DNA from: Halovivax cerinus
GTDB taxonomy: Archaea; Halobacteriota; Halobacteria; Halobacteriales; Natrialbaceae
Assembly: GCF_024498195.1 (NCBI RefSeq)
Contig: NZ_CP101824.1
Coordinates: 3,596,001-3,660,000, forward strand
Direction: 5' to 3'
Length of the DNA: 64,000 nt
Part shown: positions 1 through 64,000 of the stretch, piece after piece
Position numbering within the stretch: the stretch's first letter is position 1
Layout of the letters: each line of letters starts with the position of its first letter
The notes under the pieces: model-generated
Databases searched by the model: none
What the model saw: the letters and a program-made list of their open reading frames with translations, nothing else
What the model was told of the DNA's origin: nothing
Translations under genes and position numbers: made by a program

Positions 1-1
1 G

Positions 2-490
2 TGGGAACTGGACGCCGGCGTCGACACCGCCGCAGTCTTCACATTCCTCGACAACACGCTCTTCACGTCGGCGAGTCGACGACAGCTCCTCGCGGTGACC
101 CGTGAGATAGAGGAGCGGGCGTGGCGAATCGCCACCGGGCACCTCGTCGCCGGATTCCAGACCGGCGCCGCACTCGCGGCGCAATCGGGCGTCTACGACC
201 GGCTGGCGACCGAGACCGATCTGACCGTACGGGTCCTCGTCGCGGACGAGTGGGACGGCGACCTGTCGTCGGCCATCGACGTCCTCGACGGAGTCACCGG
301 CGAGATCGGCGATTTCTGGGTCGTCTGTTTCGACGGCGAAGAGACCCGCCTGAACACGTCCGCGATCGTCGCCGAGGAACGCGATTCCGGTCGGTTCCGC
401 GGGTTCTGGACCGACGATCCCGACCGCGTCGCGGAGATCGCGACGTATCTCGACGCGACGTACGTCGGCGAGACGGACGACCGCCAGTGA
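2..490 (+). CDS. DICT sensory domain protein, 3' part only
   Basis: The reading frame is open from base 2 and stops at 488-490, so the start lies upstream of the window and 162 residues are visible. The visible part resembles the DICT domain of haloarchaeal sensor proteins: an early FTFLDNTLFTSASRRQLL segment, a central hydrophobic VRVLVADEW strand and a C-terminal FRGFWTDDPDRVAEI segment followed by YLDATYV. DICT domains are small input modules, usually fused to or beside signal-transduction outputs, and their ligand is generally unknown. An internal GTG at 95 could be mistaken for the start, but the upstream in-frame residues are clearly part of the same domain. Family assignment is from pattern recognition only. 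Confidence 0.75.
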   Translation, partial: WELDAGVDTAAVFTFLDNTLFTSASRRQLLAVTREIEERAWRIATGHLVAGFQTGAALAAQSGVYDRLATETDLTVRVLVADEWDGDLSSAIDVLDGVTGEIGDFWVVCFDGEETRLNTSAIVAEERDSGRFRGFWTDDPDRVAEIATYLDATYVGETDDRQ

Positions 491-562
491 ACTAGTCTCC
501 GGTCTCGGCGCATCGATCGGTCCGTCCCGGGCCTTCATCGGGCTGGATCGCGAACAGCCACC

Positions 563-1246
563 ATGCGACCACGCTCGAAAGCCGCGCTCGTCGGCGGCCT
601 CGCACTCGCGGGCTGGATGGCCTGGGGAGCCTACACGACCCGTTCGACTGAATCGGTCCCGTACGCACACCGCCGGTCCGTAGACGGCCTGGAGATTCGA
701 ACGTACCCGCGAACGGTTCGCGTCGAGACGACGGCATCGAACCAGCGGACCGCGTTCCGTCGGCTCTACCGATACATCACCGGGGAGAACGAGGGCACGT
801 CGACGGTATCGATGACGCGCCCAGTCGAAACCAGAGACGAACAGTCGTTCGGGGGCGAGCAGTCGTTCGAGATGACCACACCCGTGCGATCAGACGTGAG
901 CGACGACGCAGGGCGGCGGGAACACGACACACCCACGGCAGCTACCGGCCGCGTTCGGCTCTCGTTCTACCTGCCCTCGTCCGTCGATCCGGAGTCGGCA
1001 CCGGACCCGACGGATCCGTCCGTCTCGCTGGCGGTCGATCCACCGAGAACGGTCGCCGTGAAACGCTTCTCGTGGTTCACACCTGCCTGGCGCGTCGACC
1101 GGCTGGAACGCGCCCTGCTACGAACGGTCGACCGTGCGGGGTACGAACCCGTCGACGGCCCGTTCCTGTTGCGCTACAACGATCCGTGGACGCCGCCGTT
1201 CATGCGACGCAACGAAGTGGCCGTCGAGATCGAGGTGTCCAGCTAA
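563..1246 (+). CDS. SOUL-family heme-binding protein, membrane-anchored
   Basis: A 227-residue protein with one N-terminal hydrophobic segment at about residues 7-26, followed by a SOUL-type domain to the end. Recognisable family features are the EIRTYPRTVRVET opening, the MTRPV and FEMTTPV segments, the FYLPSS strand, and the RYNDPWTPPFMRRNEVAVEI ending. SOUL proteins bind heme or tetrapyrroles in some cases; no heme ligand can be assigned here. The ATG at 563 places the membrane segment at the start, as usual for haloarchaeal members, which face the outside of the cell or are tethered to the membrane. It stands alone, 72 bases after the DICT gene and just before a long GA/GT repeat. Confidence 0.85.
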   Translation: MRPRSKAALVGGLALAGWMAWGAYTTRSTESVPYAHRRSVDGLEIRTYPRTVRVETTASNQRTAFRRLYRYITGENEGTSTVSMTRPVETRDEQSFGGEQSFEMTTPVRSDVSDDAGRREHDTPTAATGRVRLSFYLPSSVDPESAPDPTDPSVSLAVDPPRTVAVKRFSWFTPAWRVDRLERALLRTVDRAGYEPVDGPFLLRYNDPWTPPFMRRNEVAVEIEVSS

Positions 1247-1265
1247 GAGATTTCTGTGCGGTGAG

Positions 1266-1440
1266 GTGGAAGAGAAAGAGAGAGAGTGTGTGAGAGTGAA
1301 AGAGAGAGAGAGTGTGTGAGAGTGAAAGAGAGAGAGAGTGTGTGAGAGTGAAAGAGAGAGAGAGTGTGTGTGAGAGTGAAAGAGAGAGAGAGTGTGTGAG
1401 AGTGAAAGAGAGAGAGAGAGTGTGTGAGAGTGTGTGAGAG
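1266..1440 (+). repeat. GA/GT-rich tandem repeat, period about 26 bases
   Basis: About 175 bases built from a unit of roughly 26 bases, TGTGTGAGAGTGAAAGAGAG plus a few more GA steps, repeated about five times with small length changes in the GA and GT runs. The plus strand is almost free of C, so the tract is purine-rich with alternating TG steps, a composition prone to triplex or Z-DNA structure and replication slippage. The long open frames across it (SLSHTLSLSF-type repeats on the minus strand) are artefacts of the repeat. It lies between the SOUL gene stop and the next promoter. Confidence 0.9.
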
Positions 1441-1565
1441 CCGGCTGCGGACGTATTCACAGGGGGTGTCACGCCGGTCGCGGGAGTTCGCCCGGACGCC
1501 ATCGGAGCGCAACCGCCCGGTGTCCTGATGCGTAGCTTGATACTATTCGATTCACGACTGTCGGT

Positions 1566-2306
1566 ATGGTCTGGGAAGTGGCCTCGACCGGGTCAGTGCT
1601 CGCCGTGACTCCGGAGTACGGCGGCGGATCGGTCCTCCACGTCGTCGCCTTCGCCTTGGCGACGGTCATCGGCGCGTACGCCGTCTGGAACGGCACGTCG
1701 AACCTCGTCGCTGGATATCGCCTCTGGGCGGCGGAGCCGACGCCGGTCGCGGCCGTCGGCGACGCGGAGGGGACCGTCGAAATCCGGGGGACGGCCGAAC
1801 CGCTCGACGAGACCCTCTCCGGTCACTTCTCTACCCTCCCCGTACTGGTCCAGGAGTGGGAGACGAGGCGCGTGCCGGACGAACCCGATGGAACGGTCCC
1901 GTCGAACCGTCGGCCGATGACCGACGGACGAGCGGACGTGCCGTTCGTCGTCCGGGACGACAGCGGAACGGTCGCAGTCGACCCCACGCACGCGACGCTC
2001 TCGCTGGAACGGGACCGAGACAACACGAGCCACGGGGTCCGACAGCTGGCGTCGAGACTGGAGCCCGGGGACGACGTCTACGTGTTCGGCCAGGTCTGTA
2101 CAGATGACGATTCCGACGCCGCATTCGGTGGCGAGTCGGTCTCCGTCGGCGCGGGTGACGACCCCGGCGCGTTCCGGATCGCCGATACCGAACCCGACGA
2201 GACGGTCGTTCGACTCGTGGGGACGGGCGCACTCTACGCGGTCGTCGGCGCGGCGGTGACCGCGGCGTTCGGGGTCGCGACGACGGCGGCCCTCGGTATC
2301 GCCTGA
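1566..2306 (+). CDS. GIDE-like (MUL1-type) membrane protein without RING
   Basis: A 246-residue membrane protein. A hydrophobic segment at about residues 27-46 is followed by a soluble region at about 55-200 that resembles the GIDE domain: the AAEPTPVAAVGDAEGTVEIR opening, LPVLVQEWE, and FVVRDDSGTVAVDP followed by PGDDVYVFGQV. A second hydrophobic pair closes the protein (about 215-246). In eukaryotic MUL1 this domain lies in the mitochondrial intermembrane space beside a RING finger; archaeal members lack the RING, so no ligase activity is implied. Function in archaea is unknown. The ATG at 1566 follows an AT-rich stretch (TTGATACTATTCGATT), a plausible promoter. Confidence 0.65.
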   Translation: MVWEVASTGSVLAVTPEYGGGSVLHVVAFALATVIGAYAVWNGTSNLVAGYRLWAAEPTPVAAVGDAEGTVEIRGTAEPLDETLSGHFSTLPVLVQEWETRRVPDEPDGTVPSNRRPMTDGRADVPFVVRDDSGTVAVDPTHATLSLERDRDNTSHGVRQLASRLEPGDDVYVFGQVCTDDDSDAAFGGESVSVGAGDDPGAFRIADTEPDETVVRLVGTGALYAVVGAAVTAAFGVATTAALGIA

Positions 2307-2676
2307 GTCCGACGAATCGACAGGTCCGTGGTCACCGGATCGACCGGTGTCGTCATCACGGATCGGCCGGCGTCGCTCCTGCTCTTCCGTCGGGACGACT
2401 CACGCGCGGTCCGCGACGAGCGACCGGAGGTCGTTCGGGCCGCCTCGGCGGCATCGCGGGCGTCCGCGATCGTGGGCTCTCGACGCCTGCGGTTTCGGCA
2501 GACCGCCGACGAACAGCACCGGGCAGGCGAGGTCGCGGTCCAGACGTAGTCGCCGTCCGGTACGGTTCGATCACGGCCCCCGTGCGCGAATTAGTATCGA
2601 AACTCAACCCCGAACCGTACACGAAGGTATAAAAGATATAGACATATTTTTCTTATATTAGTAAAACACGAAGGAC
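2307..2676. other. Intergenic region with possible decayed minus-strand coding remnant
   Basis: There is no intact gene here. On the minus strand at about 2400-2550 one frame reads LDRDLACPVLFVGGLPKPQ, which looks like real haloarchaeal protein, while the neighbouring stretch TVPDGDYVW fits a different frame. This could be a frameshifted remnant of a small gene, but no start can be assigned and the case is weak. The last 50 bases are strikingly AT-rich and hold the promoter of the next gene. Confidence 0.3.
2626..2660 (+). promoter_or_regulatory. AT-rich promoter of the Yip1-like gene
   Basis: A 35-base AT block containing TATAAAAGATATA followed by ATATTTTTCTTATATTA, in otherwise GC-rich DNA. 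Either A/T box could be the TATA element; the ATG is at 2677 and is preceded by AAGGA only one base away, too close for a normal Shine-Dalgarno. Confidence 0.55.
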
Positions 2677-3240
2677 ATGGGTTTCGTAAAACAGTGGACG
2701 GGGGTCAACCGGTACATGCTCACCAAGCCGGGATACTTCTTCGACGTGTACGACGAACGCCACGGAATCGGGTATCCGCTCGTGTTCATGCTGACGTCCC
2801 TCCTCGCCGTCATGGTGCCGTTCGGGGTCGTCGTGACGCTCGTCAACATCACCGAACCCACGCAAGTGCTGGCCGGAATCGCGGTGATGGTGTTCCTGGG
2901 GGTCGTTTTCTGGCTCGCCAGCGTGGTCGAGGTACTGATCGCCCACGGGATACTCGTTCTCTTCGGCGCCCGCGGCGTCGCGACGAGTCTGGAAGCCTAC
3001 GCGTTTCCGGCGCTGATCCGGTACGGCCTGTGGTGGTTCCCGCTCGTGAATCTCGGGATCGCCTGTTACGGGCTGATCCTGCAGGGGAAAGCACTCTCCT
3101 CGTTTCACGACCTCTCTCCGATCAAAGTCGCACTCGCCGTGATCGTCGCCGCCCTCCTCTCCGGACCGGCGTTCGTCGTGGTCGTGGCCGTCGTCGCGGC
3201 GTTCGTGCTGGATCTCGGTGGGACACAGCCAATGGCGTGA
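2677..3240 (+). CDS. Yip1-domain membrane protein
   Basis: A 187-residue protein with an N-terminal soluble segment (about 1-28, containing MLTKPGYFFD) and about five hydrophobic helices covering residues 32-180. The FLTKP-like opening followed by a DUYDERHGIGYPL-type loop, and the pattern of paired helices, match archaeal Yip1-like proteins. In eukaryotes Yip1 proteins work in vesicle traffic; in archaea they are uncharacterised integral membrane proteins. It is a single gene with its own strong AT-rich promoter. The start at 2677 is the first ATG after the promoter and keeps the conserved N-terminus. Confidence 0.75.
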   Translation: MGFVKQWTGVNRYMLTKPGYFFDVYDERHGIGYPLVFMLTSLLAVMVPFGVVVTLVNITEPTQVLAGIAVMVFLGVVFWLASVVEVLIAHGILVLFGARGVATSLEAYAFPALIRYGLWWFPLVNLGIACYGLILQGKALSSFHDLSPIKVALAVIVAALLSGPAFVVVVAVVAAFVLDLGGTQPMA

Positions 3241-3291
3241 CCGGTCGAGTATGCGCTGACGCAGCCGTTCGTCGTGTCGAGTGCTACGGTC

Positions 3292-3636
3292 TTACTCGTC
3301 GGATCGGGTGGCGGCGATCGAATCGGCGGGCAGCGTGACCAGCCTGATCGACGGATCGTACTCGATGACGCCGGCGTCGGCCAGTTTCGGGAGGTGGACG
3401 TGGTGTAACTCGATGGCGATCCGTGTTGCGTCCTCGGCGCTGGATTCGGCGTCGGTTCCGGTTCGCGCGGCGACGGCCGCGGCGATATCTTCGAGGTCGA
3501 CCGTCCGCTGGCACTCCTCCAGAACGTCGATCGTCAGCCGCCGGCGCTCGGACGCGAGCAGGTCGTGTCGATCGCTCGGCGGTAATTCGATCGTTCGTAC
3601 CGTCTCGTCGGCCGCTCGATTGCGTGACTGGGACAT
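3292..3636 (-). CDS. Small winged-helix regulator (DUF7344-like)
   Basis: A 114-residue acidic protein with a winged-helix pattern: DLLASERRRLTIDVLEE (helix 1), VDLEDIAAAVAARTG (helix 2), and ELHHVHLPKLADAGVIEYDP, the recognition helix and wing. The ELHHxHLPxLADAxVxxYD signature is shared with the protein at 9255-9593, so the two are paralogues. Such proteins are abundant in haloarchaea as stand-alone transcription regulators, with unknown targets. The ATG at 3636 starts right before the conserved part. It is convergent with the Yip1-like gene. Confidence 0.75.
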   Translation of the reverse strand: MSQSRNRAADETVRTIELPPSDRHDLLASERRRLTIDVLEECQRTVDLEDIAAAVAARTGTDAESSAEDATRIAIELHHVHLPKLADAGVIEYDPSIRLVTLPADSIAATRSDE

Positions 3637-4152
3637 GGGTTCGCTAGTGGTCTGTTACTGCGTCGTACCAGAGGATAGGCCGCTACGACCCTAAGGATGC
3701 GGTCACAGTGATTAGGTCGGGTTGCTCGAACTGGCAGGACCGCTCTGCCGTCCGTTCTGATTAGTCTCGCTCTAGTGATCGATTTCGAGCCGAGCGTTCG
3801 GATGAAACCTGGCGTCGGTTCCGTCGATGGAACGTCGAGGGGGCGTCGAACCCGCAGGTCGCGCCCATCGGAACGGTCGAGGGTGTCCTCGTACGGGTGC
3901 CTCGCCAGAACACGCCTTCGGAACGGATGTTGCGGACGTCGTCGCAGCGGGGCTGGTCGTCGAGGGATCACGTGCGAATTCATCGCTGAACGAACGTGGC
4001 GTCGGTGTCGAACAGCGAGCACAGTTCGAGGCCAGTCTGCACGAACGCCCGCGACGCGGTGCGTCGCGGACGCTCCGTTCGTCCCGACTGTCCAGGCGAC
4101 ACCGAAAAACACACTTGAACCCACATCACCAACGGCCCATTACGTCTCAGTA
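3637..4152. other. 516-base intergenic region, no assignable gene
   Basis: No complete gene is visible. Short stretches on the minus strand read like protein (SRAFVQTGLELCSLFDTDATF at about 3990-4060 is 20 residues plus one) but are broken by stops and change frame, so they may be chance or a decayed gene. The long plus-strand frame covering this region only becomes protein-like at its last 78 codons, annotated separately. Confidence 0.3.
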
Positions 4153-4389
4153 ATGCCCGTCGACCGCCACACGTTCGTCGAAATGGTTCGGACAGAACCG
4201 ATAGAAAGCGCCATGTTCACCGCCCTGCCGGCGGTGCTCGCGATCGTCCAACTAGTAAACAGCGCCCTCACCGAACTCTCGTATCTCGTCTCGGTCTCGT
4301 TCGCCGTCGTCCTCGTCGGCTACGCCTGGCTGGTCACGAGCTACAGCGTCGCCAGATTTCGGCGACGTCGACTCGACGGGCTGGTCTGA
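4153..4389 (+). CDS. Small two-helix membrane protein
   Basis: A 78-residue protein starting MPVDRHTFVEMVRTEP. Two hydrophobic segments are visible at about 19-35 (AMFTALPAVLAIVQLVN) and 42-63, and a basic ending (ARFRRRRLDGLV) suggests a cytoplasmic C-terminus. The ATG at 4153 is chosen because the long upstream extension of the same frame is arginine-rich and shows no haloarchaeal protein character. No family is recognised. It stands between a long non-coding stretch and the SPW-repeat gene. Confidence 0.5.
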   Translation: MPVDRHTFVEMVRTEPIESAMFTALPAVLAIVQLVNSALTELSYLVSVSFAVVLVGYAWLVTSYSVARFRRRRLDGLV

Positions 4390-4634
4390 CGAACGGCGTT
4401 CGAGCGACTCGGCGGAGCCTCGCGTCGGACATACTCACGGTCGTGACGGGTCGTTTCACTGCCGAGTTGGGTCGTTTCGCTATCGTTCGATCAGGGCCCG
4501 ACGTGGTCGGTCACCACCGTCGGCCGACACGCGGTGCACTCGAGCAGTGACCCACGGAGCCCTCGGGTAACAGGTCGTTTCAGGGAGGTGCAAGCAACGC
4601 CGCTTTCGAGTGGTAGCCACTGCCATAGTGTGTC

Positions 4635-5078
4635 ATGAGTGGCACTGACACCCCCTCGGCCGACGACACGGGATACGGGCACGAGTCCGAACGAAACGTC
4701 CTCAACACGGACGTGATGCAGTGGGTGAGCGCGCTCGCGGCGATCGTGGGATTGTGGCTCGTCGCCTCGCCGTTCGTCTACGGCGGGCCCGACGCCGCGT
4801 ACTGGAACAACACGCTCGTGGGGACCGGCATCTTCCTCCTCGCGGGGTACAACTTCTACCGGCTGTCGAAGGATCGACTGGCGAGCGTCGGCGTGGCGTC
4901 GCTCGCCGCCCTCCTCGGCCTCTGGGCGCTCGCATCACCGTACCTGATCGACATGGGTGACAGCGCACTCGCGTCGAGCACGATGATCGCGGGCCTGATC
5001 GTCGCGGCCGTCTCGGCGTACAGTGCGTACGCGAACAATAGAGCCGAGTTGCCGGATCGCTCCCGGACGAGGGCCTAG
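4635..5078 (+). CDS. SPW-repeat membrane protein
   Basis: A 147-residue protein with four hydrophobic segments arranged as two similar halves. The first half reads GLWLVASPFVY then WNNTLVGTGIFLLAGY, the second GLWALASPYLI then ASSTMIAGLIVAAVSAYSAY, the typical SPW repeat (a pair of helices with a S-P-F/Y/W motif) duplicated in one chain. The N-terminal 33 residues are acidic and soluble. SPW proteins are small integral membrane proteins of unknown function, common in haloarchaea and actinobacteria. ATG 4635 follows GTGTGTC and no clear Shine-Dalgarno, as for a leaderless message. Confidence 0.85.
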   Translation: MSGTDTPSADDTGYGHESERNVLNTDVMQWVSALAAIVGLWLVASPFVYGGPDAAYWNNTLVGTGIFLLAGYNFYRLSKDRLASVGVASLAALLGLWALASPYLIDMGDSALASSTMIAGLIVAAVSAYSAYANNRAELPDRSRTRA

Positions 5079-5209
5079 GTCGAGCGGTTTCGGGTCAGTC
5101 GCTCACGGTTCGATGTGGCTGCGCCCGTTCTCGGTCGGCCGCGTCGATTGCGGCGAGCACGATCCGATCCGTTCGGTTGCACTGTGATCGCAACCGGTCA
5201 CAGACTCCT

Positions 5210-5225
5210 TTTAGGCCCACCTAAT
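5210..5225 (+). promoter_or_regulatory. DtxR/Idr-type iron operator, site 1
   Basis: TTTAGGCCCACCTAAT, an inverted repeat with arms TTAGG and CCTAA and a four-base spacer. It resembles the operator class bound by DtxR-family metal-dependent repressors (arms TTAGG/CCTAA). It lies 43-58 bases before the permease ATG, overlapping a possible TATA element (TAATAAA at 5222-5228), with its centre 38 bases from site 2. Confidence 0.7.
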
Positions 5226-5247
5226 AAATCGAAAGTGTTTTCCGTGG

Positions 5248-5263
5248 TTTAGGCCACCCTAAA
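5248..5263 (+). promoter_or_regulatory. DtxR/Idr-type iron operator, site 2
   Basis: TTTAGGCCACCCTAAA, a near-perfect inverted repeat with six-base arms and a four-base spacer, ending four bases before the permease ATG at 5268. A repressor here would cover the expected transcription start. The same core recurs at 7364-7379, so the arrangement is very unlikely to be chance. Confidence 0.8.
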
Positions 5264-5267
5264 CGTA

Positions 5268-6377
5268 ATGGCGGAAACGCAGGCTGTCGGCGGGTACGAA
5301 CCGGCCCGCGACCGGGACGGCTGGATGACCGGAACGCTCGTCGCGTTCTGTCTGGCGAGTGCGGCCGTGACACTGGCGGCCGGATTCGTCCAGACGACCT
5401 TCGGCGACTATCCGATGACATACGGCGAGGTGGTGTCCTCGCTGTTGGATCCGGCGGTGTGGAACGACGTCGACGTCTGGACAGGGTTCCTCCTCGGCGG
5501 TGAGTTGCCGGAGCTGGACGTCGGAACGCTCGTCGTCTGGGACCTCCGGGTGCCCCGAGTCGTCGTGGGGATCATCACCGGTGCGACGCTCGCCGTGTCG
5601 GGAGCGATCTTCCAGGGCGTGACCCGCAACGAACTCGCGAGTCCGTTCGTCCTGGGGGTGAGTTCCGGCGCGGGCTTCGCCGTCCTCGCGACGCTGATCG
5701 TCTTCAGCGGGCTGTCGATGCTCCTCCCGCTGATGGCCACCCTGGGCGGGGCGCTCGCGTTCGTGCTCGTCTACGCGATCGCCTGGAAGGGTGGAACGAG
5801 CCCCGTTCGACTCGTCCTCGCGGGCGTGATCGTCAACATGGTGTTCCAGTCGCTCCAGCAGGGACTGTTCTTCTTCGCTGACGACCTCGGCGTCGTCCAG
5901 ACGGCGATCTCTTGGCTCACCGGGTCGCTCACGGGAACGGGCTGGGAACAGGTGCGAATCGCTGCGATCCCGGCGGTCCTCTCGGTCGGGATCGCTATCG
6001 TCGCGGCGCGGCAACTGAACGTCCTGATGCTCGGCGAGCACACGGCGCAGTCGCTCGGGATGCGCGTCGAGCGAACGCGGTTTCTCCTCTCGGTCGTCGC
6101 CATCGTGGCAGCGAGCGTGGCCATCGCTGTCGCCGGCGTCGTCAGTTTCTTCGGCCTCGTCGTCCCCCACATCGTTCGGAACACGGTCGGCGGTGACTAC
6201 CGTCGCCTGCTCGTCGGCTGTCTGTTCGGCGGCCCCGCGCTGATGGTCGTCGCCGACGTCGGAGCGCGACTCGCGATTCCCGGAATACAGCTCCCCGTCG
6301 GCGTCGTGACGGGCCTCGTCGGTGGCCCGTACTTCCTCTACCTGATGCGGACGCGCCAATCGATGGGTGAGCTCTGA
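5268..6377 (+). CDS. FecCD-family iron/siderophore ABC permease
   Basis: A 369-residue integral membrane protein with about ten helices, the permease of a type II (BtuCD-like) importer for ferric siderophores, heme or cobalamin. Diagnostic parts are LRVPRVVVGIITGATLAVSG, the NELASPFVLGVSSGAGF loop, GMRVERTRF, and the late VVSFFGLVVPHIVRNTVGGD segment followed by a GARLAIPG-type loop that contacts the ATPase. The ATG at 5268 directly follows iron operator 2, implying a leaderless, iron-repressed message. The stop overlaps the start of the ATPase gene by one base, so the two are translationally coupled. The iron operators argue for ferric-siderophore rather than cobalamin as substrate; the exact substrate is not visible. 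Confidence 0.93.
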   Translation: MAETQAVGGYEPARDRDGWMTGTLVAFCLASAAVTLAAGFVQTTFGDYPMTYGEVVSSLLDPAVWNDVDVWTGFLLGGELPELDVGTLVVWDLRVPRVVVGIITGATLAVSGAIFQGVTRNELASPFVLGVSSGAGFAVLATLIVFSGLSMLLPLMATLGGALAFVLVYAIAWKGGTSPVRLVLAGVIVNMVFQSLQQGLFFFADDLGVVQTAISWLTGSLTGTGWEQVRIAAIPAVLSVGIAIVAARQLNVLMLGEHTAQSLGMRVERTRFLLSVVAIVAASVAIAVAGVVSFFGLVVPHIVRNTVGGDYRRLLVGCLFGGPALMVVADVGARLAIPGIQLPVGVVTGLVGGPYFLYLMRTRQSMGEL

Positions 6378-7285
6378 TGCCCGGACCACGACACTCGACC
6401 GACGCCCTCTCGACCGATCGCGACCGACGATCCACCGAGCCGGACGACTCGACAGGCGACTCGGAGCGGCTCACCGACGGGGACGGCGTCGGCGTCCGGA
6501 GTGCGCTGATCGGCGAGGATCTCGCGCTGCGGTACCCGACGAGCGACGAACCGGTCGTCGAGTGCGCCCGCCTCGACGTCCCGGAAGGGGCCGTGACCGC
6601 ACTCGTCGGGCCGAACGGCAGCGGGAAGTCCACGCTGCTGAAAGCGCTCTCGAACCACCTCGACCCGGCGCGAGGCGTCGTCACGATACACGGGGAGGAA
6701 CTCGAGTCGTTCGGCCGGAAGGAACTGGCGCGCGAACTCGGCGTCCTCTCCCAGGAGAACGACTCGCTGGGTTCGATCACCGTCGAAGACCTCGTCTTCC
6801 ACGGCCGGTACCCGTACCGAGGCTTCGTCGAGGGCGTCACCGAGGCGGACCACCGGGCGGTCGACCGCGCGTTCGACCTCACCGGTATCGAAGCGTTGCG
6901 GGATGTCGAACTCGGTCAGCTGAGCGGCGGGCAGAAGCAACTCGCCTGGATCGCGATGGTTCTCGCCCAGGAGACCGACGTCCTCCTGCTAGACGAACCG
7001 ACCACCTTCCTGGACGTCCACCACCAGTTCCGCGTCCTCGAGACCATCCGCCAGTTGAACGAAGAGCAGGGTGTCACCGTGGCAATCATCCTCCACGACA
7101 TCTCGCAAGCGGCCCGGTTCGCCGATTACCTGATCGCAATGTGTGACGGCGAGCTGTACGACTGGGGGCCGCCCGACGAGGTCGTCACCGAAGAACTCCT
7201 CGCAGACGTCTTCGGCGTCGAGGCGACGGTCAGGACGGAACCGGACCTGCAGGTACTGCCGAGAAGGGCGTTGCCAGATCGATGA
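6377..7285 (+). CDS. Iron/siderophore ABC transporter ATP-binding protein
   Basis: A 302-residue cytoplasmic ATPase. Walker A GPNGSGKST is at residues 78-86, the signature LSGGQKQ at about 182-188, Walker B DVLLLDEPT at about 201-209 and the H-loop HDIS near 238. These order and spacing fit FepC/FecE-type subunits. It carries an unusual acidic leader of about 42 residues before the ABC domain; an internal start would remove it, but the one-base overlap with the permease stop supports ATG 6377. It energises the permease encoded immediately upstream, and the binding protein follows under its own iron operator. Confidence 0.92.
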   Translation: MPGPRHSTDALSTDRDRRSTEPDDSTGDSERLTDGDGVGVRSALIGEDLALRYPTSDEPVVECARLDVPEGAVTALVGPNGSGKSTLLKALSNHLDPARGVVTIHGEELESFGRKELARELGVLSQENDSLGSITVEDLVFHGRYPYRGFVEGVTEADHRAVDRAFDLTGIEALRDVELGQLSGGQKQLAWIAMVLAQETDVLLLDEPTTFLDVHHQFRVLETIRQLNEEQGVTVAIILHDISQAARFADYLIAMCDGELYDWGPPDEVVTEELLADVFGVEATVRTEPDLQVLPRRALPDR

Positions 7286-7363
7286 GCGACCGTCGAGAAT
7301 CGGTTCCCGGCCGATCCGCACGATTCTGAAGCGAACCGGGCACTTTCGGAACGTTTTTGTAAA

Positions 7364-7379
7364 TTTAGGCCAACCTAAA
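7364..7379 (+). promoter_or_regulatory. DtxR/Idr-type iron operator, site 3
   Basis: TTTAGGCCAACCTAAA, an inverted repeat with perfect six-base arms and a four-base spacer, between an AT-rich TATA-like element (TTTTTGTA at 7353-7360) and the binding-protein ATG at 7384. It matches site 2 in 15 of 16 positions. The location would block initiation when iron is plentiful. Confidence 0.8.
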
Positions 7380-7383
7380 ACCG

Positions 7384-8580
7384 ATGACCGACGATTCGCG
7401 GTTGACCAGACGATCCGTCATCCGAACGGGAGCTGCCGCTGCGGGCGTGAGTGCGCTGGCGGGTTGTCTTTCGGAAGGTGACGAGGGCGAGAGTCCAAAT
7501 GACGACGCAGCTGAAAACGGAAGTACGAACGACGACGGCGCAGCTGGAGACGGTAGTTCGGGCACCGACGAAGACGAGAGCAGTGGCTCGTACAGCGTCT
7601 CGATGCCGCCGGTCGGCGCGGTCGAGTTCGACGCCGTCCCCGAAGCGTGGGCGGCGAACAACGGGAGCTGGGCGGACATGGGGATCGCGTTGGGACAGTC
7701 GCCACCCGAAGCGGTGTACCTCGCCTCGCGCTATCACACCCAGTATTACGACGAGATTCCCGGTGTGAGCGTCGACAAGAGCGACATGACGTCCCTCTGG
7801 GAGGGCGAGCTGACGCCGGAGAAGTTCATGGGGCTGGCCGAGGACGTCGACGTGTTCGTCAACGACCCGAACTTTATCCTCGGCCGAACCTCCAGCTGGG
7901 AGCAGAGTGACATCGACCTGATCGAGAAGACGGGCACGCCCTTCTTCGCGAACAGTATCTTCTCCAGAGGCTACGACTGGCACGACTACGAGTATCTCTC
8001 GCTGTACGAGGCGTTCGAGAAGCTGGCCGAGGTGTTCCAGCAGCGAGAGCGCTACGAGGCCATCGCGTCGCTCCACGACGAGTTCCAGACGACGCTGTCA
8101 GACGTCGTTCCAGCCCGGAACGAGCGCCCGAGCGTCGCGGTCATGTGGGGGACCGAAGCGAACATGGGCGAGTTCTCGCCGTATCTCATCGACGAGGGGA
8201 CGAGCTTCAAACAGTGGCGCGATCTGGGCGTCGTCGACGCGTTCGCCGAGACGGACGTCAGGGACTTCCACAGCTCCCGTGGCGCGGTCGGCTACGAGAC
8301 GTTGCTCGACATCGACCCCGACGTCCTCCTGTTCCGCGGCAACGAGGCGAAGACGGCAGACGAGTTCCGGAAGACGATCGTCGCCGCCCTGGAGTCCGAC
8401 ACGACCGCGAGGAAGCTCACCGCGGTCCAGAACGGCGACGTCTACCGCGGCGGGCCGCTCTATCAGGGCCCGATCACCAATCTCGTGGTGACCGAACGGG
8501 CGGCTCGACAGCTCTACGGCGTCGAGAAGGACCTGTTCGATCGCCAGTCGGTGGCCGATATCGTCGCCGGAGACCACTAA
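7384..8580 (+). CDS. Siderophore-binding lipoprotein of ABC importer
   Basis: A 398-residue secreted binding protein. The N-terminus has a twin-arginine signal (RRSVIRTG at 9-16) and a lipobox LAGC with Cys28, so the mature protein is exported folded and tethered by lipid to the outer face of the membrane. Residues 29-68 are a low-complexity Ser/Asp/Glu/Gly linker typical of haloarchaeal lipoproteins. The rest is a FepB/periplasmic-binding fold with EAVYLASRY, DVDVFVNDPN, RPSVAVMWG and the DIDPDVLLFRG motif. It would capture the ferric complex and pass it to the permease encoded upstream. It has its own iron operator 5 bases before the ATG and is followed after two bases by a conserved small gene. 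Confidence 0.92.
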   Translation: MTDDSRLTRRSVIRTGAAAAGVSALAGCLSEGDEGESPNDDAAENGSTNDDGAAGDGSSGTDEDESSGSYSVSMPPVGAVEFDAVPEAWAANNGSWADMGIALGQSPPEAVYLASRYHTQYYDEIPGVSVDKSDMTSLWEGELTPEKFMGLAEDVDVFVNDPNFILGRTSSWEQSDIDLIEKTGTPFFANSIFSRGYDWHDYEYLSLYEAFEKLAEVFQQRERYEAIASLHDEFQTTLSDVVPARNERPSVAVMWGTEANMGEFSPYLIDEGTSFKQWRDLGVVDAFAETDVRDFHSSRGAVGYETLLDIDPDVLLFRGNEAKTADEFRKTIVAALESDTTARKLTAVQNGDVYRGGPLYQGPITNLVVTERAARQLYGVEKDLFDRQSVADIVAGDH

Positions 8581-8582
8581 CG

Positions 8583-9068
8583 ATGGCCGATTCAGACTCG
8601 TCGACCGACGGCGACGCCGCGCGCGCGACGACGCTCCGGGACGCCCGCCAACGGATCGAAGACCTCTCGGTCGCCGACGGCCACTTCGTCGTCGCGTGCG
8701 TCCAGACCGGCGTCGTCCCCGAACCGGTCACGGACGCCAGATTCGACTCTCACGAAGCGGCGGAGCGCGCCTGTGCGGCCGCCTGTCGGTACCGCGAAAC
8801 CCTCCAAGAACTCGACCCGTCGCTGTCGCGATACGACCTCGACGTCTCGGAGCCGATCACCGAACCGGTCGACGTGGCGACCGTCCGCGAGTCGACCGAC
8901 GAACGCCGACCGAACGGCCTCCCGCGAACGCGCCGAACCGCGATGGTGACCGGCGACGGAACCGACCAGTGGATTCGTATCGAAAATTGTCCGATCGTCC
9001 ACCTGTCGGGACCCGACTCGCTCCTCGACGACGAAGTGATCTCCCGACAGCTACGGTCGAAGCTCTGA
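8583..9068 (+). CDS. Conserved haloarchaeal protein of the iron operon
   Basis: A 161-residue acidic, soluble protein starting two bases after the binding-protein stop, so it shares the iron-controlled transcript. It has an N-terminal helix (TLRDARQRIEDLS), a VADGHFVVACVQTG segment, several cysteines (CVQTG, ACAAAC, ENCPIV) and a C-terminal VHLSGPDSLLDDEVISRQL. I recognise the type as a haloarchaeal family of unknown function (DUF7552-like) but cannot assign activity. Placement behind the siderophore-binding protein suggests a role in handling the imported iron complex or in controlling uptake. The ATG 8583 is favoured over longer upstream frames, which lie inside the binding-protein gene. 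Confidence 0.75.
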   Translation: MADSDSSTDGDAARATTLRDARQRIEDLSVADGHFVVACVQTGVVPEPVTDARFDSHEAAERACAAACRYRETLQELDPSLSRYDLDVSEPITEPVDVATVRESTDERRPNGLPRTRRTAMVTGDGTDQWIRIENCPIVHLSGPDSLLDDEVISRQLRSKL

Positions 9069-9254
9069 CCGGGTACAGACAACGCGGTCGGGTCCGCTCT
9101 GCCCAGTTGCCGCGTATCGTCAGTCGATCAGCCTCGATCGCAGGAGCCGAGTCTAGACGCTGGTCGTCGAGGCGGGGCAGAGCTCACTCGCGGTAACCGA
9201 CGCACCGAGTCCCGCCCGGTTCGTCCTCCGTCGGCGGCTCGTTCGGGAGTGAAC

Positions 9255-9593
9255 TCACGCATCGAGTACCCGGGCGATGGCCCGTTCGTCGGGTTCGATC
9301 CGTCCGGTCGATCGATCGTACGTGAGGACGTTCGCGTCCGCGAGTCGGGGAAGGTGCGAGTGGTGGAGTTCGATGACGATCTGCGCGACGTCCCCGGGGT
9401 CGACGGCCGCACGCCCCGCGGCCTGGGTGGCGATCGCGGCGGCCAGTTCGCGGAGACGGATCGGTCCGGAGACACGGTCGAGCACGACTACCGCCTGCCG
9501 GCGTCGCTCCGCGGCAAGGAGGTCGTGCGCCGCTCCCCGTTCGAAGTGGGCCTGTGCGTCGTCGGTCGGTGGATTGGTCTGTTTTCGGGACAT
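9255..9593 (-). CDS. Small winged-helix regulator (DUF7344-like), paralogue
   Basis: A 112-residue protein paralogous to the one at 3292-3636. Shared signatures are HDLLAAERRRQAVVVLDR and ELHHSHLPRLADANVLTYD, which form the helix-turn-helix and wing. It probably binds DNA as a dimer; targets are unknown. It sits downstream of and convergent with the iron operon and is divergent from the large PAS/GAF regulator, with about 200 bases of shared upstream region, so it may act in the same circuit as either neighbour. Confidence 0.75.
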   Translation of the reverse strand: MSRKQTNPPTDDAQAHFERGAAHDLLAAERRRQAVVVLDRVSGPIRLRELAAAIATQAAGRAAVDPGDVAQIVIELHHSHLPRLADANVLTYDRSTGRIEPDERAIARVLDA

Positions 9594-9797
9594 GGGATAT
9601 CGTGTCGTGGAGACGGTGCTCGTCCGACCCGATCGATCGGACCCATCCCCACTAAACCCGACCTAGACGTATCTAGCGAATTCGGTCGTGAGCGTCGCGT
9701 TTGGAAACGTATCCGTCACGGATAGTTCGAACCGCTGTCGTTCGATCGGCCGCCGAGCAACCGTGTCGTCGTCGGAGACTCCATCGACGGAACCCTG

Positions 9798-12700
9798 ATG
9801 CCTGTGCGTAGTGTACCCACGTCAATGGGTGCCAACGGACTCACGGACGCACTCCGGGAGACGCTCGCCGTGTTCACCGAATCGGGCGAGCCGCGGACGA
9901 CGCCGGACGTTGCCGACGAACTCGATCTTGGGCGACGGAGTACCTACGCTCGGCTCGAGCGCCTGGCCGACCGTGACCGCCTTCGGACGAAGAAAGTCGG
10001 CGCGAACGCTCGCGTGTGGTGGCGACCAGCGGTGGTCGAGGATGCCGACCGAACACAGTTCGACTCGCTCGTCGACGCCGTCTCGGAGTACGCGATCTTC
10101 CTCCTCGACGCCGACGGCTACGTACAGACCTGGAATCCGGGCGCCGAACGGATCAAGGGGTACGAGGCCGACGAGATCGTCGGTCGGCACGTCTCGACGT
10201 TCTACACCGACGCGGATCGGGAGGCGAACGTCCCGGCGCAGAACCTCGCCGCGGCCGCCGAGGCTGGATCGATCCAGAACGAGGGCTGGCGCCGTCGCGC
10301 CGACGGCGAGCGCTTCTGGGCGAACGTGTCCTTGAGCGCGATCTACGACGACGGCGAACTCGACGGCTACGCGAAGGTGACGCGGGACATGACCGAACGA
10401 CGGGAGTACGAACGACAGCTGCGCCGGGAGCGAGACCTCAGCGAGCAACTCCTGGAGACGGCGCCGGTCAGTCTCGGCGTCGTCGACGCCGACGGTGAAA
10501 TCCAGCGGACGAACGCTCGGGCGAAACGGCAGTTCGGACTGGACGACGGCTCGATCGAGACCGTAAGCGACGTCGACGTCGACGACGCAGACGGCGAGAC
10601 GATCACGGCCGCGACGCACCCGATCACGCACGTCGTCGAGACGGGAGAACGGATCGACGACTGGCAGGTTCGACACGAACGGCCGGACGGCGAGCGACGC
10701 TGGGTGTCGGTCACCGCAGCACCGTTGCCGACCGACGACGACCCGGCTGTCGTCGTCGCCGGAAAGGACGTCACCGACATCAAACGGGCCGAACGGCGGC
10801 TCTCGCGAGAGCGCGACGAACTCCGGGCCGAACTCGACGCCGTGTTCGAACGGATCGACGACGGCGTCTTCGCCGTCGACGAAGAGTGGACGCTGACCTT
10901 CGTCAACGAGACCACGGCCGCGGCGATCGGCGCCGACCCGGAGACGATCGTCGGCGAGTCGCTCTGGTCTGCGTTCCCGGGACTCGAGGGAACGGAGTTC
11001 GAAGCCGTCTTCCGGAACGCGATGGAAGATCAGGAACCGCAATCGGTCGAAGGGTACTACGAACCGTTCGACGGCTGGGTCCGCGAGGTCGCCTACCCGT
11101 CGGAAACCGGTCTCTCGGTATACTTCCGCGACATCTCCGACAGGAAGGCGCGTGAGCGCGAACTCGAACGCTACGAGACCATCGTCGAGGCGGTCAACGA
11201 CGGTATCTACGTCGTCGACGAGGACGGGCGCTTCACCCTGGTCAACGACACCTACGCGTCGATGACGGGTCACTCCCGGGACGAACTCGAAGGGGCGGCG
11301 GTCTCGGCCGTCATCGACGACGAATCGCTCATCGAGGCGGCGAAGGAACTCGAAGCCTCGCTCGTCAGCGGCGACCGCGAGAGTGCGTCGCTCGAAGCCG
11401 AGTTCGGCGATCTATCGCGCATCGGCGAGGCCTCGTTCGCCATCATGGACACCGACGACGGCTACGAGCGCATCGGCGTCGTCCGCGACGTCACGGACCG
11501 AAAGGAGCGCGAACACGCGCTCGAACGGTACCAGCGGATAGTCGAAACGGTCGACGACGGCATCTACGTGCTGGACGGCGACGACCGCTTCGAGCTCGTA
11601 AACGACGGGCTCTGTGAGATGACCGGGTACGACCGCGCCACGCTCCTCGGGGCGCACGCGGAAACGATCTTCGGCGAGGCGTTCCACGAGATCGCGAGAG
11701 AGCGACGCGCTGCGCTCGAAGCGGGGGACATCTCGATCGCCGCTATCGAAGAGAACATCCATCGTCGCGACGGGTCGTCGATCGTCGTCGACAGTCGTTT
11801 CACCCTGTTCGACGTCGACGACGAGATCGGTCGCGTCGGCGTCGTCCGCGACGTCACGGACCGAAAGGAGCGCGAACGCGCGCTCGAACGACAGCGCGAA
11901 CAGCTCGCGGCGTCGAACAGCCTCCACGAGGTCGTCAGTGACGTGACCGAGGCGGTCATCACCCAGTCCACCCGCGAGGAGATCGAGGAGACGGTCTGTC
12001 GCCGACTCGCCAGGGCGAATTCGTACCAGTTCGCCTGGATCGCCGAGGTAGATCCCTCGACCCAGACCGTCTCGGCGCGGACCGAAGCCGGCGTCGACGG
12101 CTACCTCGACGACACGACGATCTCGGTGGATCCCGAGGATCGCCACAGCCGGGGACCGACCGGCCAGGCGTTCGCGACCGGGGAGGTCCAGACGACCCGG
12201 GACGTGGAGATGGAGTGGCAGGACACGCCCTGGCAGTCTCACGCGACGGACTACGACATTCGGTCGTCCGCGGCGATCCCAATAACCCACGAAGAGACCG
12301 TATACGGCGTCCTCAACGTCTACGCCGGCCGACCGCGAGCGTTCGAAGGGCGAGAGCGAGAACTCGTCTCCCGGCTGGGCGAGATCGTCGGCCACGCCAT
12401 TGCGGCGGCCGAGCGCAAACAGGCGCTCATGAGCGAGGAGGTCGTCGAACTGGCGTTTTCGATGCAGGACGTCTTCGAGGCGCTCGACATTCCCGGTGGA
12501 ACGGCGGGGACCATCACGCTCGATCACGCGGTCCCGACCGGAGCGAACGCGTTCACGGTCTTCGGAACCGTGACCCCCGACGCCATCGAGACGGTTCGAG
12601 CCGCGACCGACGCACTCCCCCACTGGCGGTCGATCTCGGTGTCCGACGGCGGCGATCCGATCGAGTTCGAAGTCGAACTCACGGACCCGCCGGTTCTGTC

Positions 12701-13097
12701 CACGGTCGCGTCGCTCGGCGGCACCGTGGATCACGTCACCATCGAAGCGGGTGATCTCAGGCTCGCCATACTGCTCTCACCGACCGTCGACGTCCACCGG
12801 GCCATCGAGGCCGTCGAGGAGGCGTACCCCGAGGCGGAGTTGATCCGTCGGCGACAACGCACTCGCGCGGAGGTCGACCCCGGCCCGGTGTTGTCTCCCG
12901 TCGAAGAACTGACCGAGCGCCAGCGGACGACGCTCGAGACGGCCTACCACGCAGGGTACTTCCAGTGGCCCCGGAATCGGTCGGGGGAGGCGGTCGCCGA
13001 GTCGCTCGACATCGCTCCCGCGACGTTCCACCAGCACCTGCGGAAAGCACAGCAAAAGGTCTACGACGCGGTATTCTCGTCGCACATCGACCTCTGA
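9798..13097 (+). CDS. Multi-PAS/GAF/HTH-10 (Bat-type) regulator
   Basis: A 1,099-residue one-component signalling protein. An N-terminal winged helix (about 10-80, TPDVADELDLGRRSTYARLE) is followed by five PAS-like domains (about 87-210, 214-335, 340-450, 455-565, 570-690), a GAF domain (about 715-870), a Bat-type sensory domain (about 880-1035) and a C-terminal HTH-10 DNA-binding domain (LTERQRTTLETAYHAGYFQW and following). PAS 4 and 5 share nearly identical linkers (VVRDVTDRKERE), showing recent internal duplication. There is no kinase or receiver domain, so sensing and DNA binding are in one chain. Related proteins include the bacterio-opsin activator Bat; the ligand is unknown. ATG 9825 (MGANGLTD) is an equally good start. 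Confidence 0.92.
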   Translation: MPVRSVPTSMGANGLTDALRETLAVFTESGEPRTTPDVADELDLGRRSTYARLERLADRDRLRTKKVGANARVWWRPAVVEDADRTQFDSLVDAVSEYAIFLLDADGYVQTWNPGAERIKGYEADEIVGRHVSTFYTDADREANVPAQNLAAAAEAGSIQNEGWRRRADGERFWANVSLSAIYDDGELDGYAKVTRDMTERREYERQLRRERDLSEQLLETAPVSLGVVDADGEIQRTNARAKRQFGLDDGSIETVSDVDVDDADGETITAATHPITHVVETGERIDDWQVRHERPDGERRWVSVTAAPLPTDDDPAVVVAGKDVTDIKRAERRLSRERDELRAELDAVFERIDDGVFAVDEEWTLTFVNETTAAAIGADPETIVGESLWSAFPGLEGTEFEAVFRNAMEDQEPQSVEGYYEPFDGWVREVAYPSETGLSVYFRDISDRKARERELERYETIVEAVNDGIYVVDEDGRFTLVNDTYASMTGHSRDELEGAAVSAVIDDESLIEAAKELEASLVSGDRESASLEAEFGDLSRIGEASFAIMDTDDGYERIGVVRDVTDRKEREHALERYQRIVETVDDGIYVLDGDDRFELVNDGLCEMTGYDRATLLGAHAETIFGEAFHEIARERRAALEAGDISIAAIEENIHRRDGSSIVVDSRFTLFDVDDEIGRVGVVRDVTDRKERERALERQREQLAASNSLHEVVSDVTEAVITQSTREEIEETVCRRLARANSYQFAWIAEVDPSTQTVSARTEAGVDGYLDDTTISVDPEDRHSRGPTGQAFATGEVQTTRDVEMEWQDTPWQSHATDYDIRSSAAIPITHEETVYGVLNVYAGRPRAFEGRERELVSRLGEIVGHAIAAAERKQALMSEEVVELAFSMQDVFEALDIPGGTAGTITLDHAVPTGANAFTVFGTVTPDAIETVRAATDALPHWRSISVSDGGDPIEFEVELTDPPVLSTVASLGGTVDHVTIEAGDLRLAILLSPTVDVHRAIEAVEEAYPEAELIRRRQRTRAEVDPGPVLSPVEELTERQRTTLETAYHAGYFQWPRNRSGEAVAESLDIAPATFHQHLRKAQQKVYDAVFSSHIDL

Positions 13098-13200
13098 CGA
13101 TGGGCGCGGCCGACGCCTGTCCGGTCGCGCGTACCCTCGATATCGAGGGACGCAACAGAAGAGGCGCCCGCTGGTTCTAGCGACAACGCTACGTGGTCCT

Positions 13201-13596
13201 ATGGCTAACCGGAACGACTCTTCCCCCACGGACGGCGCCGAATCGATGCCCGACGCAGATCCGGCCGAACGGGACGGTTTTGCCTCCGGCGCCGATCCGA
13301 CCGACCGTCGTCGACGGGACCCAGACGGATCGTCGACCGCAACCGTCACGATCACTCGTGAACGCGGGGAGACGCCCGCTCACAGCGTCGTCAGAGGAGT
13401 TTCCGCGGTGACGAACACCGATCCCGCCACGCTACAACCGCTGTACGATACGATCGACCCTGACGCACTGAATCGCCTGTTCGAACGGCGAACCGGCGCG
13501 GACGGCGGATCCGCGGGCACCATCTCGTTCCGGTTCAACGGGTGTGACGTCACCATCTCCGCCGACGGCCGCACCACCGTATCCAGAGTCAACTGA
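13201..13596 (+). CDS. HalOD1 output-domain protein
   Basis: A 131-residue acidic protein. The first 45 residues are a disordered Asp/Ala/Pro-rich leader. The rest matches the HalOD1 output domain of haloarchaeal signalling proteins: VVRGVSAVTNTDPATLQPLYDTIDPDALNRLF with a helical middle, then GTISFRFNGCDVTISADGRTTV as two strands with the conserved F.F.G..V.I...G pattern. The domain is thought to be an output or partner module; mechanism is unknown. It follows the large PAS/GAF regulator by 103 bases on the same strand and is convergent with another HTH-10 regulator, so a role in the same signalling circuit is plausible. Confidence 0.85.
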   Translation: MANRNDSSPTDGAESMPDADPAERDGFASGADPTDRRRRDPDGSSTATVTITRERGETPAHSVVRGVSAVTNTDPATLQPLYDTIDPDALNRLFERRTGADGGSAGTISFRFNGCDVTISADGRTTVSRVN

Positions 13597-13794
13597 CGAG
13601 GGCGAGCACGCCCAGTACCCCGACAGCGCGGGCCCGGCCCACTTCCGGCCTGAAACCCTCTGAGACGGTGCGTCGACGGTGCTCACAGCGGCCATCGAGG
13701 AGCCGTCGGTCTTCGGCGGCGCTCGTGGATACGGCAGCCGAAGACGCACTGTCCGAGTCGGTCTCCGAAGACTGTCGTCTCCCACAGTAATCGC

Positions 13795-14502
13795 CTACTC
13801 CGACCGGTCCCCGGGGTCGTCCTCGAACAGCGTGGCGAGGAGGTTCCGTTCGGCGGCGTGGATGGTCTCCGAGAACGCGGCCGACGAGACGTCGAGGCGT
13901 CGTGCGACAGCCTCACCCGTACACTCGCGGGGCCAGTCGTAGTAGCCGGCCTCGTAGGCGGTCTCCAGAACTTCGCGCTGACGTTCCGTCAGGTTCGTCT
14001 CGAAGGCCTGGCGAATCGCAGATCCGGGCAGGAGCGGATCGACGGACGATTTGGTCCGCTTCGTCACGAGGTCGGCCTCCGGAATCTCGGCCAGGAACCG
14101 TTCGACGATCGCCGCGTCGTCGTACGTTCGGGGGATTTCGGCGACGATACATCCCTCACCGTCGACACCTTCAACCGTTCGTGGAAGCGCGCCGAGGGCG
14201 GCGAGACGGTACGCCGGGCAGTTTCCGGAGACCAGGAATTCGAACAGGCACCTGTCGTCGGTCCGGTGGAGGAAGGTCGCATCCACGGTATCGGTCTCAC
14301 CCGCGACGGATTCGATCTGAACCGGATCCGCGCCGGTGACGTTCACGAACTCGGCGTAGCGGTCGTCGTCGCGTTCGATCATCGTCGTGAGTTCGACGTG
14401 ACAGTCGGCCACCGCCGACAGCTCGACGAACGGATACGACGCCTCAGAGAGGTGAAATTCGACCTCGGAGACGGCCCGCTCGTTCGTGGGGGTACGCATC
14501 AC
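13795..14502 (-). CDS. HTH-10 (Bat-type) transcription regulator
   Basis: A 235-residue regulator with an N-terminal sensing region (about 1-160, VEFHLSEASYPFVELSA... then FLVSGNCPAYRLAAL) and a C-terminal HTH-10 domain (about 170-228: NLTERQREVLETAYEAGYYD followed by PRECTGEAVARRLDVS). This two-part layout is the common haloarchaeal Bat-like regulator without PAS or GAF domains. Regulated genes are unknown. It faces the HalOD1 gene and precedes, on the same strand, the end of the membrane-protein operon, from which it is separated by 152 bases. Confidence 0.87.
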   Translation of the reverse strand: MMRTPTNERAVSEVEFHLSEASYPFVELSAVADCHVELTTMIERDDDRYAEFVNVTGADPVQIESVAGETDTVDATFLHRTDDRCLFEFLVSGNCPAYRLAALGALPRTVEGVDGEGCIVAEIPRTYDDAAIVERFLAEIPEADLVTKRTKSSVDPLLPGSAIRQAFETNLTERQREVLETAYEAGYYDWPRECTGEAVARRLDVSSAAFSETIHAAERNLLATLFEDDPGDRSE

Positions 14503-14654
14503 GCCATCGTACTCACACGTGACGTATCAGGTTTCGGCCGATTTGTTGGGAGTCGTCGGATCGGCCGTGCGCCGTCGGCACGCCGATATGCGTCGTGCGT
14601 GCGAGACATGGACCTGCGGGCGACGCCGACCGGCAACCGCCTACGGTGGCGAGA

Positions 14655-15524
14655 TCACCCGCCACTCGTCGTCGCGTCGGTGGCCAACCGCTCGTACAGG
14701 TAGTACGAGTAGCCGACGGAACCGATGGCAGTGACGACCACCGGACCGAGGAGGAAGTAGACGGCGTACTCGTCGAACCCGAGCCCGATCGCGGCGATCA
14801 CCGCCGAGAGTTTGAACAGGTGACTCGCCAGGTCGTGCGTCCGGTCCCACACCTCGTCGCTCGCGAGCGTCCACGGCGTCCGGACGCCGACGAACCAATT
14901 CCGCTCGACCCGCCCGAGCAGGACACCGACTCCGTAGAACAGGCAGGCGGCGGCACCGAGGAGCGCGAGCGTGACGTCGAACGCGTACCCGAGGTTGTAC
15001 GCGATCACGCCGCCGTGTACGACGGCGAGGAACCCGGCGAACCCGACGACGAACCAGTCGTACGCCGGGCGAACCGACGCGACGGTGTCACCGAGCGGAT
15101 CGATGCGGGGCACGACGGCGAGCAGCGCGACGACGACAGTCGCGAGCGCCGGGGTCGACGCCAGCGCGGGCCACTTGTCCATCGACCCGTCGGGGGTGCC
15201 CGCCGCGTTCCAGTGCGTGACGAGTCGCTCCGGGAGCGCCGGTGCGGCCGCGACGGACACCACCGCGGAGAGGCCGACGATGCCGAACGCGATGGCGAGA
15301 CGCTGCCGAGTGTTCACGCCGGGTGAGAGGAACGCCGGGCTGATGAAGGCGGCGGGTCGTCCCGACACGCGCGTCCGTTCGAACGCCTCGGTCACCGGTG
15401 CGAACATCGCAGGCACAGGCACGAACGCCTCGGTCACCGGTGCGAACGCTGCGGGCACAGGCACGAACGCCTCGGTCACCGGTGCGAACGCTGCGGGCAC
15501 CAGCGTCTTGTCGGATCCGGTCAC
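14655..15524 (-). CDS. SdpI/DUF1648-family membrane protein with N-terminal repeat
   Basis: The conserved part is an SdpI-type membrane protein of about six helices: LPERLVTHWNAAGTPDGSM, the DUF1648 motif, followed by helices and RNWFVGVRTPWTLASDEVWD, the SdpI loop. SdpI in Bacillus gives immunity to a toxin; archaeal function is unknown. Two GTG starts are possible. GTG 15317 gives 219 residues beginning VNTRQRLAIAFG, the usual family start. GTG 15524 adds 69 residues made of a threefold 14-residue repeat (PAAFAPVTEAFVPV) and places the gene 12 bases after the upstream gene, as in a tight operon. Neither has a clear Shine-Dalgarno. The core assignment is firm; the start is not. Confidence 0.85.
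   Translation of the reverse strand: MTGSDKTLVPAAFAPVTEAFVPVPAAFAPVTEAFVPVPAMFAPVTEAFERTRVSGRPAAFISPAFLSPGVNTRQRLAIAFGIVGLSAVVSVAAAPALPERLVTHWNAAGTPDGSMDKWPALASTPALATVVVALLAVVPRIDPLGDTVASVRPAYDWFVVGFAGFLAVVHGGVIAYNLGYAFDVTLALLGAAACLFYGVGVLLGRVERNWFVGVRTPWTLASDEVWDRTHDLASHLFKLSAVIAAIGLGFDEYAVYFLLGPVVVTAIGSVGYSYYLYERLATDATTSGG
15379..15504 (-). repeat. Three tandem 42-base repeats at the SdpI gene start
   Basis: Three adjacent 42-base copies at 15379-15420, 15421-15462 and 15463-15504, each beginning CGAACGCCTCGGTCACCGGT from the second base. Copies differ by only a few bases. Since 42 is a multiple of three the array keeps one frame open and would encode PVTEAFVPVPAAFA three times if translated from GTG 15524. 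Confidence 0.9.
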
Positions 15525-15536
15525 GGCGAACCGAAT

Positions 15537-16166
15537 TCAGTCGTCGGCGCTCCGCCGGAGGAGGGCCGACACGCCGTCGAAGTAACCGGTCCCCCAGAGC
15601 GCGACCAGAACGGCGCCGAGTGCGTTGTAGACGAGATCGAAGACGATGTCGTCCGTACCGTACTGGGCGAGGACGGCCTCTCCACCGACGAGGCTCGCGA
15701 GTCCGGCGGAGGCGAACTCCGCGATCTCCCAGAGGACGCCGAACGCGAGAACGAAGAGCAGGATGAACACGACGCGGAACTCGCCGGGGAGGTCCACGGA
15801 CGTCCCGGAACGGTCGATCGCGTCGACGATAGCGTATCCCGCGCCAGCCACCAGCGTCGCCGAGACGGTGTGCGTGAGCGAGTCGTACCAGCCGAACATG
15901 GTGTAGGGACCGAGCGCGCCGACTGCGTGGAGGAGCGCGGCCGTCGAGATCCACAGCGCCAGACCGGCGCCCGTTCTGTGGCCGTACACGCGGCGAACGA
16001 GCGCCGGGAGGGCAGTGATCGCGAGCGGAATGGCGGCGTTGACGACGAGTGTCGCGTTCGTCGTGACGACGGCGTAGCCGACGACGAGTACCAGGGCGGC
16101 CTGCGCGAGGCGGACGAGTTGCCAGACCCGTCGATCCGGCAGGGCGAGAATCGCGACGGTCGTCAC
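15537..16166 (-). CDS. Multi-pass membrane protein (VanZ/DUF2238-like)
   Basis: A 209-residue membrane protein with about six helices. Polar signatures inside the membrane region are GWYDSLTHTVSATLVAG, FGVLWEIAEF and DIVFDLVYNALGAVL, a pattern of conserved His, Glu and Asp seen in VanZ-like and DUF2238-like proteins. No enzymatic role is established. The ATG overlaps the stop of the upstream membrane gene by four bases (ATGA), and the SdpI gene follows closely, so the three form one operon on the minus strand. Confidence 0.75.
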   Translation of the reverse strand: MTTVAILALPDRRVWQLVRLAQAALVLVVGYAVVTTNATLVVNAAIPLAITALPALVRRVYGHRTGAGLALWISTAALLHAVGALGPYTMFGWYDSLTHTVSATLVAGAGYAIVDAIDRSGTSVDLPGEFRVVFILLFVLAFGVLWEIAEFASAGLASLVGGEAVLAQYGTDDIVFDLVYNALGAVLVALWGTGYFDGVSALLRRSADD

Positions 16167-16738
16167 GACGCCTCACCCGACCCGTCGAGACTGGCGTCGT
16201 CCCGCCGCGACACGTAGACGACGAAGAAGACACCGAAGAGGCCGCCGAAGGCGGTCGCGAAGACGAGATCCCACATCACTTCCTCGACCGACGTGAGAAA
16301 CGCGGTCCCGACCGCCGCGTCGGAGACCCACTGGGCGATCACCCACAGTCCCGCGACGGCCATCGTCGTCACGACGACGAATCCGGCGGCGAACCGCGGC
16401 GTCATCTCGACCGGCGTGTACGCGTCGAGTTCGACCGTGACGAGGAGGGCGATGGCCGCCACTGTGAGAAACCCCGCGATCGGGAACGCGCCGAACAGCC
16501 GCACCCAGACGGGGACGGCCGCGACGAGCAACACCTCCCAGGGCGGGAGGACGAAGGGCGTCCGCCTCCGGAACGCGGGGAGCACCGCGAGTGCGACGAT
16601 CGTCGCGGTCAGCGACGTCCAGAGGACGGCCCCGCGAACGAGGGTGGCGACGGCCGCGAGTCCCAGTCCGATGACGATCACCCACCCGATCGCCGCGTTC
16701 GATCGCTCACGCCGGAGGAGAGCGTTTCTGTCAGTCAT
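16163..16738 (-). CDS. Multi-pass membrane protein, first gene of three-gene operon
   Basis: A 191-residue hydrophobic protein with about six helices. After a basic start (MTDRNALLRRERSNA) the helices run from residue 17 to about 178. A short polar motif VEEVMWDLVFATAFGGLFGV near the end resembles the WEIAEF...D.V...LG region of the next gene, so the two may be distant paralogues that pair in the membrane. The overlap of four bases with the downstream gene shows translational coupling. Function unknown. The start is the first ATG and no strong TATA box is seen upstream. Confidence 0.75.
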   Translation of the reverse strand: MTDRNALLRRERSNAAIGWVIVIGLGLAAVATLVRGAVLWTSLTATIVALAVLPAFRRRTPFVLPPWEVLLVAAVPVWVRLFGAFPIAGFLTVAAIALLVTVELDAYTPVEMTPRFAAGFVVVTTMAVAGLWVIAQWVSDAAVGTAFLTSVEEVMWDLVFATAFGGLFGVFFVVYVSRRDDASLDGSGEAS

Positions 16739-17009
16739 CGAGTGGGGATCGTCGGGGACGGGAAACGCGGCGTCGGCCGACGCGACCCTGGCCGAGGTGG
16801 TGCTAGACGGCGAGCGGTCCGAAGCCTGCGATCACCCATGGCCGTCGGACGACGGCCGCGGTGAAAATCGTCCGGCTTACATCCGCCACCAGCGACGAAA
16901 GGTGCGGCCGTGACGACGAAGTGATCCCGGTCCCGTTCGGCGGTCGCACTCCGCAGCCAGCAGTCGAGATCTGTTCCGGGCGACGAACTCGGCACGCGTC
17001 GACGACCGA
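16739..17009. other. Intergenic, possible short coding remnants
   Basis: Together with the frameshifted gene at 17010-17293 this makes a 590-base gap without an intact gene. On the plus strand, about 16785-16913, one frame reads protein-like (VVLDGERSEACDHPWPSDD ending at a TGA) but lacks a convincing start and resembles nothing I recognise. Nothing else is visible. Confidence 0.3.
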
Positions 17010-17293
17010 TCACTCGAGTGTGTCGCACGATTCGAGCCGTGGACTCCGCGCATCGACGCGGACGCGTTCGCATTGCCAGTCGCGTTCGTCCGTGCCGCGC
17101 CAGACGCCGTAGAGGGTCCAGGCCGGCGATTCGATTGCACAGAAGCGGACGGCCAGCGTGTAGAAGGGTGTTCGACCTCGCGCCAGGGAGCCGAGGCCTC
17201 GGCGGGAGGCGTTCGGGGAACGCGACCGGCGCCCAGAGCGTTCCCCGACCGAAACGTGATGCCGAGTTTAGATTTAGTTACTAAAGTATACAC
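17010..17293 (-). pseudogene. Small gene broken by a one-base frameshift
   Basis: Two minus-strand frames join into one convincing protein. From about 17293 the first frame reads GITFRSGNALGAG ... AEASAPWREVEHP, then loses protein character. A different frame takes over with FYTLAVRFCAIESPAWTLYG, then GVWRGTDERDWQCERVRVD and ends LESCDTLE at the stop 17010-17012. The switch is at the CCC run near 17170; one extra C would give a continuous reading WREVEHPFYTLAV. The second frame has no start codon of its own, and its codon use (mostly G or C in third positions) is typical for this genome. It is either a genuine pseudogene or a base-call error in a short C run. No family recognised. Confidence 0.55.
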
Positions 17294-17329
17294 ACCACAT
17301 TTATTATCTAATGGTGCTCAGATGCACCT

Positions 17330-17818
17330 ATGGTCGAAGGTGTTAAAATTGAAGAGGGGGATCGGGATCGGCTCGCGCTGCTCGCCGTCACGACGACCGG
17401 CTTCGTCGTCGGCGTCGGCGGCCTCCTGGCCGGTCCCGGCGGCCTTCCGCTGTCGGCCGTCTGGGGTGGGCTCGTCGTCCTCTCGGTCGTCGGTGGAATC
17501 GGCCTGGGCTGGCAGGTGGTCACCGAGCGTCGCTCGCCGAACGAGGCCGAGCCCGCACCGCCACCGGTTCCGGATCCACTCCGTCGCGAAGTCGTCGAGG
17601 ACCGCGCCGAAGGACACTGCGAATTCTGTCGCACGGACTCCGATGCGCTCGACGTCGAGCACGTCACGCCCCGATCCGACGGGGGTGCGAACGTCCGGAC
17701 GAACCTGATCGCGCTCTGCCCGGTGTGCCAGGAGAAGGTGACGAACGACGTCTACGATCGGTCGGAACTCGCGGACAAGGTGCGTCGCCGCGAGCACCCC
17801 GAAAAGACGATGTTGTAG
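17330..17818 (+). CDS. Membrane-anchored HNH endonuclease-like protein
   Basis: A 162-residue protein. Two hydrophobic helices at about residues 17-37 and 43-63 anchor it, with a short proline-rich linker to about 85. The C-terminal half is an HNH nuclease fold: two zinc-binding pairs, CEFC near 98 and CPVC near 130, flank DVEHVTPRSDGG, where His of VEHV is the catalytic residue, then NVRTNLIALCPVC. HNH domains cleave or nick DNA, but membrane-tethered versions in archaea are uncharacterised. The start ATG 17330 follows an AT-rich promoter-like stretch (TTTATTATCTAATG). It stands alone next to a frameshifted gene. Confidence 0.8.
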   Translation: MVEGVKIEEGDRDRLALLAVTTTGFVVGVGGLLAGPGGLPLSAVWGGLVVLSVVGGIGLGWQVVTERRSPNEAEPAPPPVPDPLRREVVEDRAEGHCEFCRTDSDALDVEHVTPRSDGGANVRTNLIALCPVCQEKVTNDVYDRSELADKVRRREHPEKTML

Positions 17819-17898
17819 CGACGGTCCGTCGTCGACGACGCGAACCCGCGGCGCTGTTCTCCCACCAGCTCGACCGGCGAACCGAACGAGCGGGTCCC

Positions 17899-18696
17899 CT
17901 ACCGCACGACCGGGCCGCGAAGTCTGATCGGTTCGTCGTGTGGCCGCCCGGCGACCGCGACGACGCGCATCGTCCCATCGCTCCGGAGTTCGACGGCACT
18001 CCCGTCCGTGATCGGCCGCACGTCGCCCGCACCGAACGCGGCTGCGTCGTCGGGGCCAGACCTGTCGGCGCCATCGCGTCCACTGCCGGTGTCGACGATC
18101 CGCCCGCTCCCGTCGATTCCGTAGACGAAGCCGGCCCACCCGTCGTCTGGAGACCACGTCCAGGCGTCGGTGACGCGGACGTCTACGTACTGCATCGGCG
18201 TCCGTGGTTCGAGCGGCGACCCCTCGCCGACGACGGTCGTCACCGTCGCGCCGTCGAGTGTTTCCGTCGGAAGGTCGTCCGCAGTCGCGTCCGCGTAGTC
18301 CGGATCGGCCGTCTTCGCCTCACGGGGAAGGTTGATCCAGAGCTGCAATCCGTTACAGGCGGCGTCGTCGGCGGGAAACTCGGAGTGCTCGATACCGGCA
18401 CCCGCTGTGATGTGCATCGCCTCGTTCGCGGACGCGGTGTGCTCGACACCGAGCGAGTCGGCGTGATCCATCCCGCCACCGAGCATGTACGTGACGATCT
18501 CGAACCCCTCGTGGCGGTGCATCGGAAACCCCCGTCCCGGTTCGATGGAAAAGCGCTCGAAGAGGACGAACGGGTCGAGACTGCTCGGGTAGGCGTCCGT
18601 CGGAAAGGCTCGGTTCGCGGTGACGCCGGGTCCGTGTCGGACCGTCTGACCGGACACTACGGTTCCTCGGTCGTCCGTCGCTCCGGGTGATTGCAT
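17899..18696 (-). CDS. Pirin-family protein (cupin)
   Basis: A 265-residue protein with the pirin signature: FERFSIEPGRGFPMHRHEGF, carrying two metal-binding histidines, then EIVTYMLGGGMDHADSLG and HITAGAGIEHSE, in the first cupin domain; the second domain is less conserved. Pirins are bicupin proteins with iron or other metals; some act as quercetinases, others as regulators. Starting at ATG 18696 (MQSPGATDD) removes an arginine/proline-rich upstream extension that does not look coding. It is a single gene, convergent with the HNH gene. Confidence 0.9.
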   Translation of the reverse strand: MQSPGATDDRGTVVSGQTVRHGPGVTANRAFPTDAYPSSLDPFVLFERFSIEPGRGFPMHRHEGFEIVTYMLGGGMDHADSLGVEHTASANEAMHITAGAGIEHSEFPADDAACNGLQLWINLPREAKTADPDYADATADDLPTETLDGATVTTVVGEGSPLEPRTPMQYVDVRVTDAWTWSPDDGWAGFVYGIDGSGRIVDTGSGRDGADRSGPDDAAAFGAGDVRPITDGSAVELRSDGTMRVVAVAGRPHDEPIRLRGPVVR

Positions 18697-18902
18697 GGAT
18701 GAATGGAGGGCCCTGAGCGGGAAAAGGGCACGCCTCGGCGAACGCGGCCGAAGCAGCGGTAGGTTCGGATGCGGCTCTCCGGAGACGCTGGGTACGGATG
18801 GGGCTCTCCGGAGACTGTAGGGCGGATGCGGAAGCCCTCCTGGGCGGCGCGACGTCCCCGTCCGGAGTGACGTCACGCACCGGGATGCGTCCCGTATGGA
18901 CG

Positions 18903-19061
18903 CTACCCCCGCAACGCCTGAACCGCCGCGAGTGACAGCCAGCAGCCGCAGGGACTGGCAGTGTGGGTGTGCGGGCCGGACGACGTGACGCTGACGACGG
19001 GTGTCTCACAGCGTGGGCACGGCGGGAACGGACAGTCGTCCGGATCGGGAGCGTCGGTCAT
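18903..19061 (-). CDS. Tiny zinc-binding protein, tandem copy 2
   Basis: A 52-residue protein: MTDAPDPDDCPFPPCPRCET, then GPHTHTASPCGCWLSLAAV. Five or six cysteines plus a HTH histidine pair (CPRC ... HTH ... PCGC) could bind one zinc ion, placing it near the haloarchaeal CPxC-type microproteins. Its ATG overlaps the stop of the upstream gene by four bases (ATGA). The upstream protein ends in a closely similar domain (CPHC ... HLH ... PCGC), so the two are tandem duplicates. Function unknown; the size and fold suggest a protein-protein or nucleic-acid binding role. Confidence 0.65.
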   Translation of the reverse strand: MTDAPDPDDCPFPPCPRCETPVVSVTSSGPHTHTASPCGCWLSLAAVQALRG

Positions 19062-19537
19062 CGGTTCGCCCCGCCGAGCATGGTGGCGACGACGTCGGCC
19101 GCCAGCGGACAGCCGCACGGATCGGCCGTGTGCAGGTGCGGTCCGAGCGTCCGGATCGTGATCACGGGCTCGTCGCAGTGCGGGCACGGCGGGTACCGCT
19201 CGCGCGGCACGACACCGATGCGGTTCGGGTCGATCGGTCGCTCGACGTCGACGCGGAGCGACTCTCCGGACGAACCGGGTGTGGCCGCGTGGATCGGCGG
19301 GACCGGGAGTGGATCGAAGCGCGAAGCGGGCTGGCGCGGGGTGCTCCGGCGCGGGGTGCTCCGGCGCGGGGCGCTCCATCGCTGGGTGGTCCGGCGCTGG
19401 GTGTTCCGGCGCGGGATGTTCCGGCGCTGGGTGGTCCGGCGCTGAACGCTCGGTGGGAGGGACGCGATGCTCTTCGCATCCTGGCGGTAGGCGGGCTGTG
19501 CACGGGATTTATGGTCGTCTGGTGTGTAGCGTGTCAT
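19058..19537 (-). CDS. Zinc-binding protein with arginine-rich pentapeptide repeat, tandem copy 1
   Basis: The C-terminal 50 residues (RERYPPCPHCDEPVITIRT, then GPHLHTADPCGCPLAADVV) are paralogous to the 52-residue protein encoded downstream and coupled to it by ATGA overlap. Reading from ATG 19537 (MTRYTPDDHK) gives 159 residues in which about residues 34-70 are a five-residue repeat of the type QRRTT/PRRST, encoded by a 15-base tandem repeat. So basic a region is very odd in an acidic haloarchaeal proteome. A GTG at 19210 would give only 50 residues, the same size as its paralogue, and might be the real start, with the repeat then lying in the upstream region. The zinc domain is well supported, the long form is not. 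Confidence 0.5.
   Translation of the reverse strand: MTRYTPDDHKSRAQPAYRQDAKSIASLPPSVQRRTTQRRNIPRRNTQRRTTQRWSAPRRSTPRRSTPRQPASRFDPLPVPPIHAATPGSSGESLRVDVERPIDPNRIGVVPRERYPPCPHCDEPVITIRTLGPHLHTADPCGCPLAADVVATMLGGANR
19333..19445 (-). repeat. 15-base tandem repeat, about 7.5 copies
   Basis: Seven copies of a 15-base unit (GGCGCGGGGTGCTCC and variants such as GGCGCTGGGTGTTCC) plus half a copy ending at 19445. The unit is in frame with the zinc-protein gene and would encode RR-S/T/N-T/I/A-P/Q repeats. Variation between copies is mainly in third positions and in the fourth and fifth codons. Confidence 0.85.
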
Positions 19538-20037
19538 GGCTTGCGTAAAACCCTCGGTCGGGTTTCGGAAGCCACGTCTCGGGTGCTCTAACACCCGGGG
19601 CATTTCTGCCGACTCCGGAACCCCGGAGCCAGTGGCTTCCACGCGGAGCGATGGGCTACAGCGTATTATATCTACTGGAAACTATTATGATTTTAGGTAT
19701 CCTGACTCGTATGGCATCGTATTTCGGACGAACGAGAGATACCGGGCGATGCAATTCGTCGGCACCGAATCGAGGACAGGGTCGTTTTGGAAGATTGGTT
19801 CTGTGGACCTCCGTTGTCGGACAAATATCCGGTCAGAATATTCCGTGAAATATAACAGTGCGAAACGTACGCCAAACCAGATTTGCCTTCTGTACGGAGG
19901 GTCGCCCAACCCAAATAGGAATTCGCCGTGCGGTCGTCGAATAGTGGATCACCTATGGAGTAGGACTGTAATCGGGGAGTATTGATATTACCATCCCTAA
20001 CGAAGTTTTATTGCAGGTCGGTTGGGATACCAGGACG
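19538..20037. other. AT-richer 500-base gap before the beta-propeller gene
   Basis: From about 19640 to 20010 the base composition drops to near 50 percent GC, well below the surroundings, and codon-like G/C third-position bias disappears in all frames. No gene, transposase fragment or terminal inverted repeat can be recognised. GTTTTATT at 20005-20012 lies 26-33 bases before ATG 20038 and is the likely TATA box of the next, leaderless gene. The patch may be acquired or relic DNA. Confidence 0.5.
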
Positions 20038-21807
20038 ATGCGATCACCCCATTGGAGATCTCGCACCACCGATCCGAGCGGGTCCGAAGCGACGTCCACA
20101 TCGGCAGTTTCGACTGAGCGAGGGACGATCCGACGTCGTGTGTTGGTGAGCGCGGGGGCCGGCATCGCGTCGGTAGTCGGCGTCCGCTCTACGCAGGCGA
20201 CACAGACCACCGGTGGTGACGAACTGTGGCACTTCAACACATATGGCACCGTCACCGCTGCGCCGACGATACTCGGTGGCACCGCCTTCGTGGGGAGTTG
20301 GGACGCGAATCTGTACGCGATAGACGCCGAGACAGGGGAGGAACAGTGGCACTTCGAAACCGGTGACAGTGTTCGATCGTCGCCGACGGTGATGGATGGC
20401 ACCGTCTTCGTCGGAAGCGACGACGCGAATCTGTACGCCGTGGATGCGGAAACGGGCAACGAGCTGTGGCGCTTCGAGACTGGGATTCAGATCACGTCGT
20501 CGCCCACGGTAGCCGATGGAACCGTCTTCATCGGGAGTTCCGATGACAATCTGTACGCGGTAGAGGCTGAGACGGGCGTGGAACAGTGGCGCTTCGAAAC
20601 CAACGGCTACGTCTCATCGTCGCCGACGGTCGTCGGCGGCACCGTCTTCGTCGGGAGTCGGGACTCGAATCTGTACGCACTAGACGCCGAGACAGGAGAG
20701 AAACAGTGGCACTTCGAAACAGGGTACAACGACGGGTCGTACTACTACGTCGACTCGTCCCCAACGGTCGTCGACGGAACCGTCTTCGTCGGGAGTACCG
20801 ATTACAACCTGTATGCAGTGGACGCCGAGACGGGCGCAGAACAGTGGCGCTTCGAAACCGATGACGACGTCGACTCGTCGCCGACGGTCGTCGATGGCAC
20901 CGTCTTCGTTGGAAGTGACGATGAAACCCTGTACGCACTAGACGCAGTGACCGGCGACGAACAGTGGCGCTTCAACACGGATGGTCGCGTCGAATCCTCG
21001 CCGACGGTGGCAGGGCAGACTGTCTTCGTCGGGAGTTATTACAACAAATTGTACGCAATCGACGCCGAGACGGGCGAGGAACGGTGGACCTTCGAAACCG
21101 GTGACAGGATTCGATCATCGCCAACGGTGGTCGACGGGACCGTCTTCGTGGGGAGTCACGATGGTCTGTACGTAGTAGATGGAAAGATTGCTGGCTCAAG
21201 TGTGGGTTCGCGGGTCTTGTCGGGGACACTTGGACACCACTCAGGCTGGCAGGGTGTCGGAGCCCTCCGTGTCGAAACTCGTGACGCCATCGAGATCGAT
21301 CACACCGCGGCCACGCTCAACGGCGAACTCGCCGAATTAGACGGCGGGGAGAACGTATCCACCTATTTCGAGTGGGGCGAAGTAGGTGAAACGGTAGACA
21401 ACCGTACTGAAGAGCAGGGACGCGACGCGACAGGGACGTTCGACGCAACGATCACCGATCTCGACCCGGGTACCGAGTATCGATTCCGTGCTGTGGCTAC
21501 TGTTGATGGGCGGGCGGCCCGAGCAGGCTCGCATTCATTCACGACAGATGAAGGGTGTTTCATCGCCACCGCAGCGTGCGGAACCCCCGATCACGAGCAA
21601 GTAGAAGAACTTCGCTCGTTCAGAGATCGTACCCTCAAAGGCACCCGGTTTGGCGACCTGTTCATCAGGACGTATTATGCGACGAGCCCTCCCGTCGCAT
21701 CGTGGATCGCGAGAAGCGGACACAGGCGAGTACTCGTACGGACTACCGTCGTTCGGCCGGCCGCAACCGCGGTGCGGTCTATTCGGCGAATTGTATCGTG
21801 GTTCTAA
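20038..21807 (+). CDS. Secreted PQQ-like beta-propeller protein with CFI-box-CTERM sorting region
   Basis: A 589-residue exported protein. A twin-arginine-like signal (TIRRRVLVSAGAGIASVVG, about residues 28-46) precedes nine or so repeats of about 39 residues with the core ELWHFET..V.SSPTV.DGTVFVGS.D.NLYA.DAETG, a PQQ/quinoprotein-like beta-propeller (about 60-385). A fibronectin-like beta region follows (YFEWGEVGETVDN ... YRFRAVATVDG). The end, GCFIATAACGTPDHEQVEEL to a basic terminal tail, matches the CFI-box-CTERM type of C-terminal sorting signal, predicting surface processing or anchoring. Propeller ligands are unknown. Repeat units differ mostly silently. ATG 20038 is preferred to TTG 20011 because it fits the TATA box. 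Confidence 0.88.
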   Translation: MRSPHWRSRTTDPSGSEATSTSAVSTERGTIRRRVLVSAGAGIASVVGVRSTQATQTTGGDELWHFNTYGTVTAAPTILGGTAFVGSWDANLYAIDAETGEEQWHFETGDSVRSSPTVMDGTVFVGSDDANLYAVDAETGNELWRFETGIQITSSPTVADGTVFIGSSDDNLYAVEAETGVEQWRFETNGYVSSSPTVVGGTVFVGSRDSNLYALDAETGEKQWHFETGYNDGSYYYVDSSPTVVDGTVFVGSTDYNLYAVDAETGAEQWRFETDDDVDSSPTVVDGTVFVGSDDETLYALDAVTGDEQWRFNTDGRVESSPTVAGQTVFVGSYYNKLYAIDAETGEERWTFETGDRIRSSPTVVDGTVFVGSHDGLYVVDGKIAGSSVGSRVLSGTLGHHSGWQGVGALRVETRDAIEIDHTAATLNGELAELDGGENVSTYFEWGEVGETVDNRTEEQGRDATGTFDATITDLDPGTEYRFRAVATVDGRAARAGSHSFTTDEGCFIATAACGTPDHEQVEELRSFRDRTLKGTRFGDLFIRTYYATSPPVASWIARSGHRRVLVRTTVVRPAATAVRSIRRIVSWF

Positions 21808-22111
21808 GACGGGTCCCGCATTTCCCCGGATGATTCGAAGGGAAGCGAATTGGATCCTCCGGGAGCTAATCGGTACAATAGTGAAGGTGAATCCGTGTCG
21901 CACTCATCGTTGGAACGCGTCTTTGTGGTTGGATAGAAGTCCACCTCTGCACGGGCGAAGCGATGGACGGAATCGTCTGGTCGCGGTCGCGACGGAAAAC
22001 GGGAACTCGCGACTGCGGTGACACGATCGGTGGGTGTGTACAAACTGAACCGCGCTAACGGGCTCGGTCGCTGTCTCAGGGTCGGTCGCCGTCTCAGCGT
22101 CGATCGCTGTC
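21808..22111. other. Intergenic region ending in 18-base tandem repeats
   Basis: Between the beta-propeller stop and the end of the convergent ribbon-helix-helix gene. Moderately AT-rich at first (to about 21930), with no gene seen. The repeat array at 22063-22130 occupies the end. Confidence 0.5.
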
Positions 22112-22130
22112 TCAGGGTCGGTCGTCGCAG
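22063..22130. repeat. 18-base tandem repeat, about 3.5 copies
   Basis: Units of 18 bases of the form GTCGGTCGCCGTCTCAGC, with variants GTCGATCGCTGTCTCAGG, run over the 3' end of the ribbon-helix-helix gene (stop at 22112) and beyond. Unit length is a multiple of three, so open frames through it are repeat artefacts. Confidence 0.75.
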
Positions 22131-22360
22131 TCCAGTCGATCGTCGCCGTCGAACGGCTCGTGGCGCTCGATCACGGCCTCGATACCCGCCCTGATGGCCT
22201 CGCTTCGATTGGGATAGACGTCGGCCGAGACGAGCGATTCGATCGCGTCGATTTGCTCGTCGGTCGTCCGAAACGTGATCCGATCGAGGGTTCGACGAGG
22301 CGCGAGACGCGAGCGATTTTCGTCGGCAGCGTCGTCCACCTCCCGCAACGGCTCGGTCAT
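22112..22360 (-). CDS. Ribbon-helix-helix DNA-binding protein
   Basis: An 82-residue protein with a short acidic lead and a ribbon-helix-helix domain at about 25-70: RITFRTTDEQIDAIESLVSA (strand and first helix), then YPNRSEAIRAGIEAVIERHE (turn and second helix). The N.SEAIR motif is the classic mark of CopG/NikR-type repressors. It lacks a nickel-binding or toxin partner domain. It may be the antitoxin-like or repressor half of a two-gene unit with the 49-residue protein upstream, whose stop overlaps its ATG by four bases. No toxin is recognisable nearby. Confidence 0.8.
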   Translation of the reverse strand: MTEPLREVDDAADENRSRLAPRRTLDRITFRTTDEQIDAIESLVSADVYPNRSEAIRAGIEAVIERHEPFDGDDRLDCDDRP

Positions 22361-22506
22361 GCTTCGGTACCGTCGATACCACAGTCACGTACTCTCTCGA
22401 CGGTTCTCACGAGTTCCCGCTCGCCGCTGTCTGACCACCGGAGCCGACGGTCCGATGCTCCCGAACAGACGGCGTCGGATCGCGACGTCGTCCCCTCGAT
22501 ATCCAT
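22357..22506 (-). CDS. Candidate 49-residue protein coupled to the ribbon-helix-helix gene
   Basis: A small frame starting ATG 22506 (MDIEGTTSRSDAVCSGAS) and ending GIDGTEA at a stop that overlaps the following ATG (ATGA, bases 22357-22360). The C-terminal half ERELVRTVERVRDCGIDG looks helical. The overlap, the acidic/basic mix typical of real haloarchaeal proteins and the lack of any other gene in this stretch support it, but its length is below what annotation pipelines usually accept and no family is recognised. Confidence 0.4.
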   Translation of the reverse strand: MDIEGTTSRSDAVCSGASDRRLRWSDSGERELVRTVERVRDCGIDGTEA

Positions 22507-22677
22507 GTACGCGAGAGATGGCGCGCGTGAAAAAGCCCTCGCGTAGCGCGGCGAAAGTGAATATCCGGTGTCGCTCTCGTGACCGTCTCGTCCGCGAGCA
22601 CTTCGACTTCGACCGCCGGGGACTAGCACGGAACGTGGGATCCGCGCTGACCGCACGCAGCCCGTCGCCGATCGGGC

Positions 22678-22938
22678 TCAGGATTCGATCTTCTCGACGA
22701 TCTCGGTCGCCTGTTCTTCGGCCTTGTCCTCGCCCACGGACCTCTCGATGAGGACGGACTCGACTGCCCAGTCGTCGCTCCCTTCTCTCTGTCCCATCCG
22801 AACCTCGCTCCCCTCGGAGACGGAGTGGGCGGGGTTCTCGGCCCAGTCCGGCGTTCGAATCTCGTCGAACCGGTCGGGGTCGCGAAATCGGACGTGGATG
22901 TACTCGTCTTCCGTCTCGACGGTGGACGCACTCGGCAT
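22678..22938 (-). CDS. Small conserved haloarchaeal protein
   Basis: An 86-residue acidic protein. It opens MPSASTVETEDEYIHVRFRD, continues with IRTPDWAENPAHSVSEGSEV and a RMGQREGSDDWAVESVLIE strand pattern, and ends in a charged helix (DKAEEQATEIVEKIES). The mixed strand/helix pattern resembles small conserved proteins of haloarchaea with no known function. ATG 22938 is the only plausible start. It is a single gene between the ribbon-helix-helix pair and the next plus-strand promoter. Confidence 0.65.
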   Translation of the reverse strand: MPSASTVETEDEYIHVRFRDPDRFDEIRTPDWAENPAHSVSEGSEVRMGQREGSDDWAVESVLIERSVGEDKAEEQATEIVEKIES

Positions 22939-23291
22939 AGGCGGCGGTCTGCCGTCCGAGCGGATAGCCGCGAGGGTGGGATTCGCAAGCAGGTTTCACG
23001 CCGCACGCTGGTCGACCAGGGAGACCGTCGTTCCTCCAGATCCACTGACCACTCACGGGGTCCCTGCAGTCTACCGTCACGACCGGCGAATAAGCCGCGT
23101 ACGGGGTTCCGGTCTGCTGGCCTGGGTTCACGGTATCGCCACGAGAGCACCGCGAACGCTCGGGCCCCTCCACATCCCGTCGAATCCCGAAACGGACGGT
23201 ACGAACGCACGTTCGTCGACCGAACCGAGAAGACCGGCGGCCACTTTAGACAATCGATAGGTATACAAAGGTGAAGTTAATTTTTTGCGGT
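22939..23291. other. Intergenic region with promoter of the next gene
   Basis: No gene is seen in these 353 bases. GTATACAA at 23261-23268 lies 24-31 bases before ATG 23292 and is a good TATA box for a leaderless message; the following GTTAATTTTTT is also AT-rich. Confidence 0.5.
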
Positions 23292-24014
23292 ATGACGGTC
23301 GATATCGGACAGTCACTCAGTGAAGGAACCGGTCGAACGTTCGAGCGAAACGGATTGATACTCGTCGCCGCGTGGGTGCTCCTGGGCTCGGCATCCCTGC
23401 TGGCATCGAACTCCTTGATTGCCGGTTTATTCGACATCCTGTTCGCCGATATGTCCGCCGAGTCTCCGGAGTTCGGACCGGCGCTCGACATCTCCCCGCT
23501 GATCGCGTTGATCGCCCTCCTGTGTCTCTCCCTGGTCTCGCTGGTATTCTCGGCCGGAGCCCTACGCACGTTCGTCACGAACGAAACGGAGACGCTCCCC
23601 CAGCAGTATTTCACGCGTAACCTGGGCTGGATGCTCCTCAACCTGGTCGTCGGCGGCCTGGTCTTCTACATCGCCCTCACGATCGGGTTCACCCTCCTGT
23701 TCTTCCCGGGACTCTTCCTGCTGGTGTGTCTGTACTTCTGGTACGTGCTGGTCGTCGTCGAGGATCAGAACTTCGTCGAAGCCTTCTCGAACAGCTGGGC
23801 ACTGACGAAGGGGAACCGGTTGCACCTGTTCGCTCTCGGGGCGATCGTCGTGGTACTCTTCTATATCGCGTCGGCAGTGCCCGCCATGATCCCCGGCTGG
23901 ATCGGGTTCGGTCTCTCCGGCATCGTCACCGCGGTGGTCGGCGTCTTCAATCTCGCGACGGCCGCCCGGACATACGTCCAGCTGGCCGACGACACGCCCT
24001 CGACGACGGCGTGA
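23292..24014 (+). CDS. DUF7847-like multi-pass membrane protein
   Basis: A 240-residue protein with about six hydrophobic segments. After MTVDIGQSLSEGTGRTFERNG come helices with a glycine-rich linker; the most conserved-looking part is VVEDQNFVEAFSNSWALTKG then NRLHLFALG, a cytoplasmic loop followed by a helix. The same E....AF..SW....GNRL.L.AL pattern occurs in the membrane protein at 25456-26322, so both belong to one haloarchaeal family (DUF7847-like), whose function is unknown. Start ATG 23292 fits the TATA box 24-31 bases upstream. Confidence 0.75.
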   Translation: MTVDIGQSLSEGTGRTFERNGLILVAAWVLLGSASLLASNSLIAGLFDILFADMSAESPEFGPALDISPLIALIALLCLSLVSLVFSAGALRTFVTNETETLPQQYFTRNLGWMLLNLVVGGLVFYIALTIGFTLLFFPGLFLLVCLYFWYVLVVVEDQNFVEAFSNSWALTKGNRLHLFALGAIVVVLFYIASAVPAMIPGWIGFGLSGIVTAVVGVFNLATAARTYVQLADDTPSTTA

Positions 24015-24136
24015 CGGAGCCGGTCGATGGGAACGTCGGGACATCGTCGTGGTGAGCCGCGACGCGACGCCGGTTTATTCTGACCGAGAAAAGTCCGTCC
24101 GTATATATGTAGACGCGGCCGGAAGGGGCGAGTGCA

Positions 24137-25195
24137 ATGTCTTCGATCGACGCCCCGCTGACGAGACGGGTCCTCCCCGTCGCCGCCGTCGTGGCACTGC
24201 TCCTCCTCGCAGGATGTTCCGCCGTCACGCTGGACGGCGACCCCGACCCGGAACGGATCGGCGAACTCGCCGAGGAACGCTACGACGACATCGATAGCTA
24301 CAGCGCGACGATCACGTATCACGCGGACGGCGAGCGACTCTCCGTCCAGGAGGTCGTCGCCGCACCCCACGAGAACAAACAGTACATCGAGACGGTCGAG
24401 TCCGGCGGCGAATCGAGCGAACTGGTGACCGTCTCGAACGGATCGGTGACGTGGACCTACCAGCCCGACGAGAACACCGTACGGCTGTTCGATCAGTCCA
24501 CCCCGCTCGAGAACGTCTCCTACTCGGAACAGATCGAGGAGATGGTCGAGAACTCGGAGATCTCATACGACGGAACCGACACCGTCGACGACCGCGACAC
24601 CCACGTGGTGACGGTCGTCCCCGACGACACGAACGGGACAGAGACGACCTACTGGCTCGACCAGGAGACGTACTTCCCGGTGAAGTACGAGTTGACGCAC
24701 CGGTTCGACGGCGAGACGTCCGTCATGACGGTCGAATACACCGACCTCGAGTTCGACGTCGATCCCGATCCGGCTCTGTTCGAGTTCGATCCGCCCGCGG
24801 ACGCTGTCGTCGAACGGATCGCTACGCCGTCGTTCGAACGATTTGACACGATCGCGACCGCCGAAGACGAGACGGGAATCGAGGCGCCGACTCCCGACGT
24901 TCCGGACGGGTACGAATTCACAGAGGTCGCCGGTACGTTCACCGACGGCGATGGCGACGAACTGCTCCTCACCTACGAACGCGATGACGACACGATAACG
25001 GTCGCGACTGGAACCGAAATGGACGGCCTGTCTGAGGATGCCAAATCGATCACCATAGACGGCCACGACGGCGAATACATCGAATCCGAGCGGATCGCTA
25101 TCCTCGCGTGGTCCTGCGACGACGTCGCGTATCGAGTATCCGGAACCACCGACGTGGACACGCTCTCCGCCATCGCCGCGAGCATCGACTGCTGA
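24137..25195 (+). CDS. LolA-like/DUF4367 lipoprotein
   Basis: A 352-residue exported lipoprotein: hydrophobic signal at about 11-28 and lipobox LAGC with Cys28, so it would be lipid-anchored on the outside. Residues 30-230 resemble outer-membrane lipoprotein-sorting (LolA-like) folds: ERYDDIDSYSATITYHADGE, VTWTYQPDENTVRLFD, TTYWLDQETYFPVKYE and TDLEFDVDPDPALFEFDPP. Residues 250-350 look like a DUF4367 domain (EVAGTFTDGDGDELLLTYE ... SITIDGHDGEY). Archaea lack an outer membrane, so the role is probably binding lipid or hydrophobic ligands at the cell surface. GTATATATGT at 24101-24110 and GGAAGGGG at 24121-24128 are likely TATA box and ribosome-binding site. Confidence 0.85.
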   Translation: MSSIDAPLTRRVLPVAAVVALLLLAGCSAVTLDGDPDPERIGELAEERYDDIDSYSATITYHADGERLSVQEVVAAPHENKQYIETVESGGESSELVTVSNGSVTWTYQPDENTVRLFDQSTPLENVSYSEQIEEMVENSEISYDGTDTVDDRDTHVVTVVPDDTNGTETTYWLDQETYFPVKYELTHRFDGETSVMTVEYTDLEFDVDPDPALFEFDPPADAVVERIATPSFERFDTIATAEDETGIEAPTPDVPDGYEFTEVAGTFTDGDGDELLLTYERDDDTITVATGTEMDGLSEDAKSITIDGHDGEYIESERIAILAWSCDDVAYRVSGTTDVDTLSAIAASIDC

Positions 25196-25455
25196 ACCGC
25201 CCGACGGTACGTTTTTTCGCACAGTCCGTCTCGACCTCCAGGGAGGGGGCCACCGCTCGAACGTCTTCGAAAGTGACGACACCAGTACGTCGGCGAGAGT
25301 GACGACACCAGTACCCCGTCGGGAGTATCGCCACCGTTGGGGCTGGCGAGAGGACCCACCGACGAAGCGTACCTACGTCCGCGGGACACGGTTGCGGAGT
25401 CCGGCGGGCGTGTAGCGGGCGCCGACCGACGGCTGACTGTCGACGACCGACCGAG

Positions 25456-26322
25456 CTACGTGAACGTCTCGCCCACGTCCGGGCGGAGCCGTCGATACGC
25501 CCGTGCCAGGATCGCGGTGACGTAGACGCCGACGACGGCGGTCACCGCCAGTCCGATCGGCGTCAGTAGAAGCTGGAGCGTCGACCAGCCCCCGTAGCCG
25601 GACGGAACGCTGACCCAGCTGACGAGCCCGCGGATTACGACCAGACCCCCTGCGAGCGCCGCCAGTTTGAGGCGGTTCCCGCGAACGGCCGCCCAGCTCC
25701 CCCGGAACGCACCGAGGGCGCCACGGTCGCGGACGCTGACTTCGTGGAGCAAGAACAGGGTGTGGAGCCAGACAATACCGAAGAGAGCGATCGTTCCCAC
25801 CACGATGACGAACGCGAGGGTAGCGAACGCGAGCAGCCCGACGGCTGAAGTGGCGACGTCGGTCCCTCCGACGAGAACGGCGGCCGCGAGAAGCACGAAT
25901 GCGGAGACGAACGAGATGGTCACGACGACGAGCCCGTACAGGAGGCTCGCTCCGAACGCGGACGCCGTCGCCCGCCCGATTCGGTCGAAGAGGTACGCGT
26001 CCGGGATGCCGTCGGTCGCGCCACCGACGAACGTTCGAATCGCCACGATGGTGATGGGAATCGTAACGATGGCGGTGAACACGCCCGTCAACGCGGACGT
26101 TACCGCCGCGACGCTCGCGGGGAGTTCGCCACCGGCGGCGACCTCGGGTCCCCCTGTAACACCTGTCCCGATGTCGACAGGGACGTACGTCGTCCCAGCC
26201 ACGAGCATCAAGAGCACACCGAGCGACTCCGCGACGAAGAACAACAGTGCGAGTACGGCACCACTCCGCGACGTTGCGACCGAAATCCCCTCGGACACGA
26301 CCCGTCGTATCGACAGCGACAT
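25456..26322 (-). CDS. DUF7847-like multi-pass membrane protein, paralogue
   Basis: A 288-residue protein from ATG 26322 (MSLSIRRVVSEGISVA) with about six helices and glycine/alanine-rich loops. The cytoplasmic segment LLHEVSVRDRGALGAFRGSW then AAVRGNRLKLAALAGGLVV matches the protein at 23292-24014. The preceding in-frame Met at 26388 would add 22 polar residues and lies beyond the divergent promoter, so 26322 is preferred. It is divergent from a winged-helix gene; the 186-base region between them likely holds both promoters. Function unknown. Confidence 0.75.
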   Translation of the reverse strand: MSLSIRRVVSEGISVATSRSGAVLALLFFVAESLGVLLMLVAGTTYVPVDIGTGVTGGPEVAAGGELPASVAAVTSALTGVFTAIVTIPITIVAIRTFVGGATDGIPDAYLFDRIGRATASAFGASLLYGLVVVTISFVSAFVLLAAAVLVGGTDVATSAVGLLAFATLAFVIVVGTIALFGIVWLHTLFLLHEVSVRDRGALGAFRGSWAAVRGNRLKLAALAGGLVVIRGLVSWVSVPSGYGGWSTLQLLLTPIGLAVTAVVGVYVTAILARAYRRLRPDVGETFT

Positions 26323-26508
26323 GATATCGAAACTGCTCGTCGCCCGGACATAGTTATCATTGTGACTTTCTCGACGAGAACAAACCATCCGGTTTTATCC
26401 TCCGACGAGACCCACCGGCCGTCCGCCCGAGCATCGCTCGGCGTGGCCGCTTTTCTCTCACAGAAAAGACAGGGTGTATATACGACGTGGTGGCTCGAAT
26501 ACGACAGT

Positions 26509-26853
26509 GTGAGTGAGGATCACGACATCGAGGAGTTACTGTCCCTCCTCGACGACGAGTACGCCCGGTTGATCCTCATCGAAACGAGCAAGCAACCGAT
26601 GTCAGCGAAAGAACTCGCGGCGGCGTGCGACGCATCGCTTCCGACGATCTACCGGCGTATCGACCGCCTCTCCGACCGGGGGCTCGTGAGCGAACGGACG
26701 GAGTTCGTCGACGAGGGCCGCCACTACAGCGTGTACGAGGCGACGCTCGAACGGGTCGTGATCGAACTCGGCGACGGCGACCTGACCGGCTCCGTCTCGA
26801 CGCGGGCGTCCGACCCGGCCGATCGGTTCACCAGCATGTGGGAGGACCTCTAA
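26509..26853 (+). CDS. ArsR-like winged-helix regulator
   Basis: A 114-residue regulator starting at GTG 26509 (VSEDHDIEELLSLLDDEYA). The DNA-binding fold is clear: LLSLLDDEYARLILIE, then PMSAKELAAACDASLPTIYR (helix-turn-helix) and RIDRLSDRGLVSERTEFVDE (wing). TGTATATACG at about 26474-26483 lies 27-36 bases upstream, so the message is leaderless and the longer upstream frame is not used. The gene is followed after two bases by a membrane protein gene, a pairing common in haloarchaea, which suggests the membrane protein signals to the regulator. Targets unknown, possibly its own operon. Confidence 0.8.
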   Translation: MSEDHDIEELLSLLDDEYARLILIETSKQPMSAKELAAACDASLPTIYRRIDRLSDRGLVSERTEFVDEGRHYSVYEATLERVVIELGDGDLTGSVSTRASDPADRFTSMWEDL

Positions 26854-26855
26854 TC

Positions 26856-27167
26856 ATGGTACCAGCCGAGAGCGTCCAGTACCTCACGCTGTTCGCGGCG
26901 ACGCTCCTCGCGAGTGCCCTCGGTCTCGTCATCGTCTTTCAGGCGTACCGGGGATACCGGCGCAACGACAGCCGCAGAATGCTGTTTCTCGCCATCGGAC
27001 TCGCGTTCCTCACGGTCGTTCCGTTCGGACTCTCGCTCGTGATCACCCTCGTCGCACCGGGCGTACAGTCCGGAGCGTTCCTCCTGTCGTACGTCCTTCC
27101 CATGCTGAGTCGCTGTCTCGAAATCGTCGGGCTCGCCCTTATTCTCTACTCGCTGTATCGAACCTGA
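26856..27167 (+). CDS. Small membrane protein paired with winged-helix regulator (DUF7521-like)
   Basis: A 103-residue protein with three hydrophobic helices at about 9-28, 40-62 and 72-100, separated by a basic loop (AYRGYRRNDSRRMLFLAIG). It starts two bases after the regulator stop, so both are made from one transcript. Haloarchaea have many such regulator plus three-helix membrane-protein pairs (DUF7521-like); how they work together is unknown. Confidence 0.75.
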   Translation: MVPAESVQYLTLFAATLLASALGLVIVFQAYRGYRRNDSRRMLFLAIGLAFLTVVPFGLSLVITLVAPGVQSGAFLLSYVLPMLSRCLEIVGLALILYSLYRT

Positions 27168-27562
27168 TCGTCGTCCGCACGCCGTCTCCCTCTACCGAGA
27201 TCCCGGCGGAGGTAACTGATTCGCCACGGTGAGCGAGTGCTCCACGGCGTGACCCACCGCAAACGTTGGATCCCGACCGTCGAGTCTCAAACGATGGAGG
27301 CAGACAGCACGACGACGGCCAGTTGGCCGTTCAGACCGGCCGCTCCCGATGGGGGGTTGGTCTGTACCGTCGTACTGGGGCGGTTCGTCAGTGCCGTCAC
27401 AGCGCGACGGCCGGCGTCGTCGCTCCCGCCAACGGATACGAGGCACCGCTCTAACGGGTCGGAGTCGCGCTTCGGCTGGCGATCCAGCGAGACCCCGAAC
27501 ATATGTATGATTTGCCATAATTGTACAAAGTTTTTTATACCAATATTGATCATTTCGGTGGT
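27168..27562. other. Intergenic region holding the NhaC promoter
   Basis: No gene is seen in 395 bases. The last 60 bases are AT-rich; TTTTTTATAC at 27531-27540 sits 23-32 bases before ATG 27563 and is the likely TATA box for a leaderless antiporter message. Confidence 0.5.
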
Positions 27563-29005
27563 ATGGATACGAGTGACTGGACGCAACCTCCCGAAGAGGA
27601 GACGACGCTCGAGTCTACCCCAGTTGGATTGGTTGGAGGATCGTTGATACTTTTAGTGTCACTACTGATTCTGGTCATCGGGTCGTTCGTCTATCAAATA
27701 AGTACGACTATCCTTCTGATGACCGTCTCGATAGTCACCACGTCGGTCTACGTGTTCTATTACGATTTTTCGTGGGAGAAAATGCTTCGCTACGGCGCCG
27801 CCCCACTCGTCGGACGGATAACGAACGTGCTGTTGATCTTGATGTTGATCGGCGCACTCATCGGTATCTGGATGATCTCGGGCACCATTCCGTATTTGAT
27901 GTACGTCGGGATCCAGGTGCTCTCACCCGAGTTCTTTCTGGTTTCGACCGCCCTAATCGTGAGCGTTGGCGCACTCGTTACCGGCACGTCCTTCGGCTCC
28001 GGAGCGACGTTCGGGGTTGCGCTGATCGGGGTCGCACAAGGACTGGGCGTGCCACTCCCGCAAACGGCAGGAGCGGTCGTCATGGGCGCATTCTTCGGAG
28101 ACAAGTTGAGTCCGCTTTCGGACACGACCGTGCTGGCCGCCGGGGTCTCAGAAACCGATCTGTTCGACCACATCAGATCGATGCTGTACACGACCATCCC
28201 CGGCTACGTGATCGGGCTGGCCGTCTTCCTCGTGGTCGGACTGCAATACGGTGGGTCTGCGGAACCGGAAAACATCACAGCGATGACCCAGGCGCTGCAG
28301 GAGGCGTTCTCCCTCTCACCACTGTTGCTCGTCCCTCCCATCGTGCTACTCGTCCTATCCTATCGCCAGTATTCGACCGTGCCCGTTCTCTGGATAGCGA
28401 TTCTCACGGCGATTCCACTGGCAATTTATCAAGGCTACGATGTGACTGAGATCGCTGGGGCGATGGCAGCAGGACCGGAGGTGTCCACTGACGTCGACAC
28501 GCTGAACGAGTTGGTAACCCGCGGCGGCATCGAATCGATGACCAATATCATCACCGTCCTCATCTTCGCGTTCCTCTTTGCGGGACAGTTAGAGTACACC
28601 CAGACCATCGGCGTGATCGCGGAGTCGATTCGAGAGCGGTTCGTTCGTGACGATAGCGGCCGATTGATATTCGTGACGTCGCTGACCAGTATCCTGGGAA
28701 CGCTGACGACTGGCGCCGTCCAGCTTTCCCTCATCATCCCCCCGATCATGTTCTCCAAGATATACGACAGACTGGAGATAGACAGGACCGTTCTGTCGAG
28801 AACGATAGAGGACTCCGGTACCGTGACGGCCCCGATCGTTCCGTGGAACCTGGCGGGGCTCTACTTCGCCGGGATACTCGGCGTTCCGACCCTCGCCTAC
28901 GCTCCCTGGACCTTCATTTGTTACCTGGGACCGTTGTTCGCCTGGCTGTATGGATTCACGGACACGTTCGTCTTCAAAACGGACGACCACCCCGATACGC
29001 AGTAA
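27563..29005 (+). CDS. nhaC: NhaC-family Na+/H+ antiporter
   Basis: A 480-residue membrane protein with about 12 helices of the NhaC type: VTGTSFGSGATFGVALIGV, AVVMGAFFGDKLSPLSDTTV and the GGIESMTNIITVLIFAFLFA segment, then SRTIEDSGTVTAPIVPWN. The DKLSPLSDTT and PIVPWN motifs mark the ion path of NhaC/MleN transporters. In a halophile it likely exports sodium using the proton gradient; related members exchange malate and lactate, so the substrate is not certain. The start ATG 27563 fits the TATA box. Base composition is less GC-rich than the neighbours (many ATT, ATA, ACG codons), a hint of recent acquisition. Confidence 0.9.
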   Translation: MDTSDWTQPPEEETTLESTPVGLVGGSLILLVSLLILVIGSFVYQISTTILLMTVSIVTTSVYVFYYDFSWEKMLRYGAAPLVGRITNVLLILMLIGALIGIWMISGTIPYLMYVGIQVLSPEFFLVSTALIVSVGALVTGTSFGSGATFGVALIGVAQGLGVPLPQTAGAVVMGAFFGDKLSPLSDTTVLAAGVSETDLFDHIRSMLYTTIPGYVIGLAVFLVVGLQYGGSAEPENITAMTQALQEAFSLSPLLLVPPIVLLVLSYRQYSTVPVLWIAILTAIPLAIYQGYDVTEIAGAMAAGPEVSTDVDTLNELVTRGGIESMTNIITVLIFAFLFAGQLEYTQTIGVIAESIRERFVRDDSGRLIFVTSLTSILGTLTTGAVQLSLIIPPIMFSKIYDRLEIDRTVLSRTIEDSGTVTAPIVPWNLAGLYFAGILGVPTLAYAPWTFICYLGPLFAWLYGFTDTFVFKTDDHPDTQ

Positions 29006-29323
29006 GGCGATCGCGGCCAGTCGCGATCCTCCACCGGGTTGTAGACGAAAATCGACCGACGAGACGGACCCGCAACCCGTTGCCCGTTGGGATCAGATTT
29101 CAACGGCCTACGTCCGATCGAGGAATCTCGGGAATACGGCTGTTTGAGTACCTCTACGGAGGAATCAGTGTTAGTGGAGAATCGAGTCGTGGACGCATGG
29201 GCGCTGCAGGATTTGAACCGAAGCAAGACGGTCTGCTCGCTCCGCTCGCAGCTGCGACTTGCAGGGCTCAAATCCTTCGCGTTCCACGTACCCGAGGCTC
29301 GCGTTATTGCTCGCCTCGAAAAG
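29006..29323. other. Intergenic region with tRNA-derived repeat and hairpins
   Basis: Between the antiporter and tRNA-Arg. It contains a copy of the last 22 bases of the tRNA gene at 29198-29219, a CGCTCGCTCCGCTCGC-type hairpin element near 29232-29255 and a 6-base-stem hairpin GAGGCTCGCGTTATTGCTCGC near 29296-29316 (20 bases shown). No gene. Confidence 0.6.
29198..29219 (-). repeat. 22-base copy of the tRNA-Arg 3' end
   Basis: An exact copy of bases 29324-29345, which are the acceptor 3' strand and T-arm of the tRNA-Arg gene. On the minus strand it lies 126 bases downstream of the gene. Such direct repeats at a tRNA 3' end are the usual trace of integrase recombination, but only about 100 bases separate them here. 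Confidence 0.8.
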
Positions 29324-29398
29324 TGGGCGCTGCAGGATTTGAACCCGCGACAACTTGGTCCGAAGCCAAGCACTCTGTCCAGACTGAGCTAAGCGCCC
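29324..29398 (-). tRNA. tRNA-Arg, anticodon UCG
   Basis: A 75-base cloverleaf on the minus strand. The acceptor stem pairs GGGCGCT at the 5' end (29398-29392) with AGCGCCC before discriminator A at 29324. The anticodon stem CTTGG/CCAAG encloses loop CTTCGGA with anticodon TCG, reading CGA. The T-arm contains the GGTTCAAAT element. No intron is needed to fold it. CCA is not encoded, as usual in archaea. Confidence 0.95.
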
Positions 29399-29548
29399 TC
29401 GGTCGGTCTGTGATCGACGAGTGGTGGTTTTCGCCGCTCCTTTAAGACCGTTTCTCTTTCGAGTCTCGGACTCACGGTGGAACCCCCGGTACCGCTTCGG
29501 TCGAGTACGAACTGTGAAGGGTGACTGTGCCGAACGGACAGGTATCGA

Positions 29549-30463
29549 ATGTTCGATCACATCGTCATCGCCGTGGACGGGAGCGACGAGGCTCGCCACG
29601 CCGCTGTGCAGGGGCTCGACCTGGCCAGTCTGTTCGACGCGAGCGTCGACGTGGTCCACGTCGTCGAGCGATCGGCCCGCCGACTCGCCAGGTCGCCCAC
29701 AGAGGAGACGCGGCTTCGCGAACGCGGCGAGGGCATCCTGGCGGAGGTCGAAGAACTGGCGGCGGACCGCGAACTGACGGTGCAGACGGTGCAACTCGAG
29801 GGGGCACCTGCGAGCAGTCTGTGCGCGTACGCGGGCGAACACGGCGCAGACGGAATCGTCGTCGGGCGACAGGGGTTGACGGGGCTCGGGCGAAGACTCC
29901 TTGGCGGCGTCACCGAGCGGATCCTCTCTCGGAGCGACGTTCCGGTATTCGTCGTTCCGGACCCACCGGACGGAGTCGATGTGGCGGACCTCGGTGCCCC
30001 CGAAAGTTCGTACGATCGAGTTCTCGTCCCGACCGACGGGAGCGAACCGGCGATGGCCGCGGCGCGGTACGGGGCCGCAATCGCCGCGGAGCAGGGCGCC
30101 ACCCTGCACGTCCTGAACGTCGTCGACATCCAGTCGGCGGGTGGCCTCTTCGACGCGGGCGGTCTCGAGCGATCGTTCGTCGAACGACTCGAGGTCCAGG
30201 GTCGGGAGACGGTCGACGAGACGAACGCGGTGATCACGGACACGGGAGCCGAGGTCGACCTGGTTCGCGCCGTCGAGCGACGGTCGTCGTTCGACGGGGT
30301 CGCCCCCGGCATCTGCGAGTACGCTGAGGGGCAGGACGTCGACCTGATAGTGATGGGGTCGCACGGTCGATCGGGAGTCGAGCGGGGCCTGCTCGGGAGC
30401 GTCGCCTCGACGGTCCTCCGGACGGCCGCGGTACCGGTGCTCGTCGTCGGTCAGGATCGATGA
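29549..30463 (+). CDS. Tandem-domain universal stress protein
   Basis: A 304-residue cytoplasmic protein made of two UspA folds. Domain 1 (about 1-140) runs from MFDHIVIAVDGSDEA to the ATP-binding loop GRQGLTGLGRRLLGGVTER and VPVFVVPDP. Domain 2 (about 152-302) starts YDRVLVPTDGSEPAM and contains GSHGRSGVERGLLGSVAST, the G-x2-G-x9-G-S/T motif. Both motifs are complete, so both domains should bind ATP or AMP. Such proteins respond to stress in many archaea; the exact role is unknown. It starts 150 bases after the tRNA-Arg gene on the other strand. Confidence 0.9.
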   Translation: MFDHIVIAVDGSDEARHAAVQGLDLASLFDASVDVVHVVERSARRLARSPTEETRLRERGEGILAEVEELAADRELTVQTVQLEGAPASSLCAYAGEHGADGIVVGRQGLTGLGRRLLGGVTERILSRSDVPVFVVPDPPDGVDVADLGAPESSYDRVLVPTDGSEPAMAAARYGAAIAAEQGATLHVLNVVDIQSAGGLFDAGGLERSFVERLEVQGRETVDETNAVITDTGAEVDLVRAVERRSSFDGVAPGICEYAEGQDVDLIVMGSHGRSGVERGLLGSVASTVLRTAAVPVLVVGQDR

Positions 30464-30560
30464 CGGCTCCGTACCGGTCGAATCCCTGAACCGCGGGGTC
30501 GATCCGGCACGATTGGGAACGGTCGTGACCCTTACGTGGACACGCGTGATACGTCAGGAT

Positions 30561-30743
30561 ATGTCCGCGAAGGACGTCGCAGTCGATCCGACGATGGCTG
30601 CACCGGGCGACGAGTTCGAACTCCTCACCGACGAGGAGGGCCGGTGGACGATCGTACCGATCGACGCCGAGGGCGACGAGCGCCTCACACAGTGGATCAC
30701 TGTCGACGCGGACGCGCTGGTAGACGTAGACGACTGGCGGTGA
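30561..30743 (+). CDS. Small conserved haloarchaeal protein (DUF7511-like)
   Basis: A 60-residue protein from ATG 30561 (MSAKDVAVDPTMAAPGDEFE). It carries ELLTDEEGRWTIVPIDAEGD then ERLTQWITVDADALVDVDDW, a compact beta-rich domain that I associate with a haloarchaeal DUF7511-like family of unknown function. An upstream ATG at 30513 would add 16 residues and fits the frame, but the conserved part starts at MSAKD. It lies 86 bases before the prenyltransferase gene on the same strand. Confidence 0.6.
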   Translation: MSAKDVAVDPTMAAPGDEFELLTDEEGRWTIVPIDAEGDERLTQWITVDADALVDVDDWR

Positions 30744-30828
30744 CCGACTTGCGACCGGCCCACGCCTGGCGGCCGGCAACCGGCCCGCGACCGGACGCTT
30801 TTTTGCGGTCCACCGAACAGACAGCGGT

Positions 30829-31686
30829 ATGACGGCCGTCGAGACTGTCCGCGGGCTGTGGGAACTGCTGCGGCCGGTGAACGCGATCTCAGCCGCCGTG
30901 CTCACGGCCATCGGGGCGTTCGTCGCGAGTGGCATCGTCGACGCGCCGGTCGCGGTCGCGGCGGCCGCTGGCGCGACCTTCTTCGGGACGGGTGCGGGTA
31001 ACGCGATCAACGATTACTTCGATCGAGAGATCGACGCGCACAACAAGCCCGATCGCCCGATCCCACGAAACGCCGTCTCGCCCCGGCTCGCACTGTGGTA
31101 CGCCCTCGCCTGTTTCGGCCTCGCGGTGGTGTTCGCACTGACGCTGCCGTGGCTCGCGATCGCCATCGCGCTCTTCAACCTGCTCGCGCTCGTGAGTTAC
31201 ACGCAAGTGTTCAAAGGGCTGCCAGGTGCGGGGAACGTCGTCGTCGCGTACCTCGGCGGGAGTACGTTCCTCTTCGGCGGGGCCGCGGTGCACACCGTTG
31301 GACCCGCCGTGGTCGTCCTCTTCGCGCTCGCGGCACTGTCGACGATCAGCCGCGAGATAATCAAGGACGTCGAAGACGTCGAGGGCGACCGTGCAGAGGG
31401 GCTCAACACCCTCCCCATCGCGATCGGCGAACGGCCGGCCCTCTGGATCGCGACCGGAGTCCTCACCCTCGCGATCGTCGCGAGTCCGGCTCCCTACCTC
31501 ACGGGCGACTTCGGGCCCCCCTACCTGGTCGTACTCGGTCCCGCAGTCGTGTACCTCGGGTACGCGGGATGGACGAGCTTCCGTGACCCGTCTCGCGGGC
31601 AGCGCCACATGAAGTACGCCATGTTCCTGGCAGCCCTCTCGTTCGTCGTCGGCCGGCTGGGCGTTACGGCATCGGCGTTCGGATGA
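30829..31686 (+). CDS. Digeranylgeranylglyceryl phosphate synthase (UbiA family)
   Basis: A 285-residue UbiA-type prenyltransferase with about eight helices. The first Asp-rich motif GNAINDYFDREIDAHN is at residues 57-72 and the second, IIKDVEDVEGDRAEGLNT, at about 178-195; these bind the prenyl diphosphate through Mg2+. Length and motifs fit digeranylgeranylglyceryl phosphate synthase, the membrane enzyme that adds the second geranylgeranyl group in archaeal ether-lipid synthesis (geranylgeranylglyceryl phosphate to digeranylgeranylglyceryl phosphate). Other UbiA members (menaquinone or heme o synthesis) cannot be fully excluded. ATG 30829 starts just before the first helix. Confidence 0.85.
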   Translation: MTAVETVRGLWELLRPVNAISAAVLTAIGAFVASGIVDAPVAVAAAAGATFFGTGAGNAINDYFDREIDAHNKPDRPIPRNAVSPRLALWYALACFGLAVVFALTLPWLAIAIALFNLLALVSYTQVFKGLPGAGNVVVAYLGGSTFLFGGAAVHTVGPAVVVLFALAALSTISREIIKDVEDVEGDRAEGLNTLPIAIGERPALWIATGVLTLAIVASPAPYLTGDFGPPYLVVLGPAVVYLGYAGWTSFRDPSRGQRHMKYAMFLAALSFVVGRLGVTASAFG

Positions 31687-32017
31687 GGCACCCGGGTCTG
31701 CCCTGCGGTCGTGGCCAGACGAAACGGCTGGCGGCCCGGTGGTCAGGCCAATCGGCTGTCGCCCTCGTAGTCAGGCCAATCGGCTGCCGACCCGCGAGTC
31801 CCGCGACGAACTGCCGGGCCAGGCGAACACGAGGAGTCGATACGATTACCGATATAGGTGTTCACTTTGGACAGCACCCGGTAATTGATCGTCCAAACTG
31901 CCATCCCTAAACCAGTGTAATCAAAAGGAATATACCTGTTCACCATATCACTCAGGGTAGGTACCGGTGGAATCACTCGCACGATGTGTTGGACGACGAG
32001 CGGATGTGTGATCTGGC
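31687..32017. other. Intergenic region with 17-base direct repeat
   Basis: Contains GTCAGGCCAATCGGCTG at 31742-31758 and again at 31770-31786, 28 bases apart, with a weaker third copy near 31712-31731. The second half is AT-richer (AATCAAAAGGAATATACCT near 31918) and may hold the promoter of the next gene. No gene. Confidence 0.6.
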
Positions 32018-32641
32018 ATGTATGATCTACCCGACGTCCCGTCGGCCGACGACCTCGACGCTGGAACGAACGTTCTCGTCGCCGGTCCGCCGCTGACCGG
32101 CAAGCGAGAACTCGCTCTCGAGGCGCTCGCCAGCGGTGCGAAACGCGGTGACGGCTCGATCGTCGTCACGACGAAAGATAGCGCCGACAAGGTTTTAGAC
32201 GAGTTCACCGACGCGGCCGGCGTCGAAAATCCCGACGTCGGCGTCGTCGACTGCGTCACGAAGCAACGGGGGATCGGGACCGTCGACGACGATCCGCGAA
32301 TCAAGTACGCCTCCTCGCCGGTCGACATGACCGGGATCGGGATCAAACTCTCCGAGTTCCTCCAGGAGTTCTACGAGAATCGCGGTCTCACCGAGAATCG
32401 CATCCTCCTGCACTCGATCTCGACGCTACTCATGTACTCCGACCTCCAGACCGTCTTTCGATTCCTCCACGTCTTCACCGGGCGCATCCAGAGTGCGGAC
32501 GCCCTCGGCCTGTGTGTCATCGACTCGACCGCACACGACGATCAGACGATGAACACCCTCAAACAGCTCTTCGACGTGGTCGTCGAGATCGAAGAGCGCG
32601 ACGACGGCGAGCCGAGACTCCGCACGGCCGGCCTCTCCTGA
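32018..32641 (+). CDS. RAD55/KaiC-like P-loop ATPase
   Basis: A 207-residue protein with a RecA-like core. Walker A is GPPLTGKREL near residues 24-33, followed by DGSIVVTTKDSADKVLDEF and a Walker B-like strand ILLHSISTLLMY; LGLCVIDSTAHDDQT and LFDVVVEIEERDDGEPRLRT close the domain. Haloarchaea have many single-domain RAD55-like ATPases without a recombinase N-terminal domain; some sit with signalling proteins and may transduce signals rather than repair DNA. The ATG at 32018 gives MYDLPDVPSADD. Target unknown. Confidence 0.8.
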   Translation: MYDLPDVPSADDLDAGTNVLVAGPPLTGKRELALEALASGAKRGDGSIVVTTKDSADKVLDEFTDAAGVENPDVGVVDCVTKQRGIGTVDDDPRIKYASSPVDMTGIGIKLSEFLQEFYENRGLTENRILLHSISTLLMYSDLQTVFRFLHVFTGRIQSADALGLCVIDSTAHDDQTMNTLKQLFDVVVEIEERDDGEPRLRTAGLS

Positions 32642-32736
32642 GCGACTCGCTCACGGCACCTGCCAGTTCGAACGGGCCAGCGTCGGGATCCGTTCCGGCC
32701 GGGGACGTTTTCCCCCTGTCCGTCCTAGGTCAAGGT

Positions 32737-33147
32737 ATGCCAGTCGAGAGCGACGAGGCGATTCGAGGGGCCCTCGATCTTCGCCGCGTCGGCGTCGTCG
32801 GCTGTTCCACCACGCCCGGCAAAGCCGCACACGACGTTCCAGCGTACCTCCAGACACACGGCTACGAGATCGTCCCGATCAATCCGAACGCGGCCGAGGT
32901 ACTCGGCCAGCCAGCCGCCGACTCGCTCGCCGACGTCGCCGCGGAGATCGACGTCGCCTGTCTCTTCCGACCGAGCGCGGAGGTTTCCGAGATCGTCGAC
33001 GAGGCACTCGAGCGGGACGACATCCGCGTCGTCTGGATGCAACTGGGGATTCGCGACGACGACGCCGCGGCGCGGGTGGAAGCGGCCGGTCTGACCGTCG
33101 TCCAGGACCGGTGTATGAAAGTCGAACACCGTCGCCACTGCGGGTAG
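32737..33147 (+). CDS. CoA-binding protein (YccU-like)
   Basis: A 136-residue cytoplasmic protein. The Rossmann-like CoA-binding domain is clear: VGVVGCSTTPGKAAHDVPAY, GYEIVPINPNAAEVLG, then EIDVACLFRPSAEVSEIVDE and VVWMQLGIRDDDAAARVEAA, ending in VVQDRCMKVEHRRH. These proteins bind coenzyme A or acyl-CoA; their role is unknown. The start ATG 32737 (MPVESDEAIRG) fits the length of family members. It is alone, followed by 26-base direct repeats and a convergent gene. Confidence 0.88.
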   Translation: MPVESDEAIRGALDLRRVGVVGCSTTPGKAAHDVPAYLQTHGYEIVPINPNAAEVLGQPAADSLADVAAEIDVACLFRPSAEVSEIVDEALERDDIRVVWMQLGIRDDDAAARVEAAGLTVVQDRCMKVEHRRHCG

Positions 33148-33157
33148 GTGGAGTCAT

Positions 33158-33209
33158 CGCAGGGAGGTGCTCGGACATCACACCGCAGGGAGGTGCCCGG
33201 ACATCACAC
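33158..33209. repeat. 26-base direct repeat between convergent genes
   Basis: Two adjacent copies, 33158-33183 and 33184-33209, each beginning CGCAGGGAGGTGC and differing at one base. The second overlaps the stop of the convergent metallo-beta-lactamase-like gene. The repeat is in the shared 3' region of two genes. Confidence 0.85.
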
Positions 33210-33887
33210 TGGGAGGACGCCTCGAAGGATCGATGCGTACAGTGCAGGCGTTCGTCGTCGCGATTGCTCGAGGGCGTCCCTGAGCGCTCCGCCTGCGTCG
33301 TCGTGGATTCCGGTGCCGTGCCCGACGAGCACCCGCTGCGGATCGAACCCGTAGAGGCGGTTTCGCGGCGGCCAGAGTCGTCGCGCGGGGTGGACACCCA
33401 GGCGTTCGTCCCCCGTCAGGAAGTACGGGGCCGTCCCGACACTCTCGGGGACGACGAGCGTCGCCGTGTCCGGGTCGAAGAGCGCGACCTCCTGCCAGAA
33501 CCGACTCCGCGTGACGACCTGGCTTCGAATGCCGGTTTCGGCGAGTTCCGCGCCGAAACGCCGTACCGGGGCGTCGAGTTCCGACGCGACGCCTCCGAAC
33601 CAGTCAGGGACCCAGACGTCGACGTCGTGTCGGGTCGCGATCGACGCTGCGTCGCGCCTGTGTCGGTCGAGCGTGACGACGGCGCCAGCGACGTGACCGC
33701 GCTCGGCGAGGAGCTCGTCCAGACCGTCGCCGTCTATCGGATCGATCACCCAGACCGCCCCGTCGACGACCAGCGCGTGACTGGCACGTTGCATCGTCTC
33801 TTCCGGGTGTGCGATCCAGCTGAAGCCGCCATCGAAGTCCGCGACCACGTCCAGTTCGGTGGTCGAATCGTCGGTACGAATCGTCAT
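33204..33887 (-). CDS. Metallo-beta-lactamase-like haloarchaeal protein
   Basis: A 227-residue protein. The N-terminal part resembles the start of a metallo-beta-lactamase fold (SWIAHPEETMQRASHALVVD then GAVWVIDPIDGDGLDELL), and VLVGHGTGIHDDAGGALRDA near the end supplies the late His. The usual HxHxDH motif is replaced by TLDRHRRDAASI, so a classic two-metal site is not present and activity is doubtful. It has the character of a family of unknown function. It is convergent with the CoA-binding protein gene and divergent from thiC. Confidence 0.7.
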   Translation of the reverse strand: MTIRTDDSTTELDVVADFDGGFSWIAHPEETMQRASHALVVDGAVWVIDPIDGDGLDELLAERGHVAGAVVTLDRHRRDAASIATRHDVDVWVPDWFGGVASELDAPVRRFGAELAETGIRSQVVTRSRFWQEVALFDPDTATLVVPESVGTAPYFLTGDERLGVHPARRLWPPRNRLYGFDPQRVLVGHGTGIHDDAGGALRDALEQSRRRTPALYASILRGVLPV

Positions 33888-33960
33888 GCACGGGCCTACG
33901 GGGCGCCGAACAATAAGAGCCGGCGCGGTGGCGACCGAACGGACGGAACAGCAGGGAGGG

Positions 33961-34090
33961 TGACGATCGGTACGGCCGTGGTGATGGTGATAGACCTGGG
34001 TGGGTGACGATCGGTACGGCCGTGGTGATGGTGATAGATCTGGGTGGGTGACAATCGGTACGCCGTCGTGACGGCGATACAGCTGGAAGG
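33961..34090. repeat. 44-base tandem repeat, three copies, upstream of thiC
   Basis: Copies at 33961, 34005 and 34049 begin TGACGATCGGTACGGCCGTG; the first two are nearly identical and the third has diverged (TGACAATCGGTACGCCGTCG) with a small deletion. No TATA element or inverted repeat is obvious inside the unit. Confidence 0.88.
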
Positions 34091-34251
34091 TGACGTTCTG
34101 TGCGTCTGTGGTACTGCGTCGTGGGTCTGTGGCGGTGTCGTTCGAGGACGCCGTGATGGCGCGGCCGACGTGTCCGTCCCGTCTCGACCTCCCGACGGTC
34201 CGACCACGGACGGCACCGCTTCGTTCGCCGGTTCGACACAGGTATTATTAC

Positions 34252-34267
34252 CTAGTGGTACCACTAG
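34252..34267 (+). promoter_or_regulatory. Perfect 16-base palindrome at the thiC promoter
   Basis: CTAGTGGTACCACTAG, an exact palindrome, ends 7 bases before the thiC ATG (34275) and lies directly after an AT-rich box (TATTATTA). The position over the transcription start fits a repressor operator. Archaeal thiamine genes are known to be controlled by the ThiR regulator, which binds palindromic sites; I infer such a role here. Confidence 0.75.
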
Positions 34268-34274
34268 ATCATCG

Positions 34275-35714
34275 ATGGCACTCACACAGCGACAGGCCGC
34301 CCGAGACGGAACGATCACCGAGGAGATGGAACGCGTCGCGACGCGCGAACAGTGTCCCCCCGAGACGGTTCGCGAGGCGATCGCGGACGGCCGTGCGGTC
34401 ATTCCGGCGAATCACGGCCACGACGCCCTGGATCCAATGATCGTCGGGGCGGACTTCGCCACGAAGGTGAACGCAAACATCGGCAACAGCGAGACGACGA
34501 GCGACCTCGCGACCGAACGGGAGAAACTCCACGCGGCCGTCCACTACGGCGCTGACACGGTGATGGACCTCGGAACTGGCGCCGATCTCGACGAGATCCG
34601 CGAGGACCACATCGCACGGTCGCCGGTCCCTCTCGGCACCGTTCCGATCTACGAGGCCGTAAAGCGGGCGGGCGATCCGACCGATCTCTCGGCCGATCAG
34701 TTGCTCTCGGTCGTCGAGAAACAGGCCGAACAAGGTGTCGATTACATGACGATCCACGCGGGCATCCTCGCCGAACACCTCCCGCTCACCGAGAGTCGGA
34801 CGACGGGCATCGTCTCCCGCGGTGGGTCGATCGTGGCCACGTGGATGGCCGAACACGGCGAACAGAACCCGCTCTTTACCGTCTACGACGAGATCTGCGA
34901 GATCTTCGCGACCCACGACGTCACGATCAGCCTCGGCGACAGCTTGCGACCGGGCTGTCTCGCCGACGCCTGCGACGAGGCCCAGTACGCCGAACTAGAC
35001 GTACTCGGCGAACTCACCCGCCGCGCCTGGGACCACGGAGTCCAGGTCATGGTCGAAGGGCCGGGTCACGTTCCGATGGACCGCATCGCGGATAACGTCG
35101 AGCGCCAGCAACGAGTGTGCGACGGTGCCCCGTTCTACGTCCTCGGTCCGCTCGTCACCGACGTCGCGCCCGGCTACGATCACATCACGAGCGCCATCGG
35201 TGCCGCCATCGCCGCCCAGGAAGGCGCCGCTATGCTCTGCTACGTCACACCCAAAGAACACCTCGGACTCCCGGACCGGGCGGACGTCCGCGACGGGCTC
35301 GCGGCCTACCGGATCGCAGCCCACGCCGGCGACGTCGCGACCGGTCGGCCAGGCGCTCGCGACTGGGACGACGCCCTCTCGGAGGCGCGCTACGCCTTCG
35401 ACTGGAGCGAACAGTTCGCGCTCGCCCTCGATCCCGACCGGGCTCGCGAGTTTCACGATCAAACCCTGCCCGGCGACAACTACACCGACGCGCGCTTCTG
35501 CTCGATGTGTGGCGTCGAGTTCTGCTCGATGCGGATCGACCAGGACGCCCGCGATGGGAGCGATATCGACGCGTTGACGGCCGAGACCGATCTCTCGGCC
35601 TCGTCGGCCGCCGAGGTCAATCGTCCGCCCGTCGGCACCCACGACGGCGGGTGCGAGCTCGGCCGGGGAGTCGACGCGGTCCACCCGGACGAGGTCGGAA
35701 GTGCGGACGACTGA
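34275..35714 (+). CDS. thiC: Phosphomethylpyrimidine synthase ThiC
   Basis: A 479-residue enzyme of thiamine synthesis, converting aminoimidazole ribotide to hydroxymethylpyrimidine phosphate by radical SAM chemistry. Motifs seen in order: [75 protein letters not shown] and the C-terminal iron-sulfur motif [11 protein letters not shown] (C-x2-C-x4-C). The length matches the family. ATG 34275 sits just after the palindromic operator and a TATA-like box; the open frame reaching upstream of it has no thiC character. The neighbour PhzF starts 60 bases downstream and is probably unrelated functionally. Confidence 0.96.
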
Positions 35715-35773
35715 TCCCCGTCGGTTGCGCGCGTGTCGCCACGACTAAACCGTTCCCCGCCGTTCGGGCGTGC

Positions 35774-36754
35774 ATGAACGACGGAGGAGACACGGCGTCG
35801 GTCGAACTCGTCGACGCGTTCACCGACGAGCCACTCGCCGGCAACCCGGCGGGCGTCGTCTTCGACGCGGACGAACTCGTCGACGAGCAGTGTCAGTCGA
35901 TCGCGAACGAACTGTCGGTGAGCGAGACGGCGTTCGCGAGCGCGAGCGACGACGCCGACTACCGGTTGCGGTACTTCACGCCGACCCAGGAAGTCGACCT
36001 CTGCGGCCACGCGACGATCGGAACCCTGGTCGCAGCCCACGAGAGCGGTCGACTCGAACCCGGACCCGCCACGATCGAGACGAACGTCGGCGTCCTCGAC
36101 GTCGAGATCGAACCGGACGATACCGCCTGGATGACCCAGGACGCCCCGACGGTTCGCGAGGTCGACCTCACGTACGATCGTGTCGCCGACGCGCTGGGGG
36201 TCGACGTCGCCGCACTCTCCGGCGTCGGTGCGGACCTCCCGCTGGCCGTCTCGTCGACCGGCCTCCCGTTCCTGATCGTCCCGATCACCTACCTGCAGGA
36301 CGTCGGCGGCGCCGAACCCGATATGGCGAAGATCGAGGCGCTGGCGACCGACGTCGACGCCACCGGCGTCTACCTGTTTACGTTCGACGCCCTCGAAGCC
36401 GACTCGACGCTCCACGGCCGGATGTTCGCCCCAGGAGCGGGGGTGCCGGAAGACCCAGTCACGGGGACCGCAAGCGGTGCGGCCGGGGCGTACCTCAGGC
36501 GGTTCGGTGCGTTCTCCGGCGGATCGACCGGGACGATCACGGCCGGCGCGGGCGGCGACACCAGCGTCGCCGTTTCGATCGACGAGTCGGAACCGACCGA
36601 ACTCGTCATGGAACAGGGCCACTACGTCGACCGCCCCGGTCGCGTCAGGGTGCGCGTCGACGGCGATGTCCGCGTCGGCGGCCAGGGCGTCGTGTCGTTG
36701 ACCGGCGAGGTTGTGGTCCCGCCGGTCGACGACGACGACATCATCGAAGGGTAA
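35774..36754 (+). CDS. PhzF-family isomerase/epimerase-like protein
   Basis: A 326-residue protein with a two-domain PhzF/diaminopimelate-epimerase fold. The first half has VELVDAFTDEPLAGNPAGVV, SVSETAFASASDDADYRLRY and TPTQEVDLCGHATIGTLVAA; the second half has the catalytic-type motif FAPGAGVPEDPVTGTASGAA. The glutamate of the active site is probably SVSETAF. PhzF proper makes trans-2,3-dihydro-3-hydroxyanthranilate; most archaeal members have no known substrate. Start ATG 35774 gives the typical MNDGGDTASVELVDAF opening. It lies 60 bases after thiC and may share its transcript. Confidence 0.88.
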   Translation: MNDGGDTASVELVDAFTDEPLAGNPAGVVFDADELVDEQCQSIANELSVSETAFASASDDADYRLRYFTPTQEVDLCGHATIGTLVAAHESGRLEPGPATIETNVGVLDVEIEPDDTAWMTQDAPTVREVDLTYDRVADALGVDVAALSGVGADLPLAVSSTGLPFLIVPITYLQDVGGAEPDMAKIEALATDVDATGVYLFTFDALEADSTLHGRMFAPGAGVPEDPVTGTASGAAGAYLRRFGAFSGGSTGTITAGAGGDTSVAVSIDESEPTELVMEQGHYVDRPGRVRVRVDGDVRVGGQGVVSLTGEVVVPPVDDDDIIEG

Positions 36755-36794
36755 GTCGATCGTCGAAGACGACGATCCCGACGAGACGGCGCGC

Positions 36795-37319
36795 CTAAAG
36801 CAGTCGGTACTCACCGCGGCTCTCGCTGGCGTCGCCGGTTCGAACCAGTTTCTCCAGCGCGCGCTCGGTGTACGATGCCGGGACACCGCGGTCGGCCGCG
36901 TACTCGATCACGTCGTCTGCGGTCGGACGATCCAGGTCCTCGATCGCCCGTTCGACGATCTCCTTGCGACTGCCATCGCGCGTCGATCCGCGCGGGTCAC
37001 GGTCGCCGGCGGCCGCGATCTCCTCGACGTCCAGCCCCGATTCAGCCAGGTACTCCTCGTCGGCGACGACGCCGTCCGCGACCTGGGACTCGAGATCCGC
37101 GACGGAGTCGACGCGAGCGAAGGCCTCGCCTTCGCCCTGGCGGCTCGCGAGCATCGACGCGCGGACCTCCCTGGCCCGATCGGCGTCGTCGGTCTCGACG
37201 AACGTCTTTCGGGCGTCGAACGGCCGGCGAGAGCCACAGCCCGGACACTGGCTCGTCTCCGATCGGCCCTCGACGATCCAGAGAGTCGAACACTCGCCGC
37301 ACCCGACGACCGCGTACAT
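36795..37319 (-). CDS. Zinc-ribbon and winged-helix protein (DUF5817-like)
   Basis: A 174-residue protein. From ATG 37319 (MYAVVGCGECSTLWIVEG) the first 35 residues hold two CxxC pairs (CGEC and CPGC), a zinc ribbon. A long charged helix follows (DADRAREVRASMLASRQGEG) and the last 60 residues look like a winged helix (RKEIVERAIEDLDRPTADDV then YTERALEKLVRTGDASESRG). The type is a conserved haloarchaeal family (DUF5817-like) thought to bind nucleic acid. Choosing the later ATG avoids an arginine-rich artefact extension. It is convergent with the PhzF gene. Confidence 0.78.
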   Translation of the reverse strand: MYAVVGCGECSTLWIVEGRSETSQCPGCGSRRPFDARKTFVETDDADRAREVRASMLASRQGEGEAFARVDSVADLESQVADGVVADEEYLAESGLDVEEIAAAGDRDPRGSTRDGSRKEIVERAIEDLDRPTADDVIEYAADRGVPASYTERALEKLVRTGDASESRGEYRLL

Positions 37320-37531
37320 ACCGAAACTGAGGACGGATCGAAGTTGAAGCCGTCGGTTCGACGGCAGATTTCCACGCTCCCGCCAGTCCGATCGGTGTAA
37401 CCGACCCTCCGGTGGTCGACGCTGGACCGTCGGAGAGATCCGAATCAGGGGCCGTTCAGTCGCATCCACGGGCCGCCGGGAGCCGCTAGAAACCGGGACT
37501 CAGTGGGATGTGATTCCTACGCCAGTAGACT

Positions 37532-37550
37532 GATATGATAATATATTTAC
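37532..37550 (+). promoter_or_regulatory. AT-rich promoter of the ABC-2 exporter operon
   Basis: TGATATGATAATATATTTAC in an otherwise GC-rich region, ending about 54 bases before ATG 37604. This is the strongest AT block of the intergenic region and the likely TATA/initiation zone; the message would have a leader of about 25-30 bases. Confidence 0.5.
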
Positions 37551-37603
37551 GAAAGGTCCGACGAGGATGACGATACCCGGCACGACACGCCGTTTGATTT
37601 CAC

Positions 37604-38593
37604 ATGAGTGCGATAGAGACGAACGGGTTGACGAAACGCTACGGCGATCTCACCGCCGTCTCGGAACTCGATCTCGAGATTTCGGAGGGTGAGGTGTTCG
37701 GCTTCCTGGGACCGAACGGCGCCGGCAAATCGACGACGATCAACATGTTACTGGACTTCACCCGACCGACTTCGGGGTCGGCGACGGTCCTCGGCTACGA
37801 CGCCCAGGCGGAGTCGGACGAGATCAGTCAGCGCGTCGGCATTCTCCCCGAAGGGTTCTCCGTGTACGAGCGACTCACCGGTCGCAAGCACGTCGAGTTC
37901 GCGGTCGAGACGAAGGGCGCGACCGACGATCCCGACGCACTCCTGGAGCGCGTGGGTCTCTCGTCCGAGGATGGCGACCGCCCCGCCGGCGACTACTCGA
38001 AAGGGATGCGCCAGCGCCTCGCGACCGGAATGGCGCTCGCGGGCGACCCCGACCTGCTCATCATGGACGAGCCCTCCACCGGTCTCGACCCGACCGGGAT
38101 CAGAGAGATGCAGGCGCTCGTCCGCGAGGAAGCCGAGCGAGGGACGACGATCTTCTTCTCGAGTCACATCTTAGAACACGTCGAGGCGGTCTGTGATCGC
38201 GTCGGTATCCTCCGGGCGGGCGAGCTCGTCGCACTCGACACGATCGAGGGCCTGCGCGAATCCGTCGGCGACGGGGCGACGATGACCGTCACCGCGACGG
38301 GATCCATCGAGGGAGCGGTCGACGCCGTGGCCGCGATCGACGGCGTCGAAGACGTCACGGCGACCGGTCGCAGACTCGAGGCGGTGGTCGAACGGCCGTC
38401 GTCCAAACCGCTCGTCGTCACCACGCTGGCGAACACCGGTATCGAACTGACCGATCTCCGGATCCAGGAGACGTCGCTCGAATCGATGTTCACCACCCTG
38501 ATCGAAGGTGCCGACAGCTCAGAGACGGCCCTCGCCGCCGACGCGGGCGACCCGGCGGATCGAGGCGCGTCAAAACCGGAGGGGAACGCATGA
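37604..38593 (+). CDS. ABC-2-type transporter ATP-binding protein
   Basis: A 329-residue ATPase. Walker A GPNGAGKST near 35-43, signature YSKGMRQRL near 128-136 (a variant of LSGGQ with Lys in place of Gly), Walker B LLIMDEPSTGLDP near 149-161 and the H-loop SHILEH. An accessory C-terminal domain of about 100 residues (MTVTATGSIEGAVDAVAAID, then LRIQETSLESMFTTLIEG) is typical of exporters of the DrrA/CcmA class. It drives the membrane protein encoded by the next gene, with which it overlaps by four bases (ATGA). The exported compound is unknown (lipid, drug or peptide). Confidence 0.92.
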   Translation: MSAIETNGLTKRYGDLTAVSELDLEISEGEVFGFLGPNGAGKSTTINMLLDFTRPTSGSATVLGYDAQAESDEISQRVGILPEGFSVYERLTGRKHVEFAVETKGATDDPDALLERVGLSSEDGDRPAGDYSKGMRQRLATGMALAGDPDLLIMDEPSTGLDPTGIREMQALVREEAERGTTIFFSSHILEHVEAVCDRVGILRAGELVALDTIEGLRESVGDGATMTVTATGSIEGAVDAVAAIDGVEDVTATGRRLEAVVERPSSKPLVVTTLANTGIELTDLRIQETSLESMFTTLIEGADSSETALAADAGDPADRGASKPEGNA

Positions 38594-39456
38594 CTGGCCA
38601 CACGCTCACCGTCGCGAAGAAGGACTTTGCCGACGCCGGTCGCTCGAAACTGCTGTGGTCGATAATCGGACTGCTCGTCGGCCTCTCCGCGCTCGGCTAC
38701 GTGATCGTCTGGTACGCCGGTGAGGACGTCGCAGCCGCGCAGATGCTCGGGTTCCTCGCCGTTCCGCTCGGCGTCCTGGTTCCCGTCGCGGCCCTCATCG
38801 GGGGGTACATGGCTATCGTAGGAGAGCGCCGGTCCGGGAGTCTGAAGCTCCTGCTTGGCTTGCCGCCGAACCGCACCGACGTCGTCTTCGGCAAGTTGCT
38901 CGGACGCGCCGGGGTCATCGCCCTCGCCGTCGTCCTCTCGTACCTGGTCGCGACGGTCCTGAGCCTCCTCCTGTTCGGGAGCGTCCCGATCGTCGACCTG
39001 GCGGCCATGGCGGGGCTATCGATCCTGTACGGCGTCGCCTTCGTGGGCCTCGCCGTCGGCGTCTCCGCCGGCGTCTCCTCTCGCGGCCGCGCGATGGCGC
39101 TGACAGTCGGCACCTTCATGGTCTTTTTCGCGTTCTGGGAACTGCTCACCGCCGGCATCTACTACTTCGCCCACGACGGGTTCCCGCCCGCACAGCCGGA
39201 GACCTGGTACCTCTTCGTCCAGCAGCTGAACCCGCTGCAGTCCTTCGCCTACGCGGCCTCGACGCTCGTCGAGGGCCAGGTGTTCCCGGTCATGTTCCGG
39301 TTCAACCTCGATCAGACGTTCGCGGCACCCGCCGACCGCGTCGCCGGCGACGTCCCGTTCTACCTGCAGGAGTGGTTCGGCGCCCTGTTGTTGCTGGTCT
39401 GGGTCGTCGTCCCCGTCGCGATCGGCTACTATCGGTTCGGGAAGGCGGACCTGTAG
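38590..39456 (+). CDS. ABC-2-type transporter permease
   Basis: A 288-residue protein with six helices and the ABC-2 layout: N-terminal MTGHTLTVAKKDFADAGRSK, first helix IIGLLVGLSALGYVIVWYAG, then LIGGYMAIVGERRSGSLKLL, which marks the ABC-2 permease family, and VGVSAGVSSRGRAMALTVGT. A large loop after helix 4 (HDGFPPAQPETWYLFVQQLN, NPLQSFAYAASTLVEGQVFP) would face outside. It forms the membrane channel for the ATPase upstream, with translational coupling through ATGA. The substrate is unknown. Confidence 0.9.
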   Translation: MTGHTLTVAKKDFADAGRSKLLWSIIGLLVGLSALGYVIVWYAGEDVAAAQMLGFLAVPLGVLVPVAALIGGYMAIVGERRSGSLKLLLGLPPNRTDVVFGKLLGRAGVIALAVVLSYLVATVLSLLLFGSVPIVDLAAMAGLSILYGVAFVGLAVGVSAGVSSRGRAMALTVGTFMVFFAFWELLTAGIYYFAHDGFPPAQPETWYLFVQQLNPLQSFAYAASTLVEGQVFPVMFRFNLDQTFAAPADRVAGDVPFYLQEWFGALLLLVWVVVPVAIGYYRFGKADL

Positions 39457-39490
39457 TCGGCGACGTGTCGACCGATTCGCCCCGACCGCA

Positions 39491-39733
39491 TCACTCGGTC
39501 CAGCGAATCTCGTACTCGAGTTCGTAGCGCTGGTCGCCGGTCTCGGAGTCGGTGAGCCGTTCGAGTTCCACCTCGAACGTCGTGTCCTCGGGCACGTCGA
39601 CCCGATACTCGTCGCCCGGACTGTCGAGTTCTACCGACCCGTTCTCGATCTGTTCGGCTGCGTCGACGAGCCTGTCGGCGATGGCCGAGCGCGTTCGCGC
39701 CTCCTCGGTTTTGAAGAGCACTTCTTCGGGCAT
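39491..39733 (-). CDS. Amphi-Trp domain protein
   Basis: An 80-residue acidic protein: MPEEVLFKTEEARTRSAIAD, the helical RLVDAAEQIENG, then VELDSPGDEYRVDVPEDTTF and a closing RYELEYEIRWTE. The final E-x-E-I-x-W pattern with alternating charged residues is the amphi-Trp signature of a small haloarchaeal family. These are soluble proteins of unknown function. ATG 39733 is chosen; upstream in-frame codons are arginine-rich and not protein-like. It is convergent with the ABC exporter. Confidence 0.85.
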   Translation of the reverse strand: MPEEVLFKTEEARTRSAIADRLVDAAEQIENGSVELDSPGDEYRVDVPEDTTFEVELERLTDSETGDQRYELEYEIRWTE

Positions 39734-40224
39734 AGGTGAACGGACGTCGGAGACAGTCAAATGAGTCCGTGGTGATTCCCACCTCGTGATACTCGGTCGG
39801 GGGCGAGAACACCGGAGCGGTGCGTGGTGGCGGAGACGGATCGGCGCGGTAGCTGGCCAGGTTCGAATCGCCCCTCGACGAGGGCTGATACCAACAGGCC
39901 GACGACGCGCTGGTCGTCTGGCTCGCCGTCGTCGGCGTCGTGGCACTCGTCCCGCTCGCGATCCGTCCAGACGACGGAGAGTCCGCCGTACCTGCTCGTC
40001 CTCGGCCAGGTCTATCTCAACGGGTCGCAGGTCGTGCTCTCGGCTGCGTCGCTGACGGAGAGAGCTCGGTCTGTCGCGTCTCGTCGAAGAAAACCACACC
40101 GGCCGTCAGTGGCGGCCAATCGCTCGCCGTCGCCAGAACGCCTGGCGTGCCGTCTGCGCGAACGGATCGTATGCAAGCGTCTCGAAACGTCGGGGCCGTC
40201 GGCTCTAGCCGTCCGAAACGGTGT
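39734..40224. other. 490-base gap with a decayed membrane-protein remnant
   Basis: No intact gene. The remnant at about 39890-40070 is given as a pseudogene. The rest, including the 70 bases before the 3' end of the isocitrate dehydrogenase gene, holds nothing recognisable. Confidence 0.5.
39890..40070 (+). pseudogene. Fragment of a membrane protein split by a frameshift
   Basis: In frame 1 the bases near 39899-39990 read DDALVVWLAVVGVVALVPLA, one transmembrane helix in good haloarchaeal codon use. The same region then continues, in frame 2, with PPYLLVLGQVYLNGSQVVLS from about 39985, a second hydrophobic stretch. No start or stop frames both. This looks like a membrane-protein gene broken by an indel and truncated at both ends. 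No family can be named. Confidence 0.35.
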
Positions 40225-41487
40225 CTACGACAACGTTTCGATGTTGTCGACGACTGCTTCGGCGAACTCGCTGGTGGCGAGCTTCTCGGCGTCCTCGAGG
40301 TTGCGTTCTAAGTCGTAGGTGACCAGGCCCTGCGAGATGGTCTCCTCGACGGCGTTGCGGACCAGGTCGGCGGCGTCGGTCCAGCCCATGTACTCGAACA
40401 TCATGCGGCCCGAAAGGATGATGGCGGTCGGGTTGACCTTGTCCTGCCCCTCGTACTTCGGAGCGCTCCCGTGGACGGGTTCGGCGAGCATGCGGCCGTC
40501 GCCGAAGTTAGCGCCGGGGGCGATGCCGAGACCGCCGATCTGGGCGCCACAGGCGTCGGACATGTAGTCCCCGTTCAAGTTCATCGTCGCGACGACGTCG
40601 TACTGGTCGGTCCGAGTGAGGATCTGCTGGAGCATGTTGTCGGCGATGCGGTCGTTGACGACGACGGCGTCGTCGGGCTGCTCGCCGTCGCGCTCCTCCC
40701 AGAGGGTGTCCTCGGTGATGACCTCGTCGCCGTACTCCTCCTCGGCGACCTCGTAGCCCCAGTCGCGGAACTGGCCCTCGGTGAACTTCATGATGTTACC
40801 CTTGTGGACCAGCGTGACCGAGTCACGGTCGTGTTCTAAGGCGTAGTCGATGGCGCGGCGGATCAGTCGCTTGGAGCCGAACTCCGTGATCGGCTTGACG
40901 CCGATGCCGACGGGGCCGTCGTGGATGACGTCGTCCGCACCCATCTCGTCCTCGACGAACGTCTTGACCTGCTCGACTTCGTCGGTACCCGCTTCCCACT
41001 CGATGCCCGCGTAGACGTCTTCCGTGTTCTCACGGAAGGTGATCATGTCCATCTGCTCGGGCTCGGAGACGGGCGAGGGAACCCCGTCCATGTAGTAGGT
41101 CGGGCGGACGTTCGCGTAGAGGTCGAGCTTCTTGCGCAACGCGACGTTCAGCGAGCGGAACCCGGCGCCGACGGGCGTCGTGAGGGGCCCTTTGATCGCG
41201 ACGCGGTGGTCTTTGATGGCCTGGACGGTATCCTCGGGGAGGTTCTCGTCGTAGCGCTCGCGAGCGGATTCGCCGGCGAAGAGGCGCATCCAGTTGATCT
41301 CGCGGCCGGTCGCCTCCGCGGCGGCCTCTAACACCTGCTGGGCGGCCGGACCGACGTCCGTGCCGACGCCGTCGCCGTAGATGATCGGGATGATCGGGTC
41401 GTCGGGTACCTCGAGTTCGTCCTCGGTCCCCGCTTTCAGCGTGATCTTCGTCCCGTCCTCGGGGACATCGATCTTGTCGTAACTCAT
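40225..41487 (-). CDS. icd: NADP-dependent isocitrate dehydrogenase
   Basis: A 420-residue enzyme of the citric-acid cycle that turns isocitrate and NADP+ into 2-oxoglutarate, CO2 and NADPH. Landmarks are PIIPIIYGDGVGTDVGPAAQ, GPLTTPVGAGFRSLNVALRK (substrate-binding Ser), MITFRENTEDVYAGIEW, TLVHKGNIMKFTEGQFRDWG, and the metal/cofactor loop NLNGDYMSDACGAQIGGLGI, then EPVHGSAPKYEGQDKVNPT. The length fits archaeal NADP-type enzymes. ATG 41487 (MSYDKIDVPEDG) is chosen because the earlier in-frame residues are not conserved-looking. It is a monocistronic gene. Confidence 0.96.
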   Translation of the reverse strand: MSYDKIDVPEDGTKITLKAGTEDELEVPDDPIIPIIYGDGVGTDVGPAAQQVLEAAAEATGREINWMRLFAGESARERYDENLPEDTVQAIKDHRVAIKGPLTTPVGAGFRSLNVALRKKLDLYANVRPTYYMDGVPSPVSEPEQMDMITFRENTEDVYAGIEWEAGTDEVEQVKTFVEDEMGADDVIHDGPVGIGVKPITEFGSKRLIRRAIDYALEHDRDSVTLVHKGNIMKFTEGQFRDWGYEVAEEEYGDEVITEDTLWEERDGEQPDDAVVVNDRIADNMLQQILTRTDQYDVVATMNLNGDYMSDACGAQIGGLGIAPGANFGDGRMLAEPVHGSAPKYEGQDKVNPTAIILSGRMMFEYMGWTDAADLVRNAVEETISQGLVTYDLERNLEDAEKLATSEFAEAVVDNIETLS

Positions 41488-41584
41488 CTCGTCCGTAACT
41501 CCCGTCACCGCGCCTAAAAACGCATCCATTTCCGCGCGAGCGAGCGCAAGTATTGCACGGTAGCCGCCACTACGAGGCGCAGAT

Positions 41585-41941
41585 TCACCCGGCGAGTAAC
41601 ACCGAGACGTTCCACCCGGTGACGGCCGCGCCGACGACCGCCAGCGCGAGCGGGATCGCCACCCGACCGGGCGTCGTCAGGACACGCCAGAGGCCGTAGA
41701 AGACCGCCATCGTCGACGATTTCGCGACGACCAGCCCGACCGAGCCGAACCGGTCGACGAGTGGGCCGACGACGGGACCGATTTCGGTGGCGCCGCCGCT
41801 CGCGAGACCGAGACCGGTCGTGATCGTGTCGCCGACCCCGTAGCACGCGAGCGCGAGGATCCAGAGCGATCGCTCGTGTTCGAGCAACCAGCCGATCACC
41901 CCCGTCCCCTCGTCGGTTCTCCGCTCGTCGGTTCGATCCAC
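41585..41941 (-). CDS. Small membrane protein (DUF5658-like)
   Basis: A 118-residue protein from GTG 41941 (VDRTDERRTDEGTGVIGW). Helices at about 33-55 (LWILALACYGVGDTITTGLG), 60-90 and 95-116; the intervening loop GGATEIGPVVGPLVDRFGSV carries polar residues in the membrane. The layout resembles DUF5658-like proteins of unknown function. The GTG start is inferred because the preceding in-frame residues are not conserved-looking; no ATG exists nearby. It lies 20 bases from another tiny membrane gene on the same strand. Confidence 0.6.
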   Translation of the reverse strand: MDRTDERRTDEGTGVIGWLLEHERSLWILALACYGVGDTITTGLGLASGGATEIGPVVGPLVDRFGSVGLVVAKSSTMAVFYGLWRVLTTPGRVAIPLALAVVGAAVTGWNVSVLLAG

Positions 41942-41961
41942 TGTGCGTTTCGTCGCGACCG

Positions 41962-42135
41962 TTACGGGAGCAAGAGCAAAATCCCACCGATCGCACCGCC
42001 GACGGTGAACGCGAGGACCGCGAGAAAGTCGACGAGCGGCGAGACGTACGACTCGCCCCGGTCGCGAGCGCCGCCCGCCGTCCCTGTCGGTAGAAAATTC
42101 AGCTTCACGGTGTATCCGTCGGGCGAGATCCGCAT
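41962..42135 (-). CDS. 57-residue membrane microprotein
   Basis: A frame below usual length cut-offs but convincing: it starts ATG 42135 with MRISPDGYTVKLNFLPTGTA, has a soluble middle (GGARDRGESYVSPLVDFLAV) and ends in one membrane helix (LAFTVGGAIGGILLLLP). Codon use is strongly G/C in third positions and the charge pattern is natural. The stop lies 20 bases before the next small membrane gene, so the two are probably co-transcribed. Function unknown. Confidence 0.6.
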   Translation of the reverse strand: MRISPDGYTVKLNFLPTGTAGGARDRGESYVSPLVDFLAVLAFTVGGAIGGILLLLP

Positions 42136-42224
42136 AAGAACGTGGTCGATATCGAGCGGTGAGTCGACCCCCGATACCGAGTGAGACCGGGACGATTATT
42201 CCCTCCCGGTGGGTGTCCCCGGAC

Positions 42225-43202
42225 GTGCAACTCATCGTCCACGGTGGTGCCGGAGGCGCCCCACACGAACCGGAGCCGAGACAGGCGGTCTTAGACGAGG
42301 CGGCCGAAACGGGCGCGTCGGCCGACGCGCCCGTCGACGCGGTCGAGTCGGCGATCGGGGTGCTCGAATCGTCGCCGCGGTTCAACGCTGGCGTCGGCGG
42401 TGCCGTCCAGTCGGACGGCGTCGTCAGAACCGACGCTGGTGTCATGACCGACGACCGGGCCGTCGGCGCGGCGTGTTCCATGCCCGGCGTGGAACACGCG
42501 ATCAGCGTCGCCAGGCTCGTCATGGAAGAGACGCCACACGGGTTCGTCGCCGGCGAGCACGCCGTCTCGCTGGCCGAGGCGTTCGGCGTCGAGACCGACG
42601 TCGACCTCTGGTCCGAACGCACCCGCGAGAAGTGGGCGGACCTCGACCCACCGGCCGGCGGTCCGCGCGACCACCTGGACTGGATCGCCGACAAGTACGG
42701 CCGGTCGGATCCGGACGGTCGTGACGCTGGAGCGGACGACTCGGACACGGCGAACGCGTCGGCCGCACCGACCGACGATGCGACGACGGCCGACGGCTCC
42801 CGGACACCGGGTGTCGACGACGAGCACGACCACGACACCGTCGGTGCCGTCGCCCGTGACGGAGACCGGATCGCGGCGGCGACCTCGACGGGTGGGCGAT
42901 GGCTCGCGTTCGCGGGCAGGGTCGGCGACGTTCCGCAGGTCGGTTCCGGCTTTTACTGCTGTCCGGCTGCCGGGGTCAGTGCCACGGGCGCCGGGGAGGA
43001 CATCGCCCGGGTCACCCTCTCGCGACGGGTCGCTCGCCACGTCGAGCGCGGCCTCGACGCAGACGCGGCGACGTCGCTCGCGATGGAGGAGTTCGGCGAA
43101 CTCACCGGCGCGAACGCCGGCGTCATCGCCATCGACGCGGACGGCACCGTCGGATCGGCGTTCAACAGCGAGGGAATGCAGACGGCCGTGGCCCGGAACT
43201 GA
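42225..43202 (+). CDS. Isoaspartyl peptidase/L-asparaginase (Ntn hydrolase)
   Basis: A 325-residue precursor of the plant-type asparaginase family, which self-cleaves to expose an N-terminal threonine. The first half (QLIVHGGAGGAPHEPEPRQA, RFNAGVGGAVQSDGVVRTDA, VMTDDRAVGAACSMPGVEHA) is the alpha chain; a poorly conserved acidic linker of about 55 residues ends at HDHDTVGAVARDGD, where the Thr of DTVGAV is the predicted nucleophile. The second half has STGGRWLAFAGRVGDVPQVG and GSAFNSEGMQTAVAR. Substrate may be L-asparagine or isoaspartyl dipeptides. The start is GTG 42225; GTG 42213 is also possible. It points away from the small membrane genes. Confidence 0.85.
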   Translation: MQLIVHGGAGGAPHEPEPRQAVLDEAAETGASADAPVDAVESAIGVLESSPRFNAGVGGAVQSDGVVRTDAGVMTDDRAVGAACSMPGVEHAISVARLVMEETPHGFVAGEHAVSLAEAFGVETDVDLWSERTREKWADLDPPAGGPRDHLDWIADKYGRSDPDGRDAGADDSDTANASAAPTDDATTADGSRTPGVDDEHDHDTVGAVARDGDRIAAATSTGGRWLAFAGRVGDVPQVGSGFYCCPAAGVSATGAGEDIARVTLSRRVARHVERGLDADAATSLAMEEFGELTGANAGVIAIDADGTVGSAFNSEGMQTAVARN

Positions 43203-43253
43203 GGGGACGGACTGCTGGCCCGTCCGTCCCACGATCGGCTGTCGACCGAACGA

Positions 43254-45662
43254 TCAGGTGTCGGCCGAGTTCTCGTCAGCCCTCCTGGCGTTGCGCATGG
43301 CACGCTCCATGAAGATAGCGTGCGCGTCGACGGGATCGTCGCCTGCAGGAACGGGTTCGTACGAGCCGTCGCTTTGCATTACCCACCGATTACGTTCGTC
43401 TGCGAGTAGCGTCTCGAGGATCGCGTCGAGTCGGTCACGCAGCGGCCGGGCCTCGATCGGGATGAGCGTCTCGATGCGGTCGTCGAGATTCCGTTGCATC
43501 CAGTCGGCCGAGCCAACGTAATACCGTCCCGAACCCCCGTCGCGTGCGTAGACGATTCGTGAGTGTTCGAGGAATCGCCCGACGATGCTGTGGACGGTTA
43601 TCGTCTCGCTGATCCCGTCGACGCCGGGGCGAAGTCGACAGATTCCTCGAACCAGGCACTCGATCTCGACGCCGGCCATCGACGCCCGGTACAGTTCACG
43701 AATCAGTGTCGGATCTTCGAGTCGGTTCACTTTGACGATCAGTCGTGCCGCTTCGCCGGCTCGCGCGCGTTTGGCCTCCGCTCGAATTACCGCCCGAAGA
43801 CGGTCTCGTAACTCGACGGGAGCGACCAGCAACGCCTCGTAGTCGCCGTGTAAGGTCTGTCCGGTGTAGTAGTTGAAGAGTCGGACGAGGTCGCGTCCGA
43901 TCGCCGGATCGGCGGTCAATAGCCCGAGATCCTCGTACGCCTTTGCGGTCTCGGAGTGGTAGTTGCCGGTGCCGATGTGGGAGTAGAGTCCGACGCCGTC
44001 GGCTTCGTCGCGGACGACGAGGGCGGCCTTGCTGTGGGTCTTGTACCCGATGGTGCCGTAGGCGACGTGGATCCCCTCCGCCTCGAGCCGTTCGACCCAC
44101 TCGAGATTGTTCTGTTCGTCGAACCTGGCGGCGAGTTCGACCATCACCGCGACCTGTGTGCCGTTTCGTGCGGCTGTGAGAAGACTCTCGATGACCTGCG
44201 AATCGCTCGCCGTTCGATAGATCGCGGCCTTGATCGCGAGCACGTCGGGATCGCTCGCCGCCTGCTCGAGGAATTGACAGACCGTCTTCTCGAACGAGTG
44301 GTAGGGATGGTGGAGGAGGACGTCGTTCGCCCGAATCGCGTCGAAGAGAGTCCGGCTTTCGTCGCGAGCGGCGGCTGCCAGACGGGGATGGGGCTGAGGG
44401 GTCCAGTCCGGCCCGGAGAGGTCGGGCCGGTCGAGCGACGCGATCCGGTGGAAGTCGCGGTACTCGAGCGGGCCGGGGAGGGAGAACACGTGTCGGTCCG
44501 TGAGATCGAGTTCCCGCGTGAGGATGTCGACGATCTCCGCGGGCGCATCGGGCTCGATCTCGAGGCGGACGACGTTCCCGAACCGTCGCCGGTCGAGGAT
44601 CGACTCGGTCGCCTCGACCATGTCGTCGGCCTCGTCCGCGCGACTCACGTCGGCGTTTCTCGTCACCCGGAACAGCGCGGTGTCGACGATCGCGACGTCG
44701 GGGAACAACAGGTCGAGATTCGACCGGACGACGTCTTCGAGGCGCACGAACGTCGATTCGGAGTCGACCGACACGAATCGCTCGCGATTGCGCGGGATCT
44801 TGATGCGCGAGAACGTGACGCCGTCGTCACACTCACGTCTCGTGAGGACTGCCAGTGAGAGGCTCTGGTTCGAGATGAACGGGAACGGGTGGGCCGGGTC
44901 GAAGGTCAGCGGGGTCAGGGTCGGGAGGATCGACTCCTCGAACGTCGATCGCGCCGCATCCGTTGCGGCCGGTGAGAGGGCGTCGTAGTCGACGATGTCG
45001 ATACCGTTGGCCGCCAAGGCAGGCCGAATCTCCTCGCAATAACAGCGCGCTTGGGCAGCCAGGACGTCGCCAGCTTCGGAGAGCGCGTCCGTGAGTCGCT
45101 GGTCCGTCGTTCGCCCGGCCGGCGAGCGCTCGTCAGCCCCCGTTCGCGCGCGCCGATCGAGACCGCCGATCCGTTTCCGGACGAACTCGTCGACGTTGGC
45201 CGTCAGTATGCCCAGGAACCGCACTCGTTCGAGCAGCGGCTTCGTCTCGTCGCGCGCTTCGGCGAGGACGCGACGCTGGAAGGCGAGTTCACTTTGCTCG
45301 CGGTCGAGATAGTACGCGGGATCGGTCAGGTCGACGTCGCCGTCGTCGGGTCGCTCGTCCGTCACTCCCGCGTCGGTACTGAGACGGGCCGAACCGTCCT
45401 CGGCCATGGATCGAAACGTGATCGTGTCGATGTCTGCGTTCGCAGCTGCGTCCGTCCCAGCCCCTTCGTCCAGTGGGACGGCCGATGGCGATGCGGGGGT
45501 TCCGTCTGTCGGGTTCGCCCCGGATTTCGCACCTGTCTCTCCGGTCCCGTCCGCGGACTTGTCGGCTGTCTCTCCGTGCCCAGATCCGGCGAGTCTCGAT
45601 CGGTCACAACTCGATTCTCCATCCACAGGGTCTGCCCGGTCTCCACCCTCCATTCCCCTCAC
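43254..45662 (-). CDS. ppk1: Polyphosphate kinase (PPK1)
   Basis: An 802-residue enzyme that makes polyphosphate from ATP. The PPK1 domains are visible: the N-terminal domain (DREQSELAFQRRVLAEARDE and following), head domain (PLTFDPAHPFPFISNQSLSL), and two PLD-like catalytic halves with the phosphorylated-His motif GYKTHSKAALVVRDEADGVG, then SHIGTGNYHSETAKAYEDLG, NYYTGQTLHGDYEALLVAPV and a second His motif FLEHSRIVYARDG. About 100 residues at the N-terminus are a Gly/Ala/Asp-rich low-complexity extension. The start is GTG 45662 (or ATG 45653); GTG overlaps the stop of the phosphoesterase gene by four bases. ATG 45407 gives a family-sized 717-residue protein. Confidence 0.93.
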   Translation of the reverse strand: MRGMEGGDRADPVDGESSCDRSRLAGSGHGETADKSADGTGETGAKSGANPTDGTPASPSAVPLDEGAGTDAAANADIDTITFRSMAEDGSARLSTDAGVTDERPDDGDVDLTDPAYYLDREQSELAFQRRVLAEARDETKPLLERVRFLGILTANVDEFVRKRIGGLDRRARTGADERSPAGRTTDQRLTDALSEAGDVLAAQARCYCEEIRPALAANGIDIVDYDALSPAATDAARSTFEESILPTLTPLTFDPAHPFPFISNQSLSLAVLTRRECDDGVTFSRIKIPRNRERFVSVDSESTFVRLEDVVRSNLDLLFPDVAIVDTALFRVTRNADVSRADEADDMVEATESILDRRRFGNVVRLEIEPDAPAEIVDILTRELDLTDRHVFSLPGPLEYRDFHRIASLDRPDLSGPDWTPQPHPRLAAAARDESRTLFDAIRANDVLLHHPYHSFEKTVCQFLEQAASDPDVLAIKAAIYRTASDSQVIESLLTAARNGTQVAVMVELAARFDEQNNLEWVERLEAEGIHVAYGTIGYKTHSKAALVVRDEADGVGLYSHIGTGNYHSETAKAYEDLGLLTADPAIGRDLVRLFNYYTGQTLHGDYEALLVAPVELRDRLRAVIRAEAKRARAGEAARLIVKVNRLEDPTLIRELYRASMAGVEIECLVRGICRLRPGVDGISETITVHSIVGRFLEHSRIVYARDGGSGRYYVGSADWMQRNLDDRIETLIPIEARPLRDRLDAILETLLADERNRWVMQSDGSYEPVPAGDDPVDAHAIFMERAMRNARRADENSADT

Positions 45663-46375
45663 CTCGACCCCCAGTTAGACACGATCTTATCCGACGCTCG
45701 CTCCCGGTGGGGCTGGCCCTCGACCGTTACGAACCGCTCGTTCGTGAGTTCGTAGGCAGCGAGTTGCCCACCGTAGACACAGCCGGTATCGAGCCCGACG
45801 ATCCACTCGTCCTCGATAGGGTGTGAGAGGACGGTGTGGCCGAAGAAGACGCGCGGTGGGCCCTCGTAGCGCTCGAACCAGAACGGACCGTCGTACCCGT
45901 CGCCAGTCGGCGAACGCATCGTCTGGAGGGCTTTTCGCGTGTGCGCGCTGACCTCGCGTTTGGGGTCGAGGCCGCCGTGAACGACCAGTCCGCCGTCCCA
46001 GCGGATCACGTCGGGGAGCGTGCGGAGGTACGCCCGTTCCGACGGCCCAACCGATGGGCAGGAGGTCTCCCCGTCGAGCAGTTTCTGCTCGTTGTTTCCT
46101 CTGACGGCGAGCATGTTCTCGTGTCGTCGGACGAACCGAACGACGCTCCCGCCGTCGGGTCCTTTGCGAACGAGATCGCCGACGAACAGGACGAGGTCGT
46201 CATCGTCGACACCGATCGTGGCGACCAGGTCGTCGAGCGCGTCTCGACAGCCGTGGACGTCTCCGATCACGTACACGCAGTCCCAGGCTGCCGGCTCGAT
46301 CCAGTGTTCGACGAACGGGACGGCTGTGTCTTCGGACGAGGCGGTACGCAGCACGATGGACGTTCCGACGTGCAC
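45659..46375 (-). CDS. Calcineurin-like metallophosphoesterase (ApaH/PrpE-like)
   Basis: A 238-residue protein with the full metallophosphoesterase motif set: GDVHGCRDALDDL (motif I), VGDLVRKGPDGG (II), RGNNEQKLLDGE (III), VVHGGLDPKREV (IV) and FFGHTVLSHP (V), with the metal-binding His/Asp residues in place. The size and GDVHGCRDALDDL loop resemble ApaH/PrpE-type diadenosine tetraphosphate phosphatases, but the substrate is a guess. Its stop overlaps the polyphosphate kinase start by four bases, so the two are translated together. A TATA-like TATATAAA (46386-46394 on the minus strand) is close to the GTG at 46375, so a later GTG at 46354 may be the true start. Confidence 0.82.
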   Translation of the reverse strand: MHVGTSIVLRTASSEDTAVPFVEHWIEPAAWDCVYVIGDVHGCRDALDDLVATIGVDDDDLVLFVGDLVRKGPDGGSVVRFVRRHENMLAVRGNNEQKLLDGETSCPSVGPSERAYLRTLPDVIRWDGGLVVHGGLDPKREVSAHTRKALQTMRSPTGDGYDGPFWFERYEGPPRVFFGHTVLSHPIEDEWIVGLDTGCVYGGQLAAYELTNERFVTVEGQPHRERASDKIVSNWGSR

Positions 46376-46561
46376 ATGTATTACCCTTTATATGAGTGGT
46401 ACTGAGCGGTAGGGTGGTGACGGTATCGCTCAGAGATCTCTATATCGGTATATACCTGGTTCGGTGTGCGGTATCGCGACGCGACGGTGGGACTCTGTCA
46501 CGAGGCCTGAAGCGACGTGCGGAGACGCAATCTCTTTTTGTCGACCCACCAAACGTCATCC

Positions 46562-47458
46562 ATGACCGATTCCGGAGTCGATCTCGAGGCCGAGCAGTAC
46601 GCGAAGCATCGCGAGGCGGGAGAGATCCTGGCGCAGGTACGCGAGGAGACCGCCGATCGCGTCGAAGTGGGCGTCTCCCACCTCGAGGTAGCCGAGTATG
46701 CCGAGGATCGAATCCGCGAACTCGGCGGCCAACCCGCGTTCCCGGTCAACATCTCGATCGACGAGGAGGCAGCGCACGCGACGCCGGGCATCGACGACGA
46801 GACCACGTTCGGCGAGGAGATGATCAACTTAGACATCGGTGTTCACGTCGACGGCTGGCTGGCCGACACGGCGATAACGGTCGATCTCTCAGGCCACGAC
46901 GACCTCGCGGAGGCGCCGGCGGCCGCCCTCGACGCCGCGCTCGACCTGATCGAACCGGGTGTCGAGACGACCGAGATCGGCACCGAGATCGAGTCGGTCA
47001 TCGACGACTACGGGTTCAACCCGGTCGTGAACCTGACCGGTCACGGCCTGGGTCACTGGGAACAACACACCAGTCCGACGATCCCCAACCGGGCGGTCTC
47101 ACAGGGGACGACCCTCGACGTCGGTGACGTCGTGGCGATCGAACCGTTCGCGACCGACGGCGGCGGGAAAGTCACCGAAGGCGCCTCGGAGGAGATCTTC
47201 TCGCTCGAACGGGAGGGGACGATCCGGAACCGGCAGGCCAGACAGGCGTTAGACCAGATCACCGAGGAGTTTCGGACGCTGCCCTTCGCGACGCGGTGGC
47301 TCGAGACCGACCGGGCGGAGATGGCACTCCGGCGACTCAAGCGAAACGACATCGTCCACGGCTATCCCGTCCTCAAAGAGGACGACGGCTGTCTCGTCAG
47401 CCAGAAAGAACACACGGTTATCGTGACGCCGGACGGCTGCGAAGTGACGACGCGCTGA
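46562..47458 (+). CDS. map: Type II methionine aminopeptidase
   Basis: A 298-residue cytoplasmic enzyme that removes the initiator methionine from new proteins. The pita-bread fold is clear: VSHLEVAEYAEDRIRELGGQ, then AFPVNISIDEEAAHATPG, INLDIGVHVDGWLADTAITV (two metal-binding Asp), TGHGLGHWEQHTSP (His), GDVVAIEPFATDGGGKVTEG (Glu), and the late Glu in EHTVIVTPDG. The insertion and length place it in type II, as in all archaea. ATG 46562 (MTDSGVDLEAEQYAKHREA) is the natural start, the upstream extension being arginine-rich. It is a monocistronic gene. Confidence 0.95.
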   Translation: MTDSGVDLEAEQYAKHREAGEILAQVREETADRVEVGVSHLEVAEYAEDRIRELGGQPAFPVNISIDEEAAHATPGIDDETTFGEEMINLDIGVHVDGWLADTAITVDLSGHDDLAEAPAAALDAALDLIEPGVETTEIGTEIESVIDDYGFNPVVNLTGHGLGHWEQHTSPTIPNRAVSQGTTLDVGDVVAIEPFATDGGGKVTEGASEEIFSLEREGTIRNRQARQALDQITEEFRTLPFATRWLETDRAEMALRRLKRNDIVHGYPVLKEDDGCLVSQKEHTVIVTPDGCEVTTR

Positions 47459-47691
47459 TTTCCGGCGGTCGACACGGCCGGTACACGATCCGTCTCACCA
47501 TAGGTGCCCTCCACGATCCGTCTCACTCGGAAGCTGAGCGGGCTCTCGATCCCGCACTTTCCCGATGTGGTCGGCTCGCGGAGTCGACCTCGGACGAGGA
47601 GTCCAGCGAATCGGCGGTCGAACCGATTCAGGTGACGGGCAGGCACTGTCTCGTCCAGAGAGGGTCGCCGGCTCGAATCGCTGGGCGACTC

Positions 47692-47892
47692 TCAGGCGTT
47701 GTTCATGCGCTGGCTGGTGCGGTTGCCACAGCGTTGACACTCTGTTACCCGGTAGGGCTCCCGCGAGAACTGGGCGTTCTCCTCCTTACCGCTCTCGGTT
47801 CGAATCTGGACCGACACCTCGTGGAGCGTGTCGAGTTCGCAGTGCGCACAGTGTTCGGTCAGCCCGTTGAACGCGTCGTCTGTCGTTGCCAT
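47692..47892 (-). CDS. Zinc beta-ribbon microprotein (DUF7835-like)
   Basis: A 66-residue protein from ATG 47892 (MATTDDAFNGLTEHCAHCE). It has two CxxC pairs, CAHC near 15-18 and CQRC near 54-57, and HEVSVQIRTESGKEENAQFSR between; the ending GNRTSQRMNNA is characteristic of a haloarchaeal zinc beta-ribbon family (DUF7835-like). The pair of knuckles suggests one zinc ion and nucleic-acid or protein binding. Function unknown. A longer frame upstream is possible but adds non-conserved residues. Confidence 0.85.
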   Translation of the reverse strand: MATTDDAFNGLTEHCAHCELDTLHEVSVQIRTESGKEENAQFSREPYRVTECQRCGNRTSQRMNNA

Positions 47893-48206
47893 CGAACCGA
47901 TTCTTTCAACACGAAGGATATAAATCCGCGTTTCATTTCGAGGGCTGATTCGAAAAATCGCCAGACAGTGACGGGTCGTCTCCCTTACACCCGCTAACCG
48001 ATCAATATCGTTCACGAAGGAGTCTCGACCCGTCAGACCCGATTAATAAAGGTATCGTTACAGTTTTTTCATTTGGTATTATCGGGAGACGGCAGCTAGT
48101 GTGCTCACTCTCGTCGCGGGCGCGCCGTGTCCACGATACGCGGCAATCTCGAATCGGTTGGACGGTTTCACGTGGAGTTTTGGGCCTCGCACGTGCAGAT
48201 GCGGAT
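47893..48206. other. Intergenic region
   Basis: 314 bases with AT-rich stretches (ATTAATAAAGGTATCG near 48040-48056, TTTTTTCATTTGGT near 48064) that may be promoter elements. No gene or RNA is recognised. Confidence 0.4.
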
Positions 48207-48749
48207 ATGGACGAACTCTTCGCCCCGTGGCGGATCGAGTGGGTCACGCGCGACGACCGAAACGAAGACGTCGATGGCTGTGTCTTCTGTACCCTCCCGA
48301 AAGAATCGGCTGATCGCGACAATTACGTCCTCGCCCGGAGTTCCCGAAGTTTCGTCCTCATGAACAACTATCCGTACAACCCCGGGCACGTGATGGTCAT
48401 CCCGCGGGCGCACACCGGCGAGTACGCCGCCCTCGACGACGAGACGCTCCTCGACCACGCCCGATTGAAGCAACGAACGTTCGAGGCGCTCGACGACGCG
48501 CTCGACGTGAACGGGTTCAACGCCGGCCTGAACCTGGGCGACGCGGCGGGCGGCTCCATCGGCGACCACGTCCACACCCACGTCGTCCCGCGCTGGAACG
48601 GCGACACGAACTTCATGCCCGTCATCGGAGACACCAAGGTCATCGTGCAGGCGATCGAAGAGACCTACGACGCACTCCACGACGCCTTCGCGGACTTCGA
48701 CGACGCGACGATTCCCGAGGATGGCCGTGCGGTCGAGTTCGACTGGTAG
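48207..48749 (+). CDS. HIT-family nucleotide hydrolase/transferase
   Basis: A 180-residue protein with a HIT domain: CVFCTLPKESADRDNYVLAR, NNYPYNPGHVMVIPRAHTGE, then LNLGDAAGGSIGDHVHTHVV and PRWNGDTNFMPVIGDTKVIV. The HVHTHVV triad is the catalytic His-x-His-x-His. The C-F-C near the start could bind zinc. Members cleave ADP-X or AppppA-type substrates or transfer nucleotides; the exact reaction is not set. ATG 48207 (MDELFAPWRIEWV) is chosen; it is the conserved beginning of archaeal members. Confidence 0.9.
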   Translation: MDELFAPWRIEWVTRDDRNEDVDGCVFCTLPKESADRDNYVLARSSRSFVLMNNYPYNPGHVMVIPRAHTGEYAALDDETLLDHARLKQRTFEALDDALDVNGFNAGLNLGDAAGGSIGDHVHTHVVPRWNGDTNFMPVIGDTKVIVQAIEETYDALHDAFADFDDATIPEDGRAVEFDW

Positions 48750-48853
48750 GCGGCGGTACTCGGACCCGGTCTCGGTGGAGCGACCGAGGTCGACGGGCCC
48801 CGTTCCAGCGTTCGCCGGTACGTGTCGATCCGGCGATCCCAGCGGCGATATCG

Positions 48854-50107
48854 TCACCGCGGCTCGGCGAACGCGTACATCGTCTCGCTGGCGGTCACCT
48901 CGAGATCGACGAAGTCGCCGGGTTCGATCCCGTGCTCGCTCGCGTTCCGGACGATGAGCTGGCGGTAGGCCGAGTCGCGACACTTCACCGAGTCGCCGGT
49001 CCCCTCCTCGACGACGAGGACGTCCTCGCGCGTCTCGCCAACCAAGTCGGCGTAGGATTCGCGGACGATCTCACGCTTGACCTCGCTCATCTCCGTCGAG
49101 CGCTCCTTCTTGATCGTACCTCCGAGGCCCGTCATGTCGGCCGCGTCGGTTCCCGGGCGCTTCGAAAAGCGCGTGACGTTGATCTTCTCGGGACGGGTCT
49201 CGCGCAGCAGCGCCATCGACTGGGCGTGATCGTGAGCGGTTTCGGTTGGGAAGCCGACGATGAAGTCCGTCGAGAGCGTCCAGTACTCCAGGGCCTCGTC
49301 GAACGTTTCGACCACCTCGACGTACTCCGAGACCTGGTGCTGTCGACGCATGTCGCCGAGGACGTCGTCGCTGCCCGACTGGACGGGAGCGTGCAGGAAG
49401 TCGTAGAGCTTCTCGTGTTCGGCGAAGACGGCGGCGAGTTCCTCCCGGATGCCGTGGACACCCTTCGGATTGGCCATCCCGACGCGAACCCGAAAGTCTC
49501 CCTCGATGTCGCAGATGCGATCGAGAAGCCGGTGTAGTTTCCGTTCGCCGTCCTCCCAGCCGTAGACGCCGGTGTCCTGTCCGGTGATACGAAGCTCCTT
49601 CGCGCCGGCGTGGATCAGCGCCCGGGCCTTCGCGACGTTCTCCTCGATCGGCGGCGAGTCGATCTTGCCGGTGGCGTGCTTGGTGATGCAGTACGAGCAG
49701 TCGGACATGCAACCGCGAGCGATCGGGAGGATACCCACGACGCCGTCCAGAATCGGCTCCGCGTCGGGCGTCGTCGTGGGACACTCGCCGTTGGTGACCG
49801 CCTCGGGCACCTCGTCCCAGTGGAGGACGTCGGCGTCGATACCCGCGGCCGCGAACTCCTCACCCTGTGCGAGCGCCATGCAGCCGGTGACGTAGAGGTC
49901 CGCCGTCTCCTCAGCCAGCTCCGTGGCACGCCGGAGCATGTTTCGCTCGGTCTTTTCGACGACCGTACACGTGTTGAGGATGGCCACGTCGGCCTCGTCG
50001 ACGCCGTCGACCCGGTGGTGGCCCGCGTCGCGGAGGCGCCGCTCGATCTGGCGGCTCTCTCCCCGATTGGACGTACAGCCGTACGTCTCGATGTGGTACC
50101 GGGCCAT
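48854..50107 (-). CDS. tRNA t6A37 methylthiotransferase (MtaB-like radical SAM)
   Basis: A 417-residue radical SAM enzyme of the MiaB/MtaB family, which adds a methylthio group to N6-threonylcarbamoyladenosine at position 37 of tRNA. The UPF0004 domain begins YHIETYGCTSNRGES and holds cysteines in NTCTVVEKTER and VTGCMALAQ; the radical SAM cluster is ARGCMSDCSYCITKHATG (C-x3-C-x2-C). Later parts include MANPKGVHGIREEL, FLHAPVQSGSDDVLGDMRRQ and a C-terminal TRAM-like domain (about 355-417) for tRNA binding. Archaea use this type (called MtaB or eMtaB). ATG 50107 is chosen. It is monocistronic. Confidence 0.93.
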   Translation of the reverse strand: MARYHIETYGCTSNRGESRQIERRLRDAGHHRVDGVDEADVAILNTCTVVEKTERNMLRRATELAEETADLYVTGCMALAQGEEFAAAGIDADVLHWDEVPEAVTNGECPTTTPDAEPILDGVVGILPIARGCMSDCSYCITKHATGKIDSPPIEENVAKARALIHAGAKELRITGQDTGVYGWEDGERKLHRLLDRICDIEGDFRVRVGMANPKGVHGIREELAAVFAEHEKLYDFLHAPVQSGSDDVLGDMRRQHQVSEYVEVVETFDEALEYWTLSTDFIVGFPTETAHDHAQSMALLRETRPEKINVTRFSKRPGTDAADMTGLGGTIKKERSTEMSEVKREIVRESYADLVGETREDVLVVEEGTGDSVKCRDSAYRQLIVRNASEHGIEPGDFVDLEVTASETMYAFAEPR

Positions 50108-50200
50108 GATCGGGCGTACGTGCGTTCCGCCGGGCCAAAAGCCCGACGTTTCCCAGTCGATCCGCGTTCGTTCGGGAACGCTTCAGCTCGCCCGTGAGTA

Positions 50201-51220
50201 TCAGTGGCGATCGAACGGACTGGCCTGTCGGTCCCAGTACTCGTCGAGGACGTCGACCGCCGTGAGGAGCGCACCGAGGACGACCGGTCCGTAGAACAGG
50301 CCCATGATGCCGAACGCGTACGCACCACCGAGGACCCCGAGGATGATGACGGCCGGGCTGAGACGGGCGTACCGATCCACGACGATCGGACGGAGGTAGT
50401 CGTCCGAAATGCTCACGACGATCGCGCTGTAGAGAAAGAGGCCCCCGGAGAGGTACGGATCACCGATCGCGTACAGGTAGACGACGGCAGGCCCCCAGAC
50501 CAGGAACGCCCCGACGAGCGGAACGAGCGCGAGGATCATCATCACCACCGTCCAGAACGCGGCGTTGGGAACGCCGGTCGCGAGGAGCCCGAGCCCGGCC
50601 AGCAGCCCCTGGACGAACGCGATGAACACGTGGCCGAGCAGGACGGCGCGCATCACGTCGTCGATCTGGTCGAACAGTCGATCCTGCAGGTCCGGGGGCA
50701 GCGGCGTCACGTCGCGTAACCAGGCGACGAGGCGGTGGCCGTCCTTGAGGAAGTAGTACAGCAAGAACAGAGCGGTGCCGAGACCGATCACCGTGTGCGT
50801 GATCTGGGCGAAGATCTCGGTCGTCTGACCGAGCAACAGGTCGCCGATCCGGGCAGCGACGTCCGCGGCCCGGGAAGCCAGATCGACCTGGTATCCCGTC
50901 ACGTCGGCGATCAGGCGCTCTACGTCCTGAAGTTGTTCAGCGGACGGGTCGACGTCGCTCGCGAACGCGACGGCCTCCTCTGCGACGAGCGCGACGATCA
51001 CGGCGATCGGGACGACGAAGAGTGCGATCGCCAGTACCACGAGCGACAGTGCCGCGATCGCAGGCGACGTTCGTCCCTGGAGCGGCCCCTGTAGCGGTCG
51101 CAGTACGTACGCGAGGAGGATCGCGAACAGGACGTACTGGACGAACGGGAGGATCAACAGTACGGAGAGGAGCGAGAGTGCGCCGATGAGCGCCAGCAGG
51201 GTTCCGGTCGCGCGGTTCAC
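50201..51220 (-). CDS. AI-2E-family transporter
   Basis: A 339-residue membrane protein with about eight helices and the AI-2E (PerM) profile: LALIGALSLLSVLLILPFVQ, then FAILLAYVLRPLQGPLQGRT near the start; the middle soluble part (VDPSAEQLQDVERLIADVTG) and the DDVMRAVLLGHVFIAFVQGL, LALVPLVGAFLVWGPAVVYL, LYSAIVVSISDDYLRPIVVD and GLFYGPVVLGALLTAVDVLD segments follow the family. It may export small molecules or act as a Na+/H+ antiporter; autoinducer 2 transport is unproven in archaea. The start is GTG 51220 (VNRATG); upstream in-frame residues are not hydrophobic and look non-coding. Confidence 0.9.
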   Translation of the reverse strand: MNRATGTLLALIGALSLLSVLLILPFVQYVLFAILLAYVLRPLQGPLQGRTSPAIAALSLVVLAIALFVVPIAVIVALVAEEAVAFASDVDPSAEQLQDVERLIADVTGYQVDLASRAADVAARIGDLLLGQTTEIFAQITHTVIGLGTALFLLYYFLKDGHRLVAWLRDVTPLPPDLQDRLFDQIDDVMRAVLLGHVFIAFVQGLLAGLGLLATGVPNAAFWTVVMMILALVPLVGAFLVWGPAVVYLYAIGDPYLSGGLFLYSAIVVSISDDYLRPIVVDRYARLSPAVIILGVLGGAYAFGIMGLFYGPVVLGALLTAVDVLDEYWDRQASPFDRH

Positions 51221-51432
51221 CGGGTGACACCGACGCAGTCCACACCACGGACCGGCGTAAAGCCCCACCAAGCCGACCGGGTTCACGACGGCCGTACGCG
51301 CCGAAACAGTCGGTCGATCGGAAGTGTCGCCGCGAAACGATCGTGTACCCAACGCGTTATTCCCGCCCGGAGCCGAGAGTCTCGGTCGCTCACAGGGCGG
51401 CTTCAATACCTCAGACGGTGAAGAGTGCCCGG

Positions 51433-52140
51433 ATGTCGACGCAGATCGATCCGCTCGCCGTCTCCGCCGACCTGCTGTACTCGGTGAAGACGGACGGCGA
51501 ATCGGCGTCACTCAGATCGCAACTCGCCCGACTCGACCCCGGACACCTGGAGTGGGCGCTCTCGAGTCGGCGACATCGCCTCGCGTTCTGGCTCAACGTC
51601 TTCAACGCGTCCGTCCAGCTCATCATCGAAGACCGTGGCGGCCGGTTTCGCGGCTCGCGGTACGATCGGTGGTCGGTCTTCGCTCGCGATCGGGTCGAGG
51701 TGGCTGGCACCCAACTGCGTCTCACCGACATCCGGGACGGGATGCTCCGTCACTCCCGCGCTCGGTGGGGAAGGGGCTACGTTCCGCGGGTGTTTCCGTC
51801 ACGGTTCGAACGTCGCTTTCGACTGCCCGAGTGTGACCCGCGTATCCACTTCGCGCTTTCGAGCGCCGACGACCACTCGCCACCCGTGACGATCTTTTCG
51901 CCGGCCGAGGTCGACGAGGAACTCGACGTCGCGACCGAGTGGCACCTTGCGGAGACGGTCACTCACGACCCGAATCGCCGCGCTATCACCGTTCCACGCC
52001 TCTTCAAGCGGTATCGGGGCGACTTCGGCGGGGCGAGCGGGATACGGGGCTTCCTCGCCCGGTACGACGTACCGGTCGAACGGGCGGCGTCGATCGAGTA
52101 CGCCTCGTTCGACCGACCGGTCGACGTCACGCGGTTCTGA
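51433..52140 (+). CDS. DUF547 domain protein
   Basis: A 235-residue protein with a DUF547 domain over nearly its full length. Recognised parts are RLAFWLNVFNASVQLIIEDR, TQLRLTDIRDGMLRHSRARW, VPRVFPSRFERRFRLPECDP, IHFALSSADDHSPPVTIFSP and ITVPRLFKRYRGDFGGASGI. The RxxFWLNxYNA, DIE.G.LR and hFAL.CG-like motifs mark the family; here ALSSADDHS replaces the usual ALNCGA.SCP. DUF547 proteins have no established function. ATG 51433 (MSTQIDPLAVSADLLY) is the first plausible start after the divergent promoter region. Confidence 0.85.
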   Translation: MSTQIDPLAVSADLLYSVKTDGESASLRSQLARLDPGHLEWALSSRRHRLAFWLNVFNASVQLIIEDRGGRFRGSRYDRWSVFARDRVEVAGTQLRLTDIRDGMLRHSRARWGRGYVPRVFPSRFERRFRLPECDPRIHFALSSADDHSPPVTIFSPAEVDEELDVATEWHLAETVTHDPNRRAITVPRLFKRYRGDFGGASGIRGFLARYDVPVERAASIEYASFDRPVDVTRF

Positions 52141-52296
52141 GTGGACGACGGCACACTGTTCTGAGTGATCGACGGCACGCTACTGTGCGGATTTCGTCGA
52201 TCGAACCCGAGTTCGATCGCGCCACCTCGAACGGAGTAGCACCCGCCGTTCGAGCGGACCCGAACGTTTTTCGTCGTACCATGGCTTGGACCGGTC

Positions 52297-53118
52297 GTGA
52301 CCGAGTCCGTCGATCCGTCCGCGGGCGGTGACCGCCGCTGTCTCAACTGCGAGACGGTGCTTCCTCCCGAAACGAGCCACGAGGACGCCACCTGGGACCT
52401 CGGGACACGAGGAATCGACGCGGAGACGGTGATCGTCTGTCCGGACTGCGCGGCGCTCCTCCGTGGAGGCGTGCCCGAGTGGCGAACGCACCTCGACGAG
52501 GACCGGACCGCAGGGATACTCGACTTCCTCCGCGCCGTCACGAAGACGCAGGGCCGTGCCGTCGCCGACGTCGCGTCCCTCTCCACGGAGACGACGGGCG
52601 GAATCGACAGTGCGGGCGAACGGCGGACGTACCACGACCGTCGACAGGCGAGCGCCCTCCGTCTCGCAATCGTGGACCGACACCTCGTGGCGGCCGGCGT
52701 CGACGCTGCCGCGCTCGAACCGACGGACCCGTCGGCGCACGTAGCACCCGTCACAGTGGACACCCACGTGCTGTCGGACGAAACTGGCGTCGATGCGACC
52801 GTCGTGGCGACGTTCGAGACGGTCCTCTCGAAGGGGGTCGAGTTGCAGCGGCTCCTTCGGACGGCACTGGTACTCGCCGAGACGGCCGTGGCCGTCGATG
52901 GGGCCTGCCAGGTCTGCCTCGAACCCGTCACCAGCGAAGCGGCGTGTCCGGCCTGTGGAACGAGGATCCAAGCCGTCTCCGCCTGGCACGACGAGACGGG
53001 ATCGCCCGACGTCGTGAGCCTGTACGGAACGATCACGGACCGACTGGAGACGGCGTCGGCGACGACGTCGCACCTGACCGAATCAGCGGGGTCGCTGGCC
53101 GACCTGCTCGTCGAGTGA
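52297..53118 (+). CDS. Zinc-binding haloarchaeal protein with two Cys-pair motifs
   Basis: A 273-residue protein. The N-terminal part has a CLNC pair near residue 15 and CPDC near 49, with His between them (PETSHEDATWDLG), like a treble-clef or HNH-like zinc site without a clear nuclease motif. A helical middle (ILDFLRAVTKTQGRAVADVA, then RRTYHDRRQASALRLAIVDR) and a C-terminal zinc pair (CQVCLEPVTSEAACPACGTR near 205-225) follow. I do not recognise a family; the two separate zinc sites suggest a protein-nucleic acid role. The start is GTG 52297, the earliest codon in a frame not overlapping the divergent gene. Confidence 0.6.
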   Translation: MTESVDPSAGGDRRCLNCETVLPPETSHEDATWDLGTRGIDAETVIVCPDCAALLRGGVPEWRTHLDEDRTAGILDFLRAVTKTQGRAVADVASLSTETTGGIDSAGERRTYHDRRQASALRLAIVDRHLVAAGVDAAALEPTDPSAHVAPVTVDTHVLSDETGVDATVVATFETVLSKGVELQRLLRTALVLAETAVAVDGACQVCLEPVTSEAACPACGTRIQAVSAWHDETGSPDVVSLYGTITDRLETASATTSHLTESAGSLADLLVE

Positions 53119-53347
53119 CCGTCACCCCGCGTGGCAGTCGAAGCACGCGACGAACGGTGCGCCCATCAAGTGATCACAGGTGAACTGACGCGTCCTCGAA
53201 CGAAGGTCGAAGGAGCGCCAGCGTCGTATGGGTCGGGATTGCCGATCGGCGCAGCCGACCGAACTCACCGTCAATACCACCCGTGCAGTGTCGACTCGTC
53301 GTCACCGTCGCGTCGACGGGATCACGGCCCCGGCAGACGCCGTCGGT

Positions 53348-53953
53348 CTACCGTGGATCGTCCCGGCACAGGAATCGTCTGAGGAAGTCGAGTAGATCCC
53401 CGTCGAGTGGAATCGACGGGTAGACCCTGACGGGGTCGACCCCGGAGAGACCGTGATTGCCGGAATCGTCGCGCTCCCAGTAGAGCCAGACGGCTTCCTC
53501 ACCGCCTTCGAGCCCGGTTCCGTCGACAGGGAACTCTAGCATGAGGGCGTCTCGCTCCTCGCCGTCGTCGGTCTCGACGGTGACCGATTCGCCGTCGTCG
53601 ACCGGCCGTGTACCGCCGCCGTCTGCAAGCTCGAAGCGCGAGCCGAAGCGATAGCGGACGGGTTCGGCGGTCGGATCGAACTGGGTTCGCTCACCGTCTC
53701 CATCCAGGTACTCGACGGGGTAGACCGCGACAGGGACGGTTTCGTCCTCGTCGACGTCGATGACGTCGTCTTCGTTGTCCGGCTGGACGTCGAAATCGAG
53801 TTGTGTCGGGAAGTGGGCGGCCGCGACGCCGCTCAGTAGACCGACCCCTGTCAGTGCCGCGCTTGCGCCGACCGTTCCGGTCAGCAGTCGCCGTCGTGTC
53901 GTCGAGCTGTGCGTCGATTCGTCAGTCGTCGTATCGGACGGACTTGTAGGCAT
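53348..53953 (-). CDS. Secreted Tat-signal protein of unknown function
   Basis: A 201-residue protein with a twin-arginine signal (TTRRRLLTGTVGASAALTGV, about residues 18-37) and cleavage after AAA (about residue 46), giving a mature acidic beta-rich protein. Features of the mature part are DFDVQPDNEDDVIDVDEDET, VAVYPVEYLDGDGERTQFD, VTVETDDGEERDALMLEFP and YWERDDSGNHGLSGVDPVRV. The type is common in haloarchaeal secreted proteins, probably calcium- or surface-binding. ATG 53953 is the natural start. Confidence 0.75.
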   Translation of the reverse strand: MPTSPSDTTTDESTHSSTTRRRLLTGTVGASAALTGVGLLSGVAAAHFPTQLDFDVQPDNEDDVIDVDEDETVPVAVYPVEYLDGDGERTQFDPTAEPVRYRFGSRFELADGGGTRPVDDGESVTVETDDGEERDALMLEFPVDGTGLEGGEEAVWLYWERDDSGNHGLSGVDPVRVYPSIPLDGDLLDFLRRFLCRDDPR

Positions 53954-54276
53954 ATGCCACCCGATGTGGCGACACCATCTCGAATAAATTTACCGTAACA
54001 TAAAATAGAATTTTGTACGACGGCGAATGGCTTCGTCCCCTCCGTCCCGTTTGGTCTCACGCAGTCGACGGAAACAGTCGAAACCATTATAACCCCACGA
54101 ACCAAATTGTTACATGAGAGTAAACCTCGGAAGCAAATCGGTGCGCTTTTTTATCACTTCACCGTAGCCGTTGCTCCGGCGTTCGTCTCGGCCGCGAAAC
54201 GGTCTTCGACGGAGCGAACTCGGTTCGCGGGCGACCGCGAAGCGGTGTGAGAGACGACGCGGGATCCGTGATCCAC
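53954..54276. other. Intergenic region with divergent promoters
   Basis: 323 bases between the secreted protein (minus strand) and the Rid protein (plus strand). AT-rich AATAAATTTACCGTAACATA at 53985-54004 and TTATAACC near 54090 may be promoter elements. No gene. Confidence 0.45.
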
Positions 54277-54789
54277 ATGCAAAAGACAGTCATCGCCCCC
54301 GCCCAGGGCCACGTCGAAGCTGGCGAACTTGACGGACCACAGTGTTCGCTGGCCGTCGCGACGCACCACCCGGATTGCACGCGCGTCGAGATCAACGGTC
54401 TCGTCTATCCCGACGGGACCGCCCGCGTACAGACACGCGAACTGCTCGGACTGATCGAGAAGATCCTCGGTGATCTCGACGGATCGATGGCCGATATCGT
54501 CAGACTCCGCTGGTACGTCGACGACACCGTCCTCGACTCGGCCACTCGCGGCGCGATCCACGAAGTCCGTGCTGAGTTCTTCGACTACCCGCAGTTCCCG
54601 GCGAGTTGCATGATCGCCGTCCCGTCCGGCGAGTCGGCCGCGACCGATAGCGAACCGACGGGTAGCGCGTCGACCGGTGGCAACGATCCGTCGGGCGGCG
54701 AGATCGAACTCGAGGCGACCGCGATCGTCCCGGCCGACGGCAGCTGGACCGTTCGAACGATCACGGGCGACGAAACGACCGATGCGTGA
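54277..54789 (+). CDS. Rid-family (RidA/YjgF-like) protein
   Basis: A 170-residue protein with a Rid fold: VIAPAQGHVEAGELDGPQCS, RVEINGLVYPDGTARVQTRE, LLGLIEKILGDLDGSMADIV and LRWYVDDTVLDSATRGAIHE, then EFFDYPQFPASCMIAVPSGE. RidA proteins are usually imine deaminases with a conserved Arg in FPARSC; here the corresponding segment is FPASCM, with no Arg, so classic imine deaminase activity is doubtful. A 40-residue Ser/Gly/Asp-rich insert (GESAATDSEPTGSASTGGND) lies before the last strand, an unusual feature. Starting at ATG 54277 (MQKTVIAPAQG) fits the family. Confidence 0.75.
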   Translation: MQKTVIAPAQGHVEAGELDGPQCSLAVATHHPDCTRVEINGLVYPDGTARVQTRELLGLIEKILGDLDGSMADIVRLRWYVDDTVLDSATRGAIHEVRAEFFDYPQFPASCMIAVPSGESAATDSEPTGSASTGGNDPSGGEIELEATAIVPADGSWTVRTITGDETTDA

Positions 54790-54804
54790 GAGACACCGTA
54801 CACG

Positions 54805-55356
54805 ATGAGTGATGAATACCCACGACACGACGAAGCGGAATCGAACGGAACCCGATCGATCGACCCCGACTCGCTTCGCGAACGGGCCGACGTCGAATTC
54901 GAGGAAACGACGACCGTCCACGAGGATCGCGACCACTTCGAATCCCACGGCCACGATGTCGCCGTCGTCGGCGTAACGAACGGCGCGGGAGACGTTTGCC
55001 TGTTCGTGAACGAAGACGCCGCGTTCGCGGGCCTCCCGTGGGCCGCCGTGGCGGACGGCGACTGGATCACCGGCGCCCACAGTTCGATAGAGGACTGGTG
55101 TACCGGCGAAGGCGTCGACATCGTCGTCGAGGAACCGATCCTCGTCCGCCGCGTCGAACACGAGGTGGCGGGCGAGGACGGCGTGAAAGCGACCACGCAC
55201 ACGATCCTGTTTCGCGCCGCACCCGTCGAGTCCGACCCGGACCTGTCGAACGTGACCGGCGCCGAGGACTGGACGGCAGGCTGGTTCGACGGCGTTCCGA
55301 ACGACGCCGACCAGACGCCACCGGACGTCGCGGCGGACGTTCGACGGTTCGTGTAA
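54805..55356 (+). CDS. Degenerate NUDIX-like protein
   Basis: A 183-residue protein. After an acidic leader (about 1-45), VAVVGVTNGAGDVCLFVNED, GLPWAAVADGDWITGAHSSI and EEPILVRRVEHEVAGEDGVK, then THTILFRAAPVES, give the order of strands and loops found in NUDIX hydrolases. The NUDIX box G-x5-E-x7-R-E-U-x-E-E-x-G-U is missing: in its place is a short Trp/Ser-rich loop with no Glu array. So it may bind nucleotides without hydrolysis. It starts 15 bases after the Rid-protein stop, so they are likely co-transcribed. Confidence 0.55.
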   Translation: MSDEYPRHDEAESNGTRSIDPDSLRERADVEFEETTTVHEDRDHFESHGHDVAVVGVTNGAGDVCLFVNEDAAFAGLPWAAVADGDWITGAHSSIEDWCTGEGVDIVVEEPILVRRVEHEVAGEDGVKATTHTILFRAAPVESDPDLSNVTGAEDWTAGWFDGVPNDADQTPPDVAADVRRFV

Positions 55357-55497
55357 GATAGTCCATCGGTGGCTGGGAGCGTGTCCGTCCGATGGGGTTC
55401 GTGATCGGTCCGTCTGTTCGTGACGGATCGAGGGTCGACTATCTCGCACGCCGAGAGCCCGGCCAAACGTTTTGTCGGCTGTCGGTGTCACGTCCCT

Positions 55498-56847
55498 ATG
55501 TCCGCGTCGAAGCCGAACGTCCTCCTGATACACTGTCACGACCTCGGTCGGTACCTGGGCTGTTACGGCGCCGACGTCGAGACACCGAATATCGACGCGC
55601 TGGCCGACGACGGGATCTGCTTCGAGCGCCACTTCGGGACGGCTCCGCAGTGTTCGCCGAGCCGCGGGAGCCTGATGACCGGCCGGTACCCCCACGTGAA
55701 CGGGTTGATGGGACTCGCGCACGGACACTGGGAGCTCCACGACGACGAACAGATCCTCCCGCAGTACCTGGCGGCGGACGGCTACGAGACGCACCTCTTC
55801 GGCTTGCAGCACATCACGCAGGATACGGACCGCCTCGGGTACGAGTACGTCCACTCCGAGGGGAACCTGTATCCGGGGGTCTCCCCCAGCGTCCACCAGG
55901 TCAACCGGGCGAAGAACGTCACCGACGTCGTCACCACGTTCCTCGAGAAGGGGGCGTTCGACGCGCCGTTTTTCGCCTCCGTTGGGTTCTTCGAGGTACA
56001 CCGCGTCGAGGAGGCGAACGGGCGGTACGGGTTCCAACACGATCTGTACGAGGCTGACGAACCGGACGACGTCACGCCCCTCCCGTATCTCCCTGACCGC
56101 CGCGGCATCAGACAGGACCTCGCGGAGATGCACGGGATGGTGTACGCGATCGACGACGCGATCGGCCGCATTCGGGCCTGTCTCACCGAGACCGGCCTCG
56201 TCGACGAGACGCTCGTCGTCTTCACCACCGAACACGGAATCGCGTTCCCGCGCGCGAAAGGGACCTGTTACAACCCGGGCATCGAGGCCGCCCTGATCGT
56301 TTCACATCCCGACCGTGCCAGCGGGGGCCGGCGGGTCGAGGAACTCGTAAGCAACGTCGACGTGCTCCCGACGCTGCTCGACGTCCTCGACGTCCCGGTT
56401 CCGGCCGATCTGAACGGGCGAAGTTTCGCGCCGCTCCTCGCCGGCGATCCGTACGAGGCGCGCGAGGAGATCCACGCCGAGATGACCTGGCACGACATGT
56501 ACAATCCGATCCGCGCCATCCGGACCGAGCGCTTCAAGTACATTCGAAATTTCTGGTACCTGCACCACGTCTACCTCCCGCGGGACGTCTTCGCGAGCGA
56601 AGCCGGCCGCGAAGTCCGTGAAGCGGAGGCCGTCCCGCTTCGTCCGTTCGAAGAACTCTACGACCTCCGGGAGGGACCGACGGAGATGGACAACGTGGCG
56701 GACGAACCGCGATACGACGACCGGCGTCGTGAACTCGCCGCCCGCCTACACGACTGGATGGTCGAGACCGACGATCCCCTGCTCGACGGGCCCATCCCGC
56801 CGGGCGGATTCTCGTCCATCATGGCCTGGCCGGACGAGGCCACGTGA
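55498..56847 (+). CDS. Sulfatase
   Basis: A 449-residue protein of the alkaline-phosphatase superfamily. It begins MSASKPNVLLIHCHDLGRYL and continues ADVETPNIDALADDGICFER, GTAPQCSPSRGSLMTGRYPH; the CSPSR motif carries the Cys that is converted to formylglycine, so a sulfatase-modifying enzyme is needed elsewhere. Other parts are DETLVVFTTEHGIAFPRAKG (metal-binding region), EELVSNVDVLPTLLDVLDVP and FEELYDLREGPTEMDNVADE. No signal peptide is visible, so it may act in the cytoplasm. The natural sulfate ester is unknown. ATG 55498 is chosen; an upstream extension to 55420 is not conserved-looking. Confidence 0.9.
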   Translation: MSASKPNVLLIHCHDLGRYLGCYGADVETPNIDALADDGICFERHFGTAPQCSPSRGSLMTGRYPHVNGLMGLAHGHWELHDDEQILPQYLAADGYETHLFGLQHITQDTDRLGYEYVHSEGNLYPGVSPSVHQVNRAKNVTDVVTTFLEKGAFDAPFFASVGFFEVHRVEEANGRYGFQHDLYEADEPDDVTPLPYLPDRRGIRQDLAEMHGMVYAIDDAIGRIRACLTETGLVDETLVVFTTEHGIAFPRAKGTCYNPGIEAALIVSHPDRASGGRRVEELVSNVDVLPTLLDVLDVPVPADLNGRSFAPLLAGDPYEAREEIHAEMTWHDMYNPIRAIRTERFKYIRNFWYLHHVYLPRDVFASEAGREVREAEAVPLRPFEELYDLREGPTEMDNVADEPRYDDRRRELAARLHDWMVETDDPLLDGPIPPGGFSSIMAWPDEAT

Positions 56848-56921
56848 TCGGTTCCGGACCGTAGGGTCACTCCCTGCCCACGGACCCGGCCTCGGGTCAC
56901 TCACCGCCCACGAACCAGGCC

Positions 56922-57890
56922 TCATTCGTCTCGCACGATAGCGACGCTCGCGAGTTTGTCCCCCGCGTTGACGGTCGCGTCCCGGGTGAGTGCGTACAGG
57001 ATACCCGCCCGGTCGGTCGTGACGTTCTGGAGCGTCTCGTAGGTCGTGGGATCGTAAACCGTGCCAAGCGCCGTACCGGCGGGCATCACGCTCCCGAGTT
57101 CGAGAGCGGGCTTCGGTCGGAAGAGTCCCGACGCCGATGCAGTCACCTGCCCAAGATGGTTGCGCGCGACTGTCTGCTCACGATCGGTGACGGTGCCCTC
57201 CAGCATTCCCAGGGTGCGACAGACAGCGAAGAGTCCCTCGACACCCAGCTCGATCGGGTCCTCCTGGAGTTGCCGGCTGTGGGCGAGTTCGGGGGTGATG
57301 GCGGGGATCCCCTCGCGATCGGCAACGACACGAAGTTTCCCCGCGAATCCGCGGCGGTGCCACTCGTCGGGGGCGTCCTCGCCGGCCGTTTCGGCCAGCA
57401 ACAGATCGGTGCCGAACGCCTCTGCGAGTGCACGCGATTCGTGGCTCCCCTCGAGATAGACCACGTGCGGGTACATGTCGGGACTGCCGGTGTGGAGGTC
57501 GACGATGGCGTCCGCCGTCTCGACGTGCTCCCAGAGCGTGGCCGCCATGCGCTGGTGAAGCGAGCCGTTCTCGTCCCCGGGCCACACCCGGTTCATGTTC
57601 GGGTTGACGCTGTCGATGACCTCGGGGGTCGTGTACGACACCCGATCGAACGTGAGCGGATCGGCCACGGGAACGGCGACGATTCGACCGGCGAGTTCAC
57701 CGGAGAGCCTGTCGTGAAACCGTTTGAGGACGGCCGTGCCGTTCACCTCTCTACCGTGCTGGGCCGCCTGAACGTACAGGGTGGGCCCGGCCGTCCCGCC
57801 GTCGTACGTGTGGATCGTCGTCGCGACGTCGACCCCCGAGGGGAGCGTCGCCAGCGTCCGTCGGTCCGCAGCGTGAAACTCTGCGACCAT
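56922..57890 (-). CDS. Succinylglutamate desuccinylase/aspartoacylase family protein
   Basis: A 322-residue zinc-dependent deacylase with a carboxypeptidase-like fold. The zinc site is AAQHGREVNG (His and Glu) and DLHTGSPDMYPHVVY (Asp, His). Other parts are NPNMNRVWPGDENGSLHQRM, FGTDLLLAETAGEDAPDEWH, and LGTVYDPTTYETLQNVTTDR with a late biotinyl-lipoyl-like domain. Family members remove acyl groups from amino acids; the substrate is unassigned. ATG 57890 (MVAEFHAADRRTLATLP) is used, since the upstream extension is arginine-rich and not conserved. It is convergent with the sulfatase. Confidence 0.88.
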   Translation of the reverse strand: MVAEFHAADRRTLATLPSGVDVATTIHTYDGGTAGPTLYVQAAQHGREVNGTAVLKRFHDRLSGELAGRIVAVPVADPLTFDRVSYTTPEVIDSVNPNMNRVWPGDENGSLHQRMAATLWEHVETADAIVDLHTGSPDMYPHVVYLEGSHESRALAEAFGTDLLLAETAGEDAPDEWHRRGFAGKLRVVADREGIPAITPELAHSRQLQEDPIELGVEGLFAVCRTLGMLEGTVTDREQTVARNHLGQVTASASGLFRPKPALELGSVMPAGTALGTVYDPTTYETLQNVTTDRAGILYALTRDATVNAGDKLASVAIVRDE

Positions 57891-58034
57891 GGGTGGAGTT
57901 CCACGGTCGGCCGTATGTACGTAGTGGAACGCGTCACTGCGAGAACACGCCTGCCCGCGCGCGTTCGACGTCAGCCGTCGGACAGCGACCTGGACGGTGC
58001 CTACTTCCGTGCGTCCCGCCAACGTCCGCTACAC

Positions 58035-58499
58035 GTGAGTGGATCATCGTTCGAGTCGTTCGACCACGAATCGCACATGCGACGCACGTTCGATCTCGCC
58101 CGCGAGGCGGCGGCCCGGGGCGACGAGCCGTTCGGAAGCGTCCTCGTCCGCGACGACGAGGTCGTGCTGACCGATTCGAATCGTGTCGTTTCCGAGGACG
58201 ACATCCGCCGCCACCCGGAACTGCACCTCGCCCACCTCGCAGCGCGCGAGATGACTCCCGAGGAACGCGCGGAGACGGTCATGTACACCAGCACGGAACC
58301 GTGTCCGATGTGTGCCGGCGGGATGGCCACTACAGGGTTCGCCCGCGTCGTCTACAGCGTCGGCGCCGACGACCTCGCCGGCCTCACCGGGGGGACGCCC
58401 TCCGTCCGTGCGGCGGACGTCCTGGGTGATCGAACCGACGTCGTCGGTCCCGTTCTGCTCGAGGAGGGGCTCGCCGTCCACGAGTCGTACGGCTGGTGA
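58035..58499 (+). CDS. Nucleoside (cytidine/guanine-type) deaminase
   Basis: A 154-residue zinc-dependent deaminase. RTFDLAREAAARGDEPFGSV begins the domain; the active-site motifs are HPELHLAHLAARE (HPE, the variant of H-x-E) and TSTEPCPMCAGGMATTGF (P-C-x-x-C), which bind the catalytic zinc. ARVVYSVGADDLAGLTGGTP and VVGPVLLEEGLAVHESY follow. It is of the tRNA-adenosine or guanine deaminase-like subgroup; the substrate is unknown. The GTG at 58035 (VSGSSFESFDHESHMRRTF) is the likeliest start; ATG 58077 (MRRTF) is an alternative. Confidence 0.85.
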   Translation: MSGSSFESFDHESHMRRTFDLAREAAARGDEPFGSVLVRDDEVVLTDSNRVVSEDDIRRHPELHLAHLAAREMTPEERAETVMYTSTEPCPMCAGGMATTGFARVVYSVGADDLAGLTGGTPSVRAADVLGDRTDVVGPVLLEEGLAVHESYGW

Positions 58500-58580
58500 C
58501 CACGTTCGACGCCGCGGGTGGGCGACTCGCGGATTCGTCGAATCACCACCGTTTTCACCGCCCGTCCCGTCGGCGCGGAC

Positions 58581-59126
58581 ATGGGAAACCCAACGGCAAC
58601 CCTGCACACGAGTGAGGGCGACATCGAGATCGAGCTGTACGAAGAGCGGGCCCCACGAACCGTGGAGAACTTTCTGAACCTGGCCGAACACGATCCGGCG
58701 GCGGACGACGATCCCGCTCCGGATACCACGACCTGGGCCGATCCCGAATCCGGCGAAACCCGCGGCGACTCGCTGTACGCCGGTGTCCCCTTCCACCGTG
58801 TCATCGAGGGGTTCATGATCCAGGGTGGTGACCCGACTGGCACCGGCCGCGGCGGACCCGGCTACCAGTTCGACGACGAGTTCCACGACGACCTCCGCCA
58901 CGACGGTCCCGGAAAACTCTCGATGGCCAACTCCGGGCCCAACACGAACGGTTCGCAGTTCTTCATCACGCTCGACGCCCAACCGCACCTGGACGACCGC
59001 CACGCCGTCTTCGGCGAGGTCACCGACGGCATGGACGTCGTTCGCGATATCGGTTCGGTCGACGTCGACGCCAACGACCAGCCGGTCGAGGACGTCGAGA
59101 TCGAATCCGTCACCCTCGATCGGTAA
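58581..59126 (+). CDS. Peptidyl-prolyl cis-trans isomerase (cyclophilin)
   Basis: A 181-residue cyclophilin from ATG 58581 ([20 protein letters not shown]). Family marks are [20 protein letters not shown], the catalytic loop [20 protein letters not shown], then [40 protein letters not shown]-like residues 127-145 and [20 protein letters not shown]. The Arg of HRVI and the NGSQFFIT segment are the active site. It has a short acidic insert after the first helix. It folds proline-containing proteins in the cytoplasm. The sequence has no signal peptide. Confidence 0.96.
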
Positions 59127-59524
59127 CTCGCCGTCCACTCCGACGATTCGTTCTCGACGGGCCACGCCCCAGCACGGACGCGAGCACCGCCGAAACTCCA
59201 TCGTACCGATAGTACTCGCGAGGCGCCATCGGCCGTACTCACACCCATGGTCGGCCGGGACGGATTCCGCACACGTCTGAAGGCGTGGACTTCCTCCATG
59301 CAGTTCTGTGGAACCGGAACGCCACTTACCTGTAAGAGTTCTAATGGGAATGGAAATATTAATAACCTCGTAGTCCATAGACGGAGGTACCTGACGAGAG
59401 TCAGGGATGGGGGGTCGGTGAAGCTGATGGGGGTCCGCTTCACCGACGTTTTCTCTTTCACCGTTCGACAACGAGTCACATCGCTGGCACCGGTAACTGC
59501 GCTCCGCTCGCTCCGCTGGCAAAT

Positions 59525-59655
59525 TCTCCACCAAAAGACCGCCCGCAGCAACGCACCCGCTCTGCCGAACACCGAAACGCACATCCACTCCCCCCAGCAA
59601 TCATCAGTTGCATTCGTGCGAGGGTAGCCAAGCCAGGCCAACGGCGGTGGGCTTA
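59525..59655 (+). repeat. 131-base direct repeat, copy 1, with tRNA-Leu 5' half
   Basis: Matches 59712-59842 at about one mismatch in 131 bases (offset 187). It contains the 100 bases preceding tRNA-Leu and then the tRNA 5' half; similarity extends about 20 bases further upstream with small indels. Confidence 0.85.
59618..59655 (+). pseudogene. Truncated tRNA-Leu copy, 38-base 5' half
   Basis: Bases 59618-59655 equal the first 38 bases of tRNA-Leu (59805-59842): acceptor 5' strand GCGAGGG, D-arm and half the anticodon arm, ending inside the anticodon. It cannot fold as a tRNA. Confidence 0.88.
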
Positions 59656-59711
59656 CCACGCCGGGACCTTTTGCTGCGCTTCACTCGCATCCGCTCGCTC
59701 CGCTCGCAAAA

Positions 59712-59842
59712 TCTCCACCAAAAGACCGCCCGCAGCAACGCACCCGCTCTGTCGAACACCGAAACGCACATCCACTCCCCCCAGCAATCATCAGTTGCAT
59801 TCGTGCGAGGGTAGCCAAGCCAGGCCAACGGCGGTGGGCTTA
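59712..59842 (+). repeat. 131-base direct repeat, copy 2, overlapping tRNA-Leu
   Basis: Second copy of the repeat at 59525-59655. Its last 38 bases are the 5' half of the intact tRNA-Leu gene. Confidence 0.85.
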
Positions 59843-59889
59843 AGACCCGCTCCCGTAGGGGTCCTTGGGTTCGAATCCCAACCCTCGCA
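59805..59889 (+). tRNA. tRNA-Leu, anticodon UAA
   Basis: An 85-base class II tRNA. The acceptor GCGAGGG pairs with CCCTCGC before discriminator A at 59889. The anticodon stem GTGGG/CCCGC (with one G-T pair) encloses loop CTTAAGA with anticodon TAA, reading TTA. The long variable arm CTCCCGTAGGGGTC and the T-arm TGGGTTCGAATCCCA complete it, as expected for leucine. No intron is present. Confidence 0.96.
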
Positions 59890-59895
59890 TACCGC

Positions 59896-59939
59896 CTCGA
59901 ACGTTAGTGAGAGGCGTGTCTGCGTGACGCGGGATTCGA
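59896..59939. repeat. 44-base hairpin repeat, copy A
   Basis: Begins CTCGAACGTTAGTGAGAGG and recurs at 60074-60117 with two mismatches. The first part folds into a hairpin (GCCTC with GAGGC at 59894-59915). Confidence 0.8.
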
Positions 59940-59985
59940 ATCATGCCAGTCGCAGCGCGAACGAAGTGAGCGAACGTCTGGAGGT

Positions 59986-60008
59986 GGTTCGAATCCCAAC
60001 CCTCGCAT
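59986..60008 (+). repeat. 23-base copy of the tRNA-Leu 3' end
   Basis: An exact repeat of 59868-59890, which is the T-arm and acceptor 3' strand of tRNA-Leu, beginning GGTTCGAATCCCAACCC. It lies 118 bases downstream in the same orientation. Confidence 0.85.
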
Positions 60009-60073
60009 GCGAGAGACGAACGGTAGTGAGTCTCTCGGTTTTGCGAACGGCGAGCGAGGCGAGCCGTGAGCGT

Positions 60074-60117
60074 CTCGAACGTTAGTGAGAGGCGTGTATG
60101 CGTGACGCGTGATTCGA
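60074..60117. repeat. 44-base hairpin repeat, copy B
   Basis: Second copy of the repeat at 59896-59939, same orientation, followed directly by a (GA)n run. Confidence 0.8.
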
Positions 60118-60223
60118 GAGAGAGAGAGAGAGAGAGAAGTCGAAACCCTCCAGAGAACAGCAGGGACGTCCGTAGCGGTGCGTAGATACCCCGTGCGTCA
60201 CGCGGTCCAGAACGACACTGTGA

Positions 60224-60871
60224 CTACCAGGGTGTATCGTCGACGTACGCGTCGATCACCTTCGTTTCGGCGCGTCGGAGGTGTTCCGCGGCTGTGCGAC
60301 GAGTGACGCCAAGTTCGTCCCCAACGACCTGGACAGTAACTTCCCGTGGACGCTCGTAGTAGCCGCGGTCGTGGGCGATCGTGATCGCCTCCCGCTGTCG
60401 CGGTGACAACGACGGCCTCGCTTCGAACGGCGACTGTCCCCGGTCTCCACCTGTATCCGGCTCGTCGAACGAGTGCTTCGATTCGACGGTAACCGAACTC
60501 TCGTCGACCAGATCGCGGTAGAGTGCCGTGAGGTCGTCCGGGTCGAGTGCGAGCACTTGGACGAGCTTGGTGCCGCGTTCGTATCGTAGCGGAGGAACGA
60601 GGAGACAGCCGTGACGTCGGAGGGAGCGATCCACGGTGCCGCCCTCCTCGCCGAGGCAGTCCGCGGTGACGGCCAGGGTTCGATCGCCACGGTCGATTCG
60701 GTCGCTGACGCCGACCCGCTCGTCCACCGCAGCGAGAACGGCCGCCGGGTCGCCCCGAATCGACACGAGGTCCGCGTGATCGTTACACCAGAGTGAGACG
60801 GTGGTGTCGGTCCCGGCGGTCGGTTCCCCGTACGGACCAGCAGGTTCGAGACGAAACGTGGCTTCGTGCAT
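60224..60871 (-). CDS. HTH-10 (Bat-type) regulator divergent from hutU
   Basis: A 215-residue regulator from ATG 60871 (MHEATFRLEPAGPYGEPTAG). The N-terminal domain (about 1-140) reads TTVSLWCNDHADLVSIRGDP, then SLRRHGCLLVPPLRYERGTK and VLALDPDDLTALYRDLVDES; it may bind a ligand. The C-terminal domain holds the HTH-10 motif: LSPRQREAITIAHDRGYYER, then VVGDELGVTRRTAAEHLRRA. It lies back to back with hutU (85 bases apart), so it is a candidate regulator of histidine use, responding to histidine or urocanate. No palindromic operator is obvious between them. Confidence 0.85.
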   Translation of the reverse strand: MHEATFRLEPAGPYGEPTAGTDTTVSLWCNDHADLVSIRGDPAAVLAAVDERVGVSDRIDRGDRTLAVTADCLGEEGGTVDRSLRRHGCLLVPPLRYERGTKLVQVLALDPDDLTALYRDLVDESSVTVESKHSFDEPDTGGDRGQSPFEARPSLSPRQREAITIAHDRGYYERPREVTVQVVGDELGVTRRTAAEHLRRAETKVIDAYVDDTPW

Positions 60872-60956
60872 GTGGACGGCTCGTCCCGGGGGTACTTGAA
60901 CCCACCTCCGTGTGGCGGGGTGAGACGTTTCGTGGTACGCGGAAACAGTGTCGCCT

Positions 60957-62693
60957 ATGCAGCACTCTAGCGAGTCGTTCGATCGCGGCGAACCGAGTGA
61001 CACCTGGCGGGCGTACCAGGGTGCGTCGACTGGCACCAAGATCGAGTGTGAGGGATGGCGTCAGGAGGCCGCCCTCCGAATGCTCAACAACAACCTCGAC
61101 CCCGAGGTGGCCGAGAAACCCGAGGAACTCGTCGTCTACGGCGGGACCGGGAGCGCGGCCCGAAGCTGGGACGCGTACGACGCCATCGTCGAGGAGTTGC
61201 GGGAGCTACCGGACGACGAGACGTTGCTCGTTCAGAGCGGCAAGCCCGTCGGACGATTTCGGACCCACGAACGCGCGCCGCGGGTGCTGATCGCCAACTC
61301 GAACCTCGTGGGCAAGTGGGACGACTGGGAGCACTTCCACGAACTCGAGGCCGAGGGCAAGATCATGTACGGCCAGATGACCGCGGGCTCGTGGGCGTAC
61401 ATCGGCACCCAGGGGATCATCCAGGGAACGTACGAGACGCTCGCCGCGCTCGCACGCGCAGAGTACGACGAGACCGATCTCGAGGGCCGCATCGTCGTCA
61501 CCGGTGGGCTCGGCGGGATGGGCGGCGCCCAGCCGCTGGCCGTCACGATGAACGGCGGCGTCTGCATCGCGGCGGAGGTCGACGAAGAGCGCATCGACCG
61601 CCGGATCGAGACGGGCTACTGTCAGGAGAAGACCGACGACCTCGACGAAGCGATCGAGCGCGCCGAGGAAGCCGCTGCAGCGGGCGAATCCTACAGCGTC
61701 GGCGTGCACGTGAACGCCGCGGACATGCTCGAAGCGATGCTCGAACGTGAGTTCGTGCCCGACATCGTCACGGATCAGACGAGCGCGCACGACGCCCTCG
61801 AGGGCTACTACCCGTCGGGGTACACCGTCGCCGAGGCCGATGCGCTCCGCGACGAGGACCCAGATCGCTACGTCGCGGAGAGCCTCGACACGATGGAACG
61901 CCACGTCCAGGCCATCCTCGACCTGCAGGATCGCGGCGCGGTCGCGTTCGAGTACGGGAACAACATCCGCGGCCAGGTCGAGGACGAGCGCGGGCTGGAA
62001 ACGGCGTTCGACTTCCCCGGCTTCGTCCCGGCGTACATCCGCCCGCAGTTCTGCGAGGGTCGTGGCCCCTTCCGCTGGGCCGCACTCTCCGGCGATCCCG
62101 AGGACATCTACCGCACGGACGAGGCCGTCCTCGACCTGTTCCCTGAGAAGGACTCCCTGCGACGCTGGATCGACCTCGCCCAGGACCAGGTGCAGTTCCA
62201 GGGCCTGCCCTCGCGAGTATGCTGGCTGGGGTACTCCACCGACGACGATGGCCTGACCGAACGCGCCCGCTTCGCCCTGCGGATCAACGACCTCGTCCGC
62301 GAGGGCGAGATCACGGCCCCGATCGTCGTCACCCGTGACCACCTGGACGCCGGTTCGGTCGCGAGCCCCAACCGGGAGACCGAGGCCATGCGCGACGGCA
62401 CCGACGCCGTGGCCGACTGGCCGATCTTGAACGCCCTGCTCAACTGCGCGGCGGGCGCGGACATCGTCTCGGTCCACGACGGCGGCGGCGTCGGCATCGG
62501 CAACGCCCTGCACACGAACAACCACGTCGTCCTCGACGGGACCGAGCAGGCCGCCGAGACCGCAAAGCGCGTGTTCACGACGGACCCTGGGATGGGCGTG
62601 ATTCGCCACGCCGACGCGGGCTACGAGGAGGCCCTCGACACCGCTCGCGAGTCGAACGTCGCGATCCCCATGCGCGATCGAGGTGGAGACTGA
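60957..62693 (+). CDS. hutU: Urocanate hydratase
   Basis: A 578-residue enzyme of histidine breakdown, converting urocanate to imidazolonepropionate with bound NAD+. The parts in order are [60 protein letters not shown], the NAD-binding [60 protein letters not shown], and the C-terminal [20 protein letters not shown]. All family motifs are intact. The ATG at 60957 gives [20 protein letters not shown]. The stop overlaps hutG by one base. Confidence 0.97.
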
Positions 62694-63685
62694 TGGCCGA
62701 AGCCACGATTTCGGCGCCACCGAGCTGGGAGTCGCCGGCGAGCGATCCGAACGACGAGACGTTCGGCGACGTGATCGAGTCCGCGACCCTGGATGCGAAG
62801 GGCACGCCGGCGGACGCGGCGGCCGCAGGCGAGTTCGACGCCGTCCTCCTCGGCGAACCCTACGACGGCGCCGTCATCGGCCGGCGCGGCGCTCGTGAGG
62901 GACCCGGTGCGATCCGCGAGGCGCTGGCCGGCGTCAAGACGCATCACGTCGACGCGGGTCCCGTCGGGCGCGTGGGGGACCTGGGCGACGTGGCGTGGCC
63001 GACGGACGCCGTGGATCTCGACGAACAGGCCGACGTCGGCGACGTCCAGGCGCTCGCCGAGTCGGTGACCGCCGACCTCCACGCGACTGACGCCCTGCCG
63101 GTCTTCCTCGGTGGCGACAACTCCCTCACCGTCCCGAACGTCGCGCCCCTCCTCGAGTCGGGGTCGGTCGGCGTGCTCAACTTCGACGCTCACCTCGACG
63201 TGCGCGAGCCCGCGGACGGGCCGTCTTCCGGGACGCCCTACCGGCAGTTGCACGACCGCGGCCTCGACGCCTACGCCGTCGTCGGTGCGCGCCACTTCGA
63301 GACGTCGACGACGTACGTCGAGTGGCTCCAGGGTGAAGGCGGCGCGGTGGTGACCGCAGAGGCGATCGGTTCGGATCGCGACGCGGCGCTCGACCGGGCG
63401 TTGCGGACGGTCTCCGGCGTCGACCACCTCTACGTCAGCGTCGACCTGGACGTCCTCGACGCGCCGGCGGCGCCGGGGGTCAGCGCGCCGACACCCGGTG
63501 GCCTCACCGCACGAGAACTCTTCGCGTGCGTGCGAGAAGCCTGTGCCGACGACCGTCTTGCCGGGTTCGAGGTCGTCGAGTGCGCGCCCGGCCTGGACGA
63601 TGGTACTCGGACGGCGCGGGTGGCCGCTCGGACGGTCGCGCACGCCCTCGCCGGCTCCGGTTCCGGGGGTGAGGCCCGTGTCTGA
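62693..63685 (+). CDS. hutG: Formimidoylglutamase (arginase family)
   Basis: A 330-residue manganese enzyme that splits N-formimidoyl-L-glutamate into glutamate and formamide. Metal ligands are in [37 protein letters not shown] (Asp, His, Asp) and [20 protein letters not shown] (Asp, Asp). The position between hutU and hutI sets the assignment over other ureohydrolases (arginase, agmatinase); GGDNSL replaces the usual GGDHS, so one metal-ligand His is Asn. The start overlaps the hutU stop by one base and its stop overlaps the hutI start by eight bases. Confidence 0.93.
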
Positions 63686-64000
63686 CCTCGACGCGGTCGT
63701 CCACGACGCCGCGGAGGTCGTCGTCGGTCCGGACTCGGACGCTACCGGCACGGACGTGACCATCGAACGCCACGAGGACGCAGCCGTCGCGATCGTCGAC
63801 GGGTCGGTGGCCGCCGTCGGGCCCACGGACGAGGTGACGCGCGAGTATCCGCCGGCGACCGCCGAAACGACTATCGACGCCTCCGGGCAGAGCGTGATTC
63901 CCGGCTTTGTCGACTCCCACACCCACAGCGTCTTCGCGGGCGATCGCTCGGACGAGTTCGCCGCCCGACTTCGGGGGGCGGACTACCAGGTGATCCTCGC
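63678..64000 (+). CDS. hutI: Imidazolonepropionase, 5' part only
   Basis: GTG 63678 opens a frame that runs to the end of the window with 107 codons visible. The translation begins (M)[19 protein letters not shown] and shows the amidohydrolase pattern [39 protein letters not shown], where HTH is the metal-binding motif of the TIM-barrel amidohydrolases. It hydrolyses imidazolonepropionate to formimidoylglutamate, the substrate of HutG upstream. The overlap of eight bases with hutG shows coupling. The rest lies beyond the window. Confidence 0.95.

Follow-up and report, generated by a model that had tools for sequence, protein, structure and literature searches.

A haloarchaeal tRNA-Leu(UAA) gene flanked by an RtT-like trailer array and a truncated tRNA-Leu copy

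In Escherichia coli the RtT RNA is released during the processing of tyrT. Trailer repeats that carry tRNA 3' ends are already known from this gene (Rfam RtT), and a similar array is found at E. coli tyrV (L234, NC_000913), where three exact copies of the last 19 bases follow the tRNA with a period of 178 bp and are annotated as the ncRNA RttR. In the Rfam consensus of RtT (RF00391) the end copy, AUCCuuCcC, forms a stem with an inverted copy, GgGaaGGAU, and 10 of the 10 consensus pairs are formed in the E. coli fold. Partial copies of tRNA genes are also left by integration. Archaeal tyrosine recombinases generate att duplications at tRNA 3' ends, in which a partial 3' copy lies downstream of the tRNA on the same strand (PMC8371274); pTN3-like integrases use the 5' half of the tRNA as attB (PMC8371274), and in Caldiarchaeum a 5' fragment of tRNA-Thr is found beside a recombinase element (PMC3293823).

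In this work we analyzed the surroundings of a tRNA-Leu(UAA) gene in a window of 64,000 nucleotides, the whole stretch of DNA under study, taken from a haloarchaeal genome (G000; 3.9 Mb, single contig). We describe the sequence, architecture, conservation, covariation and distribution of the units that flank this gene, as well as their displacement by integrated elements, and consider how both units would be transcribed and processed and what they might do. On balance we lean towards a gene that lies between two conserved units of tRNA origin, independent of each other: a truncated tRNA-Leu upstream and an RtT-like trailer array downstream. Both probably give small RNAs.

The tRNA-Leu(UAA) locus

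The features recognized in the window are the following.

59573-59583, plus strand: promoter-like box CGAAACGCACA of the truncated copy, conserved before both copies in 11 genomes of six genera; putative promoter
59617-59655, plus strand: truncated tRNA-Leu, a 5' half ending in the anticodon (CTTA), identical to 59804-59842; one junction in 11 genomes
59656-59678, plus strand: 3' extension CCACGCCGGGACCTTTTGCTGCG, with ACGCCGGGACCTTTT invariant in the aligned genomes while the loop and flanks vary
59665-59724, plus strand: terminator-like element, GACCTTTTGC followed by a hairpin and GCAAAATCTCCACCAAAAG, also right after apparent stop codons in loci L185 and L187; putative terminator
59690-59842, plus strand: second copy of the 5' flank and 5' half, within the intact locus (98% direct repeat)
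59804-59890, plus strand: tRNA-Leu(UAA) gene (ARAGORN; Rfam RF00005, 47.9 bits)
59891-60008, plus strand: complete trailer unit (hp1, inverted T-arm, hp2, copy of the tRNA 3' end), from repeats, fold and covariance model
59893-59916, plus strand: hp1, a predicted hairpin directly after the tRNA; hairpins in the equivalent position at other tRNAs
59931-59941, plus strand: anti-T, an inverted copy of the T-arm region that pairs with 59986-59997 and covaries with the tRNA
59986-60008, plus strand: direct copy of the tRNA 3' end (G53 to the discriminator, plus T), 100% identical to 59868-59890
60071-60117, plus strand: truncated second unit (hp1 and anti-T), 94% identical to 59893-59939
29207-29277, minus strand: hp2 unit after tRNA-Arg(TCG) (29323-29398), the other tRNA of the window; 86.1 bits with covariance model R1

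The direct repeat on the 5' side (59503-59655 and 59690-59842) is 153 nt long, with 98% identity and a spacing of 187, and the last bases of its first copy, CTTA, fall within the anticodon; the 131-base repeat of flank and front of tRNA-Leu, stopping in the anticodon, that an earlier note on this DNA had pointed out is part of it. The same note had described a 23-base copy of the 3' end of the gene 118 bases downstream, and this copy is indeed exact (59868-59890 and 59986-60008; 23 bp, 100%, spacing 118). To these we add three features: the inverted copy of the T-arm in the spacer, the truncated second unit, and the recurrence at other tRNAs and in other genera. Because the same arrangements are present in many independently sequenced genomes, an assembly error, an option that the note had mentioned, is very unlikely.

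Further upstream, at 59391-59460, an inverted repeat (GTCGGTGAAG..CTTCACCGAC) is followed by a T-rich stretch; it is perhaps a terminator or a small RNA, and it also occurs upstream of tRNA-Leu in relatives of the same genus (L020, L021, L023).

The upstream truncated tRNA-Leu

The 5' half resembles a small transcription unit because it combines a promoter-like box with an invariant hairpin and T-run, and is followed by a terminator-like element that is common in haloarchaea. The box CGAAACGCACA also precedes the intact tRNA, at 59760-59770, and nearly all the other Leu-UAA genes examined. In the predicted fold the extension and the 5' half can pair (AGGCC..CGGCG / CGCCG GG.CCU), and a run of U's follows. 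This hairpin and its T-run are invariant in the 11 genomes that carry the junction, where the loop and flanks have diverged; therefore covariation cannot support the stem. A promoter-like box, a hairpin and a U-run, as a terminator-ended small RNA gene would have, are present and conserved; the fold z-scores of the short forms are not significant.

Terminator-like elements of this kind, GACCTTTT, a hairpin and AAAATCTCCACCAAAA, were also observed in other haloarchaeal loci (L185, L187, L191, L194), and the one at 59665-59724 has no Rfam match. The sequence GGGACCTTTTGCTGCG was considered as a dispersed mobile repeat and discarded as such: it has one copy in the genome, and its tail is the terminator-like element, found also after stop codons.

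A pattern search across 392 genomes of the order found the 5' half joined to NNACGCCGGGACCTTTTGCTGCG in 10 of them. With model R2, at a threshold of at least 70 bits, the junction was detected in 11 of 121 genomes of the family, and ordinary tRNA-Leu matches reached at most 46 bits; one further genome, G256, scored 55.9 bits and is degenerate. These 11 genomes represent six genera (g1, g6, g9, g17, g19, g20), and the same junction is present in Natronosalvus hydrolyticus and Natrinema mahii, which makes Natrialbaceae the most likely family of the source genome. In several genomes the flanks of the two copies have diverged except for the box CGAAACGCACA. A hairpin of 65-70 nt is inserted into the D-loop of the truncated tRNA in G023 and G187. 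The 3' extension, which could not be kept by gene conversion with the intact tRNA, is nearly invariant.

Our preferred reading of the 5' half is an old tandem duplication that has been kept as a small transcription unit and has been homogenized in the source genome. Some caution is needed with regard to a unit that is kept, because the 5' half is absent from most relatives (it is limited to about 10% of the genomes of the family) and is decaying in G256.

The main rival origin is integration of the pTN3-like kind, or a fragment of the Caldiarchaeum type. In that case the 5' half would be the left scar of an ancient integration targeted to the 5' half of the tRNA, and the intact gene would have received its present promoter and 5' half from the incoming element, which would since have been lost. 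We consider this rather unlikely. In the described cases, as at this locus, the 5' half of a tRNA precedes an intact gene, pTN3-like integrases and the Caldiarchaeum fragment provide precedents, and the diverged flanks of the two copies in several genomes agree with such an event, as does the locus of G256 (L215, G256:C2:44907-46135). Here two degenerate 5' halves precede tRNA-Leu, and the stretches between them bear ORFs, including one for a small hydrophobic protein, an arrangement that may reflect decay or serial insertion. However, the tRNA-Leu locus differs from the described cases in that the 5' half and the tRNA are only 197-326 bp apart in the 10 genomes in which the spacing was measured, no recombinase is present, the junction is common to several genera, and a terminator-like element follows it. 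No element lies at the junction in any of the 10 genomes found among the 392, nor in G023, the eleventh clear case; the junction is invariant across six genera, as a dead scar would not be, and no 5' half was found by pattern in IMG/VR. The earlier note had proposed that relatives be compared for inserts between the repeats, and had accepted that the same arrangement without insertions in distant genomes would speak against its view of the halves as possible scars; none of the 11 genomes of six genera carries such an insert, which for the 5' half goes against that view.

Trailer units downstream of tRNA genes

The trailer unit consists of two hairpins, and the outer stem of the second one is formed by the inverted T-arm copy paired with the direct copy. 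The order of its parts is generally tRNA end, hp1, inverted T-arm, hp2 and the 3'-end copy from G53 to the discriminator. At the tRNA-Leu locus R1 gives 83.6 bits at 59930-59998 on the tRNA strand versus 26.8 bits on the opposite strand, and the tRNA together with one unit has a fold z-score of -6.4. A GA dinucleotide microsatellite at 60115-60137 cuts off the second trailer unit.

A search of the source genome with the tRNA-Leu locus led to many other tRNA genes. The surroundings of 41 tRNA genes were then searched for copies of their own 3' end, defined as a match of at least 18 of 20 positions within 900 nt downstream. Such copies follow 21 of the 41 genes (35 copies in total) and precede none of them (0/41); when tRNAs were paired with the downstream regions of other tRNAs, copies were found in 8 of 1640 combinations, so that the copy at tRNA-Leu is more than a chance match. 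The largest array, that of Gly-TCC, has five extra copies, and the spacing is mostly 99-180 bp. The inverted copy is also matched to its own tRNA: at least 9 of the 11 T positions agree in 128 of 168 units, versus 1.3% of shuffled spacers, and the own T was matched better than that of another tRNA in 1550 comparisons, versus 290 in the opposite direction. Consecutive copies are identical in 59 of 130 cases; the Gly-TCC array shows a two-unit periodicity, and identical units occur in Arg-CCT and in Gly-CCC. Two observations count against the small-RNA reading: the copies extend into acceptor bases for which the hairpin has no use, and at many tRNAs the units are absent or degenerate.

The predicted structure of the unit is well supported. 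In an alignment of 20 units from different tRNAs of the genome (A1), double changes were observed in 10 of 18 pairs, and double-change cells number 35, versus 7.7 (sd 2.1) after shuffling. Of all cells, 95% are paired, versus 17-56% with slid partners. The inner helix (helix 2), which is not derived from the tRNA, shows double changes in 5 of its 6 pairs, and pairing next to the T copy is kept by three alternative closings (GAAUCA/UGGUUC, GAGCC/GGUUC and GAACA/UGUUC). On the tRNA strand the apical loops of hp2 are mostly C-GNA-G, and this strand gives the better fold for both hairpins (97:32 and 100:27). Because the orientation of the unit relative to the tRNA is fixed, RNA would be the most economical carrier of this structure, with single-stranded DNA as the alternative. 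The fixed GNA triloops would suit single-stranded DNA hairpins too; the wobble count in the first 43 units, 36 G-U versus 8 A-C, favored RNA, but in a larger set the mismatches of the interior T/anti-T stem, with 17 G-U versus 28 A-C, give RNA no advantage.

R1 matched 46 of the 48 genomes sampled from the order and 0 of 199 other genomes of the phylum; the counts per genome are lower bounds, few candidates being scored in each. A tRNA is present in 59 of 60 loci taken from other genomes, which are not a random sample because they were picked as strong R1 matches. At the Leu-UAA locus the unit is kept at the same place in 5 of 5 genomes of the genus, and other families retain 0-3. Overall, roughly half of the Leu-UAA loci that were examined have no unit or a degenerate one, which again counts against the small-RNA reading.

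Other readings of the units were discarded. Rfam returned only the tRNA as a credible match at the locus, which left no known RNA family to which the units could be assigned. Phage records gave no unit match, a tRNA-Leu being the sole match of one search, and a pattern search of IMG/VR yielded no units, its two pattern matches being unrelated sequence without tRNAs; the units were thus not retained as virus-borne. Three R1 matches in G000 without an adjacent tRNA (G000:C1:2522927, 1782862 and 2067348; L198-L201) were at first sight orphan units, but each was traced to a unit that lies behind an integrated element. In the open-access literature, to which the search was confined, no description of these arrays was found.

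Each of these three matches follows a 3' end that has been displaced from tRNA-Thr(CGT), tRNA-Phe or tRNA-Tyr, at 11 kb, 51 kb and 18 kb from the respective tRNA, with a gene for a PF00589 integrase adjacent. The statement of the earlier note that integrases use tRNA 3' ends thus applies to this very genome. Since the three units lie beyond the integrase elements, at their far ends, and their tRNAs have no adjoining unit, integrated elements enter between the tRNA and the array, and displace the latter. On occasion, array copies may themselves act as attachment sites, because the copy in the tRNA-Tyr array is directly followed by the left end of a related element (81.6% over 87 bp).

The att duplications of this genome resemble the units in being partial 3' tRNA copies downstream on the same strand; unlike the units, their copies are kilobases apart with an integrase between them, and the element's own ends have no hairpin unit. 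At tRNA-Leu, the two copies are 118 bp apart, and no integrase was recognized by eye among the ORFs of 54000-64000. A private integrase scar was rejected for the 3' copy, given that structured units of this type occur at many tRNA genes across the order, and that a simple attL/attR duplication does not predict a covarying inverted partner. Of the proposal that the two halves are scars of separate events, their independence from each other stands, and a scar origin finds no support. In haloarchaea, a short downstream copy of a tRNA 3' end is by itself no evidence of integration.

An origin by accretion at attachment sites appears improbable. In this scheme tyrosine integrases would insert or maintain the 3' units, either as very small non-autonomous elements or as decoy attB sites, and one more 3'-end copy would be left per integration. 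It would explain why the copies span the T-loop to the discriminator, like attR fragments, why so many successive copies are identical, why integrase elements with a unit at the far end are found at three tRNAs of the genome, and why an element end abuts an array copy at tRNA-Tyr. Nevertheless, the covarying inverted T-arm, the conserved inner hairpins common to different tRNAs, the strand-oriented structure, the lack of units in phage records and, by pattern, in IMG/VR, and the location of the units nearly always beside a tRNA argue against it. Functionless repeats, multiplied by unequal recombination and homogenized by gene conversion (direct copies) and quasi-palindrome template switching (inverted copies), have a similarly low probability. 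In their favor, the periodicity of the Gly-TCC array and the identical units of Arg-CCT and Gly-CCC point to recombination, and the lack of a G-U excess fits template switching; the persistence across the order, the strand asymmetry and the compensatory changes in conserved inner stems outside the tRNA-derived part (helix 2) speak against them.

Comparison with RtT and possible roles of the units

The haloarchaeal units and the RtT repeats of tyrT/tyrV are both tandem repeats directly after a tRNA, each closed by an exact 3'-end copy, and in both an inverted copy pairs with the end copy to close a hairpin. They differ in that RtT, in the one operon examined, has a period of 178 bp, includes CCA in the copy and overlaps the tpr ORF, whereas the haloarchaeal units have a period of about 100-180 bp and no CCA, their copy starts at G53, and they occur at many tRNA genes. 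The RF00391 model gave no match up to E 5 on three haloarchaeal loci (L001, L009, L010), and three strong matches on the E. coli control; because of this, the haloarchaeal units look to be built like RtT without sequence homology, and not to be members of this family.

For the two flanking units that we favor as sources of small RNAs, the following course of events can be proposed. Transcription would read through the tRNA into the downstream array, where the new 3'-end copy would pair with the inverted copy and so keep it off the tRNA's own T-arm; RNase Z would then free the tRNA, and the trailer would be released as one or more small structured RNAs, as the RtT RNA from tyrT/tyrV in E. coli. 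Arrays would grow and shrink by recombination between direct copies. The upstream unit would have arisen by an old tandem duplication in the family, and would probably yield a short 5'-half RNA, which would be a rare instance of a separate gene for a tRNA half.

A broader interpretation is possible, and we hold it tentatively: tRNA trailer RNAs would form a system that spans the whole haloarchaeal order, in which self-matched arrays encoded in cis at many tRNA genes mimic and counter-pair the tRNA 3' end, tuning 3' maturation or giving stable small RNAs, together with a dedicated, terminator-ended 5'-half gene for tRNA-Leu(UAA), a similar architecture having arisen separately in E. coli tyrT. 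An RtT-like architecture that was apparently built independently, and is self-matched at many tRNA genes across an archaeal order, points to a solution that has recurred, be it in the maturation of tRNA, the production of small RNAs or integration at tRNA sites. The poorly understood RtT phenomenon becomes testable in genetically tractable haloarchaea.

As a minor observation, the E. coli RtT unit (L234) also has a GAGCG..AGCGAG hairpin, which resembles the tandem-GA hairpins of the haloarchaeal units.
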